The notes under the pieces: model-generated
Database searches by the model: none
What the model was told of the DNA's origin: nothing
Seen by the model: only the letters and a program-made list of their open reading frames with translations
DNA from: Clostridiaceae bacterium
Lineage (GTDB): Bacteria > Bacillota > Clostridia > CAYPLH01 > DUMO01
Direction: 5' to 3'
Length of the DNA: 64,000 nt
NCBI GenBank assembly: GCA_012839865.1
Contig: DUMO01000019.1
Span: 1-64,000, forward strand
Shown: positions 1 through 64,000 of the stretch, in pieces
How the letters are laid out: every line of letters begins with the position of its first letter
Position numbering within the stretch: position 1 is the stretch's first letter
Made by a program: the position numbers and the translations under genes

Positions 1-349
1 AGCAGCATATCTTCCATATCTTTCTCTGTTATTGCGCAGACTTGAAATATTAAACTTGTGCATTGAATTAAGAACTTAGTATAATCCGATTTTTCTACAA
101 ATTTCTATTTTATATAATTGTGAACAAAATTATAACATAAATTATTGGATTATAAAAGGGTATTATGTTAATTTTTATATTATTTTTTATCGTGCTGGCA
201 TAATAATGCCCCAAGATACAATTTTCCAGAAAAAATTGTATCTTGGGGCATATTTTAAAACAACTAATTAAATCTTCCGTTTTAGCTCAATCGCCAATGC
301 GGACCCCCGGTTGTGTCCGGGGGACAGAAAAACCAATGCTCTTTTTAAA
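1..349. other. Intergenic left edge
   Basis: No coding sequence is convincing here. The stretch is AT-rich up to about position 200. It then holds a perfect 19-bp inverted repeat (207-250) and a small GC-rich hairpin with 7-bp arms (304-310 and 317-323). Whatever gene lies to the left is outside the window. Confidence 0.6.
207..250. terminator. Perfect 19-bp hairpin, possible terminator
   Basis: Arms at 207-225 and 232-250 are exactly complementary (TGCCCCAAGATAC followed by AATTTT), with a 6-nt loop. It lies downstream of the minus-strand transport operon. The T-run after the hairpin is poor on both strands, so it is either a weak bidirectional terminator or an mRNA-end stabilising hairpin. 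Confidence 0.5.
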
Positions 350-1213
350 TCAGTCTCCAACCTGATTTATTGCATCAGTAACAAACTGATCTATTTTCCC
401 TGTATTTATAAGATTGTCAAGAATTGAATTCAGTTTTTCAACGAAATCTTCATTTCCCTTTGCAATTGCTATGGCAGAACCACCGGTATCATCCACCACC
501 TCAATTTCAGACAGTGCAAGGTCCGGATTTGCATCTATATAAGCATTTGCAACAGGCTTCTCCATTACCAGGGCATCTACCTTTTTGTTTTTCAGTTCCA
601 ATACCAGGTCGGAAACCTTTGCAAGTGCTTTTACCTCAGAACCCGGTATCTGCTCCTTTGCAATATCTTCCTGGATGGCGCCCATCTGGGCACCTACCTT
701 ATGACCCTTAAGGTCATCGGCTGTTTTATATTTGTCTTTGTCTTCCGCTCTTATTACAACTCCCTGAGCTGCAGTGTAATAAATTTTTGTGAAATCAACC
801 TGCTCCATTCTTTCCGGCTTCGGTGTCATACCGGCAATGACAATATCCACCTTGCCCTCCTGCAGAGCCATCAGCAAACCGCCAAAGTCCATATCCCTTA
901 TCTCAAGTTCTGCGCCAAGCTCTTGTGCAATAACCTCGGCAATAGCAATATCAAATCCTATGATTTTGTCTTTGCCGTCAATAAGCTTATGAAACTCGTA
1001 TGGCGGATAATCTGCGCTGGTTCCTAAAACAAGCTTTTTGGTTTCCTGAACTCTTTTCAATGTACCACCGGCCTGGGACTGCGTTTCCGATTGTCCTGTT
1101 GTCTGATTCTGTGAAGTGCCGTCTGTTCCGGCTTTATTGCAGCTGGCAAAGCTAAACACAAGCAAAACACATATCAAAAGCAAAGATATTGTTAAACATC
1201 TTCTCCTCAACAT
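350..1213 (-). CDS. Amino acid ABC transporter substrate-binding lipoprotein
   Basis: A 287-aa family 3 (SBP_bac_3) solute-binding protein, expected to be lipid-anchored outside the cell and to deliver a polar amino acid to a membrane permease. The N-terminus is a lipoprotein signal (RRR, hydrophobic core, lipobox FASC). A Ser/Thr/Gln-rich linker follows, then the family signature LVLGTSADYPPYEF and the IIGFDIAIAEVIAQ segment. A strong AAGGAGG ribosome site precedes the ATG. It is the last gene of a minus-strand group containing a second binding protein, permease and ATPase, so it probably feeds the same permease with a different ligand. The ligand cannot be told from sequence. Confidence 0.9.
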   Translation of the reverse strand: MLRRRCLTISLLLICVLLVFSFASCNKAGTDGTSQNQTTGQSETQSQAGGTLKRVQETKKLVLGTSADYPPYEFHKLIDGKDKIIGFDIAIAEVIAQELGAELEIRDMDFGGLLMALQEGKVDIVIAGMTPKPERMEQVDFTKIYYTAAQGVVIRAEDKDKYKTADDLKGHKVGAQMGAIQEDIAKEQIPGSEVKALAKVSDLVLELKNKKVDALVMEKPVANAYIDANPDLALSEIEVVDDTGGSAIAIAKGNEDFVEKLNSILDNLINTGKIDQFVTDAINQVGD

Positions 1214-1315
1214 TTTTTATCCTCCTTATCATTCATCTTTATTATGTACAATAATTTATTATTATAATGCAATTTGTTAATTTAAACAATTATCATATTA
1301 AATTAACAAACTCCA

Positions 1316-2053
1316 TCATTTCCCCTGATTTTTGTTCAGCATTTCTTCATAATGAACCTTTATGTCCGGGAAATTATCCAGGTCTGCCATCCCTTTTTCA
1401 TTTAATTCGTAAATTCCTCTTGCAACTTTTGAAAACCAGCCATAATAATTCCTGTAAAGTATATCTGTTGTCTTTTTGCTGCAAGTTCCAAGCTCTCTTA
1501 AACGTTTTGGTGACATGGGACCATATTTTTGAAGACAGCATGCAATGTGTATTGCTTTTTCCCTGTACGAGGTTGCCAGCTTCTTTCCCTTGCTTCCCCC
1601 TGTATTATAATCTCCGTATCTTTGGTCAAATTCTTTCAAAAGAGTTTTTCTTTTGCGGTTTCCCTGCCCTCTGCTGATACTTTTGTGAAAAGGTGCCGGG
1701 TCAAATACAACCTCAACCTCTGAATCTTTTTTTCCTAATGAAACAACAATAAGGCCGAGCTCCAGTCTCCTTAGCAGGTAGCACAGATTTTTCCACCGCT
1801 TTGAAAACATATCCTTCCCAGGTTTTGGTACTGCCACATATACATTCCCGGTTATCCTTTGCCGCAGCGCTGCCTGTGTAATAAGCTCAAGATTAAGCCT
1901 AATCTTCATTTCCACAATAATAAGAGTGTCATCCTTTATTGCTGTAATATCACAATATTGGACTTCACTTTTTACTGTATAGCCCATATTTGTAAAGTAT
2001 TCATATATCGGCCTGTACAGGTCCTCTTCAAAAAGACGCTCACTCTTGCCCAT
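1316..2053 (-). CDS. DUF2161-type PD-(D/E)XK-like protein
   Basis: A 245-aa protein that resembles the DUF2161 family of predicted PD-(D/E)XK phosphodiesterases. Visible core: Asp35 in CDITAIK, then Glu48-Met-Lys50 in IIVEMKI, the D-X12-E-X-K spacing of this nuclease fold. A basic middle (RGQGNRKRK) leads to a C-terminal part resembling a winged helix ([13 protein letters not shown]...[14 protein letters not shown]), suggesting DNA binding. The start overlaps the end of the upstream ABC ATPase gene by 14 nt, so it is probably co-translated with a transporter. Its role there is unknown; a nuclease in an amino acid uptake operon is odd. Family assignment is by motif recall, and activity is inference. 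Confidence 0.72.
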
Positions 2054-2807
2054 AAAAGCCCCTTATAAAAGCTCTTGTCCTTTCATTCGCCGGATTTGTA
2101 AAAATGTTCTCCGAGCTTCCTTCCTCGATAATTTTGCCCTTTTCCATAAAAATAACCCTGTCGGCTACATCCCTTGCAAAGCCCATTTCATGCGTAACTA
2201 CAACCATTGTCATGTTCTCTGCGGCAAGGTTTCTCATAACTTTCAACACCTCACCTGTAAGTTCCGGGTCCAGTGCTGATGTTGGCTCATCAAAAAGGAG
2301 AATATCAGGATTCATGGCAAGAGCCCGGGCAATGGCAACCCGTTGGCTCTCTCCCCCCGACAATTGACAGGGATATGAATTGACTTTCTCACTAAGACCA
2401 ATCTTGTTCAAAAGCTCCATGGCAGTGTCCTCGGCTTCCTTGTATGGAATTCCCAATACATGGACCGGTGCCTCGGTAATATTCCTCAGCGCTGTAAAAT
2501 GCGGAAAAAGGTTAAAATTCTGAAATACCATTCCAAGCCGAAGCTTGATTTTTTTAAGTTCTTTCTCAGGTGCATATTCTGCTTTCCCATCCTTGCTGGT
2601 CTTTACCATAACCTTACCGCCAACCGTTATTTTGCCCTTGTCAATTTTCTCAAGGAGGCTCAGGCATCGGAGTACTGTACTTTTCCCGGAACCAGACGGA
2701 CCAATTACAGCTATTACTTCACCTTCATTCACTTTAAAGGAAAAGTCAGACAATATGGTATTTTCGCCATAACTTTTGCACAATCCTTCAACTTCAATTA
2801 TCTGCAA
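2040..2807 (-). CDS. Polar amino acid ABC transporter ATP-binding protein
   Basis: A 255-aa GlnQ/HisP-type ATPase that powers amino acid import at the inner face of the membrane. Motifs in order: Walker [11 protein letters not shown]-loop [11 protein letters not shown], signature LSGGESQR, Walker [13 protein letters not shown] and the switch His in [10 protein letters not shown]. One departure is a short insertion after the first helix ([21 protein letters not shown]). It follows the permease gene by 36 nt and overlaps the DUF2161 gene, indicating a single transcription unit. Length is normal for the family. Confidence 0.95.
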
Positions 2808-2843
2808 ATCAATTTCCTCCTGTCTTTTAAGCTGTAATTCAAT

Positions 2844-3536
2844 TTACTTGTAATAACCGAATTTTTTCTCCAGGCTGTTAAGGATCTTTGTAACAATCCA
2901 GTTCAATGCCAGGTATATGATTCCGGCGTAGAAAAATGCGGTAACAGTTGCCGTCCTGTTTGTTTCATTCTTTGTGACTCTGAACAGCTCAGAAACGCCA
3001 ATAATATTTGCCAGTGCCGTATCCTTGACCAGGGTAATTACTTCATTGCCTACGGCAGGAATAATTCTTTTTATAACCTGGGGAAGTATAATCCTTGTAA
3101 ACGCCTGAAATTTGGTAAACCCCAACACAGAGGCTGCTTCATACTGTCCATGGGGTATGGATTCTATGCCTCCTCTGTAAATCTCAGCAAAATATGCAGC
3201 ATAATTTATGGAAAATGCAATAATTACTGCAGCGAACCGCCCGTAATAGGACTTTCCAAATATATAATAGGGAGCGAAATATATAAACATTATCTGAAGC
3301 AGCAAAGGAGTGCCCCGCATAATAAGTATATAAATTTCCAACGGTTTACTGAGCCATTTTTTTGCCGACATTCTTCCGAGGGCTACAAACAACCCCAGGG
3401 GCAAAGAAAAAAGCAGTGTCAGAACAAATATCTGAAGCGAAACGAATGCACCATTCAAAAGGAGCCCCCATTGTGCAATAAAAGCATCCATCTCTTTACT
3501 GCCAAAAAAACCAATCAATTGTTCCATAAAAAGCAT
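2844..3536 (-). CDS. Polar amino acid ABC transporter permease
   Basis: A 230-aa HisM/GlnP-type permease with about five membrane segments and the EAA loop (SIPHGQYEAASVLGFTKFQAF) that docks with the ATPase. The reading frame stays open upstream to 3659, but that extension (MLHVLTIRIS...) is not membrane-like. The ATG at 3536 has an AGAGGT ribosome site about 10 nt upstream, so it is taken as the start; the ATG at 3527 is an alternative. The gene lies between the binding protein (3730-4536) and the ATPase. A 7-bp inverted repeat (GAGACGG/CCGTCTC, about 3577-3603) lies in the leader. Confidence 0.92.
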   Translation of the reverse strand: MLFMEQLIGFFGSKEMDAFIAQWGLLLNGAFVSLQIFVLTLLFSLPLGLFVALGRMSAKKWLSKPLEIYILIMRGTPLLLQIMFIYFAPYYIFGKSYYGRFAAVIIAFSINYAAYFAEIYRGGIESIPHGQYEAASVLGFTKFQAFTRIILPQVIKRIIPAVGNEVITLVKDTALANIIGVSELFRVTKNETNRTATVTAFFYAGIIYLALNWIVTKILNSLEKKFGYYK

Positions 3537-3729
3537 TTTATAATTGACCTCTTTATCCCGGCTTATTAAGCAGCAGTGAGACGGCAAATATATCACCGTC
3601 TCCCGCTGACTTTCAGTATTAATAATAAATGAAATTCTAATAGTAAGTACGTGCAGCAAATAGTAAGTATGTGTCCAACATTATATGTTATGTTTACAAG
3701 ATAATCCCTTCAGGGCTTCAGCTCTATTT

Positions 3730-4536
3730 CTACCTGATAGTGGTGATATCCTTTTCAAACCATTTTTTTGATATTTCAGCCAATGTCCCGTCTTTGGCCA
3801 TTTCCTTCAAAGTATCCTCTACCTTTTTCATAAGTTCCTTGTCTTGCTTTCTGAATCCGATTCCATATTCTTCAGGTGCAAGCGCTTCATCCAGTATAGT
3901 CATTGACCTCTTGCCTGTTGTAATCTGATATCTTGCGACAACCTCATCCATGAGAGCTGCATCTATTCTTCCCGACTCAAGGTCCAACAGCACCATAAGG
4001 TTATCTTCAAATTCTACAACCTCTGCAAGCTTATTCTTGAAATCAGCAGAAGCATCCAGGGCATCTGCAGCACTTGAACCAGCCTGAAGTCCAAGTTTTT
4101 TACCCTCCAGGTCTGAAAGGTTTTTAAAGTTGGAGCTGGTATTAACAACTATAACCTGGCGGTTTTTCATGTAAGGCTCTGTGAATAGCACCTGCTCTAT
4201 ACGTTCAGGATTGATTGTAAAGCCGTTCCAGATGCAATCGATATTTCCTGTATCAAGCTCCTGGATTTTTGCAGTCCAATCTATGGGCTGAAGCTTAAGC
4301 TCGACGCCAAGACGCTTGCATACTTCCCTTGCAGCATCAACATCAAAACCAACAATTTCTCCCTTTTCATCAGTAAAACCCATTGGCGGAAAACCGCTGT
4401 CAAGACCCATTACCAAAAAACCTTTATTCTTTACTTTTTCCCAGGATTTATCAGTCCCCGAAGTCTGGGTACAGCCTGACAGCATTGAAGCCGCCGCAAT
4501 CAATACAATAAGAACTAAAATCAAGTACTTCTTCAT
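3730..4536 (-). CDS. Amino acid ABC transporter substrate-binding lipoprotein, first gene of operon
   Basis: A 268-aa SBP_bac_3 protein with a lipoprotein signal (MKKYLILVLIVLIAAASMLSGC). Family features include LVMGLDSGFPPMGFTDEKGEIVGFDVDAAREV and the GNIDCIWNGFTINPERIEQ segment. The ATG at 4536 is preferred over the TTG at 4539 because an AAGG site lies 8 nt upstream. As the promoter-proximal gene it should set expression of permease, ATPase, DUF2161 gene and second binding protein. The two binding proteins differ clearly in sequence, so the system may take two ligands. Confidence 0.92.
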   Translation of the reverse strand: MKKYLILVLIVLIAAASMLSGCTQTSGTDKSWEKVKNKGFLVMGLDSGFPPMGFTDEKGEIVGFDVDAAREVCKRLGVELKLQPIDWTAKIQELDTGNIDCIWNGFTINPERIEQVLFTEPYMKNRQVIVVNTSSNFKNLSDLEGKKLGLQAGSSAADALDASADFKNKLAEVVEFEDNLMVLLDLESGRIDAALMDEVVARYQITTGKRSMTILDEALAPEEYGIGFRKQDKELMKKVEDTLKEMAKDGTLAEISKKWFEKDITTIR

Positions 4537-4644
4537 CAATTCATCCTTCTTTCACATGCTTAATTAATTCATACATGCTATTTTGCTTTATAACTCTACT
4601 TTAGTAAAGTGTTTTTAAATATTTTTTTTAAATCATTTTCTGTG

Positions 4645-4860
4645 GACACAGTTCAGAAGTTATCCGGCATAAATGAAAGGTATGCAGAACAAGGCTATTT
4701 GCGAAGCAAATCCAGCCAAAAGCGAGCGGGGTCGACACCCCCGAGCTTTTCTCGGAACAAAGCTCATATTTTGTGAAAACCGGCGGGCATTCTGAATACA
4801 AAAATGCTGCTCACTTATAAATGCATATGAACACTTTATACGGCACATCTGAACAGTAAC
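4645..4860 (+). repeat. TIR element, copy A
   Basis: A non-coding element of about 215 bp. The right end is TCTGAACAGTAAC (4848-4860) and the left end carries a partial inverted copy (GTTCAGA at 4651). The core has the small hairpin ATTTGCGAAGCAAAT and a second stem built from GAGCTTTTCT and complement. It shares long blocks with 10402-10606 (inverted) and about 13954-14080. It ends 38 bp after the stop of the U32 gene. Open frames across it are accidental. Confidence 0.8.
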
Positions 4861-4897
4861 TTTAAGTGCGCTGCTCAAAGACTTTTTGGGTTTTATG

Positions 4898-7555
4898 CTA
4901 CACTCCCCTGAAATAATGGCCTTTTGTAAACCCGCGAAGCTCAATGTTTTTTATGACATCATCATACCTTGCAGCGGCATCTTTGCCATTTCCCAATAAT
5001 AAACGGTAGTATGAAACAATTTGATGAATCTCTTCCGGCTCCTCATCAAAAACATTTATGCGGATTGAATCTATTCCTGCTTCTTTTGCTTTGCTGACAG
5101 CTTCAGGCACGAACAATACATTTGAGTTTAAAATCGCACTCCTGCAGTCAATCCTGTTACTGATTACAGGAAAACATATTCCCATACGGTCTTTTAAATA
5201 ATAGGTATCTTCTTCACAGACTCCCCTGCAGAATCCACTTTTATAAGCCCCGCAGACAATACTCCCCAACGGACAATATTCACTTGTCATAAGGGGCAGA
5301 TAACCGTATGCAATTATCTCCTTTTCCAGTCCCGTTGAAGAATCAATTTCCTGGATTTGCCTGAATGTAAGTTCAACGGACAGGGTAATCCCGTCCAAAC
5401 CCATTTTTTTATACTCACCCAGGGAAAAGGAGTTGAATGGGTTCAATGTGAAATCCCCCATTATTTTTATATCAGGTATATCCCGCACAAAAGCAATTGA
5501 ACCCGGGTTGCCTGCAAGAATTCCTTTTATTCCTTCGGAAGCCAGCCTTCCAATGTTGGATTTTATCAAACTGTCATAGTTCCCGCGGGTAATGGGAGGA
5601 AGGTACAAAAACACCTCATTGTATTTTTCCAGGTATTTATCAAGCATCACCCTTCGGCGGCTGTCCAGGATGAGGCTGAAGGGAAGATAAACCCTGTCAG
5701 CATCGGTATCAATAAAATTTATCCCCTTGTGATTAAACAAAAACAATGATATGCCGGTTTTCTCCCTGGATTTTATTCCAGACAAACCGGTTTCTCCGCG
5801 CATATATGCAATATTCCCTTTAGATTTTATTTCAAATGAACCGGTTTCCGCTATTTGCACACTTTTTCCGCTAGTCTGAAGCTTTACACCTGCCATGTGC
5901 AATTGTCTATTGTTAAAACCAAAGCCTCTATTGGTGTTGTTGACGCTTTCCCTGTCACCATCAGTAACAATATCCATTATTATTTCTTTGCCCTGTCTTC
6001 CCGGATACCGTTTGCTGCGCAGCTTTTCCATTTCCGATAAACCTTTTCGCCGGATGCTGTTTATTTCACTTACCGGCAATGATACGCTCCCCTTGATATC
6101 AGCTTCTATCTTTTTAAACACAAAGGGAGTCGAACCGGTCTTGCCCAGTTGACCAGCCAAAAGCTCTTGTGTCAACGGTTTGTTGATTGCAGCTTCCGAA
6201 GCCACATCCCCCATGATGGTAACAGAGTTTCCTGCATTATCCCATACCTCAAGTATAGCAGGCTTGTTCAATTCAACCGTCACCTTGCCAAACAATTCAA
6301 CCTTTTTATTATATCGTCCTTCAAAGGACTTTCTTGCTGATTTTTCAAGCTCCTTATCATAGGTCTTGTATACCTTGTCGCCTTTTGTCATGGCTTCCTT
6401 AAGAAAACCCACCTCTACCGTTTCACCGGCTTTTGCCGTGTCCACCTTTAAACCGTTTTTTATAATTGACGAAACAACTGTACCTGAACTTTTCTCCCCT
6501 TTTCGGATTTCAATTCCGTCTCCGGTGGACAACCGGTCCTCCAGTTTTATCCTGAAGGTTCCTCTGACCAAATCGGAGGACAAGGCTTTTCCAATGTAGA
6601 TTCCCTGGTTTTTGGGGCTTTCATAGGCCATCATATCCGGGCTTTTTCCAAAGAAATACCCTTTGGAAAATCCGCCCCGGTTAAAGATGCGCAAAAGGTC
6701 CCTTCTGTCCTCATCATCAACATTAAGTTTTTCTCCCTCTCCAAGGGAGGAGGCAATATCTATATACTTACGGTATATTCCAACAACCGTTGCAACATAC
6801 TCGGCACTTTTCATTCTGCCTTCAATTTTCAGGGATTTGACTCCCGAACGTATAATATCGCCAATATCGTTTATTGTTGACATGTCCTTGGGACTGAGAA
6901 GGTAAGAGCCCTTTTCAAAAGAAACAGGCTCCCGGGTTTTTCGAACCAGTGTATAAGGCATACGGCATGGCTGGGCGCACTTGCCCCTGTTTCCGCTTCT
7001 CCCCCCTATTATGCTGCTCATGAGGCATTGCCCCGAATAGCAAACACATAATGCGCCATGTACAAACACTTCAATCTCAACATTTGTGTTGCTTGTTATA
7101 TGGCGGATTTCCTCCAGGGAGAGCTCCCTTGCCAGGATAACCCGTTTAAACCCAAGGCTTTCCAGTGCCTTCACGCCTTCCAGGTTATAGATTGTCATCT
7201 GGGTGCTTGCATGAAGGTCAAGATCAGGGAGATTTTTTCTTATGAGACTTGCAAAACCCAAATCCTGGACAATAACACCGTCAATGCCCAATAGATAAGC
7301 TTCCTTGCAAAATTCAACCGCTTCCTCCATTTCCCTGTCAGAAATCAATGTGTTCAGAGTCAGGTATACATTTACATCCCTGACATGGGCGTACTCAATG
7401 GCTTTCTGAAGATTATCCGAATCAAAGTTTTCAGCAAACTGCCTTGCATTATGAAGCTTCCCTCCAAGATAAACTGCATCAGCTCCATTTTCAACCGCTG
7501 CCAAAAATGCATCCCAGCTCCCGGAAGGTGCAAGGAGTTCAATTTTATTTTTCAT
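4898..7555 (-). CDS. U32 family protein with DUF3656-like region (RlhA/TrhP-like)
   Basis: An 885-aa two-part U32 protein. The N-terminal U32 domain (ELLAPSGSWDAFLAAVENGADAVYLGG) carries the cysteine cluster CYSGQC...GRSGNRGKCAQPCR that in E. coli relatives supports RNA hydroxylation (RlhA on 23S rRNA, TrhP on tRNA). A DUF3656-like middle follows. A second U32-like unit near the C-terminus has its own cysteines (CPLGSIVCG...CRGVC). E. coli RlhA is about 650 aa, so this is the longer clostridial form. The start at 7555 is chosen because AAGGGAG lies 8 nt upstream, inside the longer alternative frame. Often annotated as collagenase-like peptidase; RNA modification is the better-supported guess. 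Confidence 0.85.
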   Translation of the reverse strand: MKNKIELLAPSGSWDAFLAAVENGADAVYLGGKLHNARQFAENFDSDNLQKAIEYAHVRDVNVYLTLNTLISDREMEEAVEFCKEAYLLGIDGVIVQDLGFASLIRKNLPDLDLHASTQMTIYNLEGVKALESLGFKRVILARELSLEEIRHITSNTNVEIEVFVHGALCVCYSGQCLMSSIIGGRSGNRGKCAQPCRMPYTLVRKTREPVSFEKGSYLLSPKDMSTINDIGDIIRSGVKSLKIEGRMKSAEYVATVVGIYRKYIDIASSLGEGEKLNVDDEDRRDLLRIFNRGGFSKGYFFGKSPDMMAYESPKNQGIYIGKALSSDLVRGTFRIKLEDRLSTGDGIEIRKGEKSSGTVVSSIIKNGLKVDTAKAGETVEVGFLKEAMTKGDKVYKTYDKELEKSARKSFEGRYNKKVELFGKVTVELNKPAILEVWDNAGNSVTIMGDVASEAAINKPLTQELLAGQLGKTGSTPFVFKKIEADIKGSVSLPVSEINSIRRKGLSEMEKLRSKRYPGRQGKEIIMDIVTDGDRESVNNTNRGFGFNNRQLHMAGVKLQTSGKSVQIAETGSFEIKSKGNIAYMRGETGLSGIKSREKTGISLFLFNHKGINFIDTDADRVYLPFSLILDSRRRVMLDKYLEKYNEVFLYLPPITRGNYDSLIKSNIGRLASEGIKGILAGNPGSIAFVRDIPDIKIMGDFTLNPFNSFSLGEYKKMGLDGITLSVELTFRQIQEIDSSTGLEKEIIAYGYLPLMTSEYCPLGSIVCGAYKSGFCRGVCEEDTYYLKDRMGICFPVISNRIDCRSAILNSNVLFVPEAVSKAKEAGIDSIRINVFDEEPEEIHQIVSYYRLLLGNGKDAAARYDDVIKNIELRGFTKGHYFRGV

Positions 7556-7740
7556 TTTGCAATTCTCCCTTAAAATCATAAGGAAATGTGTTTTCGTTTA
7601 TGTCAATGTCTCAGTGTGTCATTTATACTCGGGCAACATCAATATAATTTTGCGTATAATTATAACACTTATTCCCCGTGGATAAAACCGGAAAAATGAA
7701 AACAGACGTTTCCATGATTCCGGAATAGACAGTAAAAAAT

Positions 7741-7791
7741 AAAACCCGGCTTTTATCTTCCTCTGGAACGGGGAGATAAAAACCGGGTTTT
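7741..7791 (-). terminator. Rho-independent terminator for the 47-aa gene
   Basis: On the minus strand AAAACCCGG pairs with CCGGGTTTT, with an inner AGATAAAA/TTTTATCT stem, and TTTTATTTTTT follows. It sits 24 bp after the stop codon of the small gene at 7815-7958, which supports that gene being a discrete transcript. Confidence 0.8.
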
Positions 7792-7814
7792 GGTCCAAAA
7801 CCATTTATTATTCC

Positions 7815-7958
7815 TTATTTATTCACTTTTTTCTTTTTGTCATCCTTATACGCTTTCATCATACGCCCTTCACCGACATTTTCTCCAAGTTGATCATTGT
7901 AAAAGGCAGGGTCCTGGCTTCCCTTTTTCTTTTTACTCTTGCATTCCTTTTTATCCAC
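7815..7958 (-). CDS. Small Lys-rich protein, 47 aa, unknown
   Basis: A GTG-started frame encodes a highly charged 47-residue protein beginning MDKKECKSKKKKGSQDPAF and ending in a Lys run (DDKKKKVNK). GGAGG (7967-7971) lies 8 nt before the GTG, and a strong terminator follows the stop. Together these argue for a real gene. The middle (FYNDQLGENVGEGRMMKAY) is not low complexity. No signal peptide or membrane segment is visible, and I do not recognise the family. A small basic nucleic-acid-associated or sporulation protein is possible, but that is only a guess from composition. Confidence 0.7.
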   Translation of the reverse strand: MDKKECKSKKKKGSQDPAFYNDQLGENVGEGRMMKAYKDDKKKKVNK

Positions 7959-8129
7959 TCTATATTCCTCCAGTCAAATATTTATTGGACAACTTCCTGT
8001 TTGTTGATAATAAAGTTCAATCCATCATTGCTCATATTGTTTGCAAAATTTTATATTTTATTATTGGTGACCAAAAGGAATATTGACATGTCTTGTGACT
8101 TATACATGGAATAAATAGCTTTATGGTGC

Positions 8130-8216
8130 ATTGCTGTTCAGACGCTATGTAATAAATCAGTAATTAGCATATAAAATGATGGCTGCAATTAATGAAATGT
8201 ATGCAGAATAATAACA
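8130..8216 (+). repeat. Degenerate TIR element remnant, copy D
   Basis: TTGCTGTTCAGACGCTAT at the left matches the terminus of the copy at 10402. About 65 bp further, AATGAAATGTATGCAGAA matches the inner block of the other copies. The spacing between blocks differs and the core hairpins are missing, so this is a rearranged or decayed copy. Confidence 0.6.
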
Positions 8217-8250
8217 AGCGTCATCTCACATTGGATTTTTCAAAAATCAC

Positions 8251-8279
8251 TTGACATCATTTAAAGATTGTATTAGCAT
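8251..8279 (+). promoter_or_regulatory. Sigma-A type promoter for the thiT leader
   Basis: TTGACA at 8251-8256, a 17-bp spacer and TAGCAT at 8274-8279. It is placed about 25-30 bp upstream of the TPP aptamer, as expected for a riboswitch leader promoter. Confidence 0.6.
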
Positions 8280-8303
8280 ATTTTTTAATATGAATAATGT
8301 GAA

Positions 8304-8397
8304 AACACCGGGGAGTTGGGAAAACCGGCTGAGAGGAAGCTGATATTGCTTCGACCCGTTGAACCTGATCTGGGTAATTCCAGCGGAGGTAGTATAG
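8304..8397 (+). promoter_or_regulatory. TPP riboswitch (THI element)
   Basis: Contains the conserved thi-box blocks: GGCTGAGAG (8327-8335), ACCCGTTGAACCTGATCTGG (8354-8373) and GTAATTCCAGCGGAGG (8374-8389). These form the pyrimidine-sensor and pyrophosphate-sensor arms that bind thiamine pyrophosphate. An intrinsic terminator follows 20 bp later and thiT is the next gene, so high TPP should stop transcription of the thiamine importer component. Confidence 0.96.
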
Positions 8398-8416
8398 TTT
8401 TTCTATAGGTTTATTT

Positions 8417-8446
8417 ACCCTTCATCAGGTTTGGTGAAGGGTTTTC
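8417..8446 (+). terminator. Riboswitch-controlled terminator
   Basis: ACCCTTCATC (8417-8426) pairs with GGTGAAGGGT (8433-8442), with one G-T wobble, and TTTT follows. It is the expression platform of the TPP riboswitch. Confidence 0.85.
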
Positions 8447-8608
8447 TATTGCGGGAAATAATCTTGGGCACGGTTGCCTTTTTTTTGCTGTCACTTTCAA
8501 TATAAGCATTTTGCTGTGGCTTTCATCCTGTACTCCCTCCATTAAGGAATCTTTTCACATGTAAAACTACACACTAAATATCATACTAACAGAAAGGGTT
8601 GTTTAAGA

Positions 8609-9133
8609 ATGAAGAACAAAAATGTTAAAATGCTTGCTGAAGCTGGCATAATGATTGCTATTGCACAGGCATTAAGTTATGTAACGGTGTTTCAAATGCC
8701 GCAAGGCGGGTCTATCACACCCGGTTCAATGATTCCAATAATACTTTTTGCCATAAGGTGGGGTCCGAAAAAGGGAATTCTTGCGGGAGCAGTATATGGA
8801 GTTCTTCAGTTCATACTCGGACCCAAGTGGTCTTTTCACCCCGTATCACTGATCTTTGATTATCCTGTAGCCTTTGGACTGCTTGGACTTGCAGGGCTGT
8901 TTAGAAACACCTCAACTGGCATTGCAGGAGGAACGGTGTTGGGTGTATTGGGCAGATTTTTATGCCACGTTATTTCAGGAGTTGTTGTGTTTGCTAGTTA
9001 TGCACCGGAAGGCCAGCACCCACTTTTGTATTCAATGATATATAACGGTTCCTTTTTACTGCCTGAGCTTATTATTTCCCTGGTTGTGGTTCTCCTGGTT
9101 GCAAGAGCAATAAAACCGGTTACAGGCATCTGA
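8609..9133 (+). CDS. thiT: ECF thiamine transporter S-component ThiT
   Basis: A 174-aa, six-helix membrane protein that binds thiamine with high affinity and works with a shared ECF energising module (EcfA, EcfA', EcfT, not in this window). The L1 region QMPQGGSITPGSMIPI and the HPVSLIFDYPVAFGLLGLAG segment match the ThiT family. An AAAGGG ribosome site precedes the ATG. The upstream TPP riboswitch confirms the substrate. The gene stands alone, without other thiamine genes. Confidence 0.95.
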   Translation: MKNKNVKMLAEAGIMIAIAQALSYVTVFQMPQGGSITPGSMIPIILFAIRWGPKKGILAGAVYGVLQFILGPKWSFHPVSLIFDYPVAFGLLGLAGLFRNTSTGIAGGTVLGVLGRFLCHVISGVVVFASYAPEGQHPLLYSMIYNGSFLLPELIISLVVVLLVARAIKPVTGI

Positions 9134-9361
9134 CCGGCATCAGAGCTTGATTACGCAAGTAACAGTCAACACAATAGCAAAATTTCAAAAACTTATTTTT
9201 TAAGCATACTTGTTTTTTCTTTAAAAATATGATAAAGTTTATTTGCTAGTCTATATCTGGTAAGGATTAAAAGGTTTTGAACTATATCCTCTTTAATTTC
9301 ATTGGTTAGGAGCATAGGGTCAAGAATCAATTAATCCAAAAAAATTAAGGAGGTATATAGA

Positions 9362-9556
9362 ATGGCTGATAAAACATTGGTATGCAAAGATTGCCAGACA
9401 GAGTTCATTTTCACAGAAGGTGAACAAGCTTTTTACAAGGAAAAGGGATTCGAGAACGAACCGCAAAGATGTCCTGAGTGCAGAAAAGCCAGGAAACAGC
9501 AGAGAAGATCCTTTGATAGAGGCAATAGAGGTTTTTCCGGCGGAAACAAGTGGTAA
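9362..9556 (+). CDS. Zinc-ribbon protein, 64 aa
   Basis: A small soluble protein with two CxxC pairs: CKDC near residue 8 and CPEC near residue 37. The linker EFIFTEGEQAFYKEKGF is typical of the widespread probable zinc-binding domain family (zf-trcl type). The C-terminus is basic and Arg/Gly-rich (RRSFDRGNRGFSGGNKW), resembling RNA-binding tails. AAGGAGG upstream of the ATG is strong. The molecular role of the family is not established; nucleic acid binding is inferred from the tail and the zinc knuckle. Confidence 0.85.
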   Translation: MADKTLVCKDCQTEFIFTEGEQAFYKEKGFENEPQRCPECRKARKQQRRSFDRGNRGFSGGNKW

Positions 9557-9710
9557 ACCTTTAAATAGTTCGTTTTGCACGCCAGTATCAGGCGGTATAT
9601 GACATACCGGTGAAAACATAGACCTATCGTTAAGAATCGGCTTTATTGGCTGATATTAAGTTGTAGTAAATTTGGCGTTGTAAACAAACAGATGGCAAAA
9701 AAAAGAAAAG

Positions 9711-9737
9711 GGAGAGCATTTGGCTCTCCTTTTTTTA
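9711..9737 (+). terminator. Rho-independent terminator
   Basis: GGAGAGC (9711-9717) and GCTCTCC (9723-9729) form the stem and TTTTTTT follows. An A-run before the stem allows bidirectional use, serving the zinc-ribbon gene and the convergent LemA-like gene. Confidence 0.88.
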
Positions 9738-9768
9738 TCAAATCTGTACTTTTGCCATACCTGGGATT

Positions 9769-10248
9769 CTACTTAAACATTGATGCCACAATACTCAGGG
9801 GAAATGTGCTTATAGCTTTGTTATAAGCGTTTGCAACCCTGCTGTATTGATTTCGTGAAGTTGCTATTTTTTTCTCCAACATTTTTATTTTAGTCATTAT
9901 TTCCTTATACTGCTTGTCGTTGGTTAAGCTGGCGCAATTTTCTGCTTGTTGGAAAAATTTTTCGAGACAGTAGCCCAGTATCTCTTCATTATGTTTCTTT
10001 TGCATCAAATTGCTTGATTGAAGTATCGTATTACGAGTTTGAATGGTCACATCCACTATATCCAGTTCCTCGGAGTATTCTTCAACCAAATCAATCAGAT
10101 CGTCAACATAATCACGTCTTTCTTTCAGCAACGAGTTCAAGGTATTGCATGCTTCTATTTTTTTGTTCTCCAACCAAACTATGAATATTTTTGATACAAC
10201 CAGCATAACTATGATAACAATAGCACTGCTCAAAAAAAACCAAATCAT
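9769..10248 (-). CDS. Diverged LemA-like membrane protein
   Basis: A protein of about 159 aa with one N-terminal membrane helix (FFLSSAIVIIVMLVVSKIFIVWL) followed by a long helical region. The C-terminal block (SRNQYSRVANAYNKAISTFPLSIVASMF) matches the LemA signature of YN...R..YN..I..FP....A..F. The canonical LemA is at 25909-26472, so this is a distant second copy without a TPM partner. The frame is open to a GTG at 10260, but GAGGT lies about 12 nt before the ATG at 10248 and too close to the GTGs, so the start is uncertain within 12 bp. Family function is unresolved. Confidence 0.7.
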   Translation of the reverse strand: MIWFFLSSAIVIIVMLVVSKIFIVWLENKKIEACNTLNSLLKERRDYVDDLIDLVEEYSEELDIVDVTIQTRNTILQSSNLMQKKHNEEILGYCLEKFFQQAENCASLTNDKQYKEIMTKIKMLEKKIATSRNQYSRVANAYNKAISTFPLSIVASMFK

Positions 10249-10401
10249 ACTAAACACCACACCTCGTTTTCTTTCACCATCACTCTCCAGCCCTTTTGTC
10301 CAGAATCCAATTGAAAATATTTCCTATATTCTTATTATACATGTGCTTTAAGTTGAAGTAAACCATGTCTATCAATTATGTTATCTATAAATTAACCAAT
10401 G

Positions 10402-10606
10402 GTTGCTGTTCAGACGCTATTTAGCCCGGAGGGCAAGCAAAAAGCGGCAGCATTTTTTGCCTTCAGTGAGTCGCCGGTTTTCTAAAAATAAGAGCCTTGT
10501 TCTTAGAAAACCTCGGGGGCATCGAGCCCCATTTGCTTTTGGCTGGATTTGCTTCGCAAATAGCCCTGTTCTGCATACATTTCATTCAAGATGTCTGAAC
10601 AGTAAC
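10402..10606 (-). repeat. TIR element, copy B (best-preserved copy)
   Basis: A 205-bp element bounded by GTTGCTGTTCAGA (10402-10414) and TCTGAACAGTAAC (10594-10606), which are inverted repeats with one mismatch. It is the inverse of copy A, sharing AATGAAATGTATGCAGAACA, the TATTTGCGAAGCAAATCCAG hairpin, the GAACAAGGCTC stem and the AAAATGCTGC block. No obvious target-site duplication is visible. It lies downstream of dctM. Confidence 0.85.
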
Positions 10607-10673
10607 AACGAATAAACATTCCAATACTTGAAAAGTGCTGATAAAAAAACTGTTCGTTTAAAAAGCCATATAA

Positions 10674-10708
10674 AAAGCCCGGAGGTTGTCAAACTCTCCG
10701 GAGCTTTT
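10674..10708 (-). terminator. Terminator of the TRAP operon
   Basis: On the minus strand AAAAGCTCCGGAG pairs with CCTCCGGGCTTTTT across a short loop, ending in a T-rich tract. It lies about 25 bp after the dctM stop codon. Confidence 0.82.
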
Positions 10709-10731
10709 GGCCGGACTTACCTTTAAGAGAT

Positions 10732-12048
10732 CTACATCAACAAATCCGGTAAAAACAAAACCAACTGAGGGAATAGAATCAACACGATAATACATGCAAT
10801 CAACGCCGCCACAAAAGGCCATACTCCTTTGAATATTTTTTCAAGGGGCACATCGGGCACAACACCCTTTATAACAAACACATTCATGCCAACTGGCGGG
10901 GTAATAACTCCCAGGGCGACCACCAATACAATTACAACTCCAAACCAAATTGGATTATATCCAAGTACATTAACCGCCACCGGATAAAATATAGGTATGG
11001 TAAGAAGAATCAATGCCAAAGCATCTATAATACATCCCAGCAGGGCATAAATCATAAGAATTATCATCAAAACCATTACCGGTGGCAAATTCAATCCGGA
11101 AGCCCAGGTTGCCATGGCGGCCGGAAGACGGCTTACTGCAATAAAACGTCCGAATATCATGGCCCCTGCCACCATCAGCATTATCATTGCAGTTGTCCGG
11201 GTGGTTTCCATGAGGGATTTCTTAAATCCCTCCCATGACAGTCGCCTGCGGATCAAAGTAATGACAAATATGCTGACTGCACCAACCGCTCCTGCTTCAG
11301 TCGGCGTAAACCATCCTGCAAACAATCCTCCAAGGGAAATGCAAAAAGTCAGAATTACCTCCAAAAGCCCGCCCCTTAATGCATCAATTCTTTCCTTCCA
11401 TCCCGACTTTGCTCCGGCGGGACCAAATTCAGGGTTTCTTCTTACAATAATATAAATTGTCAGCATATAAAAAAGCATCAGAAGAATACCCGGTATGATG
11501 CCTGAAAAAAACAGTTTGCCCACTGATTGCTCTGTTGCAATTCCATAAACAATAAATATTACACTTGGCGGAATCAAAACCCCTAAAGCTCCGCCAGCTG
11601 CTACACTTGCAGTGGAAAGGGAATCATTATATCCGTATTTTCTCATTTCGGGAAGGGCTATTGCCCCTATTGTAGCCGCCGTAGCGGTATTTGAACCGCA
11701 AATTGCCCCAAAAAGCGCACATGCAGCCTGTGTAGCTATTGCCAGGCCTCCGCGCTTATGGCCCACCATTTTATAAGCAAACTGGTAAAGGCTTGTTCCC
11801 ACTCCTGAGTAGTAAGCAATGTAACCCATCCAGATAAACATGGGTATTACACTCAAAGAATATGACGAGAAAGTGGAGAAAAGCTCCGATGAAGCCATGC
11901 TAAGGGCTGCTGAAGGAGTCCGGATCATGCTGAAGCCTATTATGCCCACCAACATCATTGCAAAAGATATAGGTACTCTTAATGCTATAAGCAGCAGTAA
12001 AAGAACAACTCCGGCCAAACCAATCAATTCAACGCTCAACAGCAACAA
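10732..12048 (-). CDS. dctM: TRAP transporter large permease (DctM)
   Basis: A 438-aa, roughly 12-helix subunit of a tripartite ATP-independent periplasmic-type importer, which uses an ion gradient to take up organic acids or related anions. Family hallmarks are ALRVPISFAMMLVGIIG, the CGSNTATAATIGAIALPEMRKYGY stretch, ASVAAGGALGVLIPPSVIFIVYG and the late VVIVLVVALGVITPPVGMNVFVIKG. It overlaps the end of dctQ by 20 nt, and a terminator follows. Substrate cannot be read from the sequence. Confidence 0.95.
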   Translation of the reverse strand: MLLLSVELIGLAGVVLLLLLIALRVPISFAMMLVGIIGFSMIRTPSAALSMASSELFSTFSSYSLSVIPMFIWMGYIAYYSGVGTSLYQFAYKMVGHKRGGLAIATQAACALFGAICGSNTATAATIGAIALPEMRKYGYNDSLSTASVAAGGALGVLIPPSVIFIVYGIATEQSVGKLFFSGIIPGILLMLFYMLTIYIIVRRNPEFGPAGAKSGWKERIDALRGGLLEVILTFCISLGGLFAGWFTPTEAGAVGAVSIFVITLIRRRLSWEGFKKSLMETTRTTAMIMLMVAGAMIFGRFIAVSRLPAAMATWASGLNLPPVMVLMIILMIYALLGCIIDALALILLTIPIFYPVAVNVLGYNPIWFGVVIVLVVALGVITPPVGMNVFVIKGVVPDVPLEKIFKGVWPFVAALIACIIVLILFPQLVLFLPDLLM

Positions 12049-12523
12049 CCTCCTTGATTGTTCTTACTGCCTTGACCAGTATTGTACAATCCAGTATCAT
12101 AAAACTTATTGCAGATAAAAACACGAAGTAGAATAAAGGTGTCTGGGATGTCGGTGAGACTTCGCCGCTTCTTGCCAGGGATGCAGCATAGGAAAAAAGC
12201 CCCCATGCCGACATGCCAATCAATACTGTCATAATGCTGTTGCTTACCGCATCAACTACATTTTGTGTCCACTTTGAAAACCTTTTGATAATAATATCTA
12301 TGGCAATATGACCATTCTGTATGGCACACCAGGCCAAACCGAAACTTACTATAATCGCGGTCAAAAAACCTGCATATTCATATGTCCCAAGTATGGGATT
12401 CTTGAAAACAGCTCTCATGATTACATTGAGTACAACCAGAAAAGCAACCGCAACAATACCTAAACCTGCTAATGCATCCAAGGTTTTTGAAGCTTTATTT
12501 ATAACAGACTCGAATTTTCTCAT
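12029..12523 (-). CDS. dctQ: TRAP transporter small permease (DctQ)
   Basis: A 164-aa subunit with four membrane helices, including VAFLVVLNVIMRAVFKNPILGTYEYAGF and the typical GLAWCAIQNGHIAIDIIIKRF motif. It forms the transport complex with DctM and overlaps its gene. Length and arrangement are normal for the family. Confidence 0.92.
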   Translation of the reverse strand: MRKFESVINKASKTLDALAGLGIVAVAFLVVLNVIMRAVFKNPILGTYEYAGFLTAIIVSFGLAWCAIQNGHIAIDIIIKRFSKWTQNVVDAVSNSIMTVLIGMSAWGLFSYAASLARSGEVSPTSQTPLFYFVFLSAISFMILDCTILVKAVRTIKEVVAVER

Positions 12524-12612
12524 TATTGCTTACACCCTTTCATAAAAGTCATTTTTCCAAAATCCGCCTGAATCCTGCCATCCCTGCTCTGCATGGCACG
12601 GAACCAGGATAA

Positions 12613-13662
12613 TCAATAAAGTTTGTTATATTTTTCAGCAAGTGCCTTGACTTTCTCAATAACCGATTCATCTTTGATTTTCTTGCTGAAATCATTGTGA
12701 ATGGACTCAAGGGCTTTTATCCACCTGTCTGTCTCCTCTTTTGCAAGTTCAATTATTTTCAAACCCTGCTCATCAACAGCCCATTTCAAAGCCTCTTCGT
12801 TTTGTTTATCCCAAAGTCCGATTCCGACTTCTTCATGAACTTTTTCATTAACTTCAAGTATTGCCTTCTGAATATCCTCGGGCAGCGAATTCCATTTATC
12901 CTTGTTCATTGTTATAAAAAACAGTGTATTGTAAAGGAAAGGTGTTTTTGTAAGGTATTTTGTAACCTCGGCATGTCTCCAGCCCTTCAAAACTTCCACC
13001 GGAGACAGATTTCCCTTAACTATTCCCTTCGACAGGGCCTCATATGCTTCCGACTGGGCCATTGCTACAGGAATACCGCCTAAAAGCTCAACAGTCTGTG
13101 CACTTATCCCTGTTGCCCGGATTTCCATGTCCTTTATATCTTCCAGTTTTTCTACGGGTGCTTTTGTAAACAAATCCCCCGGGCCTGTTGCAATTACCAT
13201 CATAAGTACTGTGTCCTGGACCTCTTTCGGGTTGATTTCCTTGATTCCTTCCCACGCAACTTTGCTGGCTGCTTTTGAATTCTTGTATATTATTCCCGGC
13301 AGTTCAAATGCTTCCAAAACCTGAAACCGTCCCCTTGTATATGAAAAACACGACAGACCTATATCGGCAACACCGTCTACAACATTTTTATAGATGTCTG
13401 CCGCCTTTCCAAGCTGCTCATCAGAATAGCTTGTAATTACTACTCTGCCATTGGTGGCTTTTTTTATTTCTTCAATCCATGTTTGTACAAGCTCTTTTTC
13501 AATGGGATGAGTGCTTGGGAAAAAATGAGCCAGGCTCAATTCAATTTTGGACCCGTCTCCATTTTGGGAATTGGGACTGCATGAAACCATTGCTGCCATA
13601 AAAGCAAAAATCAACAACAGAGCCGCCGCTTTTTTCAAACGGCATAAGAATACCACCTTCAT
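12613..13662 (-). CDS. dctP: TRAP transporter substrate-binding lipoprotein (DctP)
   Basis: A 349-aa extracytoplasmic receptor. The lipoprotein signal ends AAMVSC; then come the DctP features LSLAHFFPSTHPIEKE, GVADIGLSCFSYTRGRF and DMEIRATGISAQTVELLGG with the conserved Arg that binds carboxylates. The ATG at 13662 follows AAAGGAG by 8 nt; the longer frame would start inside that ribosome site. It is the first gene of dctPQM. The binding Arg suggests an organic acid; the exact ligand is unknown. Confidence 0.93.
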   Translation of the reverse strand: MKVVFLCRLKKAAALLLIFAFMAAMVSCSPNSQNGDGSKIELSLAHFFPSTHPIEKELVQTWIEEIKKATNGRVVITSYSDEQLGKAADIYKNVVDGVADIGLSCFSYTRGRFQVLEAFELPGIIYKNSKAASKVAWEGIKEINPKEVQDTVLMMVIATGPGDLFTKAPVEKLEDIKDMEIRATGISAQTVELLGGIPVAMAQSEAYEALSKGIVKGNLSPVEVLKGWRHAEVTKYLTKTPFLYNTLFFITMNKDKWNSLPEDIQKAILEVNEKVHEEVGIGLWDKQNEEALKWAVDEQGLKIIELAKEETDRWIKALESIHNDFSKKIKDESVIEKVKALAEKYNKLY

Positions 13663-14097
13663 AAAAAAAACTCCTTTCAATTTTGAAAATTGCGTAGAAG
13701 TTCAGACCCGGACAGATATGTTGTTGAAAAGAATTTTTTGAAATTTACCTGCCGTTCTGCCATCCTACAAAATACATTTTTTATCAACCATTCTACTTTC
13801 AGGGTATTAAGAACCCTGAGCTACAGTTAAAATTATTATAACCGCACCCTTTGACAATGTCAATAGATACATGTATATTTTAAAATATTTGTAATATTCA
13901 GACACATAATTGTATAAACAGCCGGCTCTATTGCAGCGGAATTATTTTAACGCAATCTGAATGAAATGTATGCAGAACAGGGCTATTTGCGAAACAAATC
14001 CAGCCAAAGGCGAGCGGGGCTCGATGCGCCCGAGCTTTTCTAAGAACAAGGCTCGTATTTTGAAAAAACCGGTGGTTCTCCTTATGAAAAAGAAAGT
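13663..14097. other. Intergenic between dctP and sbcC
   Basis: Holds the presumed dctP promoter region, a small inverted repeat TCAGGGT/ACCCTGA around 13799-13820 and, toward sbcC, TIR element copy C. No gene is supported. Confidence 0.5.
13954..14080 (+). repeat. TIR element, 3'-truncated copy C
   Basis: Begins AATCTGAATGAAATGTATGC, continues through the GGCTATTTGCGAAACAAATC hairpin, the GAGCTTTTCTAAGAACAAGG stem and AAAACCGGTGG, then diverges. The distal third and its terminus are missing. The orientation matches copy A. It lies 18 bp downstream of the sbcC stop. Confidence 0.78.
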
Positions 14098-17000
14098 CTA
14101 AAAAACTGTCGTTCCGCTTCCTTTATCTTTTGAAAGTTGTATGACATTCTCCGTCATTGAATCAAAGGAATCATCATGGCTTATAACAAATAATTGGTCA
14201 AAGTTGCCTGTGATTTTGGGAATAACATTGGCAAGGTTGCTTCTTCTTTCCCTGTCCAGATTGGTGGTAGGCTCGTCAAAAAAGCCAATTCCTGCTTTGG
14301 AGAGCTGCTTTAGGAAACTGAGTCTCATGGCAAGGGCGGCTGTCATCTGCTCCCCTCCCGACAACTGCCTGAAGCAGCGTTCACGCTCACGACCATCAAA
14401 GTTGTCTATAAGCGTAATCTCATAGTCCTCCTTCCAGTCAAGGAGTGCATTGTCATTAGAGATTTCATGGTAAATCCGGTTTGCCTCAGTGGCAAGGTAA
14501 CTGCGATAAACTTCGGAAACCCTTTCTCCCGCCCTGTTAAGAATGCTGCGTATAAAAGCCAACAGCTCATTTACCTGTGAAAGTCTGGCAACCTGTTCTT
14601 CAAGCTTCTCAATCTCCTTTTTTGTCTTTTCCATTTCAGCGAGCTTGCTTTCAACCTCTGAAAGGTCCTTTAACCTTTCCTCAAGCTTGTTCTGAATGGA
14701 AGTAACCTGCTCATTCAGGCTGTCAAACATTTTTTCAGCTTCTGCAAGCTTTTCCTGCGAAAAATCCTTTGAGACCTCCTTTAGCCTTCCAACAAGCCCG
14801 GTGCGGTCTTCCAGGGTCCGGGCTATTGCTTTTTGCACCGATTCCAGCTCGAGTTTGATTTTTTCTGTTTTCCGGGCTTCTGAGAAATGCTGCATATATG
14901 TATCGTACATTGGCTGATTTTTCTGCATGACATCCCTTTCATGGGAAATTTTTTCGTCAAGGTCTGCAAAAGTTTCAAGTCCTTGTTCAAGTTTCACCTT
15001 TTCACCATCAAGTTTTCGAAGCAGGGCTGCCATTTGGTCAACATTGGTTCTGCGCTCCTCCGTTTTTTTCCTTCTTTCCTCAAGCTCCCTTATATTCCTT
15101 GACGTGCTGCTGACGGATTCTTCCGCCTTTGCAAAGTCCCCGCTTCTTTTTGACTTTTCTTTTGAAACAAGGGAAGAGATATGCCGATAAGCATTTTTAC
15201 ATTCCTCAATCGTATTTCCAAGCCTGTACAATACATTTGAAAAATCAGCCACCATATTCTTAAACGAAGATATGTCAATAACTTCGCTGTTTAAAAACTG
15301 TGTTTTAAAGTTTTGCCAGCAATCTGAAACGCTTCTTTTTGCATCCTCAAGTTTTTCAAAAATACTGTCTCCCTGATCATCTTTTCTTTCCAAAAACTCT
15401 TTTGCCTCGTTCAGCAAATCATATATTGCATTGCAAGCTTCATGCACCATATTTTCATTAAAATCCTGTTTTATCATCTTCCTGTAGGATGATGCATAGC
15501 CTGAATATTTGCTTTTTTCCGCAAGGGTACCCTCCAGAATGCTCTTTGCACCCTGCAATTCACCCAGCCTGTTTCTCAGAATTTCACCCTGGGATATCAA
15601 ACCAGCTGTCTCATTCAGCCTGGCAGTATATTCCTCCATCAGGTCCTGTCTTTTTTTAATCTCTGAGGAAAAGAATTTGTTCAGGTCCCCATCGCCGCCT
15701 ATATTCCTGCAAGGCGCATCCAGAAATGGGCATTTGCCGCTGGAGGTCTTCATTTGATTACTTTTCAGAACTTCAATTTCACTTTCTACAGCTGCTATCT
15801 TTTTAACTATTATATCTCTTTCATTTTCCAGCCATCTTATCTTTTCCGCTTTTTCAGTTAATTCCTTTTCCTGCGACAGTTTCTCCCTTATTTCACTCTC
15901 TCTTTCCATAAGTTCATTCCATCGCGAAATCAGGGATTCACACCTGGCATTGGCAAGCTCAAACTTCTTTTTCATGCCATCGAGTTTGTCAATAAGGGAG
16001 TCAATACCGTGGACCTTGCTCTCCAGGACTTTAACCTGTTCAAACCGCATCCTGCAACTTTCAGCCACAGACAACTGGTCTCTCAAAATTTCCGAGTACT
16101 CGTCTGTTTTCTTTGAAATATAATCAATTTCAGCATCGATATTTTCCTTTTCACTTTTTAATTTGACAGAAATCTCACTTATTTTTTGCTTTGTTTCAGT
16201 CAGGGCTTTATTCAGTTTGTCCCTTTCCTCCCGCTGTTTTTCAAGAAGGTTTAAGGCTTCCTTGGCTTTATTGTATGCAGCATAGCCCGGTTCTGTTTTA
16301 CTTAACAGCTCCCTTGATTTTTCCGCACTGACGAGGCTTTCCGTGAGCTTTTCCTCATTGCTCCTGTAATTGCTGATTGTTATTTCCCTGATACGAATTT
16401 CATTTTCCAGCTTTTGAATTTCATTTGACAGGTTGCGAAGCTTTTCCCTCTCTTTTCTCCTTGCTTCCCTTAATGCCTTTTTCGCTTCAAGCTCCCTTGA
16501 AAGTGATTCTATTAACGGTTTGATCTCTTCTCTTTTCTCCAGAATGGCATCATATTCGGATATGCTGCCCAAAAGTCTTGCAATATCCACCCTGGCTTCC
16601 TGTATTTTATCTCCTATATATCTCACAGTGCCTTTAGTTTTATTGAAAGCCTCCCTGTATGCCTCAACTTTGAGCATTTTGTTGAACTTGTCCCGCCTTA
16701 CCGAAGCTGTTTCGAGAAAAGGAGCAGTAAATACACCCTGCCCAACACCGATAACGTCTTCGAAAATTTCAGAAATACTCTGTTCTCTTTCTATACCTGT
16801 TACTTCCTTCAGCCAGGGTACAATATCAGCTGCCGTGTGTAGATCCAGTTCCGCGTCCGATTCAACATCAAATACTACCCAGGAATTTACATTGCCGCAT
16901 TTGCGCACCACCCTGTAATGACGGTCGTCATTTGCTTCAAACTCGACGGTAATGGTTCCGGTGCCGCTTCCGTGCCTTATAAACTCCTTAATATAACCAG

Positions 17001-17154
17001 GCTTGCTGTCGAAAAGGGCATAACCGATACTTTCAATGATGGTTGTCTTTCCCGCCCCGTTTGGTCCCGATATGAGATTTACGCCTTCATTGAAGTAAAT
17101 TGTCTCATCATCATAGCTTTTAATATTCTGAAGCCGGATACTTTTAATTTTCAT
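14098..17154 (-). CDS. sbcC: SbcC/Rad50-type ATPase subunit of the SbcCD nuclease
   Basis: A protein of about 1018 aa with SMC/Rad50 architecture: N-terminal Walker A GPNGAGKTTIIE, two long coiled-coil arms, a central cysteine pair KCPFLDAPC (near residue 475) at the hook position, and C-terminal signature QLSGGEQM with Walker B GIGFFDEPTTNLD. With SbcD it opens hairpin and blocked DNA ends during repair. The hook is CX6C rather than classical CXXC. The start at 17154 is chosen because AAGGAAGG lies 8 nt upstream; it overlaps sbcD by 11 nt, and an ATG at 17160 is the alternative. Confidence 0.93.
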   Translation of the reverse strand: MKIKSIRLQNIKSYDDETIYFNEGVNLISGPNGAGKTTIIESIGYALFDSKPGYIKEFIRHGSGTGTITVEFEANDDRHYRVVRKCGNVNSWVVFDVESDAELDLHTAADIVPWLKEVTGIEREQSISEIFEDVIGVGQGVFTAPFLETASVRRDKFNKMLKVEAYREAFNKTKGTVRYIGDKIQEARVDIARLLGSISEYDAILEKREEIKPLIESLSRELEAKKALREARRKEREKLRNLSNEIQKLENEIRIREITISNYRSNEEKLTESLVSAEKSRELLSKTEPGYAAYNKAKEALNLLEKQREERDKLNKALTETKQKISEISVKLKSEKENIDAEIDYISKKTDEYSEILRDQLSVAESCRMRFEQVKVLESKVHGIDSLIDKLDGMKKKFELANARCESLISRWNELMERESEIREKLSQEKELTEKAEKIRWLENERDIIVKKIAAVESEIEVLKSNQMKTSSGKCPFLDAPCRNIGGDGDLNKFFSSEIKKRQDLMEEYTARLNETAGLISQGEILRNRLGELQGAKSILEGTLAEKSKYSGYASSYRKMIKQDFNENMVHEACNAIYDLLNEAKEFLERKDDQGDSIFEKLEDAKRSVSDCWQNFKTQFLNSEVIDISSFKNMVADFSNVLYRLGNTIEECKNAYRHISSLVSKEKSKRSGDFAKAEESVSSTSRNIRELEERRKKTEERRTNVDQMAALLRKLDGEKVKLEQGLETFADLDEKISHERDVMQKNQPMYDTYMQHFSEARKTEKIKLELESVQKAIARTLEDRTGLVGRLKEVSKDFSQEKLAEAEKMFDSLNEQVTSIQNKLEERLKDLSEVESKLAEMEKTKKEIEKLEEQVARLSQVNELLAFIRSILNRAGERVSEVYRSYLATEANRIYHEISNDNALLDWKEDYEITLIDNFDGRERERCFRQLSGGEQMTAALAMRLSFLKQLSKAGIGFFDEPTTNLDRERRSNLANVIPKITGNFDQLFVISHDDSFDSMTENVIQLSKDKGSGTTVF

Positions 17155-18430
17155 TGCCATCACCTTCCTTTGCAGCAGCTGCTTCGTAAAACAGAGGCTT
17201 GTCAATCATCTTCTCAATCTCATAGGCAATATCAATTTCATTCATGCCTGTAAGAGACCAGTTTTTAATATCCAATATCAGTCTTGCCAATTCGTCTTTC
17301 ATGTCTCCAAGCTCCGGCTTGTATTCTGCAATCATTTGTGCAATAACGTTTTTTTCAACCGACTCCCTGTCAAAAGCCGGCATGCTGCCGGAGTCTTTCA
17401 CCTGGGCGAGGTTTGTATTGTTCAGGACCTCCACCGTCAGACAATTGTATAATGATTTGACATTTTCAGCGATGCTGCCTGTATCAATGGCAAAAGAATT
17501 GAAGGGCACGTTCCCGCAAAGGTTAATCTGGACCATCGGTCGGTCAAAGGAATCCATTCCGGCACTGTCAATCTCATGCAGAACCCTTTTTATGGCCTCC
17601 TCAGGCAAGTGGATCCCAGTTAAATTGATGTTGAAATAAAAAACTTTTCTGTGTATGGATGGGACAAACTCTACCTGTTTTTTCCCGTCCTCCACAGTAA
17701 CATGGTAAAAACCTTTTTCCTGGTCTTTTCTGACTTCATCAATATGCACACATTCAGGAGCTCCGGGATTAAATATGAAATCCTCCAGTTCCTGCCTTGT
17801 GTGAATGTGTCCCAGGGCTATATAATCCACCTTGCCACGGAAGGCTTCCAGGGAACCTTTCCTGATTCCGGCCAAGTCCATTCCAAGAAGCTTGTCCACT
17901 GCTGCATGAAGAATAAGTATGCGAAACTCATCGTCATTAAAGGCAAATTGAGGTGCCAGCTCTTCAAGCCGCTGCCAGGTAGTTGCTCCAAGGTAGCCGA
18001 AACCCGCAATCATCAAACCATCGTATTTTATATAGTTTCCCTTTTCACCGTCGTAAGGAATGAGTTTCAACCTGCCTTCTTCATAATATGGCCTTAACAA
18101 CTTTATATAACCCTGACTGTTCAAAAAATCCATCCATGATTCTTCATCAACATAAAATGCCTTGTCATGGTTTCCCTCAATAGCTATCACTTCAATTCCG
18201 GCATTTTTCAACTTCTTCAGAAGGTCCATGGCTATTTTCAGGGTGGCGGCATTTATGTTTCTTAAGTGAAAGAGGTCTCCTGCTATAATGAAGAAATCAA
18301 CTTTCCTGTCAATTGCATAGTTTATAATATAATCAGAGGAATCCACAAAGTCGTAAAACCTTTGTTGTTCATTAAACTGCCGGCATCCTAAGTGCAGGTC
18401 GCTGCAGTGTATGAAGCTTATTTTTTTCAT
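17144..18430 (-). CDS. sbcD: SbcD/Mre11-type nuclease subunit
   Basis: A 428-aa calcineurin-like phosphoesterase. Metal-binding motifs in order: CSDLHLG (D and H), FIIAGDLFH (GD), IEGNHDK (GNHD), ILHAAVD and IALGHIHTRQ (GHIH). These coordinate two Mn ions for exo- and endonuclease activity with SbcC. The C-terminal part is the capping region. The ATG at 18430 has AAAGG 9 nt upstream; the longer frame begins at a TTG. It is translationally coupled to sbcC. Confidence 0.93.
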   Translation of the reverse strand: MKKISFIHCSDLHLGCRQFNEQQRFYDFVDSSDYIINYAIDRKVDFFIIAGDLFHLRNINAATLKIAMDLLKKLKNAGIEVIAIEGNHDKAFYVDEESWMDFLNSQGYIKLLRPYYEEGRLKLIPYDGEKGNYIKYDGLMIAGFGYLGATTWQRLEELAPQFAFNDDEFRILILHAAVDKLLGMDLAGIRKGSLEAFRGKVDYIALGHIHTRQELEDFIFNPGAPECVHIDEVRKDQEKGFYHVTVEDGKKQVEFVPSIHRKVFYFNINLTGIHLPEEAIKRVLHEIDSAGMDSFDRPMVQINLCGNVPFNSFAIDTGSIAENVKSLYNCLTVEVLNNTNLAQVKDSGSMPAFDRESVEKNVIAQMIAEYKPELGDMKDELARLILDIKNWSLTGMNEIDIAYEIEKMIDKPLFYEAAAAKEGDGNEN

Positions 18431-18641
18431 TGGCAACTACCTTTCTATAAAATCATGGCTGGTATCTAATTTATCCCAATCGTGAAAAAGCTTTCCTTCC
18501 ATTCTTCAAGTCATTGTCAATTCCAGATTTTTATAATATTATTAATCAGCTTTCCTCATTAATTTTATCATTTGAATTGCTTGAGCGTAAAGCCTCATAA
18601 GTGAAACGTTTTTTGCCATTTGAGATGTGACCCGGAGAATG

Positions 18642-18711
18642 ACCGGTGGTGGCTGCAGAGGCGTTTTTTGGTCCCGGCAGTAACCTCACCGGTCGTCCCA
18701 GCCACACCGGT
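18642..18711. repeat. 70-bp GC-rich imperfect inverted repeat
   Basis: ACCGGTGGTGGCTG (18642-18655) and CAGCCACACCGGT (18699-18711) are complementary apart from one bulged base. The interior also has CCTCACCGGTCG. It could fold as a long hairpin upstream of the marR promoter; its role is unknown. Confidence 0.55.
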
Positions 18712-18721
18712 ATCAAAGCCC

Positions 18722-18749
18722 TTGACTAATTGCTTCTTTGCTATATAAT
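18722..18749 (+). promoter_or_regulatory. Promoter of marR-ABC unit
   Basis: TTGACT (18722-18727), a 16-bp spacer and a perfect TATAAT (18744-18749), 84 bp before the marR start. Confidence 0.7.
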
Positions 18750-18832
18750 TTATATATGAAATATTTATATCTAAATAATTACTATTACCTTTTTTCAGGT
18801 TTTAGTTATTTAAGAGGAAAGGTTGTGACACT

Positions 18833-19252
18833 GTGGAAGAAAATGCTCTTTGGCTGGAAGTCTATCGCCTGCTCAAAAAGTCATTCTTTACAGTAAAAAA
18901 GCACTGCAGGGAAAAGCTGTCATCCTATGGGGTAACATGGCCGCAATACCATGCCTTTTACCATATAAGCGATGAAGGAACTCCTTTTAAGGAATTGGCT
19001 GACCACCTTGGTTGCAATGCCAGCAATCTGACAGGGCTCATAGACCGCATGGCAGAAAATGGATGGGTATACAGGGAACACTCAAAAAACGACAGAAGAG
19101 TATGGCTGGTCAAACTTACCGATGAAGGCCGTGAATTGAAAAACAGGCTTATTCCCATGCATATGCAAAACATTAAGGAAAGAATTTCATATCTCAGCGA
19201 GGAAGAACAGCTAACCTTAAAGGAACTGCTGACAAAGCTGATTGGAAGCTGA
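18833..19252 (+). CDS. MarR family transcriptional regulator
   Basis: A 139-aa winged-helix dimeric repressor-type protein. The DNA-recognition helix lies in FKELADHLGCNASNLTGLIDRMAENGW and the wing in REHSKNDRRVWLVKLTDEG. It starts at a GTG with GGAAAGG 10 nt upstream. The next gene, 198 bp downstream on the same strand, is an ABC exporter, so it probably controls that transporter in response to a toxic ligand. The ligand is unknown. Confidence 0.9.
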   Translation: MEENALWLEVYRLLKKSFFTVKKHCREKLSSYGVTWPQYHAFYHISDEGTPFKELADHLGCNASNLTGLIDRMAENGWVYREHSKNDRRVWLVKLTDEGRELKNRLIPMHMQNIKERISYLSEEEQLTLKELLTKLIGS

Positions 19253-19449
19253 ACCGGAAACTTTCAGGCAATCTGACGGCAGAATTCATTCATTTCATAT
19301 GGCACGAGGCCATCACCTGTAGACCGGAACAACTTACGGGCATCATGACGAAAAACTTACCTGCAGCCACCGGTATAGACCTTCACCCGGCAGCAGATGA
19401 AATTACCGGAAAAAACCGGCAAATGACAGCAAACTCATCGGAGGTATAT

Positions 19450-21183
19450 ATGAAGGATATAAAGCATCTTTTAAAATTTATTAAACCTTATAAAATTTCA
19501 TTGATTGTTACAATCCTGTGCATGGCGACAGTAACAGGAATGAACCTTGTTGCCCCCTGGATGATCAGAACCCTGATTCAAACAGTATCCGACAATATAG
19601 CCAACTATCAGAAGATATCAACCCTTTCAATTTTGGTTATAGTAATATATATATTCCGGGCAATAGCTCAATTTGGCACAAGTTATGTTTCACACTACAC
19701 TGCATGGCAATACTTGAAAGACCTACGCATTCACTTGTACAACCATATACAAAAACTGTCTTTAAAATACTTTGATGATAAACAAACCGGAGAGCTCATG
19801 TCCCGTATAATAAACGATACACGTACCTTTGAGCAGATGACTGCTCATGCAATTCCTACCATAATAGTGAATGTGCTGATGGTACTGGGTGTGTCAATCA
19901 TATTATTCTACATGAACATCCCCCTTGCATTGCTTACATTGATCCCTATACCGTTTATAGTAATCATTGTTTTGAAATTCAGTTTGATTTCCCGGCCCAA
20001 ATTCAAGGTTGCCCAGGAGAAAATAGCCGAACTTAACTCCATCCTGCAGGAAAACATCTCAGGTATAAAGGAAATCAAGGCATTTACACAGGAGGAGTAT
20101 GAAAGCAAAAGAGTGGGTGAAAAAATAACCAATGTCAGTATATATCTTTTAAAGGCTTTAAAGGTCAGCGCGGTTTTTCATCCGACCATACAGTTTTTAT
20201 CCGGGATTGGTACCGTAATTGTCATTTTTTTCGGCGGACGGCTTGCGTTGGCAGGAAAACTCCCGCTGGAAGACCTTGTGGCGTTTATATTGTATCTGGG
20301 TAATTTTTATCAACCGATAACAGCTCTTGGGCAAATAAATGAAGGTCTTCAGCAAGCTCTGGCTAGTGCGGATAGAGTGCTTGAAGTTTTAAATACACAA
20401 CCCGACATAATAGACCCGCCAAACGCTAGAGATATTAAAATAGAAGGCTCAATTGAGTTTCAGGATGTCAGCTTCATGTATATCGATTCAATACCTGTTC
20501 TCAAGAATGTCTCCTTTAAGGCAGAAGCAGGAAAAACAATAGCACTTGTCGGTCCCACCGGTGTAGGAAAAACAACAATTGCCCGCCTTATCCCGCGGTT
20601 TTATGAAGCCGGGTCTGGCAAAATACTGATAGACGGAATAGATATTAAAGACATCAAATTATCTTGTCTGAGAAAACACATAAGCATTGTTTCCCAGGAT
20701 GTTTTCCTGTTCAACGGAACGGTACTGGAAAATATACTTTACGGTAAACCAGATGCAACTTTTGACGAGGTTGTTGCCGCTGCCAAAACTGCAAATGCCC
20801 ATGATTTTATAATGAAGCTTAAAGACGGTTATAATACACACATCGGAGAGCGGGGTGTCAAACTATCCGGCGGGCAGAAACAGCGTATATCCATTGCACG
20901 AGCCGTGCTGAAGAATGCTCCGATATTAATTCTGGATGAAGCCACCTCCTCTGTTGATACTCAAACAGAAAGACTTATCCAGGATGCTTTAAATAAATTG
21001 ATGAAAAACAAAACTTCAATAGTGATTGCCCACCGTCTTTCAACAGTTGAAAATGCAAACCGCATAATAGTCCTTGAGGAAGGTTCCATCATCGAAAGCG
21101 GAAGCCATGAGGAACTTCTCAAGGCAAAGGGTCTTTACTCAAGTTTATGCGCAGCTCAGATACCCGTCAGTCTGCAGTTGTAA
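19450..21183 (+). CDS. ABC exporter, fused membrane and ATPase domains
   Basis: A 577-aa MsbA/Sav1866-type half-transporter, probably a homodimer. About six membrane helices occupy residues 10-300. The ATPase has Walker A GPTGVGKTT, Q-loop SQDVFLF, signature KLSGGQKQR, Walker B ILILDEATSSVD and H-loop IAHRLST, all canonical. The ATG at 19450 is selected for its GGAGG 6 nt upstream; the frame runs back to 19345 but those residues are polar and unlike the family. A drug or lipid export role is inferred from the adjacent MarR gene. Confidence 0.92.
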   Translation: MKDIKHLLKFIKPYKISLIVTILCMATVTGMNLVAPWMIRTLIQTVSDNIANYQKISTLSILVIVIYIFRAIAQFGTSYVSHYTAWQYLKDLRIHLYNHIQKLSLKYFDDKQTGELMSRIINDTRTFEQMTAHAIPTIIVNVLMVLGVSIILFYMNIPLALLTLIPIPFIVIIVLKFSLISRPKFKVAQEKIAELNSILQENISGIKEIKAFTQEEYESKRVGEKITNVSIYLLKALKVSAVFHPTIQFLSGIGTVIVIFFGGRLALAGKLPLEDLVAFILYLGNFYQPITALGQINEGLQQALASADRVLEVLNTQPDIIDPPNARDIKIEGSIEFQDVSFMYIDSIPVLKNVSFKAEAGKTIALVGPTGVGKTTIARLIPRFYEAGSGKILIDGIDIKDIKLSCLRKHISIVSQDVFLFNGTVLENILYGKPDATFDEVVAAAKTANAHDFIMKLKDGYNTHIGERGVKLSGGQKQRISIARAVLKNAPILILDEATSSVDTQTERLIQDALNKLMKNKTSIVIAHRLSTVENANRIIVLEEGSIIESGSHEELLKAKGLYSSLCAAQIPVSLQL

Positions 21184-21287
21184 AACCAAGGTAATTACGA
21201 CTTTTTTGAAACAGAATGCAGTAAACTTAGTACATGCAAAATTGAGGAAGAGCAGCCTTGTCAAAGGCAGGATTCTTTTCATTACGA

Positions 21288-21323
21288 AGGGCACCTCCGG
21301 GAAATTTCGGTTGGAGGCGCCCT
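21288..21323 (+). terminator. Hairpin terminator after ABC exporter
   Basis: AGGGC and CCTCC pair with GGAGG and GCCCT around an AT-rich loop, followed by TTATTG. It lies in the convergent gap before the DUF3810 gene. The T-tract is imperfect. Confidence 0.65.
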
Positions 21324-21388
21324 TTATTGTAAAAATTTTTATAACAATGGCTTAAGATATTCTTTATTTTAACAGAAATTCAAATTTA

Positions 21389-22516
21389 TCAATTGCTCAA
21401 ATTCTTCAATCTGTACTCGGCAATTAAAAGATCCACCATTCTTCCGTAGCTTCTCACGCCGTCCTGCTGGTTGTTGGATTTAAGATAAATATCATTTATG
21501 TCATTTGAAATATCGCCTATTATAGTGTCATATTTTCTGGAAAAACTGCTTATGGCCTCAAAGTCTCTTTTTATTCCCTCGCTGAGTTTGGCATATAATT
21601 CGTTATATTTGTCTATGCTGCTCCTTCTGACCGCGTCAAGCAGGTTGTCCAGAGCCATCAGTGTGCCGGAATATTGAAAGTCAGCATCCGGATGCGCATT
21701 GCATGCAAGATATGATATGTAATTTGCTTCATCCTCTCTTGCAAATCCCCTTTGGTGTGCCATCTCATGACAGGCGGTACACGGAAGATATGATTCAGGA
21801 ATTTCCATATTTACATTGGCTTCACCTGTAAATGGAAAGTACACTCCCCAAATTTCGGTATATGACATCACCTTTGAAAGCAATACTCCTTTAGGTCTCC
21901 CAAACTTCCCCTTAAGTTCGGGGTATGTGTCGGAAATCAGGTCATATCCTTCACCTGCTCTCTGCAGGACTTCCTTTCGGGAGCTCTCCAGCTTCATTAC
22001 ACCTTCACCGTTTTCCAAAACCCGGGTTCTGAGTTCATTTGCCCTTTTTATCATGTAATCCGTAGTATCAGCCAGCTCATCAACAGTAGCAGGCTTTACC
22101 TCAAGGCCGGACAAATTGGAAAAAGGCTGGCGATGGTAATTCAGCCCCCACAAAATCAAAAAACCGAAATAAACTGCCGAAACAAAAATAATAATGTTCG
22201 AAATTGAATTGAGAATATGATATTTTTTATCACGGGAATGCCTGAAAATCCTTACGATGATACTGATTAACGTTACCAGCAAAAAAGCTGCTGCAGCTAA
22301 AACCAGTACTTCCGCCAGTGAGAAGGGCAATATCCCGGTGAGAATACTAAGCCCTTGTCCTATCAGCCTGTAAAATACACCGGAATAATACTTCTCAATT
22401 ATTTCGGGTGAATTTGCAGATAGATTGGTTAATAAAATTCCCAATGGGATAAGCAGCGCCCATAATAACTTTTTGGCTTTAAACCTTTTTCTTGGAATCA
22501 TTAGCGATGTTAACAA
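21389..22516 (-). CDS. DUF3810 membrane protein with zinc-peptidase motif
   Basis: A protein of about 375 aa. Three hydrophobic helices fill residues 15-130, and the rest is a soluble domain with CHEMAHQRGFAREDEANYISYLAC, an HExxH...E motif typical of gluzincin-like metallopeptidases. This matches the DUF3810 family, whose substrate is unknown. Start choice is uncertain: a TTG at 22516 has AGGT 7 nt upstream, and an ATG at 22501 is 15 bp downstream. It stands alone, with convergent genes on the left. Confidence 0.85.
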   Translation of the reverse strand: MLTSLMIPRKRFKAKKLLWALLIPLGILLTNLSANSPEIIEKYYSGVFYRLIGQGLSILTGILPFSLAEVLVLAAAAFLLVTLISIIVRIFRHSRDKKYHILNSISNIIIFVSAVYFGFLILWGLNYHRQPFSNLSGLEVKPATVDELADTTDYMIKRANELRTRVLENGEGVMKLESSRKEVLQRAGEGYDLISDTYPELKGKFGRPKGVLLSKVMSYTEIWGVYFPFTGEANVNMEIPESYLPCTACHEMAHQRGFAREDEANYISYLACNAHPDADFQYSGTLMALDNLLDAVRRSSIDKYNELYAKLSEGIKRDFEAISSFSRKYDTIIGDISNDINDIYLKSNNQQDGVRSYGRMVDLLIAEYRLKNLSN

Positions 22517-22694
22517 AACGGTTACCTACTTTCATTGTTTAGTGAACTACCAATGTTTCATTGGGACAGTCACAGTCATAAAACTGTAACATGCTCAAGT
22601 AAACTTCCGCACTGTCAACCTTTCGGTATCGACGATTGCAAAAACCAGGTTTTGTGGAATTAATTGCATCTTATATAATATTATATATGTTTAC

Positions 22695-22723
22695 ATAAGT
22701 TATTTTCAAGTAAAATAACTTAT
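22695..22723. promoter_or_regulatory. Perfect 12-bp inverted repeat, possible operator
   Basis: ATAAGTTATTTT (22695-22706) and AAAATAACTTAT (22712-22723) are separated by 5 nt. It has no T-tract, so an operator or stabilising hairpin is likelier than a terminator. Confidence 0.4.
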
Positions 22724-22912
22724 ATTCTGTATGTGTTTTGTCCAGGAAACCAAAGCTGCAAAAAAATTTTGCATATTCATAAGTATACTATAAAATTGCT
22801 ATATAATGCATGCCATTTTCAAATACATCCATATGCATTATTTGTTACTGCCCGGAAGTTCTTCTTTATCACATATACAATAAGCCCTGCAATCCTTTCC
22901 TTCACCAAAGTT

Positions 22913-22940
22913 ACCATATCAGGCAATGCTGCATATAATG
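22913..22940 (+). promoter_or_regulatory. Possible sigma-K type promoter
   Basis: AC at 22913-22914, a 17-bp spacer, then CATATAATG (22932-22940), which differs from the Bacillus sigma-K -10 consensus CATANNNTA at one position. In B. subtilis tgl is a late mother-cell gene, which fits, but such a short motif can occur by chance. Confidence 0.35.
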
Positions 22941-23035
22941 GATTATGACGCTACGGATTACCCGTCGGTATATAAAAGATGGGAAGCAGCAAAGTTTGGG
23001 TTTAATAAACATATTAAAATTTAGGAGAGATATTT

Positions 23036-24001
23036 ATGTTTGGCAGCGGTCTTAATGCAAGCTCCCTTGATATTTTTAGGAAAAATAAAGGGAACGATAA
23101 ATTAAAAAGATATTTTCTAAGACTTGTCATAAATGACAGGAATAAAGCAACAAGGCTCATAAACGATGAAAACCTGCAATTTGGTACACTGTATGTTCTT
23201 TTGCCGCTAATAAAGAAGTATGGCAGTATTTTGAAACTTAACGAAAGAAATGCTTGCGCTCTGGAAGCAGTAGATATAATTACGGGAAGGAAAAGCAGTA
23301 AAATATCGCTCCTCGAAAAAAACAACAAGCAATTACTACATAAGACACTGGTTTGGATTTTGGGTACCGGATATGCCGATGACGGACTGAATGACCGGTA
23401 CGATGAAATTATTGACTCTACCGGAATTTTGCTTGTTAAACGCTACAAGGACAAATCACTCCTAAATTTGATGATTGACATTGTTTTTAACCGGAACAGG
23501 AGAGATGCTTACATTCACGATCTTCTGTGGAGCATATTTGAAACCCGGGACCCGCAGGTTCTTGTCATGATTTCCAGATACCTTGATTCAGGCAATACCA
23601 AAGATTCTGAGCTTGCTCATAAACTTCTCTGGTTTGTACCTTCCAAAGACGGCAAGCGCAGTGCAGCCATTCCAAAAAGCCATGGCACCGTGACAGGCTG
23701 GGTACAGGATAATATGCCATTTTTAGAGTATACCGGTGAAAGTTTTCAGCAAACACCCAACCCTGCCCCCTTCACCGTCTCTCTGATCAGAAAGTATCTG
23801 TGCAAGCCCGCCCAAGGTCCAGATTACGAAGGAAAAACCAGGGCACAGGATGACTTTAACCGTCTGGATCCAATCACCCAGGAGCAATTGGCAAATTATT
23901 CATATTGGTTATACAGGAAAAACTGGAATTTATGGGACAGGTGGATGCATCTGCCTGTCGGGGATCAAGTACGGATAGCAAAATCGGGAGGTCTATTATG
24001 A
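23036..24001 (+). CDS. Unknown protein translationally coupled to tgl
   Basis: A 321-aa soluble protein I do not recognise. AGGAGAG lies upstream of the ATG. The N-terminal two-thirds looks like helical repeats (HEAT-like spacing: KRYFLRLVINDRNKATRLIN, LVWILGTGYADDG, LLNLMIDIVFNRNRRDAYIHD, VLVMISRYLDSGNTKDSELA). The last third is rich in Trp, Tyr and Pro (YSYWLYRKNWNLWDRWMHLP). No signal peptide or membrane helix is visible. Its stop overlaps the tgl start as ATGA, so the two proteins are probably made together during sporulation. A coat-assembly partner or substrate adaptor of the transglutaminase is a reasonable inference, not a demonstrated role. Confidence 0.85.
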   Translation: MFGSGLNASSLDIFRKNKGNDKLKRYFLRLVINDRNKATRLINDENLQFGTLYVLLPLIKKYGSILKLNERNACALEAVDIITGRKSSKISLLEKNNKQLLHKTLVWILGTGYADDGLNDRYDEIIDSTGILLVKRYKDKSLLNLMIDIVFNRNRRDAYIHDLLWSIFETRDPQVLVMISRYLDSGNTKDSELAHKLLWFVPSKDGKRSAAIPKSHGTVTGWVQDNMPFLEYTGESFQQTPNPAPFTVSLIRKYLCKPAQGPDYEGKTRAQDDFNRLDPITQEQLANYSYWLYRKNWNLWDRWMHLPVGDQVRIAKSGGLL

Positions 24002-24804
24002 TTTATATAAATGGAAGTCCGATAACTCTTAATACCATTTCAGGCAGCTACCCTCCGGGTTCCGTTGAAGGGGAAACTCTAAAGAGGATTTCGTCAAGCA
24101 ATTTTGCCTACCGCTTTGATTCAATGGAACAGTTGGAGTTTGAACTTAAGCTGCGCAAAAACATAGTCCATGCAGCCATTGCGCTGCACCGGAGCAGGTT
24201 TTCCTTTGAAACCTTCAGAAGCTCAAGATGCAATCCAAAATACTGGGAACGGACAGCCAATGGAGGTTTTTTGCTCAATCCCGGTGTGTCCGGCTATGAG
24301 GCAATAGCAGATATTTACAGAAGCGGGCACAGATACGGCACCGAATGTGCCACAGCCATTGTAATAGTATACTATGGTGCATTGGTTGAAACATTCCCCG
24401 AGCAGCTTTTTAATGCCCTGTTTCCAAGAATTTACCTGATGGACTGGCAAAACCTGAACCCAACTTTGGGCATCAGATACGTAAGAAGAGTTCCTGACTT
24501 CCTTCCGGGAGACTGTCTTTACATCAAGAATCCTGATGTTGACCCCCTGACTCCCGAATTTCAGGGCGAAAATATAATAGATCTGGGCAATGGCACATAT
24601 TACGGCCATGGTATAGGAATTCAAACAATTGAACGGTTTATAGAAGTTTTAAACAGTTACAGGATTGAAGGCTCACAAACATCAGCTTATCTTCTGGATT
24701 CTGCAACAAGGCCTGATATTGAAGGTTTGGGCGATGAATATCATAAATACCAGACCGGCAGCTACATGCGGTTTTATAGACCAGCCCAAAGGCTGAGCGT
24801 ATAG
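23998..24804 (+). CDS. tgl: Protein-glutamine gamma-glutamyltransferase (spore coat)
   Basis: A 268-aa transglutaminase like B. subtilis Tgl, which cross-links coat proteins such as GerQ by joining Gln and Lys side chains. The signature TECATAIVIVYYGAL places the catalytic Cys at residue 117 (116 in B. subtilis). Other matching blocks are FELKLRKNIVHAAIALHRS, PGDCLYIKNPDVDP, GENIIDLGNGTYYGHG and SAYLLDSATRPDI. The ATG at 23998 has GGGAGG 6 nt upstream and overlaps the previous stop by 4 nt. The C-terminus extends about 20 residues beyond the B. subtilis protein. Confidence 0.95.
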   Translation: MIYINGSPITLNTISGSYPPGSVEGETLKRISSSNFAYRFDSMEQLEFELKLRKNIVHAAIALHRSRFSFETFRSSRCNPKYWERTANGGFLLNPGVSGYEAIADIYRSGHRYGTECATAIVIVYYGALVETFPEQLFNALFPRIYLMDWQNLNPTLGIRYVRRVPDFLPGDCLYIKNPDVDPLTPEFQGENIIDLGNGTYYGHGIGIQTIERFIEVLNSYRIEGSQTSAYLLDSATRPDIEGLGDEYHKYQTGSYMRFYRPAQRLSV

Positions 24805-24828
24805 CTGAATGCAGTAAAAATAAAAAAA

Positions 24829-24889
24829 ACATCTCCAATACTGCACTACAGTACCAGTAAACAGCAGTATTGGAGATGTCTTTTTTTTT
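24829..24889 (+). terminator. Strong Rho-independent terminator after tgl
   Basis: ACATCTCCAATACTG (24829-24843) pairs exactly with CAGTATTGGAGATGT (24865-24879), followed by C and nine T. An A-run before the stem lets it also serve the convergent TPM gene. Confidence 0.93.
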
Positions 24890-24933
24890 CTACTGCAAAA
24901 GCAGCCAGGAAGAATTACTCGATAAGAAGAAGC

Positions 24934-25692
24934 TTACCATTTTCGTGAACTTCCACCGCCACCTCCGCTTCCGCCGCCTCCCCGGTAGCTTCCACCGCCA
25001 CCAAAGCCACCGCGTCCGCCCCGGCCGCCACGGTTGTTAAAAAATGCTATCAACAGAAATCTTGTTATGCTTCCCCGCAGAAATATCCAATCTATCAGGA
25101 GAAATATTATTATTGCTATTATGCCAAACAGTTGCATTCGATCCTCGTTGTCACCATAAGCAGGAGAAGGAATGTCCTCCGTCATTTCTCCTTCTATTCC
25201 ATATTCTTTATACACTTCATTCAAAATTGCCTGAAATCCAGATTTTATTCCAAGAGAAAAATTGCCTTCCTTAAAATGGGGAATCATGTAGTTATCCTGT
25301 ATTCTTCCGGTTTTGGCATCCGGCAGGGCTCCTTCTAGCCCATAGCCAACCTCAATGCGTGACTGCCTGTCATTTACGGCAAGAAGAATCAAAACACCGT
25401 TATTTTTTTGCTTATCGCCTATTCCCCATCCTCTGAGAATTGACAAGGCCACATCTTCTATCGGCTCATCATTCAAAGTATCTATTGCAACCACAACAAT
25501 TTGTGCACCTGTTTCCCTTGCCAGAGGGACTGCCCGGCTCATTATATACTGCTCTGTACTGCTGTCAATCACACCTGCAAAATCATTTACATAAAACTCA
25601 TTCGTCGGTTGTGGAACGTTGAAGGCAAATACAGGTGCGGCAAAAAGCAGGATACATAATACCAGGGCAACCGTGCACAGTATTTTTTTCAT
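24934..25692 (-). CDS. TPM domain membrane protein (YgcG-like)
   Basis: A protein of about 252 aa: signal peptide (MKKILCTVALVLCILLFAAPVFA), TPM domain from NEFYVNDFAGVID through GVLILLAVNDRQSRIEVGYGLEGALPD, one membrane helix (IIAIIIFLLIDWIFL), then a glycine-rich tail ending GGGGSSRKW. The fold suits a membrane-attached extracytoplasmic domain. TPM proteins commonly sit beside LemA, as here, with LemA just upstream; the pair's biochemical function is unsettled. Start at 25692 (GGAG 7 nt upstream); the adjacent ATG at 25695 is possible. Confidence 0.9.
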   Translation of the reverse strand: MKKILCTVALVLCILLFAAPVFAFNVPQPTNEFYVNDFAGVIDSSTEQYIMSRAVPLARETGAQIVVVAIDTLNDEPIEDVALSILRGWGIGDKQKNNGVLILLAVNDRQSRIEVGYGLEGALPDAKTGRIQDNYMIPHFKEGNFSLGIKSGFQAILNEVYKEYGIEGEMTEDIPSPAYGDNEDRMQLFGIIAIIIFLLIDWIFLRGSITRFLLIAFFNNRGGRGGRGGFGGGGSYRGGGGSGGGGGSSRKW

Positions 25693-25696
25693 CATT

Positions 25697-25861
25697 TCAC
25701 TCCTCATCATTACTTATTATGTCGATAAAAAATGGAAGCACGAACACCCCACCGCCATTTTTACAGGCTTCAAACGGAAATCTCCAAAGATTGCCCAGTC
25801 CGATTGCAGCTCCGGCTGCTGCAAAAATAAAGCTTTTCCTGCTTCGCTAAACTTCTTTCAT
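25697..25861 (-). pseudogene. N-terminal remnant of a sodium:neurotransmitter symporter family gene
   Basis: A 55-codon frame on the minus strand reads M-K-E-V-stop-R-S-R, then KSFIFAAAGAAIGLGNLWRF, PFEACKNGGGVFVLPFFI, and terminates after NDEE. This is the TM1 signature of NSS/SNF transporters, including the sodium-site segment AAAGxAxGLGNxWRFP and the NGGG motif. GGAGG precedes the ATG by 6 nt. A TAG at codon 5, where relatives often have Trp, and loss of everything after about 50 residues make it a clear remnant. It fills the gap between lemA and the TPM gene. Confidence 0.85.
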
Positions 25862-25908
25862 AAGACGGCCTCCGGATGTCCCTTAAGACTGCCCATTGTT
25901 ATATATCT

Positions 25909-26472
25909 TTAGAATTCAACCTTGGGTGCTTCCTTTGCACCTTCATCTGCTTCAAAATACTCTACAGGCTCGAAACCCATCAACCTTGCAAATATAACTG
26001 TAGGAAACCTTCTTATTGATGTATTATAGTCTCTTGCCACATTATTATAATCTCTTCTTGCATTGGCCAGTCTGTTTTCAGTGCCTGCCAGGTTGTCGCT
26101 CAAATCTATGAAGACAGCATCAGCCTTAAGCTGCGGGTAGTTTTCGACAACTACAAGAAGCCTCGAGAGAGCATTTGAAAGCTCGGAACTGGCCTCAGCC
26201 TTTTCTCCAATGGAACCGGCTCCTATAAGTTTTGAGCGGGCATCGGCAATGGCGGTTAAAATCTCACTCTCATGGGCGGCATAACCCTTTACGGTCGCCA
26301 CAAGGTTGGGAATAAGGTCATTTCTTCTTTGCAGATTATTATCTATTTCACTTAATGCATTTTGAACAATCTCCTGCTTTCCGACAAGACTGTTGTATGA
26401 ACCTATAACAGACAAAACCATTATAAGAACAATTACTCCTATAACAATCAATGCAATAGTTCCTTTTTTCAT
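25909..26472 (-). CDS. lemA: LemA family protein
   Basis: A 187-aa membrane-anchored helical protein. One N-terminal helix (IALIVIGVIVLIMVLSVIGSY) is followed by the LemA core (NSLVGKQEIVQNALSEIDNNLQRRNDLIPNL in sequence blocks; later RRDYNNVARDYNTSIRRFP and a GFEPVEYFEA end). The ATG at 26472 is chosen since AAAGGGG lies about 10 nt upstream. It precedes the TPM gene on the same strand, a common pairing; the function is unknown. Confidence 0.93.
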   Translation of the reverse strand: MKKGTIALIVIGVIVLIMVLSVIGSYNSLVGKQEIVQNALSEIDNNLQRRNDLIPNLVATVKGYAAHESEILTAIADARSKLIGAGSIGEKAEASSELSNALSRLLVVVENYPQLKADAVFIDLSDNLAGTENRLANARRDYNNVARDYNTSIRRFPTVIFARLMGFEPVEYFEADEGAKEAPKVEF

Positions 26473-26624
26473 TTTAAGCAAATCCCCTTTCTAAGTTACA
26501 TGATATTCCCCTGCCTGATAATAAAATCAGGTTTTCTATACGTTACCACAATCAATATACTTTGTAACAAATAATTCTATCACCATTATTTTATAGCCGG
26601 GCAAAGCAATTTACCTATGACTAA

Positions 26625-28301
26625 TTAATTTATAATGTTTTCAAGCAGCTTGACACCTTTTGTACTCAAAAGATAATACATGCCATAGCTTAACAGTCCA
26701 AACACGCCTGTAATAAGCAGGAATGCCGGAACAAGGGCCAAATCTGCGAAAATCACCAAAGCTGCGGAGAGCCCTCCAAAAACCAACCCAATCAGTGTGT
26801 TTATCACTACATTAAAGTTCTGTTTCACTGCCTTTTGCTCACTGTCCCAGTCAAGCTTCGGATTCAGTAAATCCACCATTACACCGGCAAATGATATAAA
26901 AAGTGTACCTGCAATACCAGCTATAACAATAAATATTGTGACAGCAAGGTTTAACTTAAGCAAAATAGCAGCTACAATTGCAATCACAATAGCACTGATT
27001 GTGCTGAAAAACACACCGGACAGGGCCTTGGCCACTATCTGTGAGATATAACTCATGGGTAGAAATTTGGTTATATATAGGTTTTTGCCCTCCCGGGATA
27101 TTGAAGATGCTGCAATTGCATTTGCAGATGCCGCAAAAACACTTATTCCGAATGCTACAGCAAAAATTACGGTATCATTGGCGGATCTTATCATATTGAA
27201 AATTTGTTCCATGTCATTGCCCCCTGACTGCATCAAAAATGGCAGTGCCAAAAAAACCGGCCACAGAAAATTGACCAGCACGCAATTCATAAAGTAAATG
27301 GGCGTTCTGACCAAAAGCCTTATTTCCTTCATTATTACATATGATTTTATGGCTGAATTGGCTGTTACCGCTTTGTTCAATTCTTCATCGGTAACTTTTT
27401 TTCTCTTTGCCCTGGACTCTGAAATACCTACAACTCCCCTGAAATATAAATGCTCTCCTACATAAAGGAACAATAGCACTCCAATTACGGCTGTTCCTGC
27501 AAACAGCAATATGTTGATGAGCCCATTAATGTTTGTGCTGTTTGCAAGCCCCATGGCAGCAAAATATATTCCCGGGAAAATGCTGGAGGTCAGCCTGATA
27601 AGGGAATTACCGCCCTGCTGGAGCATTTGTATGAGTTTCTGAGGGTCTAAAGACCTTTGAGCAAGTCTTTGAATTGAAATATTCAACCCAATGGCAAAAA
27701 ACATGGCTACAAGTCCGCCAATCAGTATTAACCTGTCTTTGTTCCTGCCAATGGAAGTAAAAGTCATTATAACCACAACTATAATTGAACCTATTGCCAG
27801 GGGAACTACCGGAATGAGCAAAAAAACAATTAGGGAATAAATATAAAACAACGGACCTGCACCGCTTTTTATGCCATATGCCACTGTTAACGGCAACAAA
27901 AAGATACTTTCAGTAAAATACTCGTATATTACAGTAATTATAAATTTAGCGCCGATAATCTCATAAGGCTTTAAAGGCAAAGGAAGCAGGCTTTCCACAT
28001 CACTGGTAAGATAAAACGTGCTTAATACATAAAACAACCCAAAGAAAAAAATAGCAAGGGAAGCCGCTCCTGTTCCAAGGCCCAGAATTACTCCTTCCTG
28101 GCCGATAGGTGACAGGGCGTCGTACATATAAGCAAAACCCTGCCCGAAAGTTACCGCCATGGGAGTGAAGCAAGCAGCTAAAATGATAAATATCAGCAAT
28201 TGAGAACTAAAACGCTTCTTGCCTATTTTAATACCAAGCCTGGTGCCACCGGCACCGCTTTTCATCAAAACCCGCACCAGCAAAAACAATTTACTTTTCA
28301 T
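26625..28301 (-). CDS. ABC-2 type exporter membrane subunit
   Basis: A 558-aa protein with roughly 12 hydrophobic helices, starting after a basic N-terminus (RLGIKIGKKRFSSQ). Its start overlaps the end of the neighbouring ATPase gene by 11 nt, which identifies it as that ATPase's membrane partner. It resembles large clostridial ABC-2 permeases (TLTS...VESLLPLPLKPYEIIGAKF region, with the LPLKP motif of this group). The substrate is unknown. Confidence 0.85.
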   Translation of the reverse strand: MKSKLFLLVRVLMKSGAGGTRLGIKIGKKRFSSQLLIFIILAACFTPMAVTFGQGFAYMYDALSPIGQEGVILGLGTGAASLAIFFFGLFYVLSTFYLTSDVESLLPLPLKPYEIIGAKFIITVIYEYFTESIFLLPLTVAYGIKSGAGPLFYIYSLIVFLLIPVVPLAIGSIIVVVIMTFTSIGRNKDRLILIGGLVAMFFAIGLNISIQRLAQRSLDPQKLIQMLQQGGNSLIRLTSSIFPGIYFAAMGLANSTNINGLINILLFAGTAVIGVLLFLYVGEHLYFRGVVGISESRAKRKKVTDEELNKAVTANSAIKSYVIMKEIRLLVRTPIYFMNCVLVNFLWPVFLALPFLMQSGGNDMEQIFNMIRSANDTVIFAVAFGISVFAASANAIAASSISREGKNLYITKFLPMSYISQIVAKALSGVFFSTISAIVIAIVAAILLKLNLAVTIFIVIAGIAGTLFISFAGVMVDLLNPKLDWDSEQKAVKQNFNVVINTLIGLVFGGLSAALVIFADLALVPAFLLITGVFGLLSYGMYYLLSTKGVKLLENIIN

Positions 28302-29019
28302 CTTCAGTCAACTCCAGGAACATACTTTCAAGGGATGCATCTTTTTTAAACAAATCCTTCATTTCATCAATTTTGCCGCAAAACAGAACATTTCCCTTGT
28401 TTATAACCGCCACGCGGTCACATATTCTTTCAGCAACATCAAGCACATGGGTGGAGAAAAATACTGTCTTCCCGCTGTCGGCATGCTCCCTCATCATCTC
28501 CTTTAAAATGAAAGATGATTTCGGGTCAAGACCGGTCATGGGTTCATCCAGAATCCATACACTGGGATCATGTATCAGTGCTCCCATCAGTACGATCTTT
28601 TGCCGCATTCCATGGGAATATGTCTGTATTTGATCCCCCAGGGCGTCAGTCATTCCAAATCTGTTGGCCAGGTCCTCTATTCTTGCTTTTCTTTCACTTG
28701 CAGGTACATTATATACATCAGCCAAAAAATTGATATATTCAACCCCTTTAAGCCTCAGGAATATGTTTGGGTCATCGGGGACATAACCAAACTGCCTTTT
28801 GGCTTCAATGGTGTTCTTCCGGATGTCCAATCCGTTTATTCTAATGTCTCCGCTGTCAGCATTCAGTATACCGGTTATCAATTTAATGGTAGTGGTTTTA
28901 CCTGCACCATTGGGACCCAAAAACCCAAAGATCTCGCCATTATTAACTGTCATGGTCAGGTTGTTGACGGCTTTTACGGTACCGCCAAAGGTTTTACTGA
29001 CATTAGTCAATTCTATCAT
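28291..29019 (-). CDS. ABC exporter ATP-binding protein
   Basis: A 242-aa ATPase of the ABC-2 exporter class. Walker A GPNGAGKTTTIK, Q-loop FGYVPDDPNIFLRL, signature TYSHGMRQK (degenerate form usual in this class), Walker B VWILDEPMTGLD and H-loop FFSTHVLD. AAAGGAAG precedes the ATG. It is coupled to the large membrane subunit that follows. Confidence 0.94.
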   Translation of the reverse strand: MIELTNVSKTFGGTVKAVNNLTMTVNNGEIFGFLGPNGAGKTTTIKLITGILNADSGDIRINGLDIRKNTIEAKRQFGYVPDDPNIFLRLKGVEYINFLADVYNVPASERKARIEDLANRFGMTDALGDQIQTYSHGMRQKIVLMGALIHDPSVWILDEPMTGLDPKSSFILKEMMREHADSGKTVFFSTHVLDVAERICDRVAVINKGNVLFCGKIDEMKDLFKKDASLESMFLELTEDEK

Positions 29020-29165
29020 GGGTTTCTTCCTTTCTTATAAGTTTTTACTTTTTACTGTTTAAGTACCAAAACGAAAACCAATAAAGTATATTTTCCCACG
29101 CTTAAAATATTCCTGAATAATCTTTCCTTGTTGAGTCAGCATTGAAAAACAATCATGTTACAATT

Positions 29166-29828
29166 TTAACAAATTTCTGCTGTTTTTTCAACAAATATAA
29201 TCTCTCCGAATTTATCAGGTCTGTGAAAATTGGGAACATTTGTCGGACACCAGGCAGACAGCTCAACATCCCCCTTTGCCCACCTGTCGATTCTATAAAG
29301 GTTAGCCCGCCACCGGGTGTTTACAGAAGGTCCTTCTATGGAGCCAAGGATTGTTTCACTGAAGGGTATCGCGAATTCAACATCGTAAATGAATTCATTT
29401 CCCTGGCTGCCTTTCTTATGGCTCACAGCAGATTCTATAACTTTGGCTGTCCTTGCGAATGTCAGGATTTTGCCTTTAAGGTTGTTATGAATATTATAAT
29501 GAAGAAGGGTGTTGATGGGGCTTACCTCAATTTCAATATAGGTTTGCAAATCACAATCGTCATCAACAAAAATTTCAACAACTTCCTCCTGATAAATAGG
29601 GTCATTGTAACCTGTCATGGTTGCAATAATTTCATCGTCAACACACCTGAAACCAACATACAGAAAATTGTCATTCCACAGCATCATGGCAGTGGTTTCA
29701 TGTTCAGGCGCACCTCCGTCATCATTCTTTACCAGGGTCATCTTTTCAGCCTTTTCCCAGATTGGTTTGTCAAGGTTTCCATCTATCTTTATATCTTCAG
29801 AAATTCTCTTGCACTTGTATTGTTTCAT
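29166..29828 (-). CDS. CBM9-like carbohydrate-binding protein
   Basis: A 220-aa all-beta protein of the family 9 carbohydrate-binding (CBM9_1) fold: KIDGNLDKPIWEKAEKM at the start, AMMLWNDNFLYVGFRCVDDEI, EEVVEIFVDDD and TRWRANLYRIDR. No signal peptide is visible, so it is probably cytoplasmic, unlike CBM9 modules attached to secreted xylanases. It sits beside an SDR gene on the same strand with a 25-bp gap. The ligand is unknown. Confidence 0.85.
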   Translation of the reverse strand: MKQYKCKRISEDIKIDGNLDKPIWEKAEKMTLVKNDDGGAPEHETTAMMLWNDNFLYVGFRCVDDEIIATMTGYNDPIYQEEVVEIFVDDDCDLQTYIEIEVSPINTLLHYNIHNNLKGKILTFARTAKVIESAVSHKKGSQGNEFIYDVEFAIPFSETILGSIEGPSVNTRWRANLYRIDRWAKGDVELSAWCPTNVPNFHRPDKFGEIIFVEKTAEIC

Positions 29829-29853
29829 TGTATTTACCTTCTCCTTCTTCCTG

Positions 29854-30726
29854 TCAGCTTTCTTTCAAGGTAGTGAAAAATTTGTCCGGAAGCTTATTGT
29901 GCTTTGTATAGTAATCATCAATAATTTTTTCAAACATCCTGCCTGGAACAAATTTTTTGACAATCATTGAAAGTTTCTGTTCAAATTTCCCTATCGTATA
30001 CCTGAGGGCAGGTCTTGGCCTGTTAATAATTTGTGCAACCAGCCGGCCTACACCTTTAGGATCACTTCCATTGGCTTCCTCCCATTCCAGTTTGCCGGAC
30101 ACCTTTATAAATTTTTTATAATAAGGAGATGTATCAAGGCTGGCACTTTTTGAAACCTTCCTGCATTTCAGGGATCCGTCCCTATGGTCTCCGGGCTCAA
30201 TCATCACTACATTTATCCCAAAATCCTTCAATTCCATGCTCATGGACTGGGTAAGCCCTTCAATGGCAAACTTGCTCATTACATAGGGACTGTGAAAGGG
30301 TATCGGTACAACACCGGCAATGGAACTTAAATTTATTATGTACCCGTGTTTCTGCCTGCGCATATGAGGTATCGCCGCCTTGCAGACGCTTAAGGTGCCG
30401 AAAAGGTTAGTATCAATTACCTGCCTGTATTCATCAAGGCATAAATCCTCAACAGAGCCTAAAGTATAAACCGCTGCACAATTTACCAGTACATCCAGCC
30501 TTCCCTCCGTCTTTACAATATTGTCAACAAGGCTGTCCACAATGTCTGTTTTTGTAACATCCATATATACTTTCTTTAAGTTTTCATGGTCAGATCCGGT
30601 TTGCTCCCTGTAGGATCTTGCTCCCGCATATACTTTATGCCCTTCTGCCGCAAGATACTCAGCTATGGCTTTGCCTATACCGGAAGATGCCCCTGAAACC
30701 AAAACAACTTTCTTTTCATTGTCCAT
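29854..30726 (-). CDS. Short-chain dehydrogenase/reductase
   Basis: A 290-aa classical SDR. The nucleotide-binding motif is SGASSGIGKAIAEYLAAEG near residue 10, NCAAVYTLG replaces the NNAG motif, the catalytic Ser is in INLSSIAG, and YVMSK is the Tyr-x3-Lys pair. The ATG at 30726 is preferred over the longer frame because AAAGGGG lies 10 nt upstream. The C-terminal segment (KFEQKLSMIVKKFVPGRMFEKIIDDYY) is of the 17-beta-HSD-like type seen in many SDRs; the substrate is unknown. Confidence 0.92.
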   Translation of the reverse strand: MDNEKKVVLVSGASSGIGKAIAEYLAAEGHKVYAGARSYREQTGSDHENLKKVYMDVTKTDIVDSLVDNIVKTEGRLDVLVNCAAVYTLGSVEDLCLDEYRQVIDTNLFGTLSVCKAAIPHMRRQKHGYIINLSSIAGVVPIPFHSPYVMSKFAIEGLTQSMSMELKDFGINVVMIEPGDHRDGSLKCRKVSKSASLDTSPYYKKFIKVSGKLEWEEANGSDPKGVGRLVAQIINRPRPALRYTIGKFEQKLSMIVKKFVPGRMFEKIIDDYYTKHNKLPDKFFTTLKES

Positions 30727-30889
30727 AACGGAAAAACCCCTTTTACCTGTATATTTTGTAAAGAAATTATGTCCAGTAACCAAAAAGCACCTTTATTATA
30801 TCATATATGATGTTAAAATATTGCTTCAGACATGAATCAAAACTAATATTCCCATTACTGTTGCATTTATAATATTATATGCAGCTAAT

Positions 30890-30957
30890 AAAAAAAAGAA
30901 GCAGGGGGCTCGTTCTTTTGCGCCTTTTACCATAAGGCACCGAACTTCGCCTGCTTC
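30890..30957 (-). terminator. Branched terminator after the kinase gene
   Basis: On the minus strand GAAGCAGG pairs with CCTGCTTC, enclosing an inner GCCTTATGGTAAAAGGC hairpin and a GTTCG/CGAAC stem, and TTTTTTTT follows. It is longer than a simple terminator and is 40 bp past the kinase stop codon. Confidence 0.8.
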
Positions 30958-30997
30958 ACTAATTTATGAGAGCAATTGCACTGCAATTTTCTTCGTA

Positions 30998-31582
30998 TTA
31001 GGTTTCAATAACCAAATCGCTTTTTTCCATAATCCTAAACTCTTTAAAATACCTGTTTTCCATGGGTATCCATTCGTTGATGAATCTTTCAAACAGTATC
31101 GGACCATTTCTTTTTAGAATGCGTTCCCTTTGCTTTACTTCATCTGCATGCATGAATATCCTGAAATCATAAATGTCGGTAAAGTATGGGTGCATGCTGT
31201 AGCTGCCTTCAATGACATTCAATTTCCTGGGACTTACAAGTATGCAATCCCCCAATTCCTTTTTGCTGCAATCATACCTGCGGTAACTAAATGCATGACC
31301 CCTTTTCAAATTTTCAATTACTTCCTTCCCAAACCTGACATAATCCACATTTCCGCCCACCTCAGAAAGGCGTTCCGGTGTTCGAAGATCCGGTGTAAGG
31401 AAGAAATCATCCATATGAAAAAGGTTTAAATCAAAAACTTTTGCAAGTTCACCGGCCAGTGTGCTTTTACCGGCACCGCTGTTGCCTTCTATGGCAACGA
31501 TAACCTTTTCTTTGGCTTCCAGCAAGGAATTAATCCGGTTTACCAGGTCATGCTTTATCAATAAATCGCCCATGCTATTCAT
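30998..31582 (-). CDS. Uridine-kinase-like P-loop kinase
   Basis: A 194-aa P-loop kinase: Walker A IEGNSGAGKST, acidic HMDDFF motif (Mg/substrate site of the uridine kinase/phosphoribulokinase group), VIEGSYSMHPYF, and a lid region QRERILKRNGPILFERF. It overlaps the end of the ECF S-component gene by 8 nt, which suggests that it phosphorylates the imported molecule to trap it. The substrate could be a nucleoside or vitamin; sequence does not decide. Start at 31582; an ATG at 31573 is possible. Confidence 0.85.
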   Translation of the reverse strand: MNSMGDLLIKHDLVNRINSLLEAKEKVIVAIEGNSGAGKSTLAGELAKVFDLNLFHMDDFFLTPDLRTPERLSEVGGNVDYVRFGKEVIENLKRGHAFSYRRYDCSKKELGDCILVSPRKLNVIEGSYSMHPYFTDIYDFRIFMHADEVKQRERILKRNGPILFERFINEWIPMENRYFKEFRIMEKSDLVIET

Positions 31583-32108
31583 TCAATAACAGCCCTGCCC
31601 TCTTTATTGCTGCAACAATAACCGGAATTAGTACAATCTGAAGCACAATACCCGGTATTGCATTAAGAAATGCACCTGCTGCAAAAACACTCCATGTAAA
31701 AGGAATATTGCCAAGCCTGTAAACGAATATGCCCGCAATACCCCAGACTGCTCTGCCGCAAACCATTGCAATAATCAGGGCTGCATATATGAATACGTTT
31801 TTTTTGGGCATCAGTTTATATAATAATCCCGAAATACTGCCATATGTAGCCAGTTCAAAGGCCATGGCCAAAGCAAAGGGAATCATGGGCGGCATTCCAA
31901 ACACGACGCTTCTCAGTAAGGGTGTTATAAAACCTACAATAAGCCCGTATGGCCACCCAAGCAAAAAGCCGCACAACAGAACCGGTATATGCATGGGAAG
32001 CAACGCATTCCCCAGGCTCTGAATCTGTCCTGTCAGGAACGGCAGCACCAGCCCCAGAGCTATAAATATACCTGATAATACCAACTTTTTTGTTGACTGA
32101 TTTTTCAT
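31575..32108 (-). CDS. ECF transporter S-component, substrate unknown
   Basis: A 177-aa protein with about six membrane helices, of the ECF S-component type (KKLVLSGIFIALGLVLPF, LLPMHIPVLLCGFLLGWPYGLIVGFITPLLRS in blocks, FALAMAFELATYG). The ATG at 32108 has GGAGGGG 4 nt upstream; the open frame to 32348 is leader RNA, not coding. It lies behind a leader with its own promoter and terminator and is coupled to a kinase gene. It would use the shared EcfAA'T module, absent here. Confidence 0.9.
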   Translation of the reverse strand: MKNQSTKKLVLSGIFIALGLVLPFLTGQIQSLGNALLPMHIPVLLCGFLLGWPYGLIVGFITPLLRSVVFGMPPMIPFALAMAFELATYGSISGLLYKLMPKKNVFIYAALIIAMVCGRAVWGIAGIFVYRLGNIPFTWSVFAAGAFLNAIPGIVLQIVLIPVIVAAIKRAGLLLNE

Positions 32109-32268
32109 ATTACCCCTCCAAAAAAAATACCACGAAAAATAATGCCTTTCTTCAAAAAGGACACATACCTTCGTGGTATATTTGCAATTTCTTTTACTCT
32201 TTAACAAACTAACCTGCCGGTAATTCAAACCGGTATAATGCCGGCTTCTGCCGGCTGTTTTCCCGATA
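32109..32268 (-). promoter_or_regulatory. Terminator-containing 5' leader, candidate riboswitch of unknown ligand
   Basis: About 160 nt of leader lie between a sigma-A promoter and the ECF gene. Near its 5' end are a GCCGGCAGAAGCCGGC hairpin and an ACCGG...CCGG pairing. It ends in an intrinsic terminator just before the ribosome site. ATACCACGAAGGTAT offers a competing small hairpin with the terminator's 5' arm. No standard riboswitch consensus (TPP, cobalamin, FMN, SAM, purine, preQ1, folate) was recognised. Confidence 0.55.
32120..32179 (-). terminator. Attenuator terminator in ECF leader
   Basis: On the minus strand ATACCACGAA (32179-32170) pairs with TTCGTGGTAT (32136-32127), with an inner CCTTTTT/AAAGG stem, then TTTTTTTT. 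It lies 11-20 bp before the start codon of the ECF gene, so readthrough must be regulated. Confidence 0.88.
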
Positions 32269-32273
32269 AACCG

Positions 32274-32303
32274 ATTATAGCACAAATCTCCTGACTGATA
32301 CAA
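32274..32303 (-). promoter_or_regulatory. Promoter of ECF-kinase unit
   Basis: On the minus strand TTGTAT, an 18-bp spacer, and TGC-TATAAT, an extended -10 with perfect hexamer. Confidence 0.68.
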
Positions 32304-32472
32304 GCAAACATTTGTACACAGTTTGTTTACAGAAATGATTGGTATCAAGGGATAAGTTATGTGGAAGAAGTGTGGCTCTTGCCGCCGGGAATCCTTGTAT
32401 TTTTTTACATTCCATTATATAATTTATCAATAAATATCTAGTTTTTTTACATGCAAGGAGCAGGTGATATTC

Positions 32473-33717
32473 ATGTTGGAGTATACCAGCAATTTCCTGA
32501 TAGAACTTGGCATCGACAGCACTACGGCAAAAATTCTTGCCGCCGGCTTTTTCCTGGTATTAACAATCTTATTGTGCATCATGGTTGATTTTTTCGTTCA
32601 GAGGTTTCTTATAAAAGTCATAGCAAAATATATTAAAGGAAACAAAATCAAATGGGATAACTATCTTCTGGACAGAAAAGTCTTTGAAAAACTGTCCCTG
32701 ATTGTACCGGCAATAATTATTAATTTATTTGCATCAGCCTTTGGAGTACTTCAGAAGTTTGTAGAAAAAGTCTCCATGTCTTTCATTTATGTTGTGTTGA
32801 TTTTTACAATCTGTTCCCTGCTTGACGTTGCAAATGATATTTACAATACTTATCCGATATCCAAATCCAGACCAATTAAAGGAATTATTCAGGTGGTCAA
32901 GATTGCAGTCTATATTTTAATAGGTGCAGTCGTGATATCCACCCTGATTGACAAGGACCCCCTTATCCTGTTAAGCGGAATAGGTGCTTTAACGGCAGTA
33001 ACCTCCCTGGTGTTCAAAGATTCAATCCTCGGGCTTGTTGCAGGTTTCCAGTTGGCCGGGAATAATCTATTGAAGATAGGTGACTGGATTGAAATGCCCA
33101 AATACGGAGCCGACGGTTATGTTATTGATATATCACTAAACACTATAAAAGTACAGAACTTTGATAAAACAATAGTCTCCATACCTTCATACGCCCTGAT
33201 ATCAGATTCCTTCAAGAACTGGAGAGGCATGCAGGAATCCGGAGGTCGGCGCATCAAGCGGGCAATATATATAGACACCTCCAGTATTAAATTCTGCACC
33301 AGGGAAATGCTGGAAAAATTCAAGAAAATACAATATATAACAGAGTATATCCATTATAAAGAAAGAGAAATAGAAGAATATAACAAAATAAATAATGTCA
33401 ATGAAGAAATTCTTGTAAACGGCAGGCATCTTACCAATATTGGCACATTCCGGGCATATATAGAGTTTTATTTAAAAAACCATCCAAAAATTCACAAGGG
33501 ACTGATTCACATGGTGAGGCAGCTTCCGCCCTGTGAACACGGACTTCCCCTGGAAATTTATGCTTTTGTCAATGATACAAACTGGGTAAATTATGAAGGA
33601 GTACAGGCGGACATATTCGACCATGTTCTGGCGGTGGCCGGAGAATTCGATCTTAGGATTTTTCAAAGCCCTACAGGCCATGACATTCATAAAATTGGAG
33701 CAAGGCTGAATCCATGA
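32473..33717 (+). CDS. MscS family mechanosensitive channel
   Basis: A 414-aa membrane protein of the MscS superfamily, closer to the YbdG type. Several N-terminal helices are followed by the pore/beta-domain region: LILLSGIGALTAVTSLVFKDSILGLVAGFQLAGNN in blocks, then LLKIGDWIEMPKYGADGYVIDISLNTIKV and the IPSYALISDSFKNW segment. It should release solutes during osmotic downshock. The frame begins at a GTG at 32464, but the ATG at 32473 has better spacing from AAGGAG. It is divergent from the ECF unit. Confidence 0.92.
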   Translation: MLEYTSNFLIELGIDSTTAKILAAGFFLVLTILLCIMVDFFVQRFLIKVIAKYIKGNKIKWDNYLLDRKVFEKLSLIVPAIIINLFASAFGVLQKFVEKVSMSFIYVVLIFTICSLLDVANDIYNTYPISKSRPIKGIIQVVKIAVYILIGAVVISTLIDKDPLILLSGIGALTAVTSLVFKDSILGLVAGFQLAGNNLLKIGDWIEMPKYGADGYVIDISLNTIKVQNFDKTIVSIPSYALISDSFKNWRGMQESGGRRIKRAIYIDTSSIKFCTREMLEKFKKIQYITEYIHYKEREIEEYNKINNVNEEILVNGRHLTNIGTFRAYIEFYLKNHPKIHKGLIHMVRQLPPCEHGLPLEIYAFVNDTNWVNYEGVQADIFDHVLAVAGEFDLRIFQSPTGHDIHKIGARLNP

Positions 33718-33811
33718 TATGCCGTTTTTTCAGGCTTTCAGCATTTATCGCGGCCGGACTTAAATCAGAATCCGGAAACCAATGTTGAACCTTCCGGCCA
33801 AGCGAAAACAG

Positions 33812-35263
33812 CTATACTGGCACTGGTTTCTTGGCCAGTTGTTCTTTCTTTTGCGCATTCTGGTATTTAAGTACAAGTTCAACCAGCGGTTCCAGCTTCT
33901 CAAAAAATATGGCTATTAAATCTCCTTTTTGCGCTTTTTGCATTGCAAATTCCAGAGCTGCATCCTCCTTCGGGATTATGGTGATAAATTCAGGATTCAT
34001 TCCCCCCAAAATTGCCCCTTCCTTTAGAATTTCCGCCACCTCCAGGGGTTTTCTGCCCCTTAGGTCATAGTCTTCCTTAATAATTACAATGTCGAAAAAT
34101 GAGCCTGAAATCTTCCCTATTCTTAAAACATCTTCATTTTTTCTGTCTCCGGGGACTCCTATTATTCCAACGGTTCTTCCGGGATTCATACTCTTTATTC
34201 CCTCAATCGTAACCTTGTATCCCTCGATGTTATGCCCGTAATCCAGGATTACTTTGAATCCTCCCATATCATACACATTAAATCTGCCCGGATTATCCTC
34301 CGGGCTGCAGGAGAATCCGGAAAGGGTATCTTTTATGATATCGGGGGATACTTTCAAAGCCAGGCTTGCGCCAATGGCTGCCATGCCGTTCTGAATGTTA
34401 TGCTTCAGGGCTCCGTTCATTGTCGCCGGAATTTCATCAATATTCATCAATTTCAAGGCATTCCCGGCATATTCATAAAAAATGCCGTTATTTTTTACAT
34501 AAACAGCTCCCCCTCCCCTTTTAACATGCTCTGACAACCAGGGATTTTCCTTATCCATGGAAAACAGAAGTATTTTACCTTTGGCTTCATTCATAGCCTT
34601 CATAATCCAGAGGTCATCCGCATTCAGAACACTGGTGCCGTTATCCTTTACAGCCCTTATCACAATGGATTTCACCCTGAGTAATTCTTCCAGAGTATTA
34701 ACCCCGCTGGTCCCAAGATGGTCCTCCGAAAGATTCGTAAAAACACCTACATCAGCTTTGCCATATGCAATCCCGCTTCTTATAATGCCACCCCTCGCAG
34801 TTTCCAAAACGGCTGCACTAACCTTATGATGGTTCAATACCACGGCAGCACTCCTTGGGCCTGTGGTATCACCAGTCTCAATGCACTCACCGCCTATAAA
34901 AATTCCATGAGTTGTAGTAGTACCGACAATATGACCCTGAGAACTCAAAATGCGGCTTATCATGCGGGCGGTTGTGGTTTTACCGTTGGTACCGGTTATT
35001 GCAACGATAGGTATGGTAACCGGCAACCCGTTGGAAAATATTTTATCGAGTATGGATGAAGCTGTGCTTACAGTGCGTTTTAAGATTTTTGCAGATATCC
35101 ATTTTTGATTCCTGCCATAGCCAAACCTTATGAGATGGTTATTATTATCAATGCTTACAGGTATGCCTCTTTTTTCAGCTTCCCTGACAACAGCCTTTAT
35201 CATCCCATCCTTCGGATATTCCGGAGCATTCGATGTAAAGGACTCTATTATATGGGTTTCCAT
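33812..35263 (-). CDS. Stand-alone Mur ligase, cyanophycin-synthetase-derived
   Basis: A 483-aa Mur ligase-fold protein matching the C-terminal (M) half of cyanophycin synthetase, which adds Arg to the side chain of the polymer. Intact motifs: P-loop ITGTNGKTTTARM, LETARGGIIRSGI, TNLSEDHLGTSGVNTLEEL, NPGRFNVYDMGG and LDYGHNIEGY. Residues 20-70 (VVREAEKRGIPVSI...LIRFGYGRNQKW) align with the CphA linker EEARKRGIPVTR...LVRLAYGKYSR, so the gene looks like a CphA whose N-domain and most of the ATP-grasp were deleted. The ATG at 35263 has AGGAG 7 nt upstream. It may complement the defective M domain of the cphA at 36985. Confidence 0.88.
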   Translation of the reverse strand: METHIIESFTSNAPEYPKDGMIKAVVREAEKRGIPVSIDNNNHLIRFGYGRNQKWISAKILKRTVSTASSILDKIFSNGLPVTIPIVAITGTNGKTTTARMISRILSSQGHIVGTTTTHGIFIGGECIETGDTTGPRSAAVVLNHHKVSAAVLETARGGIIRSGIAYGKADVGVFTNLSEDHLGTSGVNTLEELLRVKSIVIRAVKDNGTSVLNADDLWIMKAMNEAKGKILLFSMDKENPWLSEHVKRGGGAVYVKNNGIFYEYAGNALKLMNIDEIPATMNGALKHNIQNGMAAIGASLALKVSPDIIKDTLSGFSCSPEDNPGRFNVYDMGGFKVILDYGHNIEGYKVTIEGIKSMNPGRTVGIIGVPGDRKNEDVLRIGKISGSFFDIVIIKEDYDLRGRKPLEVAEILKEGAILGGMNPEFITIIPKEDAALEFAMQKAQKGDLIAIFFEKLEPLVELVLKYQNAQKKEQLAKKPVPV

Positions 35264-35401
35264 GTTAAATCTCCTATGTGTCATTCTATTTTGACATGAT
35301 TATATTTTTATACAACCGGATTATTTTTATTAAACATTTTTTCATTTCTCTCTCACATAAACATATTGGTTTACATAACATGTATGGGAGGTGTTTTATT
35401 T

Positions 35402-35710
35402 ATGCATACACATTATTTTGCAGGAAAAACTTCTTACAACGATGACCATTGGCATAATTATAAAGGTGAAACAAGCCGCGACCCGGATGTGCCAAATCAT
35501 ACACACCGCATGTCAGGTCATACTTCCTGTGATGACGGTCATACTCATGAATACTGTTCTGTTACGGGACCTGCCATATATGTGGACGGGAAACACTATC
35601 ACATGTATTGTGGAGTTACAAAGGTTGCCGACAGGCATGTTCACAGCTATGATGCCGCAACCTCATTTTATTTTCCACCTTTATGCCAGGAAGATAAATC
35701 TTGCAAGTAA
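35402..35710 (+). CDS. YmaF family His-rich protein
   Basis: A 102-aa protein full of His in HxH patterns: MHTHYFAGKTS, HWHNYKGETS, HTHRMSGHTS, HTHEYCSVTG, HYHMYCGVTK, HVHSYDAATS, i.e. about six repeats of roughly 15 residues. This is the YmaF family, which probably binds metal; the role is unknown. GGGAGG precedes the ATG at 35402. It is divergent from the Mur ligase gene and upstream of cyanophycinase. Confidence 0.85.
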   Translation: MHTHYFAGKTSYNDDHWHNYKGETSRDPDVPNHTHRMSGHTSCDDGHTHEYCSVTGPAIYVDGKHYHMYCGVTKVADRHVHSYDAATSFYFPPLCQEDKSCK

Positions 35711-36027
35711 CTTCATTTGAAAATCACAGGGAAAAAGGAAAGCATTTGGAATCATTCCAATGATTGCAGGAATGTAAAGCATCAGAGATATATTCTTTGC
35801 TTTCCTTTTCTCAAAATAACTGTCTGCTTATGTTCTTCGTACTGAATTAACACCGGCGGCAAACATCTGATTTATTCCAGGTCAAAATAAGTCTTCATTC
35901 CGGATATAAAATAATGGCTTTCAACCAGGCTTTGTAATAATTTTGCATTTAAATGCTCATAATACTTTTCACGAGTATTTTCAAGTCTACAGGGGCAGTG
36001 ACGGTATAACTTGAAGGAGGAAAACAA
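35711..36027. other. Intergenic before cphB
   Basis: Contains the ymaF terminator hairpin (35731-35810) and then about 200 bp of AT-rich sequence that should hold the cphB promoter. No further gene is seen. Confidence 0.5.
35731..35810 (+). terminator. Hairpin after ymaF
   Basis: GAAAAAGGAAAGCA (35731-35744) pairs with TGCTTTCCTTTTC (35798-35810), with an inner TTGGAATCATTCCAA hairpin. The 3' arm is itself T-rich. Confidence 0.6.
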
Positions 36028-36843
36028 TTGGAAACCGGTAAAGGGTATTTGATTATTATCGGAGGCGCTGAAGACAAGCATGGAGAAAGCATAATACTCA
36101 AGGAAGCTTTAAAAATGCTGTCATATGAAGACAAACTCACGATTTTGACCACAGCCGCCGAAAACCCTGAAAGTGTCGGAAGAGAGTATCAAAATGTTTT
36201 CAACAGATTGGGATTGCAAAATGTACAAGTCCTGAACATCAGCACACGGGACGAAGCAAACGATCCACGGATGTGCAGCTTATTAAGGAGTTCCAAATGC
36301 ATATTTTTAACAGGCGGAGACCAATTGAGAATAACAAGCATTCTTGGAGGCACTATGGCTTATAAAGAGTTAAAAGCCCTTTACAGTTCCGGCGGATTAA
36401 TTATGGGAACCAGCGCGGGAGCATCTGCAATGAGTTCCACAATGATAGTTGAGGGCAATGATAATGAACCTGCAAGAAAATGCACACTAAAAATGGCACC
36501 AGGGTTGGGTTTGCTTGATGGTTCAATTATAGACCAGCACTTTGACCAGAGAGGCAGGTTCAGCAGGTTGCTTTGCGGTGTTGCGGAGAACCCGGATGTA
36601 CTTGGTATCGGAATTGATGAAGATACTGCAATAAAAGTATACCCTGACATGCATTTTGAGGTAGTTGGCAACAATGCAGTTACCATATTCGACGGGCATA
36701 CCATCAAAAGTTCAAACATATCCGAGTTGGAGCAAAATGAAATAATTGCCATAACCGGCATAACAGTACACACTCTTCCCCAAAACTATGGATTTGACAT
36801 AAATGCAAGGAAAGTCATAAGACTCAAAAAGACAAAGGATTAA
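36028..36843 (+). CDS. cphB: Cyanophycinase
   Basis: A 271-aa S51-family serine peptidase that cuts cyanophycin into beta-Asp-Arg dipeptides. Visible are LIIIGGAEDK, FLTGGDQLRI, the nucleophile motif GTSAGASAMS (Ser near residue 129), IIDQHFDQRGRFSRL and GIGIDEDTA. It starts at TTG with AAGGAGG 7 nt upstream. It precedes cphA by 141 bp on the same strand, giving degradation and synthesis from one region. Confidence 0.96.
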   Translation: METGKGYLIIIGGAEDKHGESIILKEALKMLSYEDKLTILTTAAENPESVGREYQNVFNRLGLQNVQVLNISTRDEANDPRMCSLLRSSKCIFLTGGDQLRITSILGGTMAYKELKALYSSGGLIMGTSAGASAMSSTMIVEGNDNEPARKCTLKMAPGLGLLDGSIIDQHFDQRGRFSRLLCGVAENPDVLGIGIDEDTAIKVYPDMHFEVVGNNAVTIFDGHTIKSSNISELEQNEIIAITGITVHTLPQNYGFDINARKVIRLKKTKD

Positions 36844-37797
36844 AACAGGTTGTTTGCACACCTTTGAGATAAAGTCCTTTATAAAATTTGGTGAAGGCAG
36901 GCATAATTCAAACATCATAATAAGTCACCTGGCTCAAGTTTAACAATGCTGACACCGCATGGATATTAGAGGAGGAAACCAACAGTGAAGATACAAGACA
37001 TTATTGTATACAAAGGCAGGAATATTTACTGCCACAGGCCTGTAATGAAAATGGTTCTGGATATTGGCAAGTATGGTGTGATTCCAACAAAAGATATAAA
37101 AGGGTTTAACGATAAACTTCTGATAGCTTTCCCCGGTCTGAAAAGCAACTATTGCGGACTGGGTTATGAAGGAGGTTTTTTGGAAAAACTCAAGTCAGGT
37201 ACTTATCTGGCTCACGTTGCGGAGCATGTTATATTGGAAATGCAATATTTATTAGGGTATAATGTCAGGTACGGAAAGACCAGGGTTATTTCGGAACCAT
37301 CTATTTATTACCTGGTTTATGAGTATCAGAACGAAACCTGTGGCCTGGAATGCGGAAAAACAGCCATATATATATTAAATTGCTTTATCAGGGGTGAAGA
37401 GGTTGATATAAATTATCATATTGATACCCTTAAGAAAGTATCCATTGACAGTGAATTGGGACCAAGTACGGCTGCTATTGCAGAAGAAGCCAGGAAAAGA
37501 GGTATTCCGGTTACAAGGATTGGAAGCGGGAGTCTTGTCCGATTGGCCTATGGCAAGTACAGCAGGATTATTCAGTCAACCCTTACAGATGCCACATCTT
37601 GTATTTCAGCTGATATTTCTTCCAACAAGCAGATTACAAAAATGATTCTTAAAGAAAACCGGATTCCTGTACCAAAGGGCAGGGTGGTCTATTCGGAATC
37701 ATCCGCCATTGTTGCGGCGGAGGAAATCGGTCTGCCTGTTGCAATAAAACCCTATGACGGCAATCAGGGAAAAGGCGTGCATTTGAATTTAAAAACC

Positions 37798-37800
37798 GGG
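37798..37800 (+). other. Frameshift site in cphA
   Basis: The frame of the N-terminal part and that of the remainder differ by one base here. Inserting one G turns AAA ACC GGG ATG into AAA ACC GGG GAT GAG ATC CGT, restoring the expected protein. It could be mutation, slippage-based switching or a sequencing error. Confidence 0.85.
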
Positions 37801-38726
37801 ATGAGATCCGTGCAGCTTTCAACGATGCTTCCATATACAGCAATGCAATTATTGTGGAGCAGTATATTGAAGGAAAGGATTACCGTGTATTGGTTGTAGG
37901 TGATAAAGTTGCGGCGGTGGCAGAAAGGTTGCCGCCTATGGTAGTGGGAGACGGCAGTCACAATATCACCGGTCTTGTTGAAATAGTAAACAGGGACGAA
38001 AACCGCGGTGACTGCCATGAAAAACCTTTAACAAAAATAAAACTGGATAAAACCGCTCTTGGTGTATTGGCCAAAAAAGGAATTGATATAAACTACGTGC
38101 CAAAAAAAGGAGAGACGGTGATACTTCGGGAAAATAAAAACTTAAGCACTGGTGGCACAGCGGTAGACTGCACTGATATTATTCACCCGGACAATGCAAG
38201 ACTGGCTGTTGAGGCTGCAAAATCCATCGGCCTTGATATTGCGGGCATAGATATTGTAACTTACGACATATCAAAGCCTTTATATTCTACCGGCGGTGCA
38301 GTTGTTGAAGTCAACACGGCCCCCGGCATAAGGATGCACCTGTATCCTTCCCGTGGCAAGCCCAGAAATGTTGCCAGGGAAATAATAGACATGCTTTTTC
38401 CGGATAATTCTTATCTGAACTTTCCCATTGTATCAGTAGCCGGGACGGCAGGGAGAACAGCTGTTGTGCAGATTATCAGCCACATTCTTTCACTTGCCGG
38501 AAGAAATGTCGGGGCAATATGTCAGGATGGCGCATTTATCAATGACAAATGCATCATAAAATATCAAAAGACAGAAATATTAAGACCACATGCAATTTTG
38601 TTCAACAAGGCAGTGGATGCAGCTGTATTTGAAATGCCGCTTAAAAACATTATTCTTGAGGGTTTGCCCTACGACCTTGCAGATATAGGCATTATTACCA
38701 ACATCAGAGAAAACGGACTTGAAAAA

Positions 38727-38816
38727 AACGGTCAATCAGAACCCGGTCAATCCAATTATGGTCAGACGGAATATGCTAAGATGGCATATGGTCAGACAGA
38801 GTACGGTCAGACGGAA
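38727..38816 (+). repeat. Six tandem 15-bp units inside cphA
   Basis: Units encode NGQSE, PGQSN, YGQTE, YAKMA, YGQTE, YGQTE. The clearest DNA unit is TATGGTCAGACGGAA. They sit exactly where active Mur domains carry the EDHLG motif. Confidence 0.88.
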
Positions 38817-39248
38817 TATGGCATCGACTCGCCGGAGGACTTGGCCTTTATAAACTCCCTGGTCGCTGAAGCTGTAAAACCCAATGGATATGCTGTTCTG
38901 AACGGAGATGATGACTTGACCGGATATATTTTGAACAGGATAAAAACCAGGGCCGTCATATTTGCCCAAAACCTGAAATCATGCCAGAAGTATGGCTTCG
39001 GTAAGTTTGTTTATGCCTTTACAGATCAAGGATATATAAATATCAGGAAAGGCAACAGAAACTACAAAGTAATAAAACCAGCCAACATACCATGTATCAG
39101 GAACAATCCGGAAAAGTTCGGAATAGATGTTTGCCTTGCCGCAGTTTCAGCACTTTACGGACTTAATGTACCCATAAAACTGATAGCATCCGGCCTGGCA
39201 AGCTTTACAGGCTGCAACACTGCTGATTCGATTTCACAATTGTGCAGG

Positions 39249-40280
39249 TCATATGCGTAAAGTTTTCTCTAAATATTCACAAAATTCATCCACGCTTTCC
39301 TGCTTTGTTGCCCATGATGTTACAAAGCGTACTGCGCTGTGATTTTCATCAATTTTTTCGTATATTGAAAATTGAAATTTTTTTGAAAGCATATCTATTA
39401 AATCATTGGAAAGCACCGGAAACAACTGGTTGGTACATGGCGGTGCATAAAAAGGGCAGTTGCTTTTTTTCAGAACGCCGGCTATCTTTTCTGCCATGGC
39501 ATTTGCATGTTTCGCCAATGAAAAATACAGCCCGTCTTCAAACAAAGCTTCAAATTGGATGCCGGTTACAAATCCTTTGGCCATTAAAGCCCCTCTTTGT
39601 TTAATCAGGTAACGGAAATCTTTTTTTAAATCTTCTCTCAGGATAACCAAAGCTTCCCCGAACAGCGCACCGTTTTTTGTTCCGCCAATATAGAAGACAT
39701 CAACCAGGTCAGCTATTTCTGCAAGGCTGATATCATTGGCTTTGCTCATCAGGGCAGAACCGATCCGGGCTCCATCCATATACAATATGAGGTCATTGGA
39801 CCTGCAAACTTCATGAAGGGCTGTTAATTCATCCTTTGAATAAACAGTTCCAAGCTCGGTTGAGTTTGATATATATACCATTCTGGGCTGCACCATATGC
39901 TCATCCGAGTGATATTGAAGAACTTTTTCTATTGCACAGGGAGTAAGCTTGCCATCTGCTCCGGGTATTGCAACCACCTTATGGCCTGTGGCTTCAATAG
40001 CACCGGTTTCATGAACATTTATGTGTCCGGTATAAGCAGAAATCACACATTGGTGCGGACGCAGGAAAGAAGAGACAACCAGCAGGTTTGTCTGAGTACC
40101 ACCCGATATGAAATGAATGTCGGCATCATCCTTTTGAATCAGCTTCCTTATATATTCCTTTGCTCTTTCGCTATGCACATCCTCTCCATATCCGGCATTC
40201 TGTTCAAGGTTTGATTTAATCAAAAGCTCCAATACTTTAGGATGTGCTCCTTCACTGTAGTCATTCATGAAACTGTACAT
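39249..40280 (-). CDS. Threonine aldolase family PLP enzyme
   Basis: A 343-aa beta-eliminating-lyase-fold enzyme like low-specificity L-threonine aldolase, which splits threonine to glycine and acetaldehyde. Motifs: NDYSEGAHPKVLE, the GTQTNLL cofactor segment, TGHINVHETGAIEATGHK, LYMDGARIGSAL and the PLP Lys in YIGGTKNGALFGE. Start at 40280; an ATG at 40268 is an alternative as the ribosome site is weak. Its 3' end overlaps the cphA 3' end by 12 bp. Confidence 0.9.
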   Translation of the reverse strand: MYSFMNDYSEGAHPKVLELLIKSNLEQNAGYGEDVHSERAKEYIRKLIQKDDADIHFISGGTQTNLLVVSSFLRPHQCVISAYTGHINVHETGAIEATGHKVVAIPGADGKLTPCAIEKVLQYHSDEHMVQPRMVYISNSTELGTVYSKDELTALHEVCRSNDLILYMDGARIGSALMSKANDISLAEIADLVDVFYIGGTKNGALFGEALVILREDLKKDFRYLIKQRGALMAKGFVTGIQFEALFEDGLYFSLAKHANAMAEKIAGVLKKSNCPFYAPPCTNQLFPVLSNDLIDMLSKKFQFSIYEKIDENHSAVRFVTSWATKQESVDEFCEYLEKTLRI

Positions 40281-40394
40281 AATTCTACCACTATTCCCGG
40301 CATTATTGTAATATAGTGTTCAGTGCAGCAAAACAACTGAATCAATTTTTACATCAATATTTCTTATTATAGACCTATTCCATATAATAGCGCA

Positions 40395-40430
40395 ACCGGA
40401 ATTTCTCATAAAATTAAGCGAAATTCCGGT
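40395..40430. terminator. 11-bp inverted repeat after ABC operon
   Basis: ACCGGAATTTC (40395-40405) and GAAATTCCGGT (40420-40430) are perfectly complementary. No good T-run follows on either strand, so termination is plausible but unproven. It lies 60 bp past the stop of the ABC gene at 40489. Confidence 0.45.
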
Positions 40431-40488
40431 CAAATTTCTGTTCGAAAATGTTATGCATGGATAATATCCTATAGAATACAGTCTCTAC

Positions 40489-42411
40489 CTAGTCCAGTTC
40501 CACTGCTCCGGTATAGAGCTGGTGGTATCTTCCACCCAATGCAAGAAGTTCTTCATGGGTGCCCTGCTCTATTATTTCACCATGTTCCAGCACAATAATC
40601 TGGTTACAATTTCGAACGGTGGACAGTCTGTGTGCAATAACAAAGGTGGTCCTGTCCTTCATCAGCTGGTCCATGCCGCGTTCAATATATTTTTCGGTTC
40701 TTGTATCGACGGAACTGGTGGCCTCATCAAGTATCAGGATGGGAGCTTTTGATATGGCAGCCCGGGCGATGTTCAAAAGCTGGCGTTCACCCTGGCTCAG
40801 GTTTGCCCCGTCCCCGTCCAATACCGTGTCATACCCTTCAGAAAGCCTTTCGATAAAGGAATGGGCACAGGCTATCCTGGCAGCAGCAACAACTTCTTCA
40901 TCTGTTGCATCAGGACGTCCATACCGGATATTCTCCCTTACCGTACCGGAAAAAAGATGGGTATCCTGAAGCACCATGGCTATATTGCTTCTTAATGAGT
41001 CCTTACTGATATTCTTTATATTGATGCCGTCAATCAATATTTCTCCCTCATCAATTTCATAGAATCTGTTGATAAGGTTCGTAACAGTTGTCTTCCCTGC
41101 ACCTGTTGAGCCAACAAAGGCAATTTTCTGACCAGGTTTGGCTGTTACGTTTATATGTTTCAATACGGTCTTCCCTGGAACATAACCAAAGGTCACATCC
41201 TTTAAAACCACTTCTCCTTTGATTGGCTGCGCATCTTTCACCCAGTTTCCTTTTGCACAGATTTTTATCGCACCCGGAAAATCTTCTTCAGGTGTCTCGT
41301 CCATTACCTCAAATACTCTTTCTGCTCCAGCCAATGCAGCGTAAATGACATTCATCTGCAGTGACAATTCGCTAACCGGTCTTGAAAAATGCCTCGAATA
41401 ATTTGTAAATATGGTAAGGCCGCCGATATCAAAATTCGAGGTCAGGCACAGGATGCCCCCGACGGTTGCAGAAATTGCGTAGCTTACCTGGCTCAGGTTG
41501 CCCATCACAGGACCCATTATTCCGCCAAAAAACTGCGCCTTCATTTGTTTCTCACGCAAGTCGTCACTTAGCAGTTCAAATTCTTCCATTGCTGTTTCTT
41601 CGTGGCAGAACACCTTTATCACCTTCTGGCCTGCAACAGTTTCCTCGATATAGCCGTTGACTGCGCCAAGAGCTTGCTGCTGGGCCGTAAAATACTTTCT
41701 GCTCTGCTTTCCGATCATGCCTCCTGCGTAAACCAATAAAGGTACTGTAATAATTGTAATAAGCGCAAGAATCCAGTTTGTGACAAACATAAGTGTAACT
41801 GTACCGGTCAATGTAAGAATACCGGAAAAAATCTGCACCATGGTATTGTTGAGCATTTCACCCACCGAATCAAGGTCATTTGTAAAACGGCTCATTAAGT
41901 CACCATGGGTATGAGTATCATGGTATTTCACAGGAAGTCTTTGAATCTTGCGGAATAAATCCTCCCTGATTCTGACCAGGGCATTCTGGGACACTCCTAT
42001 CATGATTCTGCTCTGTAGGTAGGTACATGCAACTCCCACCAAATAGATGCATGACATGGCAATGATACCGGTTGTAAGATTTTTTATTTTTTCTCCTGCA
42101 GAACTGTCAACAGACACCAAATTGTTTATTACAGGACGCAAAATATAGCTTCCGGCAAGATTAGTTATGCTTGCCCCCAGTAAGCAGGCAAAAACAAACA
42201 GGATTTTATATTTGTCCTTTCCGATATAGGAAAGAAGCCTGTTGATTGTTGCAGAAGCGTTTTTGGGTTTTCCGCCGCCAATGCCTCCCCGGGGACCTGG
42301 TCCTCTGAAGCCCCCCGGTCCCCTCCTTCCGGGACCCATGCCGGTATTTACAGTTTTGCTTCCATATCTGCGCAATAATGCTTCTTTTCTTTCTTCTCTA
42401 ATATGACTCAT
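40489..42411 (-). CDS. Heterodimeric ABC exporter subunit with consensus Walker B
   Basis: A 640-aa half-transporter. An unusual N-terminus is rich in Gly, Pro and Arg (GPGRRGPGGFRGPGPRGG); then come six membrane helices and an ATPase with Walker A GSTGAGKTT, signature NLSQGERQ (non-canonical), Walker B ILILDEATSSVD and H-loop IAHRLST. Its start overlaps the partner's stop by 1 nt (TAATG). The odd signature faces the partner's weakened Walker B, the asymmetric arrangement of TM287/288 or LmrCD. Probably multidrug or lipid export. Confidence 0.94.
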   Translation of the reverse strand: MSHIREERKEALLRRYGSKTVNTGMGPGRRGPGGFRGPGPRGGIGGGKPKNASATINRLLSYIGKDKYKILFVFACLLGASITNLAGSYILRPVINNLVSVDSSAGEKIKNLTTGIIAMSCIYLVGVACTYLQSRIMIGVSQNALVRIREDLFRKIQRLPVKYHDTHTHGDLMSRFTNDLDSVGEMLNNTMVQIFSGILTLTGTVTLMFVTNWILALITIITVPLLVYAGGMIGKQSRKYFTAQQQALGAVNGYIEETVAGQKVIKVFCHEETAMEEFELLSDDLREKQMKAQFFGGIMGPVMGNLSQVSYAISATVGGILCLTSNFDIGGLTIFTNYSRHFSRPVSELSLQMNVIYAALAGAERVFEVMDETPEEDFPGAIKICAKGNWVKDAQPIKGEVVLKDVTFGYVPGKTVLKHINVTAKPGQKIAFVGSTGAGKTTVTNLINRFYEIDEGEILIDGINIKNISKDSLRSNIAMVLQDTHLFSGTVRENIRYGRPDATDEEVVAAARIACAHSFIERLSEGYDTVLDGDGANLSQGERQLLNIARAAISKAPILILDEATSSVDTRTEKYIERGMDQLMKDRTTFVIAHRLSTVRNCNQIIVLEHGEIIEQGTHEELLALGGRYHQLYTGAVELD

Positions 42412-44147
42412 TATACTGCCACCTTCTTATCCATCTGTGAGTAATAGATCTCAGAATACGTTTCGCAATTTTCCATCAATTCCGTGTGAGTACCTATACC
42501 GGCAATCTTTCCGTCATCAAGGACGATAATCCTGTCTGCATCAATTACTGAAGAAATCCTCTGGGCAATGATAATTTTTGTCGTACCTCTCAACACATTT
42601 TTAAAGCTTTCCCTGATTTTTGCTTCTGTAGCGGTATCAACGGCACTGGTACTGTCATCAAGAATCAGAATCTTCGGTTTTTTAAGCAGTGCCCTGGCAA
42701 TGCATAATCTTTGCTTTTGTCCGCCGGATACATTGACACCGCCCTGTCCGAGCTCGGTATCGTATCCTGCCTCAAATGAAGAAATAAACCCGTGTGCCTG
42801 GGCAATTTCAGCACATTTGCATATCTCGTCGTCATTGGCTTCTTCGTCGCCCCATTTGAGGTTTTCCCTTATAGTGCCTGAAAACAATACATTTTTCTGG
42901 AGCACGATGCCGACTCCGTTTCGGAGGTTCTTTAATGAATAGTCCTTAACATTAACATCATCAACCAGCACCTCTCCGCGGTCTGTATCATATAATCTGG
43001 GAATCAGCTGCACAAGGCTGGATTTGCCGCAGCCGGTTGAACCTATGATTCCCACCGTCTCGCCTGGATTTATCACAAGGTTTATATTCTCCAGAACCCA
43101 TTTCTCACTGTTTTTATAGTATTTAAAGTAAACATCCCTGAATTCGATTTTGCCAAGTTCAACAGCAGCGTCCTTATGCAAGGCTTTCTCGTCAGTAAGG
43201 TCAATATCCGTGCAAAGGATTTCATTGATACGTTTTGCCGAGGCAAGGGATCTGGAGCCGTTTAAAATAATAAAGGAAACCATCATCAGTGAAACCAGTA
43301 TCTGCACAACATAATTTACAAAGGCAGTAAGAATGCCGGGAGGCATGCTGCCTGCAACAACCTGATTTCCGCCAAACCATACCACAGCCAGGGTTGTAAA
43401 ATTCATTGCAACCGTCATAACAGGCATGGTAAATATGACAACCTTTATTGCACTTAATGTGCTTTCCATCAAGTCCGTATTTGCTTTTTTAAATTTTTCC
43501 TCCTCAAACTGCTCTCTGACAAATGATTTTACAACCCTTATATTTACTAAATTTTCCTGGGTGGCAATATTAAGTGCATCCAGTTTCTTCTGCATGGTTG
43601 CAAACCGGGGAAAGGCAGTTTTCATTATGATAAATATTGCAATTGATAAAAAAGGCATTACAAACAGAATTGCCAATGCCAGTTTCGGGTTCAGTACAAA
43701 AGCCATTATAAGAGCACCGATAAGCATTCCCGGCGCCCTTAAGGCCATCCTCAGCATCATCTGAAGCATGTTCTGCAGCTGGGTGATGTCATTCGTCAGC
43801 CTTGTAATCAAAGAACCCGTATTATATTGATCAATATTGTTAAAGGAGAAACTCTGGATTTTTTTAAAGAGGTCTTTTCTTAAATCATTGGCAAATCCGG
43901 AGGATGCCTTGACAGCAAAATAAGCTCCCCCGACACCGCCCGCCATCATGCACAGCGCTGTGACTATCATGGTTATGCCCATGGCTGCCAAAAAAGGAAC
44001 ACCTCTGCCGCCCCTTACCCCTGCATCTATAATTTTACTTAACAAAAAAGGCATGACCACTTCACCTATAACCTCAACAATCATAAGAACCGGTCCTATG
44101 ATAAATGCAGACAAATATGGTTTTACATATTTCCAATACCGTTTCAT
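42411..44147 (-). CDS. Heterodimeric ABC exporter subunit with degenerate Walker B
   Basis: A 578-aa half-transporter with six helices (VKPYLSAFIIGPVLMIVEVIGEVVMPF in part) and an ATPase with Walker A GSTGCGKSS, signature NVSGGQKQR (canonical), Walker B ILILDDSTSAVD (catalytic Glu replaced by Asp) and IAQRISS in place of the usual H-loop IAHR. Loss of both Glu and His marks this as the degenerate-site subunit of the pair. It follows the MarR gene by 4 bp. Confidence 0.94.
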   Translation of the reverse strand: MKRYWKYVKPYLSAFIIGPVLMIVEVIGEVVMPFLLSKIIDAGVRGGRGVPFLAAMGITMIVTALCMMAGGVGGAYFAVKASSGFANDLRKDLFKKIQSFSFNNIDQYNTGSLITRLTNDITQLQNMLQMMLRMALRAPGMLIGALIMAFVLNPKLALAILFVMPFLSIAIFIIMKTAFPRFATMQKKLDALNIATQENLVNIRVVKSFVREQFEEEKFKKANTDLMESTLSAIKVVIFTMPVMTVAMNFTTLAVVWFGGNQVVAGSMPPGILTAFVNYVVQILVSLMMVSFIILNGSRSLASAKRINEILCTDIDLTDEKALHKDAAVELGKIEFRDVYFKYYKNSEKWVLENINLVINPGETVGIIGSTGCGKSSLVQLIPRLYDTDRGEVLVDDVNVKDYSLKNLRNGVGIVLQKNVLFSGTIRENLKWGDEEANDDEICKCAEIAQAHGFISSFEAGYDTELGQGGVNVSGGQKQRLCIARALLKKPKILILDDSTSAVDTATEAKIRESFKNVLRGTTKIIIAQRISSVIDADRIIVLDDGKIAGIGTHTELMENCETYSEIYYSQMDKKVAV

Positions 44148-44151
44148 TTTA

Positions 44152-44631
44152 TTATGTCCTTTCCTTTTTCAGTTTAACTTCCTCTTCCATCCTGACAAGA
44201 TTGTCATCCAGCCTTCGAAGGAAAAAAGACAAGGTTGACTTCTCTTCTTCTGTAAATCCCTCAAAAACCTTCCGGCCTGCCATGTCAAAAATCTGTTTGC
44301 TCTGTTCCACAACCTTTTTTCCTTTATCAGTGATGGTAATTTGGTTGAGCCGGTTATCCCCCTCATCCATTTCTTTATTTATGTATCCTCCCCTTTCTAG
44401 TTTTTTCAAGGATACCGCTATTGTTGCCGGTGATATTTCCATTGATTCTGCAATTTCTTTTTGCGAAATATTCGGATTGCGGGAAATTTCCATCAGCAAT
44501 CGATGCTGGGCATGGTAGACACCGGTTTCATTCAGTAAATTCTGCATAATTTTTCTATGCTTCTTGGCACAACTGATTAACTGAAAAATAACTTCCTTGT
44601 TGTTGGTTTTATTTATATTTGTGATATCCAT
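44152..44631 (-). CDS. MarR family transcriptional regulator
   Basis: A 159-aa winged-helix regulator. The recognition region is ISQKEIAESMEISPATIAVSLKKLERGGYI and the wing is KEMDEGDNRLNQITITDKG. It is the first gene of a unit with the two ABC exporter subunits, so it likely represses its own operon until a substrate binds. A 27-bp near-palindrome 38 bp upstream is the natural operator candidate. Confidence 0.92.
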   Translation of the reverse strand: MDITNINKTNNKEVIFQLISCAKKHRKIMQNLLNETGVYHAQHRLLMEISRNPNISQKEIAESMEISPATIAVSLKKLERGGYINKEMDEGDNRLNQITITDKGKKVVEQSKQIFDMAGRKVFEGFTEEEKSTLSFFLRRLDDNLVRMEEEVKLKKERT

Positions 44632-44938
44632 TTTTCCTGATCTCTCACTCCTTGTATCAAGGATTTAATTAACTTATTAATCATTAGCTAGTTAACTTTC
44701 TAATCGTAGCATTTTATTTTGTCCTTGTCAATCCCGTTTTGCCCGGATTGTAATTATTATGGTCAAGGCCGCTATCAAAATTTCCCTGTACTTTGTTTAA
44801 GATTCATTCACATTTGCCGGAAAATATATATAATATTACTTGGAGGTATGTCTACCGGGTGTTTTGGTATGGAAACCTGCACCCGTGTAAAAAGAAAATA
44901 ATCACTGTAAATGATACTGATTAAGTAAAGGGTGGTAA
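44632..44938. other. Divergent intergenic marR / GT8
   Basis: AT-rich spacer holding the marR operator palindrome (44669-44695) and presumably the promoters of both flanking units. The 60-codon frame at 44719-44901 is not convincing. Confidence 0.5.
44669..44695. promoter_or_regulatory. Candidate MarR operator
   Basis: TTAACTTATTAAT (44669-44681), a central C, then ATTAGCTAGTTAA (44683-44695). The arms match at 10 of 13 positions. The site lies 38 bp upstream of the marR start, where binding would block its promoter. Confidence 0.6.
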
Positions 44939-45751
44939 ATGCAGATGAACTTGCTTGTAACGCTGGATTCCAAATACATAAAGCCACTAAAAGTAATGTT
45001 GGTATCATTGTTTATAAATAATCCGGCTGAAAATTTTTGCATCTATCTTTTGCATTCCAGTATCAAAGATAATGAGATAGATGACATAAATAGGTTTGTT
45101 GATGGTTATGGACAGAAATTGCATGTGATAAAAATTGATAGTAAATATTTCCGAGATGCCCCCATCGTTCTTCACTATACAAAAGAAATGTATTACAGGC
45201 TTTTGGCTTACAAGTTCCTGCCCCCGGAACTTGACCGGATTCTTTATCTGGACCCTGACATTCTGGTCATAAATCCTGTTCGTAAACTGTATGACTCAGA
45301 CCTTGAGGGGTACCTTTACGCAGCAGCCTTTCACAATGTATTGGCAGTAAAGAAGATAAACCGCATCCGCCTGTATCCGTATAAGATAAACGCATACTTC
45401 AATTCAGGCGTGCTGCTCATGAATTTGGACCTTATGAGAAAACTTGTTGATGAAAAGGATATTTATCGTTTTATTGAAAAAAACCGTTCCAAACTTATCA
45501 TGCCCGATCAGGATATCATTAATGCTCTTTATGCAAAGCAAATTAAGAGCGTTGATGAGATTCTTTACAATTATGACGTGAGGTATTATAAATACTATAA
45601 AATTATTACGAATAATATGTGCGATATGGATTATATAATAAGAAACACCGTATTTCTCCACTTCTGCGGCAGGAAAAAGCCATGGAACAAAAGCTACAGC
45701 GGACAATTTTTTGCTTTGTACAAGCATTATGAAAAGCTGGCAATACCATGA
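44939..45751 (+). CDS. Family 8 glycosyltransferase
   Basis: A 270-aa GT8 (GT-A fold) enzyme. Features: N-terminal MNLLVTLDSKYIKPLKVMLVSL, acceptor-side TKEMYYRLLAYKFLPPELDR, DXD metal site ILYLDPDILV, YFNSGVLLMNLDLMR, MPDQDIINAL and the late HFCGRKKPWNKSYSG motif (second metal ligand His). It uses UDP-sugars; cell-wall or exopolysaccharide decoration is possible, but no acceptor can be inferred. AAGGG lies 7 nt upstream of the ATG. Confidence 0.92.
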   Translation: MQMNLLVTLDSKYIKPLKVMLVSLFINNPAENFCIYLLHSSIKDNEIDDINRFVDGYGQKLHVIKIDSKYFRDAPIVLHYTKEMYYRLLAYKFLPPELDRILYLDPDILVINPVRKLYDSDLEGYLYAAAFHNVLAVKKINRIRLYPYKINAYFNSGVLLMNLDLMRKLVDEKDIYRFIEKNRSKLIMPDQDIINALYAKQIKSVDEILYNYDVRYYKYYKIITNNMCDMDYIIRNTVFLHFCGRKKPWNKSYSGQFFALYKHYEKLAIP

Positions 45752-45753
45752 TA

Positions 45754-45901
45754 CCCCTGGGCCAGGGGGCCAGTTCCTGTGGTTTCCTGGCCGAAACATA
45801 GAAACTGGCCCTGCAGTTTCCAGGGGGGAAACCACATAAATTAACTACTGCTGTTTCCGGGGTGGGACCACAAGAACCGTCCCCCTGGTTCCCTCTGGTC
45901 C
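45754..45901. repeat. GC-rich hairpin cluster between convergent genes
   Basis: Three stems in a row: GGCCAGTT...AACTGGCC (enclosing GGTTTC/GAAAC), GTTTCC/GGAAAC, and GGACCA...AACC/GGTT...TGGTCC (45865-45901) followed by ATTTTTATT. The last block has the ACAAGAACCGTCCCCCTGG type sequence that I recall as a dispersed intergenic repeat in several Firmicutes. It likely terminates the GT8 transcript. Confidence 0.6.
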
Positions 45902-45905
45902 ATTT

Positions 45906-48905
45906 TTATTCTGTTCTCAAAGCAACAACCGGATCCTTCCTGGCAGCACTGCGTGACGGAATAACACCGGCAATCAGTGTGAGAAGCATGCTGATAATAA
46001 TCAGAATAACAGCTGTCTGAACCGGGAGAACTGCACTGAGATTGTTAAGTTTCGTCAGACGATGAAGTATCAGGTTGATTGGTATGCAGAACAGATAGGT
46101 AAGCACCACGCCAAACATACCTGATGTAAAACCAATAATGACGGTTTCAGCATTAAACATGCTTGAAACATTTCTTTTTGATGCACCGATGGCACGCAGA
46201 ATCCCAATCTCCTTCGTACGCTCCTGCACTGATATTAAAGTGATAACACCAATCATAATGGAAGAAACGATCAGAGATACTGCGACAAATGCAATAAGTA
46301 CGTAGGTGATGGCATTGATTATCGTAGTGACAGATGACATTATAAGTCCTACATAGTCCGTATAGGTAATCTCCTTCAGGTCGTCAACATTTTTATTGTA
46401 TTCCGAAATGGCATCCTTGATAATTTCCTTGTTGGCAAAAGAAGAAGCATACAGGTTAATGGATGCAGGACTGTCAAGGTCAACACAGCCAAGTTTTATC
46501 AAATTGTCCTCATAGGTGGAATCCGAAAATTCCAGAATTTCATCATAATACATGGCACAAATTTCGTCGGTATACTGTACAATGGCCTGATCAAGGGCAC
46601 CGGCCAGCTGCTCGTTGGACATTTTGCTCATCTGTTGCCTTACCTGCGCGGCATATTGCACCCGATACCGCTCAGTCAAAGCCCGGGTAAACAATTCTCT
46701 CAATTCGTCATCACTCATGGAAGCAATATATCCTTCAATGGTTGCCTTATCCATTCCTGTCTGCTCTGCAATTGCCGGTGCAATAGCAGCTTCCATGTCA
46801 GCCCGGGTCATGTTTTCAAGTGTGCCGGTTACAAACTTCTCGGTTGCCTCAGCGGGAGGGATGCTCATAATCTCAAGGTAGATGGATGCCTTTCCCGAAG
46901 CATCAAGAGCTGCAATATACTCTCTGAATTCCGCTGCTTTTTTTTCAGTTGTAAGCGTATCATCCGTATCCTTAAAGGGCAGGCCGGTAAAAATATCCGT
47001 ATTCGGATTTTCCTTCTGGGCTTTTACGGCTTCCGACTGAGCTGCATGTTCAATGATATATTCCGTGAGTTTGCTTGTATATCCGATATAGCTTCTGTTT
47101 TGAGATGCAATGGAATTTTCTCCTGGCTTTGCAATACCTACAACGTGAAGTGCCAGTGCATTGTCATACAAATATTTCAATCCGGCTTCGGTATCCCGAA
47201 GATCAATATAGGTACCGGTTTTCTCATCACGGGTATAGCAGTCGGAACTTAAAATTGTACGAAAATCCATGCCGCAAATTTCTTCATAGGACCATTTCTT
47301 TACCTCATACTCAACGGTGGTGCGTTTGATTGCCGCATCCATAAGCTCCCTGATTTCCTCTTCGGATTTCAGCCCCAAAGCATATAGAGTCATATCGTCA
47401 ATTTCGTTATTTTCATCGACGAATAAGATTATTTCATCAAATCTTGCAGGCCAGCTGCCGTATATCAAATCATACTGTTTCTTTATTACCTCATTCACAA
47501 GCTGTCCGTTATTACCGGGAATCAATTCTTTCCACAAATTCCTGGATGATGCCATCATGGACGAAGTGCTGCCCATAGCTGTCCGCTGACGCATAGCTGC
47601 CATGGGTGACATATCCATACCGGCATACTTTTTCATAATTTCTAGTGTCAAGGCTTCTGTATCGGAATGAATAATCGTGCCATCAACATTTCTGGTGTAG
47701 ATTAGAAGATCTGCATCATAGGTGTACTGTACACCTGCCAGTGCTGAGCCAAGCTTGCTGTCCTCTCTGGCCCGTTCTGTTTCAATGTACTCCCTGAAAG
47801 CTTTCAGATCATTTTTTTGTGTTCCAAGGGAATTCATTGCGTTTATCATTTCATACAGCATTGCTTTTTGGTAAACAGCATCATTCTCATGTTCCGACAC
47901 AGACTGCGCTTTCCCAATAAAAGTAGAGAGAAGCGTGGATACATCCACGCTTTGGGCTTCAATCGTCAAAGGGTAGGAAGAAAGGGTTTCTTCCTGCACA
48001 TGGTTTATGAATGCAGAAGTGCCATGGGATACTGCATAGATTAAAGCAATGCCGATAATGCCAATTGAGCCGGCAAAACTGGTTAATGCTGTTCTGCCCT
48101 TCTTCGTAAATAAGTTTTTTAGTGACAGTCCAAAGGACGTTGCAAAGGACATGGACGGCTTTTTCTTTTTTCGGCTTTTCTCTTCCCTGATTTGATCTCT
48201 GGCAGCCTCCTTTCCAGCTTCTTCGCCTGTAAGGGGCATACTGTCACTAATGATTTTGCCATCAAGCATCTTCACTATTCGTGTAGAATATCTTTCAGCA
48301 AGTTCAGCATTATGCGTAACCATTACCACAAGTCGTTCTTTGGCGATTTCTTTTAGTATATCCATAACCTGGATACTGGTCTCGCTATCAAGAGCGCCTG
48401 TCGGCTCATCGGCCAGGATGATATCAGGATTGTTGACTATAGCACGGGCGATGGCAACTCTCTGCATCTGGCCACCGGATATCTCTGCCGGCTTCTTGCG
48501 TATCTGATCAGCCAGTCCAACCTTTTCAAGGGCTTCTTTTGCGCGTTTGCGCCGTTCCTTTTTAGGTACTCCGGACAAAGAAAGTGTAAGCTCAACATTG
48601 GCCAGTACTGTCTGATGAGGTATCAAGTTGTAGTTTTGAAATACAAAACCAACCGAATGATTCCGATATGTGTCCCAGTCTCTGTCCTTAAACTCTTTTG
48701 TGGATCTGCCATTGATTAAAAGATCACCGGAAGTATACTTGTCAAGCCCTCCAATTATGTTCAGCATGGTTGTTTTGCCACAGCCGGAAGGACCGAGTAT
48801 TGAAACAAATTCGCTTTCGCGGAATTTCAGATCTACTCCTCTTAGTGCCTCAACATTTTCTCCGCCGGTAGGATAAATTTTAGTTATATTCCTAAGCTCC
48901 AGCAA
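45906..48905 (-). CDS. Fused ABC ATPase-permease, MacB/FtsX type
   Basis: A 999-aa protein joining an ATPase (Walker A GPSGCGKTT, signature ISGGQMQR, Walker B IILADEPTGALD, H-loop MVTHNAE; residues 1-230) to an FtsX-like permease. A membrane helix near residue 275 (GIIGIALIYAVSHG) is followed by an extracellular domain of about 550 residues and three C-terminal helices (YVLIAFVAVSLIVSSIMIGVI, VIIGFTSGMFGVVLTYLFC, AVILIIISMLLTLIAGVIP). This is the mechanotransmission class rather than a pore-type importer, used in peptide or lipoprotein export or antimicrobial-peptide resistance. The large extracellular domain is longer than in MacB. Confidence 0.9.
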   Translation of the reverse strand: MLELRNITKIYPTGGENVEALRGVDLKFRESEFVSILGPSGCGKTTMLNIIGGLDKYTSGDLLINGRSTKEFKDRDWDTYRNHSVGFVFQNYNLIPHQTVLANVELTLSLSGVPKKERRKRAKEALEKVGLADQIRKKPAEISGGQMQRVAIARAIVNNPDIILADEPTGALDSETSIQVMDILKEIAKERLVVMVTHNAELAERYSTRIVKMLDGKIISDSMPLTGEEAGKEAARDQIREEKSRKKKKPSMSFATSFGLSLKNLFTKKGRTALTSFAGSIGIIGIALIYAVSHGTSAFINHVQEETLSSYPLTIEAQSVDVSTLLSTFIGKAQSVSEHENDAVYQKAMLYEMINAMNSLGTQKNDLKAFREYIETERAREDSKLGSALAGVQYTYDADLLIYTRNVDGTIIHSDTEALTLEIMKKYAGMDMSPMAAMRQRTAMGSTSSMMASSRNLWKELIPGNNGQLVNEVIKKQYDLIYGSWPARFDEIILFVDENNEIDDMTLYALGLKSEEEIRELMDAAIKRTTVEYEVKKWSYEEICGMDFRTILSSDCYTRDEKTGTYIDLRDTEAGLKYLYDNALALHVVGIAKPGENSIASQNRSYIGYTSKLTEYIIEHAAQSEAVKAQKENPNTDIFTGLPFKDTDDTLTTEKKAAEFREYIAALDASGKASIYLEIMSIPPAEATEKFVTGTLENMTRADMEAAIAPAIAEQTGMDKATIEGYIASMSDDELRELFTRALTERYRVQYAAQVRQQMSKMSNEQLAGALDQAIVQYTDEICAMYYDEILEFSDSTYEDNLIKLGCVDLDSPASINLYASSFANKEIIKDAISEYNKNVDDLKEITYTDYVGLIMSSVTTIINAITYVLIAFVAVSLIVSSIMIGVITLISVQERTKEIGILRAIGASKRNVSSMFNAETVIIGFTSGMFGVVLTYLFCIPINLILHRLTKLNNLSAVLPVQTAVILIIISMLLTLIAGVIPSRSAARKDPVVALRTE

Positions 48906-49048
48906 TTTTATATCCTCCTTACTTGGTTTCTTTGGTAATAAAAATGCTCCTCCTGGTGGTTAACAGGCCGAAACCGCCTGCCACAGGGAAGCATGAATCA
49001 TATGTCAGAATATATGTCTGTTTCATGGATAAGACAACAAACATCCTC

Positions 49049-49933
49049 TTACAGAAACTCTGCAAATTCCACTTTCCTGCCGGTCTCCAGGGATTTCATT
49101 ACCGCATTAAGCAAGGCAACAGGCCTGTACAGGTGCTCAAAGGGAATTGGGATTTCCTTTGTCTCCATCATGTTTACAAATGCTGCAATTGAGTTTTTAT
49201 ATGAGTACGCCAGGTCAATGGGTCTGTAAACGGTGCCTTTGTCCCCCGAAATGACTCCATACCATTTGCTGTATGCAAAATTCAGTATTGCATGGTATTT
49301 TTCATAGCTTACTATTGCCACTACACTTCCATTGTTTTCGCTGGCATACACGGACACCGGGTCAAAACCGAACACTTCCATGGCACTCTCTGCAAGATGG
49401 GAACCATAAAAGTGAATCCCTCCATATTCGCTGGAAAGGGACGCCGGCATGCCCAAAATGCCTGAGTTTATACGGCCGATTTCTTCACTCCCGTTTTCAA
49501 CAATATTTTTAAGGAGCAATATGTCATAAGCAAATCTTACTGAAGAACCTCCGGTAAGAAGAGCATTGCGGGCTGAAGCTTCGTTGATGAGAAGCCTTGC
49601 ATCCTGGCAGCTGATGGTAAAGGGTTTGTCAATCCATACTGGAATTCCGGCCTGGATAAAGGGCAGGGAATGTTCCGCATGCAAATCACCATGCCGCAGA
49701 ACAACCATTACCGCATCAACCGTTCCAAGCATGTCCTCTGGCTTTTCAACAATCTGCTCAATTTTGCCGCTGTCGGCAAACCTTTTGGTGCGTTCAGGAT
49801 CAACGCCGTATATGGCACTTACCCTGTAGCCCGGGAAATTGAACTTATCTGTCTTTGCGTCGGGTATGTTAAACAGCTTTGCAAATGCTTCAGCATGGGT
49901 GCTGTCAGAACCGATTATTCCTATTTTTTTCAC
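49049..49933 (-). CDS. Gfo/Idh/MocA family oxidoreductase
   Basis: A 294-aa NAD(P)-dependent dehydrogenase. The Rossmann start is KKIGIIGSDSTHAEAF (GxxGxxxxxxA pattern), with VDAVMVVLRHGDLHAEHSLPFIQAGIPVWIDKPFT in blocks giving the EKP-like DKP motif, and later YGGIHFYGSHLAESAMEVFG, where HLAES fits the substrate/catalytic His region. Start GTG at 49933 with AAAGG 9 nt upstream. It follows two amidohydrolase-family genes on the same strand by 150 bp, so it could act in the same sugar or cyclitol pathway. The substrate is unknown. Confidence 0.9.
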   Translation of the reverse strand: MKKIGIIGSDSTHAEAFAKLFNIPDAKTDKFNFPGYRVSAIYGVDPERTKRFADSGKIEQIVEKPEDMLGTVDAVMVVLRHGDLHAEHSLPFIQAGIPVWIDKPFTISCQDARLLINEASARNALLTGGSSVRFAYDILLLKNIVENGSEEIGRINSGILGMPASLSSEYGGIHFYGSHLAESAMEVFGFDPVSVYASENNGSVVAIVSYEKYHAILNFAYSKWYGVISGDKGTVYRPIDLAYSYKNSIAAFVNMMETKEIPIPFEHLYRPVALLNAVMKSLETGRKVEFAEFL

Positions 49934-50092
49934 GTGAACCAACCTTTCTTTCCCTTATTTGAATCTGTCATTTCATTATTCCAAACCGGTTTAATGATAT
50001 ATTCCCTTGATCACACCATCCTTAACCGGTTTTGATTGCTATTAACAACAAAAATTTTTCGTCACCTCAAAGGGCGCCGAAGTAAATCCATG

Positions 50093-50893
50093 TCAAGCCT
50101 TTTGCTTGCTTAAAATAGCTTCCATATTCAATCCGAAAATATCTCTTTTCTCATCATCGCTGATCATGGCAAAGGCCAGCCTTCCGAAGGCCGGTCTTGG
50201 GTCAAAAAAGGGCATGTCGGATCCATACAGAATCTTTTTTGAGCCCATTTCCCTGACCAGCCATTCCACGTTTCCTTCTCTGACATTTGATATTGCAATA
50301 TCAATATACACATTATTTCTCTTGTTTACAACATCAATGGCCTTTTCAAAACCTGGAATATCAGCTCCTCCGTGTCCCATAATGAATATTGCATTAGGGT
50401 ACTCATCAGCAAGTTTTGAAACTGTAACAACATTACCGGCTCCCCAGACATGTATCAAAACGGGACATTTCTTTTTTTCTGCGGTTTCATAGGCCAACCT
50501 GTAATTTTTGTAGTCGATGGGCTGACCGTGAACCGCAGGATGCAGTTTAATGCCAATAAACCCCGGTACGGCAAAGCAGCGGTCCAATTCATTTTGCATA
50601 TCTTCAGGGTAATTGGGGTTGACGGTTACATACCCGAAGTACCTGTCAGGGTATGAAGTCACTGCATCTATAACCACATCATTTCCATATCTGTAATCCG
50701 GTCCTATCGAAGAATGGGCGGTTACACATGCAAAATCAATTCCAAGGGAATCCATGCTCTTCAGCATGCCCTCCTTGTCATTTTTCGGTGCATGAAATGC
50801 ACGCCAGTCTCCCATATGGCAATGGCAGTCTATTATTTTCACATCATCAAGGGGAAGTCCCAATATAGCCTTTTCTCTTATAGTACTCACCAT
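50093..50893 (-). CDS. Amidohydrolase family protein, metal site intact
   Basis: A 266-aa TIM-barrel amidohydrolase_2 protein. Metal ligands visible in order: IIDCHCHMGD (HxH), GIKLHPAVHG, PVLIHVWGAG, FIMGHGGADI and the final Asp in ILYGSDMPFF. It likely hydrolyses or decarboxylates a small cyclic or carboxylate substrate; unknown which. AGGAGG lies upstream of the ATG, and it overlaps the preceding paralogue by 7 nt. Confidence 0.9.
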   Translation of the reverse strand: MVSTIREKAILGLPLDDVKIIDCHCHMGDWRAFHAPKNDKEGMLKSMDSLGIDFACVTAHSSIGPDYRYGNDVVIDAVTSYPDRYFGYVTVNPNYPEDMQNELDRCFAVPGFIGIKLHPAVHGQPIDYKNYRLAYETAEKKKCPVLIHVWGAGNVVTVSKLADEYPNAIFIMGHGGADIPGFEKAIDVVNKRNNVYIDIAISNVREGNVEWLVREMGSKKILYGSDMPFFDPRPAFGRLAFAMISDDEKRDIFGLNMEAILSKQKA

Positions 50894-51648
50894 TTTACAC
50901 CTCCTAAAATACCCTCAAGGTTTTTCCAGGCGATCATGTTCTTTTCCTCATCACTTATTCGTGCATAATTTATGTTGCATACAGCTGAACCGCCGGAATG
51001 GAAGGGCATCCCGCTTCCGAAAACAAGCCTGTGGGCCCCGAACATCCTTACAAACTCTTCAATGTTGTGGTGTACTTTATAACCGGATGATTCAATGTAT
51101 AAATTTTTGAATTTTTTCAAAATCCCGTAAAGATTTCTGTTCAAAGAGTATCCGGTTCTTTTTAAAATTACTTTTAATCCGGGATGGTTTTTCAAAATTC
51201 CCAACAGGCTTTCAATACCCACCTGATCCAACCCTATAATCAAAGGTACACTATTTTCCTCCAGCATGTCAAAAAGCTCACCGCAGTTCCATTCATCAGT
51301 GCTGAAACCCTGGTCGTTACGCCCCGGGAACATGGTCACGGCTCTGATACCGTTTTCCCGCAGTCTATCTTTCAATACATCAGGCTCATAAAACTCCTCG
51401 GTATGGTGGTGCATTACGGCCCAAACGGGTATCAACTGTCCATAGCCTTTTATTTCTTCCATTAACATACTGTTTCCGACCAAAGGGCTGTATTCCTGCG
51501 CCATTGCATGATAAACAAGGGCTCGTTTTATTCCGTAATACTCCATTTTGTGTACAAGGTCTTCAATCTTATAGAATGACCCCGGTTCCACAATACTCCT
51601 TCGCCCGAAGGAGCAGTTGCAGTCAAGAAAATTCAAAGCTTCTTCCAT
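50887..51648 (-). CDS. Amidohydrolase-fold protein lacking metal ligands
   Basis: A 253-aa paralogue of the next gene with the same barrel layout but none of the metal ligands: DCNCSFG in place of DCHCH, VIPLIIGLDQ (no His) in place of VLIHVWG, ILKRTGYS in place of MGHGG, and FGSGMPFH in place of YGSDMPFF. It is therefore probably catalytically dead or works without metal, maybe as a regulatory or structural partner of the active enzyme, whose gene it overlaps by 7 nt. ATG at 51648 with GGAGG 7 nt upstream. Confidence 0.85.
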   Translation of the reverse strand: MEEALNFLDCNCSFGRRSIVEPGSFYKIEDLVHKMEYYGIKRALVYHAMAQEYSPLVGNSMLMEEIKGYGQLIPVWAVMHHHTEEFYEPDVLKDRLRENGIRAVTMFPGRNDQGFSTDEWNCGELFDMLEENSVPLIIGLDQVGIESLLGILKNHPGLKVILKRTGYSLNRNLYGILKKFKNLYIESSGYKVHHNIEEFVRMFGAHRLVFGSGMPFHSGGSAVCNINYARISDEEKNMIAWKNLEGILGGVKW

Positions 51649-51834
51649 ATATATACCTCCAAGCATCTATTAATGTTTATTTAAACTGTCAAACAGATAT
51701 TTTCGCATTTGTTCCATTGCAATATGCGTCCGAACTCAGGTAATTCCTTTATAACCACCTCTATATCAACCTTTATCCTATTGTAACATACCCGGCCGGT
51801 ACCCAGCTGAAAGTTCAGCTTTCGCCTTCCTTTA

Positions 51835-53532
51835 CTAAGCTTTAATCTGCGGCTGTACCTCCTGCCTTTTTTCCCACTTGCCTGTCCGGTCAAAGGATGC
51901 GGCTCTTGATTCCGCCCTTTCAACAATATTGTCACTGTAACCCATCAGCTTCAAAAGCCTTATGGCATTCCTTGTGGTTGCTTTGCCGCTATACAACCTG
52001 TAATCAAAATATACCTCATTATCCCTTACCTCTTCCCGGAAGTGATAGTTTACGAACTTCCCGCCAAGTATTGAGGAAAGTTCAATATCATGGGTGGCGG
52101 CAAAGCAAAGACAATTTTCCCCTGCCAGGTGGAAAAGCACCTCCGATGACGCTGCTATGCGTTCCACCGTATTCGTCCCCCTCAACACTTCATCTATAAA
52201 TACAAGACAGGGCACTTTGTCATTTAATGCATCCAGTATTCTTTTCAGTGACTTGATTTCCGCAATGAAATAGCTTTCATTGTTTACAATGCTATCCTTA
52301 AGGGCCATTGACGTAAATATCCTGTAGCAGTTTGAAGTAAAGCTTTTTGCAAGGCAGGTGTAAATTGTTTGGGCAAATATTGCATTTATTGCCAGTGTCT
52401 TTAAAAATGTAGATTTTCCCGATGCATTTGAGCCTGTCAGAAGCACCGCCCTTTCGGTACTTATGGAATTTGGCACAGGATTTTTCAGCAGCGGATGGCA
52501 CACATCTTCTGCCGACAAAATGTTTTTCCCAAATGTGAAATCAGGCGTACAATACATATTCAAGCTTGCGCGGTAGGATGCAACAGCCAGCATGCTTTCA
52601 ATAAGCCCCAGGGACTCATATATGTTTATCAGATGTTCCCTGTTCCTCTTGATTATATTGCAGATGCTGTAAAAATCTATTATTTCCTTTAGAAGGATAA
52701 CTTTTACGTATTCTAAGATAATGTCGCTGGTATAGTTCAAAAATCTTGCGGATTTTTTTGTAATATCCCGAACCTGCTTGTATGATTGCGAGATTTTGTG
52801 ATTCAAATCTCCAAGCTCATCAATGTTCAACTTAAGTATATTTCCGGTACACAGCACCATGTCGGAAATATATGCCACACTATCAAGTATGTGGCCTATT
52901 TGGCTCTTTCCCTTATAATACAGCATCGCATTCACGCAAAATATAATCACTAAAGCAGGAAGTCCCAGGTCAGGATATATGAAAGCCGTTGCTGCAGAAG
53001 CTATTGCAAGGAGGGAGAGTATCCTGTAAAAAGCTAAATTGATACTGTTTTTGAAGCTTTCATTAAAAAAAAGGTTTGTGATATCAAGGGATCTCCTTTT
53101 TCCAAGCATTGCAAAACAGAATAATAGCTTCTCCCTCTTATCCCTGCTGCTTTGAAAAAATTCAATCAATTTTCCTCTTTCGGAAAGGGTGTTCAGATTG
53201 GTCAACGGCTGCCGCAGGGCTGCATAAAGGTACTCTTCACCTATGCTTGACCAGGTGCAATTGAGCTTTTTAAAGACTTCGTCCATGTCCAGGTCATTCC
53301 AGGTCAAGTCATCTATGTATGCTCTTGATTTCCTGTTCTCCTTAAGGTTATTATAATAGCTGGCGACAGAAGGGAAGGCATTTCGGTCATATTTTTCCTT
53401 TGGTTCCCTGCCCCATGAATCGGCTATCTCTTTTTTTAAATTTTTTATCTTTATTTTTCTTGAAACAATTTGTATGACAATCAAAATTACTATTGCCAAA
53501 ATAATATAAGCAACTACTGACGTGCCATCCAT
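51835..53532 (-). CDS. Membrane-anchored MutS-like ATPase
   Basis: A 565-aa protein with an N-terminal membrane helix (VVAYIILAIVILIVIQIVS), a second hydrophobic pair around residues 165-215 (LAFYRILSLLAIASAATAFIYP, LGLPALVIIFCVNAMLYY), then lever-like helices and a MutS ATPase domain: Walker A LLTGSNASGKSTFLKT, SYFIAEIKSLKRIL, Walker B LVFIDEVLRGTN and AATHDIEL. It lacks the mismatch-recognition and connector domains, so it is not a standard MutS. A GGGAG site precedes the ATG. Function unknown. Confidence 0.88.
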   Translation of the reverse strand: MDGTSVVAYIILAIVILIVIQIVSRKIKIKNLKKEIADSWGREPKEKYDRNAFPSVASYYNNLKENRKSRAYIDDLTWNDLDMDEVFKKLNCTWSSIGEEYLYAALRQPLTNLNTLSERGKLIEFFQSSRDKREKLLFCFAMLGKRRSLDITNLFFNESFKNSINLAFYRILSLLAIASAATAFIYPDLGLPALVIIFCVNAMLYYKGKSQIGHILDSVAYISDMVLCTGNILKLNIDELGDLNHKISQSYKQVRDITKKSARFLNYTSDIILEYVKVILLKEIIDFYSICNIIKRNREHLINIYESLGLIESMLAVASYRASLNMYCTPDFTFGKNILSAEDVCHPLLKNPVPNSISTERAVLLTGSNASGKSTFLKTLAINAIFAQTIYTCLAKSFTSNCYRIFTSMALKDSIVNNESYFIAEIKSLKRILDALNDKVPCLVFIDEVLRGTNTVERIAASSEVLFHLAGENCLCFAATHDIELSSILGGKFVNYHFREEVRDNEVYFDYRLYSGKATTRNAIRLLKLMGYSDNIVERAESRAASFDRTGKWEKRQEVQPQIKA

Positions 53533-53741
53533 TATATTTCTCCCATTCCATCAAAATCCGGTTAAAAGCTTCATTAACATTATAAACAATTTGGAACCGG
53601 GTTTACAAGTTTATAATAATTAAATATATTCGTTGATGATTCGGAAGTCCCGGAAAAGATACAATTTAGCTGTTTCATAAACAACAAGCCCTGATTTTAC
53701 AATACAGCATCCTTTTATCAAGGTATTTGCCAACCCGCATT

Positions 53742-54512
53742 TTAAAAATTCCAGTCAAGGTAGCTGTTGATTATTTTTCTTACTGTTCTTGCATCCAGTC
53801 TCTCTACCCCGGTTTTTTTTGCAATTTCATCACAAAAGTCACTTCTGCACAGTTCAAGCTTAATCTCTGCCGGAAGTATTGGCTCAAAGGGTTTAGCTTT
53901 GCCAATTAAAGACATGGCTTTTTTAGCTGCTGCTTTTATTCTGTCAAGAGCTTCCTCCTCATCTGCCAATATAGCGTTATTCCTGCCTGCACCTCTCTTA
54001 ACCGGCGCGCATTCGACAGTCCCAAAAAAGTCATATGCCTCACGACAGGCCGCTTCATCACCTGAGACCATTATTACCGGAACATTATAGTGGGCTGCCC
54101 ACATCGCCCATTGTCCCAGTTCTCCGGTTCTTCTGCCGTTTACCCAATAGTTGAACCATTTCCTGCTGTCCTGAGTATGATCCAAAAAGCCATTCAATGT
54201 ACCAGCCATAGCGTGCGCACCAACAACCATCACCCCGCTATATGTTTCATCCAGACCCTTCTCTCCTTTATTTTTTCTAAAAAGGTCAGCACGTTTATCA
54301 AGCATTGATTCTATAAAATTACCTCCTCCAGCGTGCCCGTCAATAACTTTTATGTAGCTTGCACCCCCTTCAAAGGCTCCTTCAATAGCCGCATTTGTAT
54401 CCATCATAAGTCTTTTTGCAGAATACTCAAACTCAGGATTTTCCTTTTGTATCATATCCATATTGCTTATTCCGCTTATTCCTTCAAGGTCAGTTATTAT
54501 TAAAATTTTCAA
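53742..54512 (-). CDS. M55 family D-aminopeptidase (DppA-like)
   Basis: A 256-aa metallopeptidase of the DppA family, which releases D-Ala or other N-terminal residues from small peptides. Zinc ligand motifs: ITDLEGISG (Asp8, Glu10), VIDGHAGGGN and VVGAHAMAGT; also SGDEAACREA. TTG at 54512 is preferred as GGAG lies 8 nt upstream; the longer frame starts at a GTG inside the ribosome site. Two palindromes lie 75 bp upstream. It may recycle peptidoglycan peptides. Confidence 0.92.
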   Translation of the reverse strand: MKILIITDLEGISGISNMDMIQKENPEFEYSAKRLMMDTNAAIEGAFEGGASYIKVIDGHAGGGNFIESMLDKRADLFRKNKGEKGLDETYSGVMVVGAHAMAGTLNGFLDHTQDSRKWFNYWVNGRRTGELGQWAMWAAHYNVPVIMVSGDEAACREAYDFFGTVECAPVKRGAGRNNAILADEEEALDRIKAAAKKAMSLIGKAKPFEPILPAEIKLELCRSDFCDEIAKKTGVERLDARTVRKIINSYLDWNF

Positions 54513-54586
54513 GATTACCACTCCTCAAATAAAATTAAGAGAACTGTTCTCCCCCATTACATATAAAAACTGAAAATCCTCCTATA

Positions 54587-54626
54587 AAAAATAGTATATA
54601 CTATATTTCTAGTATATACTATTTTT
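54587..54626. promoter_or_regulatory. Two TAGTATATACTA palindromes, candidate operator
   Basis: TAGTATATACTA occurs at 54592-54603 and 54610-54621, each self-complementary, with centres 18 bp apart and flanked by A5 and T5. The pair also forms one 17-bp hairpin with a TATTTC loop. It lies 75 bp before the M55 gene. Operator is preferred over terminator because of exact repetition and very low GC. Confidence 0.55.
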
Positions 54627-54701
54627 GTTATAATCCAGAATCTATATGCCAACTTTTTAGCTGTTCCGGCAGTTTCATGTCAAGTACATAAACAATCAGT
54701 C

Positions 54702-55775
54702 CTAATGCTGCATTGCCTTCTCTACCATCTCCTGTGCCTGTGGAAGTCTATTGTTGTACTCATCGGTAATAAATTGATATTTCTTGATAAAACTCTCTGC
54801 CAGCAAGTCAAATTCATCAAGGCTCACTTCTCCCAGCATAGCCTTTACCGCAATAGTCCGAGCTTCTTTTTCCGCCTGGGTACGAATAACAAGCACATCG
54901 TGGTTTACAAGCACACCTAAAAACTTCATGGGATTCATAGGTACCGAGTTTGCGTCGGCAAAAACCTTATCAAACTGCTCCCAATACAATCTTTCGTACT
55001 CTTTTTTCCCTGCTTCATCCAGTTTTGTACTGGCAATGCTGAGCTTAAGTTCCATCTTAAGGCCTTCCTTTGAGTTGCCAAAAAGTATGCCATAAAGCCA
55101 GCGCCAATTGTTTGCAATAGATTCTTCATAGTTAATTACTTTTTCTCCATTAATAATATTGTATTCAATACCTTCACGACCCCAGCTTGTTAACTCCATA
55201 CACTCATCAGAGAGCAAAACTTCAACAAATCTGATAGCTGCATCCTTATTAGCCATTGATGATATTGATACGGAATGCTCACTTAATGCAAGCTTTCCTT
55301 CATAAACACTTTGGAGATCAATTCTGGAGTCATCTATTTTAGGCCATTGGGCAGGTATAAAAATGGCTTCGTCAATACCATTGTATGCAAAACCATTTAT
55401 CCAGCCAGCTATTGCCGACAAATTTTGTTGACATATCAAGACTTTGTTATTGATTCGTTTTTGTGAAAAATCCCGTTGTTTATTTGTCGCAAATTCAATA
55501 TCCATGAGGCCTTCCTCAAGCATCATTCTATATACTTTTATCGCTTCTTTGTAAAGGGGATTTTCAAAAGTATGAATAATTTTATCCTTATAATACTGCC
55601 AGCCATAGCCTGAGCCGGAACAGCCATAGGACTTGAAAACAAATTCACACCAGTGAAGATTCTCTCTGCTTGTATAGGGTATTGAATCTGGATATTTTTG
55701 TTTTAGTTTTCTCATTGCATCAAGCCATTCATCCATTGTATCCGGAATCTCTTTATAACCTAACTCCAAAAGCAA
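54702..55775 (-). pseudogene. 5'-truncated extracellular solute-binding protein
   Basis: 357 residues matching the C-terminal two-thirds of LplA-type binding proteins, compared with the intact one at 58052: LLELGYKEIPDTMDEWLDAM vs FEKLNWQLPKDWNELYELG, and ELTSWGREGIEYNIINGEK vs ELTSWGKEGETYEIKDGKR. Signal peptide, lipobox and the first 150-170 residues are missing. An in-frame TAG lies eight codons before the nominal TTG start, and no ribosome site is obvious. It follows the two permease genes, so it was probably a second binding-protein copy of this locus. Confidence 0.75.
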
Positions 55776-56090
55776 ATCATTTTTATTTGCCGGCTATATT
55801 TGGTAACTCGGCACATAATTACATTTGCCTGGTTTATATATTTACAGTCTTAAAATAAAACGGTGATTTTGGATTCATTGACGGAAAACCACCTTTACCC
55901 AATAAACTCCTTTTTAAAAAGTTTATTGGGTAAATAATGGAACAATTAATTTTTTGAACTGATAAAGCATACAACACACTTTTTTTAAGGTTGTATCCTA
56001 TGTCTATACTTAGAATGTGTATTATCCATCCTGAAAAGATATGCTGGTATTGCCAAAAGATAAAAATATTAATCTATTATTATTTATATA
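55776..56090. other. Gap where the 5' part of the truncated binding protein is missing
   Basis: AT-rich. Holds a perfect 15-bp inverted repeat TTTACCCAATAAACT / AGTTTATTGGGTAAA (55894-55908 and 55920-55934), without T-tract. No recognisable binding-protein N-terminus was found in any minus-strand frame. Confidence 0.5.
55894..55934. repeat. Perfect 15-bp inverted repeat
   Basis: Arms at 55894-55908 and 55920-55934, loop 11 nt. It may terminate the permease transcript or mark the deletion scar. Confidence 0.6.
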
Positions 56091-56969
56091 TTATCCCTTT
56101 AATGAGCCAATCATAACACCTTTTACAAAATATTTCTGCAGCCATGGATAAACTGCAATTATTGGTGCGGTTGCAACAAAAATTGTTGCATATTTTATTG
56201 AGTCTTCATGTATTATCTTGTCACCTGAAGCAAAAAGCGCCGCAAAGTCTTCATGCTGGCTTCTCATTACTATCTGTCTGAGAATAATCTGTAACGGAAG
56301 TTTACTCTGTGATTTCAAATAAATGAGTGGTGTAAAAAACGCATTCCAATAACCAACTGCATAAAACAAGCCCATTGTTGCCATAATCGCCGTAGATGTA
56401 GGCAAAACAAGATACCACAGAACACCTACATCAGTTAAACCGTCAATTCTGCCTGACTCTTCAATTTCAAGAGGAAACTGTGTAAAAAATGTTCTCATTA
56501 TAATTACATTTGTTGTACTGATACACGAAGGCAGCACAACTGCCCATATATTATCGTATAACTTCAGAATATTGACCATGGTCAGGTACGCCGGTATCAT
56601 ACCACCGCTGAAAAACATGGTTGCTATAAGCATGGAGTTTATAACCCCGTAAAAAGGCAACCTGTTCTTTTTGCTGAGACCATATGCTGTTATGGTGGTA
56701 AACAGCAAAGCTATGGCTGTTCCGACTACAGTGTAAATTATTGTATTTTTGTAGGACATAAAAATTCTGTCGTCTTTAAGTACAACCTTATATGTTTCAA
56801 GATGAAATCCCTTGGGGTAGAATGAAATCTCATTTCTGGCAATAAAATGATTGCTGGAAAAGGATACAGCCACCATGTATAACAAGGGATATAATATCGA
56901 GAGAACTACAATCAACAGTAATATTGTTCTAATTACAACCCATACGGTTATTTTTTTTGACTGAACCAA
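56091..56969 (-). CDS. Carbohydrate ABC permease, YtcP/LplC-like
   Basis: A 292-aa permease of the MalG class with six helices and the EAA loop (EIEESGRIDGLTDVGVLWYLVLP). N-terminal features SFSSNHFIARNEISFYPKGF are typical of the YtcP group that imports oligosaccharides. TTG start with AGGAGG 8 nt upstream. It follows the other permease gene by 12 bp. Confidence 0.93.
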   Translation of the reverse strand: MVQSKKITVWVVIRTILLLIVVLSILYPLLYMVAVSFSSNHFIARNEISFYPKGFHLETYKVVLKDDRIFMSYKNTIIYTVVGTAIALLFTTITAYGLSKKNRLPFYGVINSMLIATMFFSGGMIPAYLTMVNILKLYDNIWAVVLPSCISTTNVIIMRTFFTQFPLEIEESGRIDGLTDVGVLWYLVLPTSTAIMATMGLFYAVGYWNAFFTPLIYLKSQSKLPLQIILRQIVMRSQHEDFAALFASGDKIIHEDSIKYATIFVATAPIIAVYPWLQKYFVKGVMIGSLKG

Positions 56970-56981
56970 GTTACTGACCTC

Positions 56982-57947
56982 CTACCATAAGCTAGTTTCA
57001 CTGACACGCCTGGAAATGCCGTTAAAAATAAACAGGAAAAACAGATTTATTACTGAAGTAAGCAAACCTACCGCCGTGCCATAACTATAGTTGGCACCGG
57101 ATATTCCTATCCTGTATACGTACGTTTCCAAAACATCAGATGTTTCATGGTTAGCGTCATTTTGCAACAGATATGCTTTTTCAAAACCTACTCCAAGAAT
57201 GTGGCTTAGTCTTAACAGCAACATAATAATTATGGTTGGAGCTATTGACGGAAGAGTAATATATATAAGCTGCTGAAATTTATTAGCGCCGTCGATTGTA
57301 GCTGATTCGTACAAAGCCGGATCAATATTCGTCAGCGCAGCAAGATATATAATGGCACTCCAGCCTAAACTTTGCCATATACCTGATGCAATATATAGTG
57401 TCCTGAAATACTTAGCTTGTGCAAAAATGTCCATTTTCTGATAGCCCAATGCCACCATGATCTTTTGTACAGGTCCTGTATTTGGAGATAAAAACATGTA
57501 CAACAAACCTATTACAACCACTGTAGACAGAAAATGTGGCATATAACTGACAGTCTGGACCAACTTTTTAAACTTCATGTTTTGTACATCATTTAAAATT
57601 AGTGCAAAAATTATTGGAGCCGGAAAACTCCACAAAGTTGAGTATAAGGAAAGAAGCAGGGTATTTCTTACACAGCGCCACCAGAAGGGGCCGCTGAAGA
57701 ACATTTTAAAATGCTGCAGTCCTACCCAGTTGCTTCCCCAAAATCCCTTGAATGGGCTGTACCTCTTAAAAGCGATTAATATACCCCACATCGGTACGTA
57801 TTTGAACAGTATATAGTAAACAACAGCCGGCAATACAAGCAACAAAAGAAATTTACCGTCTTTCAACTTCTTTAATTGCAGCTGTCCCCAGGAAAGTTTG
57901 CCGGGCAATGCCGTTCCTATACTTTTATTTGCAATGCCTGCCTTCAT
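56982..57947 (-). CDS. Carbohydrate ABC permease, LplB-like
   Basis: A 321-aa MalF-class permease with six helices. Typical LplB features are LPAVVYYILFKYVPMWGILIAFKRYSPFKG in blocks, the EAA-like loop DPALYESATIDGANKFQQLIYITLP and TSDVLETYVYRIGI near the C-terminus. AGAAGGAG lies upstream of the ATG. With YtcP and the binding protein it forms an importer whose ATPase (MsmX type, shared) is elsewhere. Confidence 0.93.
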   Translation of the reverse strand: MKAGIANKSIGTALPGKLSWGQLQLKKLKDGKFLLLLVLPAVVYYILFKYVPMWGILIAFKRYSPFKGFWGSNWVGLQHFKMFFSGPFWWRCVRNTLLLSLYSTLWSFPAPIIFALILNDVQNMKFKKLVQTVSYMPHFLSTVVVIGLLYMFLSPNTGPVQKIMVALGYQKMDIFAQAKYFRTLYIASGIWQSLGWSAIIYLAALTNIDPALYESATIDGANKFQQLIYITLPSIAPTIIIMLLLRLSHILGVGFEKAYLLQNDANHETSDVLETYVYRIGISGANYSYGTAVGLLTSVINLFFLFIFNGISRRVSETSLW

Positions 57948-58051
57948 AGCACTAAACTCCTTCTGTCTGAATTGAAAAATTTGAAACGGTATATGCGGGA
58001 TGCTTTTTGTGCACCCCGCAAACCTTCAACTGACAATATTATTGATTAATA

Positions 58052-59617
58052 TTACTGAGATGCACGTTTGTACGCTGCATCATAAATCTTCAGCATTTCG
58101 TCAAGACCCATTTTTCTAACTTCCTGGATAAACTGATCCCATTCGGACATCGGTCTTTCACCAAGGAAGAATGCAGCAAGCTGTTCGTTTACATATGCAT
58201 CGAAGTTAGCTTCATACTGCTGTTTGTAAAGAGTTTCTTCTTCGTTCAGAGCGAGCCATTCATACGGATTGAACTTGTCTTCAAGCCAGTTAAGAACTTT
58301 ACGTGCACTTGCAACGTTTTCTTCAGAGTAAGCTGCTTCGTTGGATTCAACATCCACCAGCTGATACAATCCGTATGTTCCTACACCATACAGGTTACGT
58401 ACAGGAGTATTGTTTGCATCTTTGATATATACTCTCTTGCCGTCCTTAATCTCATAGGTTTCTCCTTCTTTACCCCAGCTTGTAAGCTCGCTGCCTTCTT
58501 CAGAATAGAACCAGTCAACATATTTGAATGCATTTGCAACCCTGTTCAGCTTGCCGGTATTGCAAATAACATATCCGGTATATTCAGAGTTTGTTTTTGG
58601 CAGCAAGGTTGTTGCACTTGCGGAAAGACCCTTCGGAGGCGGGAAAGCAGCAACTGTAAAGTCAGGATTGCCAGGTCTTCCTGCAGCATGGAGCATGTCA
58701 ATTCTTATAATATAGTCATTGAACATGATAACCTTGTCGGTAGTAACAAGACTGGTCCAGTCATTGGTAGCCATTGTCAGAATGTTAACCGGCAATAGTC
58801 CTTCATCATAGAACTTCTTGTACATTAAGAAAAGTTCTTTGAATTCGGGTTCAGTAATACCATATGACCATTTCTCATTTACAAAGTCATAGTAGAATTT
58901 ATTCTGCATATATGGTTTCCACTGGGGGCCAAACTGGCTCAGCTTGTTCAAATTTTCGCGGCTTGCCAGAGGATATGAATCAGGATAAAGTTCCTTATAT
59001 TTCTTGCCTAATTCATAGAGTTCGTTCCAGTCTTTCGGAAGCTGCCAGTTGAGCTTTTCGAAAATATCCACCCTGTACATCCAGGTTCTGATGTTATTTA
59101 TTGTATGCAAACCATAGGTTGGGAAATGATATACATTTCCATCACCGGACTTACGTGAATTAATGTATGCAGCACTTTCTTCACATGTATCCATCCATTT
59201 TTTGAAATTTGGGAGCTTGTCGAGATTGTCTAAGATTGAAACAAATGCTCCATCCAGTGCATATTTGTCCACGCCTGCTTTTGTAGCAACATGCATTACG
59301 TCAGGAAGCTGATCTCTTGAAGTCATTATCAAAGATACTTTTGTATCCCAGGAATCCATTATAGCTTCAATTGTTATTTTTCCGCCCATGGCTTCCTTAA
59401 CATATTGCCATATTTTCCAGTTTTCATCGTAGGGATATCCTGCATGGGAACCAATCATAACTGTAAGTTCAACATCAGGACCAAAAACTGTTCCCAGTGT
59501 TTCACCAGCCGGTTCAGTTGCTGAAGGCTGAGTGGTTGAGTCGCCGCCTGTCTTTACGCATGATGCCAAGGACAATGCAAGCATCATAACCAATAATACT
59601 GCAAGAATTCTTTTCAT
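58052..59617 (-). CDS. Extracellular sugar-binding lipoprotein, LplA-like
   Basis: A 521-aa family 1 solute-binding protein. Lipoprotein signal MKRILAVLLVMMLALSLASC; then VELTVMIGSHAGYPYDENW, TSRDQLPDVMHVATKAG, WMYRVDIFEKLNWQLPKDW and GSELTSWGKEGETYEIKDG. Codon use is close to the most highly expressed style of the window (few rare codons), suggesting strong expression. It is the promoter-proximal partner of the two permeases. Substrate unknown; related proteins take plant-wall oligosaccharides. Confidence 0.93.
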   Translation of the reverse strand: MKRILAVLLVMMLALSLASCVKTGGDSTTQPSATEPAGETLGTVFGPDVELTVMIGSHAGYPYDENWKIWQYVKEAMGGKITIEAIMDSWDTKVSLIMTSRDQLPDVMHVATKAGVDKYALDGAFVSILDNLDKLPNFKKWMDTCEESAAYINSRKSGDGNVYHFPTYGLHTINNIRTWMYRVDIFEKLNWQLPKDWNELYELGKKYKELYPDSYPLASRENLNKLSQFGPQWKPYMQNKFYYDFVNEKWSYGITEPEFKELFLMYKKFYDEGLLPVNILTMATNDWTSLVTTDKVIMFNDYIIRIDMLHAAGRPGNPDFTVAAFPPPKGLSASATTLLPKTNSEYTGYVICNTGKLNRVANAFKYVDWFYSEEGSELTSWGKEGETYEIKDGKRVYIKDANNTPVRNLYGVGTYGLYQLVDVESNEAAYSEENVASARKVLNWLEDKFNPYEWLALNEEETLYKQQYEANFDAYVNEQLAAFFLGERPMSEWDQFIQEVRKMGLDEMLKIYDAAYKRASQ

Positions 59618-60006
59618 AATTAAATATTTCCCCTTTCTTTTCCCTCTTAATTTTCATGGACCCACGAATAATGTTAAGTGATTTAGAAAAGATGCAACAG
59701 TACTGTCTGAATCAATAATAAACCGGGAGTAAAATCAAAATCAATATGAATTCCTTAATAGCAAAAGAAGTGCAACGACAAATTATAAATGCAACAGGGA
59801 AATACATTGATAAAATTCAGGCACATGAATATTTGTAACACAATATTAAATTATACAACATTACCGGAGAACAGTTTAAACGGTGTAAAAGTGTCATTTA
59901 TAGAAAAATGTCAACCTGGGTTATGGAGGTTTCACCGCAGGCGACATTCTCCGGTCTTTCGCTGTTTTATGCACTGTCAGCTTAATTTCCCGTCATTTTC
60001 CGTTAC
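59618..60006. other. Intergenic between two binding-protein genes
   Basis: About 390 bp of AT-rich sequence upstream of the LplA-like gene. It should carry that gene's promoter. No gene, terminator or clear repeat was identified. Confidence 0.5.
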
Positions 60007-61647
60007 TTACTTGTTTCTCTCATAAATTTCATTGACTTCATACAAAAGCTGCTCTCCGCCTGATTTCAGCCACAAATCCACCAGCCTGTCCCATTCCGCA
60101 TCCACATCCCCGTCACCGCATATTATAGATGCCACCATGTTTCGCACCATATCAGGACCCTGTTTTGTGGTAACAACATTCAATGAGGGTATCTCTTCGG
60201 GGACACTCGGTTTAAAGGGGCCTTCATAATATACTTGCAGCATATCCAGGTATTTTTGGGTTCTTTCATTCTCGGGCATGGCATGCTTAGCCGGAGACAT
60301 CATGCTCATAAGCTTGTGACCGTTTAAAACTCCATGCTGCAAGGCTGCCTGATAGTCAACAATTATTTCATCATTCATTATTCTATATGTGATCCCTTCA
60401 ATTCCATATCTTAAAAGCGTATAACCTTCATCACTCATGCAATAATCCAAAAGATGAAGCAGCTTCTCCGGCTTTTTGGCGCTGCCGGAAATAGAGGCCA
60501 TCATATACCAACCATCCTGATAAGCTCTTTGGAATTCCCCGTTAGGACCGTATAATTCGTTGGTTGCCTCAAACCGCACACTTGGCCAATTCTTCTGCAT
60601 ATCAATTTCCAACGTAAGCATTTGGGTGACACTGGTACCTGTGCAGCCCCCCTTGCCCGTTCTTATCTTTTCAAAAAAAGCCTGTGATTTGGTAAGCATC
60701 CACTCCTGATCCAGTAATTTTTCCTTGTAAAGCTTTCGTAAGTATTTAACCGCGTCCTTAACATTGGGATGGGTAAGGACGGATTCAAGCCTGCCTTCAT
60801 CATTTACATACCAGTGGGTGCCCTGGTCGGGTGTCAGGGGACAGCCAAAGGCTTCAAAAATATCCTGGAAGGCAGTTAAAGTATCTTCTCCCAAAAGGCC
60901 GTATGTGTCACTTTCGCCATTCCCATCCGGGTCGTTTTGGGTAAAGGCCTTGAGAACATTGTACAATTCATCAACATCTCCGGGCATTTCAAGGTTTAGT
61001 TTATCAAGCCAGTCCGCCCGGATAATCAATGCCCTGTCGCTTACCGTGGGGCGCGGTATTCCATAAAGCCTGCCTTTAATCTTCACTCTTTCAATAAGCT
61101 CGTCTGGTACGTTTTTAACTATATTCGGACAATACTTGTAATATAAATCGGTAATATCAAGATACTTGCCCTGGGCAGCCCACTTGTTGAAACTTAAGGT
61201 TCCCGGACCCGTTGTAATAGAAATGTCAGGAACCTCACCGGAAGACATGAGAAGTGTGTATCGGTCCTTCCATGTTTCATAAGTACTGCTTAAAATCCTG
61301 ATTTTTATATTCAGACGCCTGTTCAGCTCCTGGATTACAAGATCATTATCAGCATCCAAATCAGTCCACGTTGTCCTGAATATTGTAAACTCATAAGGCT
61401 CATCAACTGCTTTGTTTGTTTGGGAATTGCTGCTTGAACCTGGTTGTTTTGCATCAGGGTCTTGTTTTCCGCACCCTGTAATACTGGTTAATAGAAGGAT
61501 AGCCAAGACTGAGGATAAAAATCTGGCTTTAGAATATTTCCTATTTGAAACATTGTCCAAATTTGCTTCAGGTACATCACCGTTGCAGCGCACAACTGCT
61601 TTTCCCCGTGGAAATAAAAAATTTTTAATTATTCCGACAAACCTCAT
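60007..61647 (-). CDS. Extracellular solute-binding lipoprotein, second family member
   Basis: A 546-aa family 1 binding protein. The lipobox ITGC is unusually far in (about residue 59), after a basic, cytoplasm-like leader (RKYSKARFLSSVLAILLL). GGGAG precedes the ATG at 61647, so the long leader may be real, though a downstream start is possible. Core segments: YTLLMSSGEVPDISITTG, RADWLDKLNLEMPGDVDELY, DPDGNGESDTYGLLG (Ca-like DxDxN loop) and LLRYGIEGITYRIM. Divergent from the AraC regulator gene at 61980, which probably controls it. Confidence 0.9.
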   Translation of the reverse strand: MRFVGIIKNFLFPRGKAVVRCNGDVPEANLDNVSNRKYSKARFLSSVLAILLLTSITGCGKQDPDAKQPGSSSNSQTNKAVDEPYEFTIFRTTWTDLDADNDLVIQELNRRLNIKIRILSSTYETWKDRYTLLMSSGEVPDISITTGPGTLSFNKWAAQGKYLDITDLYYKYCPNIVKNVPDELIERVKIKGRLYGIPRPTVSDRALIIRADWLDKLNLEMPGDVDELYNVLKAFTQNDPDGNGESDTYGLLGEDTLTAFQDIFEAFGCPLTPDQGTHWYVNDEGRLESVLTHPNVKDAVKYLRKLYKEKLLDQEWMLTKSQAFFEKIRTGKGGCTGTSVTQMLTLEIDMQKNWPSVRFEATNELYGPNGEFQRAYQDGWYMMASISGSAKKPEKLLHLLDYCMSDEGYTLLRYGIEGITYRIMNDEIIVDYQAALQHGVLNGHKLMSMMSPAKHAMPENERTQKYLDMLQVYYEGPFKPSVPEEIPSLNVVTTKQGPDMVRNMVASIICGDGDVDAEWDRLVDLWLKSGGEQLLYEVNEIYERNK

Positions 61648-61979
61648 TTTCAGGCCACTCCCATTAAAAAAAGAATCTTCCGGGTCAACCGGCTATATTC
61701 GGCTATATTATTTGTATGTACCCTATATAAAATAAGTATAACATAAATCATGCATAAATTTAATATGTTTATAAAGCCCTCTTTTCATTGCTGTATTGTT
61801 TTATTTACGGCTAATTGCCCGTGAAGTGACCGCCTGATTCATTCAGCTAGCCAATCCTGGTAATAAATGATAAGAAATAATAAACATTTTAAATATGCAA
61901 CAACCGTTTAAATATGATAAAATATTATTGCATTTTCAGGCTGGTTTCCTGAAACTATATTTAAGGAGAGAGGGTTTAT
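61648..61979. other. Divergent promoter region, binding protein / AraC regulator
   Basis: 332 bp of AT-rich sequence shared by two divergent genes. No specific promoter is claimed. It is the likely binding site for the adjacent regulator. Confidence 0.5.
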
Positions 61980-64000
61980 TTGACTGGGTTGCTATCAATA
62001 AATTATAAAAAGATAAAAAACATCTCCAGGAATATGTTTGTCAAGATATTTCTTGTTTGTACATCAATCTCTTTTTTTATTGTAACAATTCTTGGCTTTT
62101 ATACCCATTATTACATCCTGAAAAACTTCAATGACGAGATTGAAAGATTTGAACAGTTAAAAATCAGTGAAACCCTAAGCAATATAAAAATAATATTCAG
62201 CGAGATGGAAAAGATTGTTCTGGATTATGCCATGAACAAGAAATTTATGCAATTTGCACTTCTTCCGCGGGAATATGTCTCGTTGAAGCAGGATGAAATC
62301 AGAAATATACAGGACATGATGGCCAGTTCAATAAATTCCAGCAATTATATTAAAAACATTTTTGTTTATTTTGAAGATAATGGCTATATTCTGGATTACA
62401 GTGCCCCAATGGATATTGACCAGTATTATGATCTGGGCTGGCTTAATGCTTACAACAGTTTTGACGAGCTTTCGGCAATTCTGGATACCCGCCAGGTAAA
62501 AATACGTACTGCGGATGCGAGTGTCAATTATGAAAATATAATAACTATTATTGCATCTATTCCTTATACAAAGGGAGAGGAAAAAAAGGGCGCAATTGTT
62601 TTGAATGTGGACGCAAACATTCTTTCCGACCAGTTGCGAAATATTACTCTGGGAAATAATGATTCGCTGGCATTTATGATTAACCATGAGGGGAAAATAG
62701 TTGCATCCAGCGAAAATCGTTATATATTGTCAGATATATCAAAAATAATCAATGTGCCCGATTCCATCTACAGTATGGATATTGGAAGCTTTAAGCTGAA
62801 ATTCGGGGACAGTGAAATGATTTCTTACTTTGAAAATACCGGGATCAATGATTGGAAGATCCTTTACCTGGTGTCTGAAAACAAGGTATACCAGAAATCC
62901 ATACGTTTAAGAAATATCACATTGTTTATTTTCTCCCTGCTGTTTATTCTGGTATCAGGTATTTCATTGCTTCTGTCTATAAAGCTTTATAAACCTATCC
63001 GGAAAATAATCAACAACTTAAGGAAAATTTCAAATTTAAACAATGAAGACAGAACCGACATATCAATGATTCAGGACAGCATAGATATGCTGCTTAGCAA
63101 TAACACCTATCTGGAACAGCAGCTCAGCCAGAATAACTTATTGATGCGTGAAATGTTCTTAAGCAACCTCATTACAGGCAAGTTGTTCAACAGGATCGAG
63201 ATAATGAAAAAGGCAAGCTTCTTTAATATAGACTTCGAGTATGACTTTTTCAAGGTCGCCATCATTCAATATTCATTAAACGGTGCCGCTTATGACCTTC
63301 GGGAAAACCAACTGAAAAACCTCTCAATAATTAATATTATCAAGAAGGTATTTGACACATTGAAAATAGATACCGAATGCACCCAGGACAATGACGATAA
63401 TATACTTATACTTTTTAAATTCTACACAAACAACAACACAAATGAAACACAGGGCATTATTGACCAGTCCCTTGAGGAAATACAGGATATTTTGGTAAAA
63501 CGTCTCAACATGAAAGTTAATATCGGCATTGGTCAGGTATGTGACGATTTGTCAGGTATAGGCGTATCTTACCATGAAGCTCTGAAAGCTCTTCAGTACA
63601 AGTTCATAAAAGACGAACATTCCATAATCAACTATTCGGATATCGGAATAGATGAAAAGGAAGAATTGTATTATCCTGTGGAATATGAACAAAAAATAAT
63701 CACACTGGTAAAGCTTTGCGAATACAATGAAACCATTACTATTATAAATGCAATGATAAGTGATATAATGCAGCATAATAAGAATTTTGAGCATATTGAA
63801 GTATGTCTCAACAATATGGCAGGACTTATTCAAAGATGCGTTTATGAGCTTAATCTAAGCATAAAGGAAGTTTTCAAAGACTGCAATGATTTGAATATCC
63901 CCATTGAAAGCTTCGGAAGCATAACCAGGTTTACAGACTGGCTTGCGGATAAGATAAGAATTATAATAGATTATCTTACAGAACAGCAAAAAGACAGCGC
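61980..64000 (+). CDS. Membrane-bound AraC-type sensor-regulator, partial
   Basis: An open frame of 673 codons runs off the right edge. Start at TTG 61980, with AAGGAGAGAGGG just upstream. Layout: helix around residues 18-42 (FVKIFLVCTSISFFIVTILGF), extracellular sensor of about 260 residues, second helix at 310-335 (ITLFIFSLLFILVSGISLLLSI), then a HAMP-like KLYKPIRKIINNLRKIS and a cytoplasmic region (REMFLSNLITGKLF...FFKVAIIQYS...VGISYHEALKAL-type spacing) as in YesS/YesN-like AraC regulators. The HTH expected at the C-terminus lies beyond the window. It probably senses a sugar and activates the neighbouring binding-protein gene. Confidence 0.9.
   Translation, partial: MTGLLSINYKKIKNISRNMFVKIFLVCTSISFFIVTILGFYTHYYILKNFNDEIERFEQLKISETLSNIKIIFSEMEKIVLDYAMNKKFMQFALLPREYVSLKQDEIRNIQDMMASSINSSNYIKNIFVYFEDNGYILDYSAPMDIDQYYDLGWLNAYNSFDELSAILDTRQVKIRTADASVNYENIITIIASIPYTKGEEKKGAIVLNVDANILSDQLRNITLGNNDSLAFMINHEGKIVASSENRYILSDISKIINVPDSIYSMDIGSFKLKFGDSEMISYFENTGINDWKILYLVSENKVYQKSIRLRNITLFIFSLLFILVSGISLLLSIKLYKPIRKIINNLRKISNLNNEDRTDISMIQDSIDMLLSNNTYLEQQLSQNNLLMREMFLSNLITGKLFNRIEIMKKASFFNIDFEYDFFKVAIIQYSLNGAAYDLRENQLKNLSIINIIKKVFDTLKIDTECTQDNDDNILILFKFYTNNNTNETQGIIDQSLEEIQDILVKRLNMKVNIGIGQVCDDLSGIGVSYHEALKALQYKFIKDEHSIINYSDIGIDEKEELYYPVEYEQKIITLVKLCEYNETITIINAMISDIMQHNKNFEHIEVCLNNMAGLIQRCVYELNLSIKEVFKDCNDLNIPIESFGSITRFTDWLADKIRIIIDYLTEQQKDS

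Follow-up and report, generated by a model that had tools for sequence, protein, structure and literature searches.

The Operon and Its Leader

The window (the whole stretch of DNA analyzed here, 64,000 nucleotides from a Clostridiaceae bacterium) carries on its reverse strand a two-gene operon behind a leader of about 160 nt. A predicted S component of an ECF-type transporter (start codon at 32108) is followed by a nucleoside-type kinase, and the two open reading frames overlap by a few bases. The features are listed below in transcriptional order.

32274-32282 (-): extended -10 promoter, TGCTATAAT, from sequence
32239-32256 (-): P1 hairpin, GCCGGC-AGAA-GCCGGC; C-NGAA-G loop conserved and stem covarying across relatives
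32217-32233 (-): small hairpin in the linker, CCGG..CCGG; present in the window, with no counterpart recognized in relatives
32164-32180 (-): P2, putative antiterminator hairpin, TATACC-ACGAA-GGTATG; 26/26 aligned copies share the core CCANGAAGG unchanged
about 32120-32179 (-): intrinsic terminator and U-tract; 5' arm 32170-32179, 3' arm 32127-32136; excludes P2
32113-32119 (-): ribosome binding site, GGAGGGG, from sequence
31575-32108 (-): ECF-type S component; Pfam PF12822, E = 1.3e-18, 68 bits vs. a cut-off of 30.7
30998-31582 (-): P-loop nucleoside-type kinase, uridine kinase/nicotinamide riboside kinase superfamily; Pfam PF00485, E = 5e-6

An earlier sequence-only reading had described a 160-nt leader with an extended -10 promoter, at least two hairpins, and a terminator ahead of the ribosome binding site. 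All of these were located, and folding of the leader beats 200 of 200 dinucleotide shuffles (z = -4.0). Our promoter/terminator scan missed the leader terminator, the outer stem of which encloses another hairpin. The same reading recognized no known consensus, and Rfam agrees: the window leader matched no family at the gathering threshold and gave only chance matches at a permissive one. The sole Rfam match in the window is a TPP riboswitch at 8299-8408 (+), with 70.6 bits.

No specific S-component model matched the window protein at its cut-off, vitamin-specific families included (FolT-family TIGR04518, 29 bits vs. 60), and a search for a close relative of solved structure found none. The kinase scored 28 bits with the Udk model TIGR00235 (NCBIfam cut-off 220). 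Its profile matched solved uridine kinases and nicotinamide riboside kinase 1 (E = 3.5e-9), and the predicted model of a fused homologue (pLDDT 95.6) belongs to the uridine kinase fold superfamily. A kinase relative is present in 50 of 80 loci with S relatives (weakest E 6e-27), and in a dozen of these 50 it is fused to an extra N-terminal domain. That domain is about 170 aa long and mostly helical, with no Pfam match (L002, L011, L013, L016, L018, L019, L021, L023, L033, L060, L063, and L067). In three loci (L129, L206, and L298) a class I methyltransferase replaces the kinase after the S component.

Another neighbor of S is DUF3842 (PF12953), found convergent or upstream in 17 of 80 loci (for example L285:2250-2666(-), L006:1335-1739(-), and L076) and, in L285, also downstream of the leader element. 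We do not propose it as a sensor; its conserved Cys/His metal ligands amount to a single Cys (15/16).

Distribution of the Leader Element

In 19 of 80 S loci, inspection of the 500 nt upstream of S showed TAYCANGAAGGTA, or a sequence close to it, with a T-run after it; no recognized element was seen in those 500 nt in the other 61. A pattern search of the class gave matches in 62 of 391 genomes, and among 51 matches inspected, 38 preceded S and 3 some other relevant gene; the remaining 10 were apparently due to chance. Covariance model R1 matched 55 of the 391 class genomes (E of 0.01 or less), and its counterpart R2 matched 58 of 398 phylum genomes (E of 0.005 or less), some of them with up to ten copies; R2 scores the window element at E = 5.5e-9. 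A family-level search of genomes returned the window's own genome only.

The final set comprises 138 elements, including 37 without an assigned gene, some of which are reverse-strand readings of palindromic terminators or chance matches. Three covariance-model matches that look like chance (L189, L195, and L197) were not counted as part of the regulon, and a weak match at an F420-ligase-like gene (L187) was likewise kept out.

Conservation of P1, P2, and the Terminator

The sequence-only reading had made its case depend on conservation of the leader in orthologues, and the element is indeed kept there, with stems that covary. P1 and P2 carry one common apical motif, C-(A)NGAA-G. In P2, CC-ANGAA-GG is invariant across the 26 aligned copies, and the outer pairs covary (UA 17/AU 6 and AU 16/GU 5/GC 2), with a score of 0.255, not far above the 0.211 of the slid control at +2.

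For P1, we searched the 160 nt upstream of P2 for hairpins of at least 5 pairs with loops of the form N(N)xyz, taking all 64 triplets xyz in turn. A GAA-loop hairpin was found in 34 of 52 S-linked copies, vs. at most 3 of 52 for any of the 63 other triplets. The test was replicated on copies before other assigned genes, which, all but the first few, had not contributed to the P1 hypothesis; here GAA was found in 29 of 57 and the best other triplet in 6 of 57. Loops among the 34 are AGAA (20), TGAA (7), CGAA (2), and ANGAA (5), closed by a C-G pair in 28, and in the remaining 18 of the 52 S-linked copies no upstream 5-pair hairpin with an NGAA loop was found. In an alignment of 29 P1 hairpins, 98.3% of cells are paired, a figure that is partly so by construction because these were selected as hairpins, whereas the loop test is unbiased. 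All six pairs vary on both sides, and covariation is 1.003 vs. at most 0.223 in slid alignments. The spacing between P1 and P2 ranges from 12 to 143 nt across copies.

The terminator takes the 5' half of P2 in 32 copies and the 3' half in 18 (50 of 55 together); the other five, which include the window's own, were incompletely covered in this overlap test. In 35 of 35 copies the single variable base of the P2 loop pairs and covaries with the 3' arm of the terminator (UA 17, CG 14, UG 3, and GC 1). Because P2 overlaps one terminator arm, the two structures are mutually exclusive, and because either half can be the one shared, P2 would serve as antiterminator in both layouts.

Genes Downstream of the Element

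The genes behind the element are summarized here for all searches. In L191 it precedes larE-larB-larC, all three above NCBI cut-offs; in L134 it accompanies LarC (PF01969, E = 3e-140) and a divergently oriented FecCD importer, and in L133 a FecCD importer stands alone behind it. CbiM/NikM follows in six loci (L188, L190, L196, L198, L199, and L200), in most of them with PDGLE partners. Nik-type permeases score above the NCBI nickel cut-off in L239 and L256, and NikA-like binding proteins with permeases, below NCBI cut-offs, occur in L193 and L194. In L241 the gene after TrmO encodes a protein that, among solved structures, matches CooC best (3kje, E = 2.8e-14), and this pair recurs in L238, L240, and L257.

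Besides the window, the phylum search with R2 yielded 29 loci, and 22 of these carry S (9), CbiM (4), Nik-type ABC genes (5), or the TrmO-CooC pair (4). The rest consist of FmdE plus FecCD (L249), Opp/Nik-type ATPases (L242 and L243), and four loci with no family or with a methyltransferase judged by eye only (L259, L245, L253, and L235).

Since NikM/CbiM, Nik-type importers, TrmO-CooC, larE-larB-larC, and S all share the element, we regard it as the marker of a nickel/nickel-pincer-nucleotide (NPN) regulon, with nickel as the probable signal. Genes that are not specific to nickel also stand behind it (CobN chelatase, a ZnuA-type importer, TrmO, and radical SAM), so that a signal from cobalt or a wider range of metals is possible. 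The sequence-only reading had expected a riboswitch for the transported compound, and here the data point elsewhere: as the same element precedes nickel importers, CooC, and larEBC, nickel or nickel-cofactor status is a likelier signal than a private ligand of the transporter. An early idea of our own, that NPN is the only ligand, was weakened by CooC and by the many nickel importers behind the element.

TrmO (L241:523-945(+), TIGR00104 above cut-off) recurs as first gene in L238, L240, L257, L279, and L296, and in such loci CooC or a binding protein comes next. The CobN/magnesium-chelatase-like gene (L273:2-2956(-), PF02514) lies behind two copies of the element.

How the Leader May Work

We think it fairly probable that the leader belongs to an undescribed class of RNA and acts as a transcription attenuator responding to nickel/NPN supply, placed ahead of an operon for import and re-phosphorylation of the NPN nucleoside. 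An antiterminator factor, most likely an RNA-binding protein active in nickel-poor cells, would hold P1 and P2 as ANTAR does, and RNA polymerase would then read through; with P1 and P2 unheld, the terminator would form. The S component and kinase would import and re-phosphorylate the NPN nucleoside or a nickel-free precursor. In genomes most of which have no LarB or LarC, the salvaged NPN would go to LarA-type racemases and probably also to DUF362 proteins.

A dual-hairpin antiterminator bound by a protein would account for the leader anatomy no less well than a ligand-binding RNA. Weighing the two, we favor an as yet undescribed RNA-binding antiterminator acting in nickel-poor cells, to which we would give about even chances, although our search found no regulator protein for the element, which counts against this explanation. 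Its main competitor, a serious contender with chances clearly short of even, is direct sensing by the RNA, as a protein-free two-hairpin riboswitch that binds Ni2+ (or Ni/Co) or NPN through its paired NGAA loops. Several features would suit a riboswitch: both hairpins have conserved loops and covarying stems, the expression platform is coupled to a terminator, and the element is spread widely through the phylum. The genes can be read either way, larEBC and S-kinase suiting NPN, and NikM and CooC suiting nickel. Against it, the conserved sequence consists only of a loop of 4–5 nt and its closing pairs, the P1-P2 spacing varies widely, and P1 is not found in about a third of copies, features from which a nickel-selective pocket would be hard to build; CooC under the element also speaks against NPN as sole ligand.

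The boldest form of this idea, which we hold to be rather unlikely, is that the two-hairpin RNA is a nickel/NPN sensor in many Bacillota, governing nickel import, NPN synthesis, CooC, and an NPN salvage that feeds LarA and DUF362. Were both the RNA sensor and the salvage real, an organometallic cofactor would circulate between bacteria much like a vitamin.

A search of open-licence papers found no RNA regulator of nickel import described for these bacteria, and looking up terms in PMC11109978 and PMC8632094 turned up no element of this kind. The element thus offers a testable RNA regulator of nickel import, together with a covariance model.

A Possible Make-or-Import Pattern: Lar Proteins Across Genomes

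To place S relative to NPN synthesis, we used 80 genomes hand-picked from the class sample: 29 with S and the element, 25 with S and no element, 24 without S, and two (G162 and G225) with the element and no S, which were set apart from the counts that follow. LarA is present in 33 of 54 genomes with S vs. 5 of 24 without, and DUF362 in 48 of 54 vs. 15 of 24. The biosynthetic proteins show the reverse: LarB in 10 of 54 vs. 17 of 24 (p = 1.6e-5) and LarC in 14 of 54 vs. 17 of 24. Among genomes with LarA, LarB occurs in 6 of 33 with S vs. 5 of 5 without, and among those with LarA or DUF362, in 10 of 50 vs. 15 of 17 (p = 9e-7); S or LarB is found in 65 of these 67 users. The difference persists when kinship is reduced to one genome per family (LarB 6/27 vs. 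15/21, p = 0.001), and five families (f15, f16, f26, f35, and f40) have members with S that lack LarB and members without S that have it. Two counts go against salvage: four genomes with S have neither LarA nor DUF362, and S and LarB occur together in 10 of 54.

The genome of the window encodes three LarA and two DUF362 proteins; LarC was not found in it, and for LarB there was only a match below cut-off, with stops. Residues R75, H108, H174, K184, and H200, the NPN-binding or catalytic residues of LarA according to the part of PMC11770544 available, are invariant in 7 of 7 aligned LarA sequences, three of them from the window's genome (G000). In L137 (genome G052), LarA lies immediately 3' of S.

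The overall pattern is one of make or import, as expected of an NPN salvage system. On our best reading, an NPN nucleoside would be the compound salvaged by the S component together with the uridine-kinase-like enzyme. As NPN is a ribonucleotide of the pyridinium type, its riboside is a plausible substrate for such a kinase. Import followed by trapping through a nucleoside-type kinase, as the sequence-only reading had supposed, thereby gains support. Pairs of an ECF S component and a salvage kinase, encoded by adjacent genes, exist for vitamins. The present pair resembles them in its adjacent genes and in import followed by trapping through phosphorylation, and differs in its proposed substrate, an organometallic nucleoside. 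It is linked to the lar system (LarA, LarB, LarE, and LarC) by LarA in the same genomes and by the shared leader element before larEBC in L191; here, in contrast, a transporter-kinase pair seems to replace NPN biosynthesis.

It is possible, if on balance doubtful, that S and the kinase instead import and trap another nucleoside, a vitamin, or a nickel chelate, and that the correlations with LarA, DUF362, and LarB/C are a by-product of lineage. In favor of this alternative, the closest relatives of the kinase are uridine kinases, S has no close relative of solved structure, and four S-bearing genomes have neither LarA nor DUF362. What argues against it is that the exclusivity of S and LarB persists within the five families named above, that S has LarA as neighbor in L137 and DUF362 nearby in 17 of 80 loci, and that the S operon and larEBC have the element in common. 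NPN salvage would also be a candidate answer to the question of where genomes with LarA and without LarB or LarC obtain NPN; no description of NPN import was found in the accessible text of PMC7583248, PMC11796402, and PMC12611868.

DUF362 as a Possible Second NPN Family

DUF362, encoded near S in 17 of 80 loci, follows NPN supply in its occurrence. DUF362 and LarA belong to the same Pfam clan, as stated in the available part of PMC11770544. A profile search by sequence gave no solved relative for DUF362. For its predicted model (pLDDT 79), all 18 of 18 PDB matches below E = 1e-3 are of the LarA family, with modest TM-scores of about 0.4, and hhalign places its H, K, and H on LarA H174, K184, and H200 (E = 0.009, at a probability of only 4.5%). 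DUF362 is thus predicted to have a LarA-like fold, and it is a likely second family of NPN enzymes. Genomes with larB/E/C and without larA probably hold another NPN protein, a question raised for cyanobacteria in the portion of PMC11796402 at hand; in Synechococcus elongatus, we matched LarB, LarC, and DUF362, and LarA was not matched. We propose DUF362 as the missing NPN-dependent protein where NPN is made without LarA.

Comparison With Known RNA Regulators

The closest layout is that of ANTAR sites of the EutV type, with two hairpins, one common loop motif, and a second hairpin that excludes the terminator. According to the sections of PMC8934654 available, P1 is free and P2 embedded in the terminator there too, as in the 50 of 55 copies here in which the second hairpin overlaps the terminator. 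That the element is a canonical ANTAR dual-hexaloop site is nevertheless very improbable: the same source defines the hexaloop by A at position 1 and G at position 4, whereas the loops here are AGAA, TGAA, CGAA, or ANGAA in P1 and ANGAA in P2, closed by C-G. In ANTAR sites antitermination is lost once the linker is 20 nt longer (PMC8934654), whereas the linker here varies from 12 to 143 nt, ahead of nickel/NPN genes.

The NiCo (czcD) riboswitch is likewise an RNA element linked to nickel. It turns on exporters at high Ni/Co (PMC7266159, in the part available), unlike the present element, which precedes importers and cofactor genes, and none of 20 element loci matched Rfam 15, NiCo included.

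In guanidine-II (mini-ykkC) riboswitches, too, one small loop recurs on both of two short hairpins, there with the sequence ACGR. The element differs in its NGAA loops, its genes, and the lack of an Rfam match.

Finally, an ordinary terminator accompanied by chance hairpins and without regulation, which the many S homologues lacking the element might suggest, is scarcely credible given the invariant CCANGAAGG core with covariation, both GAA loop tests (34/52 and 29/57), and recurrence ahead of genes of a single functional class (55/391 class and 58/398 phylum genomes). The element occurs in at least two copies, tandem or close together, in L268, L273, L278, L285, and L286.
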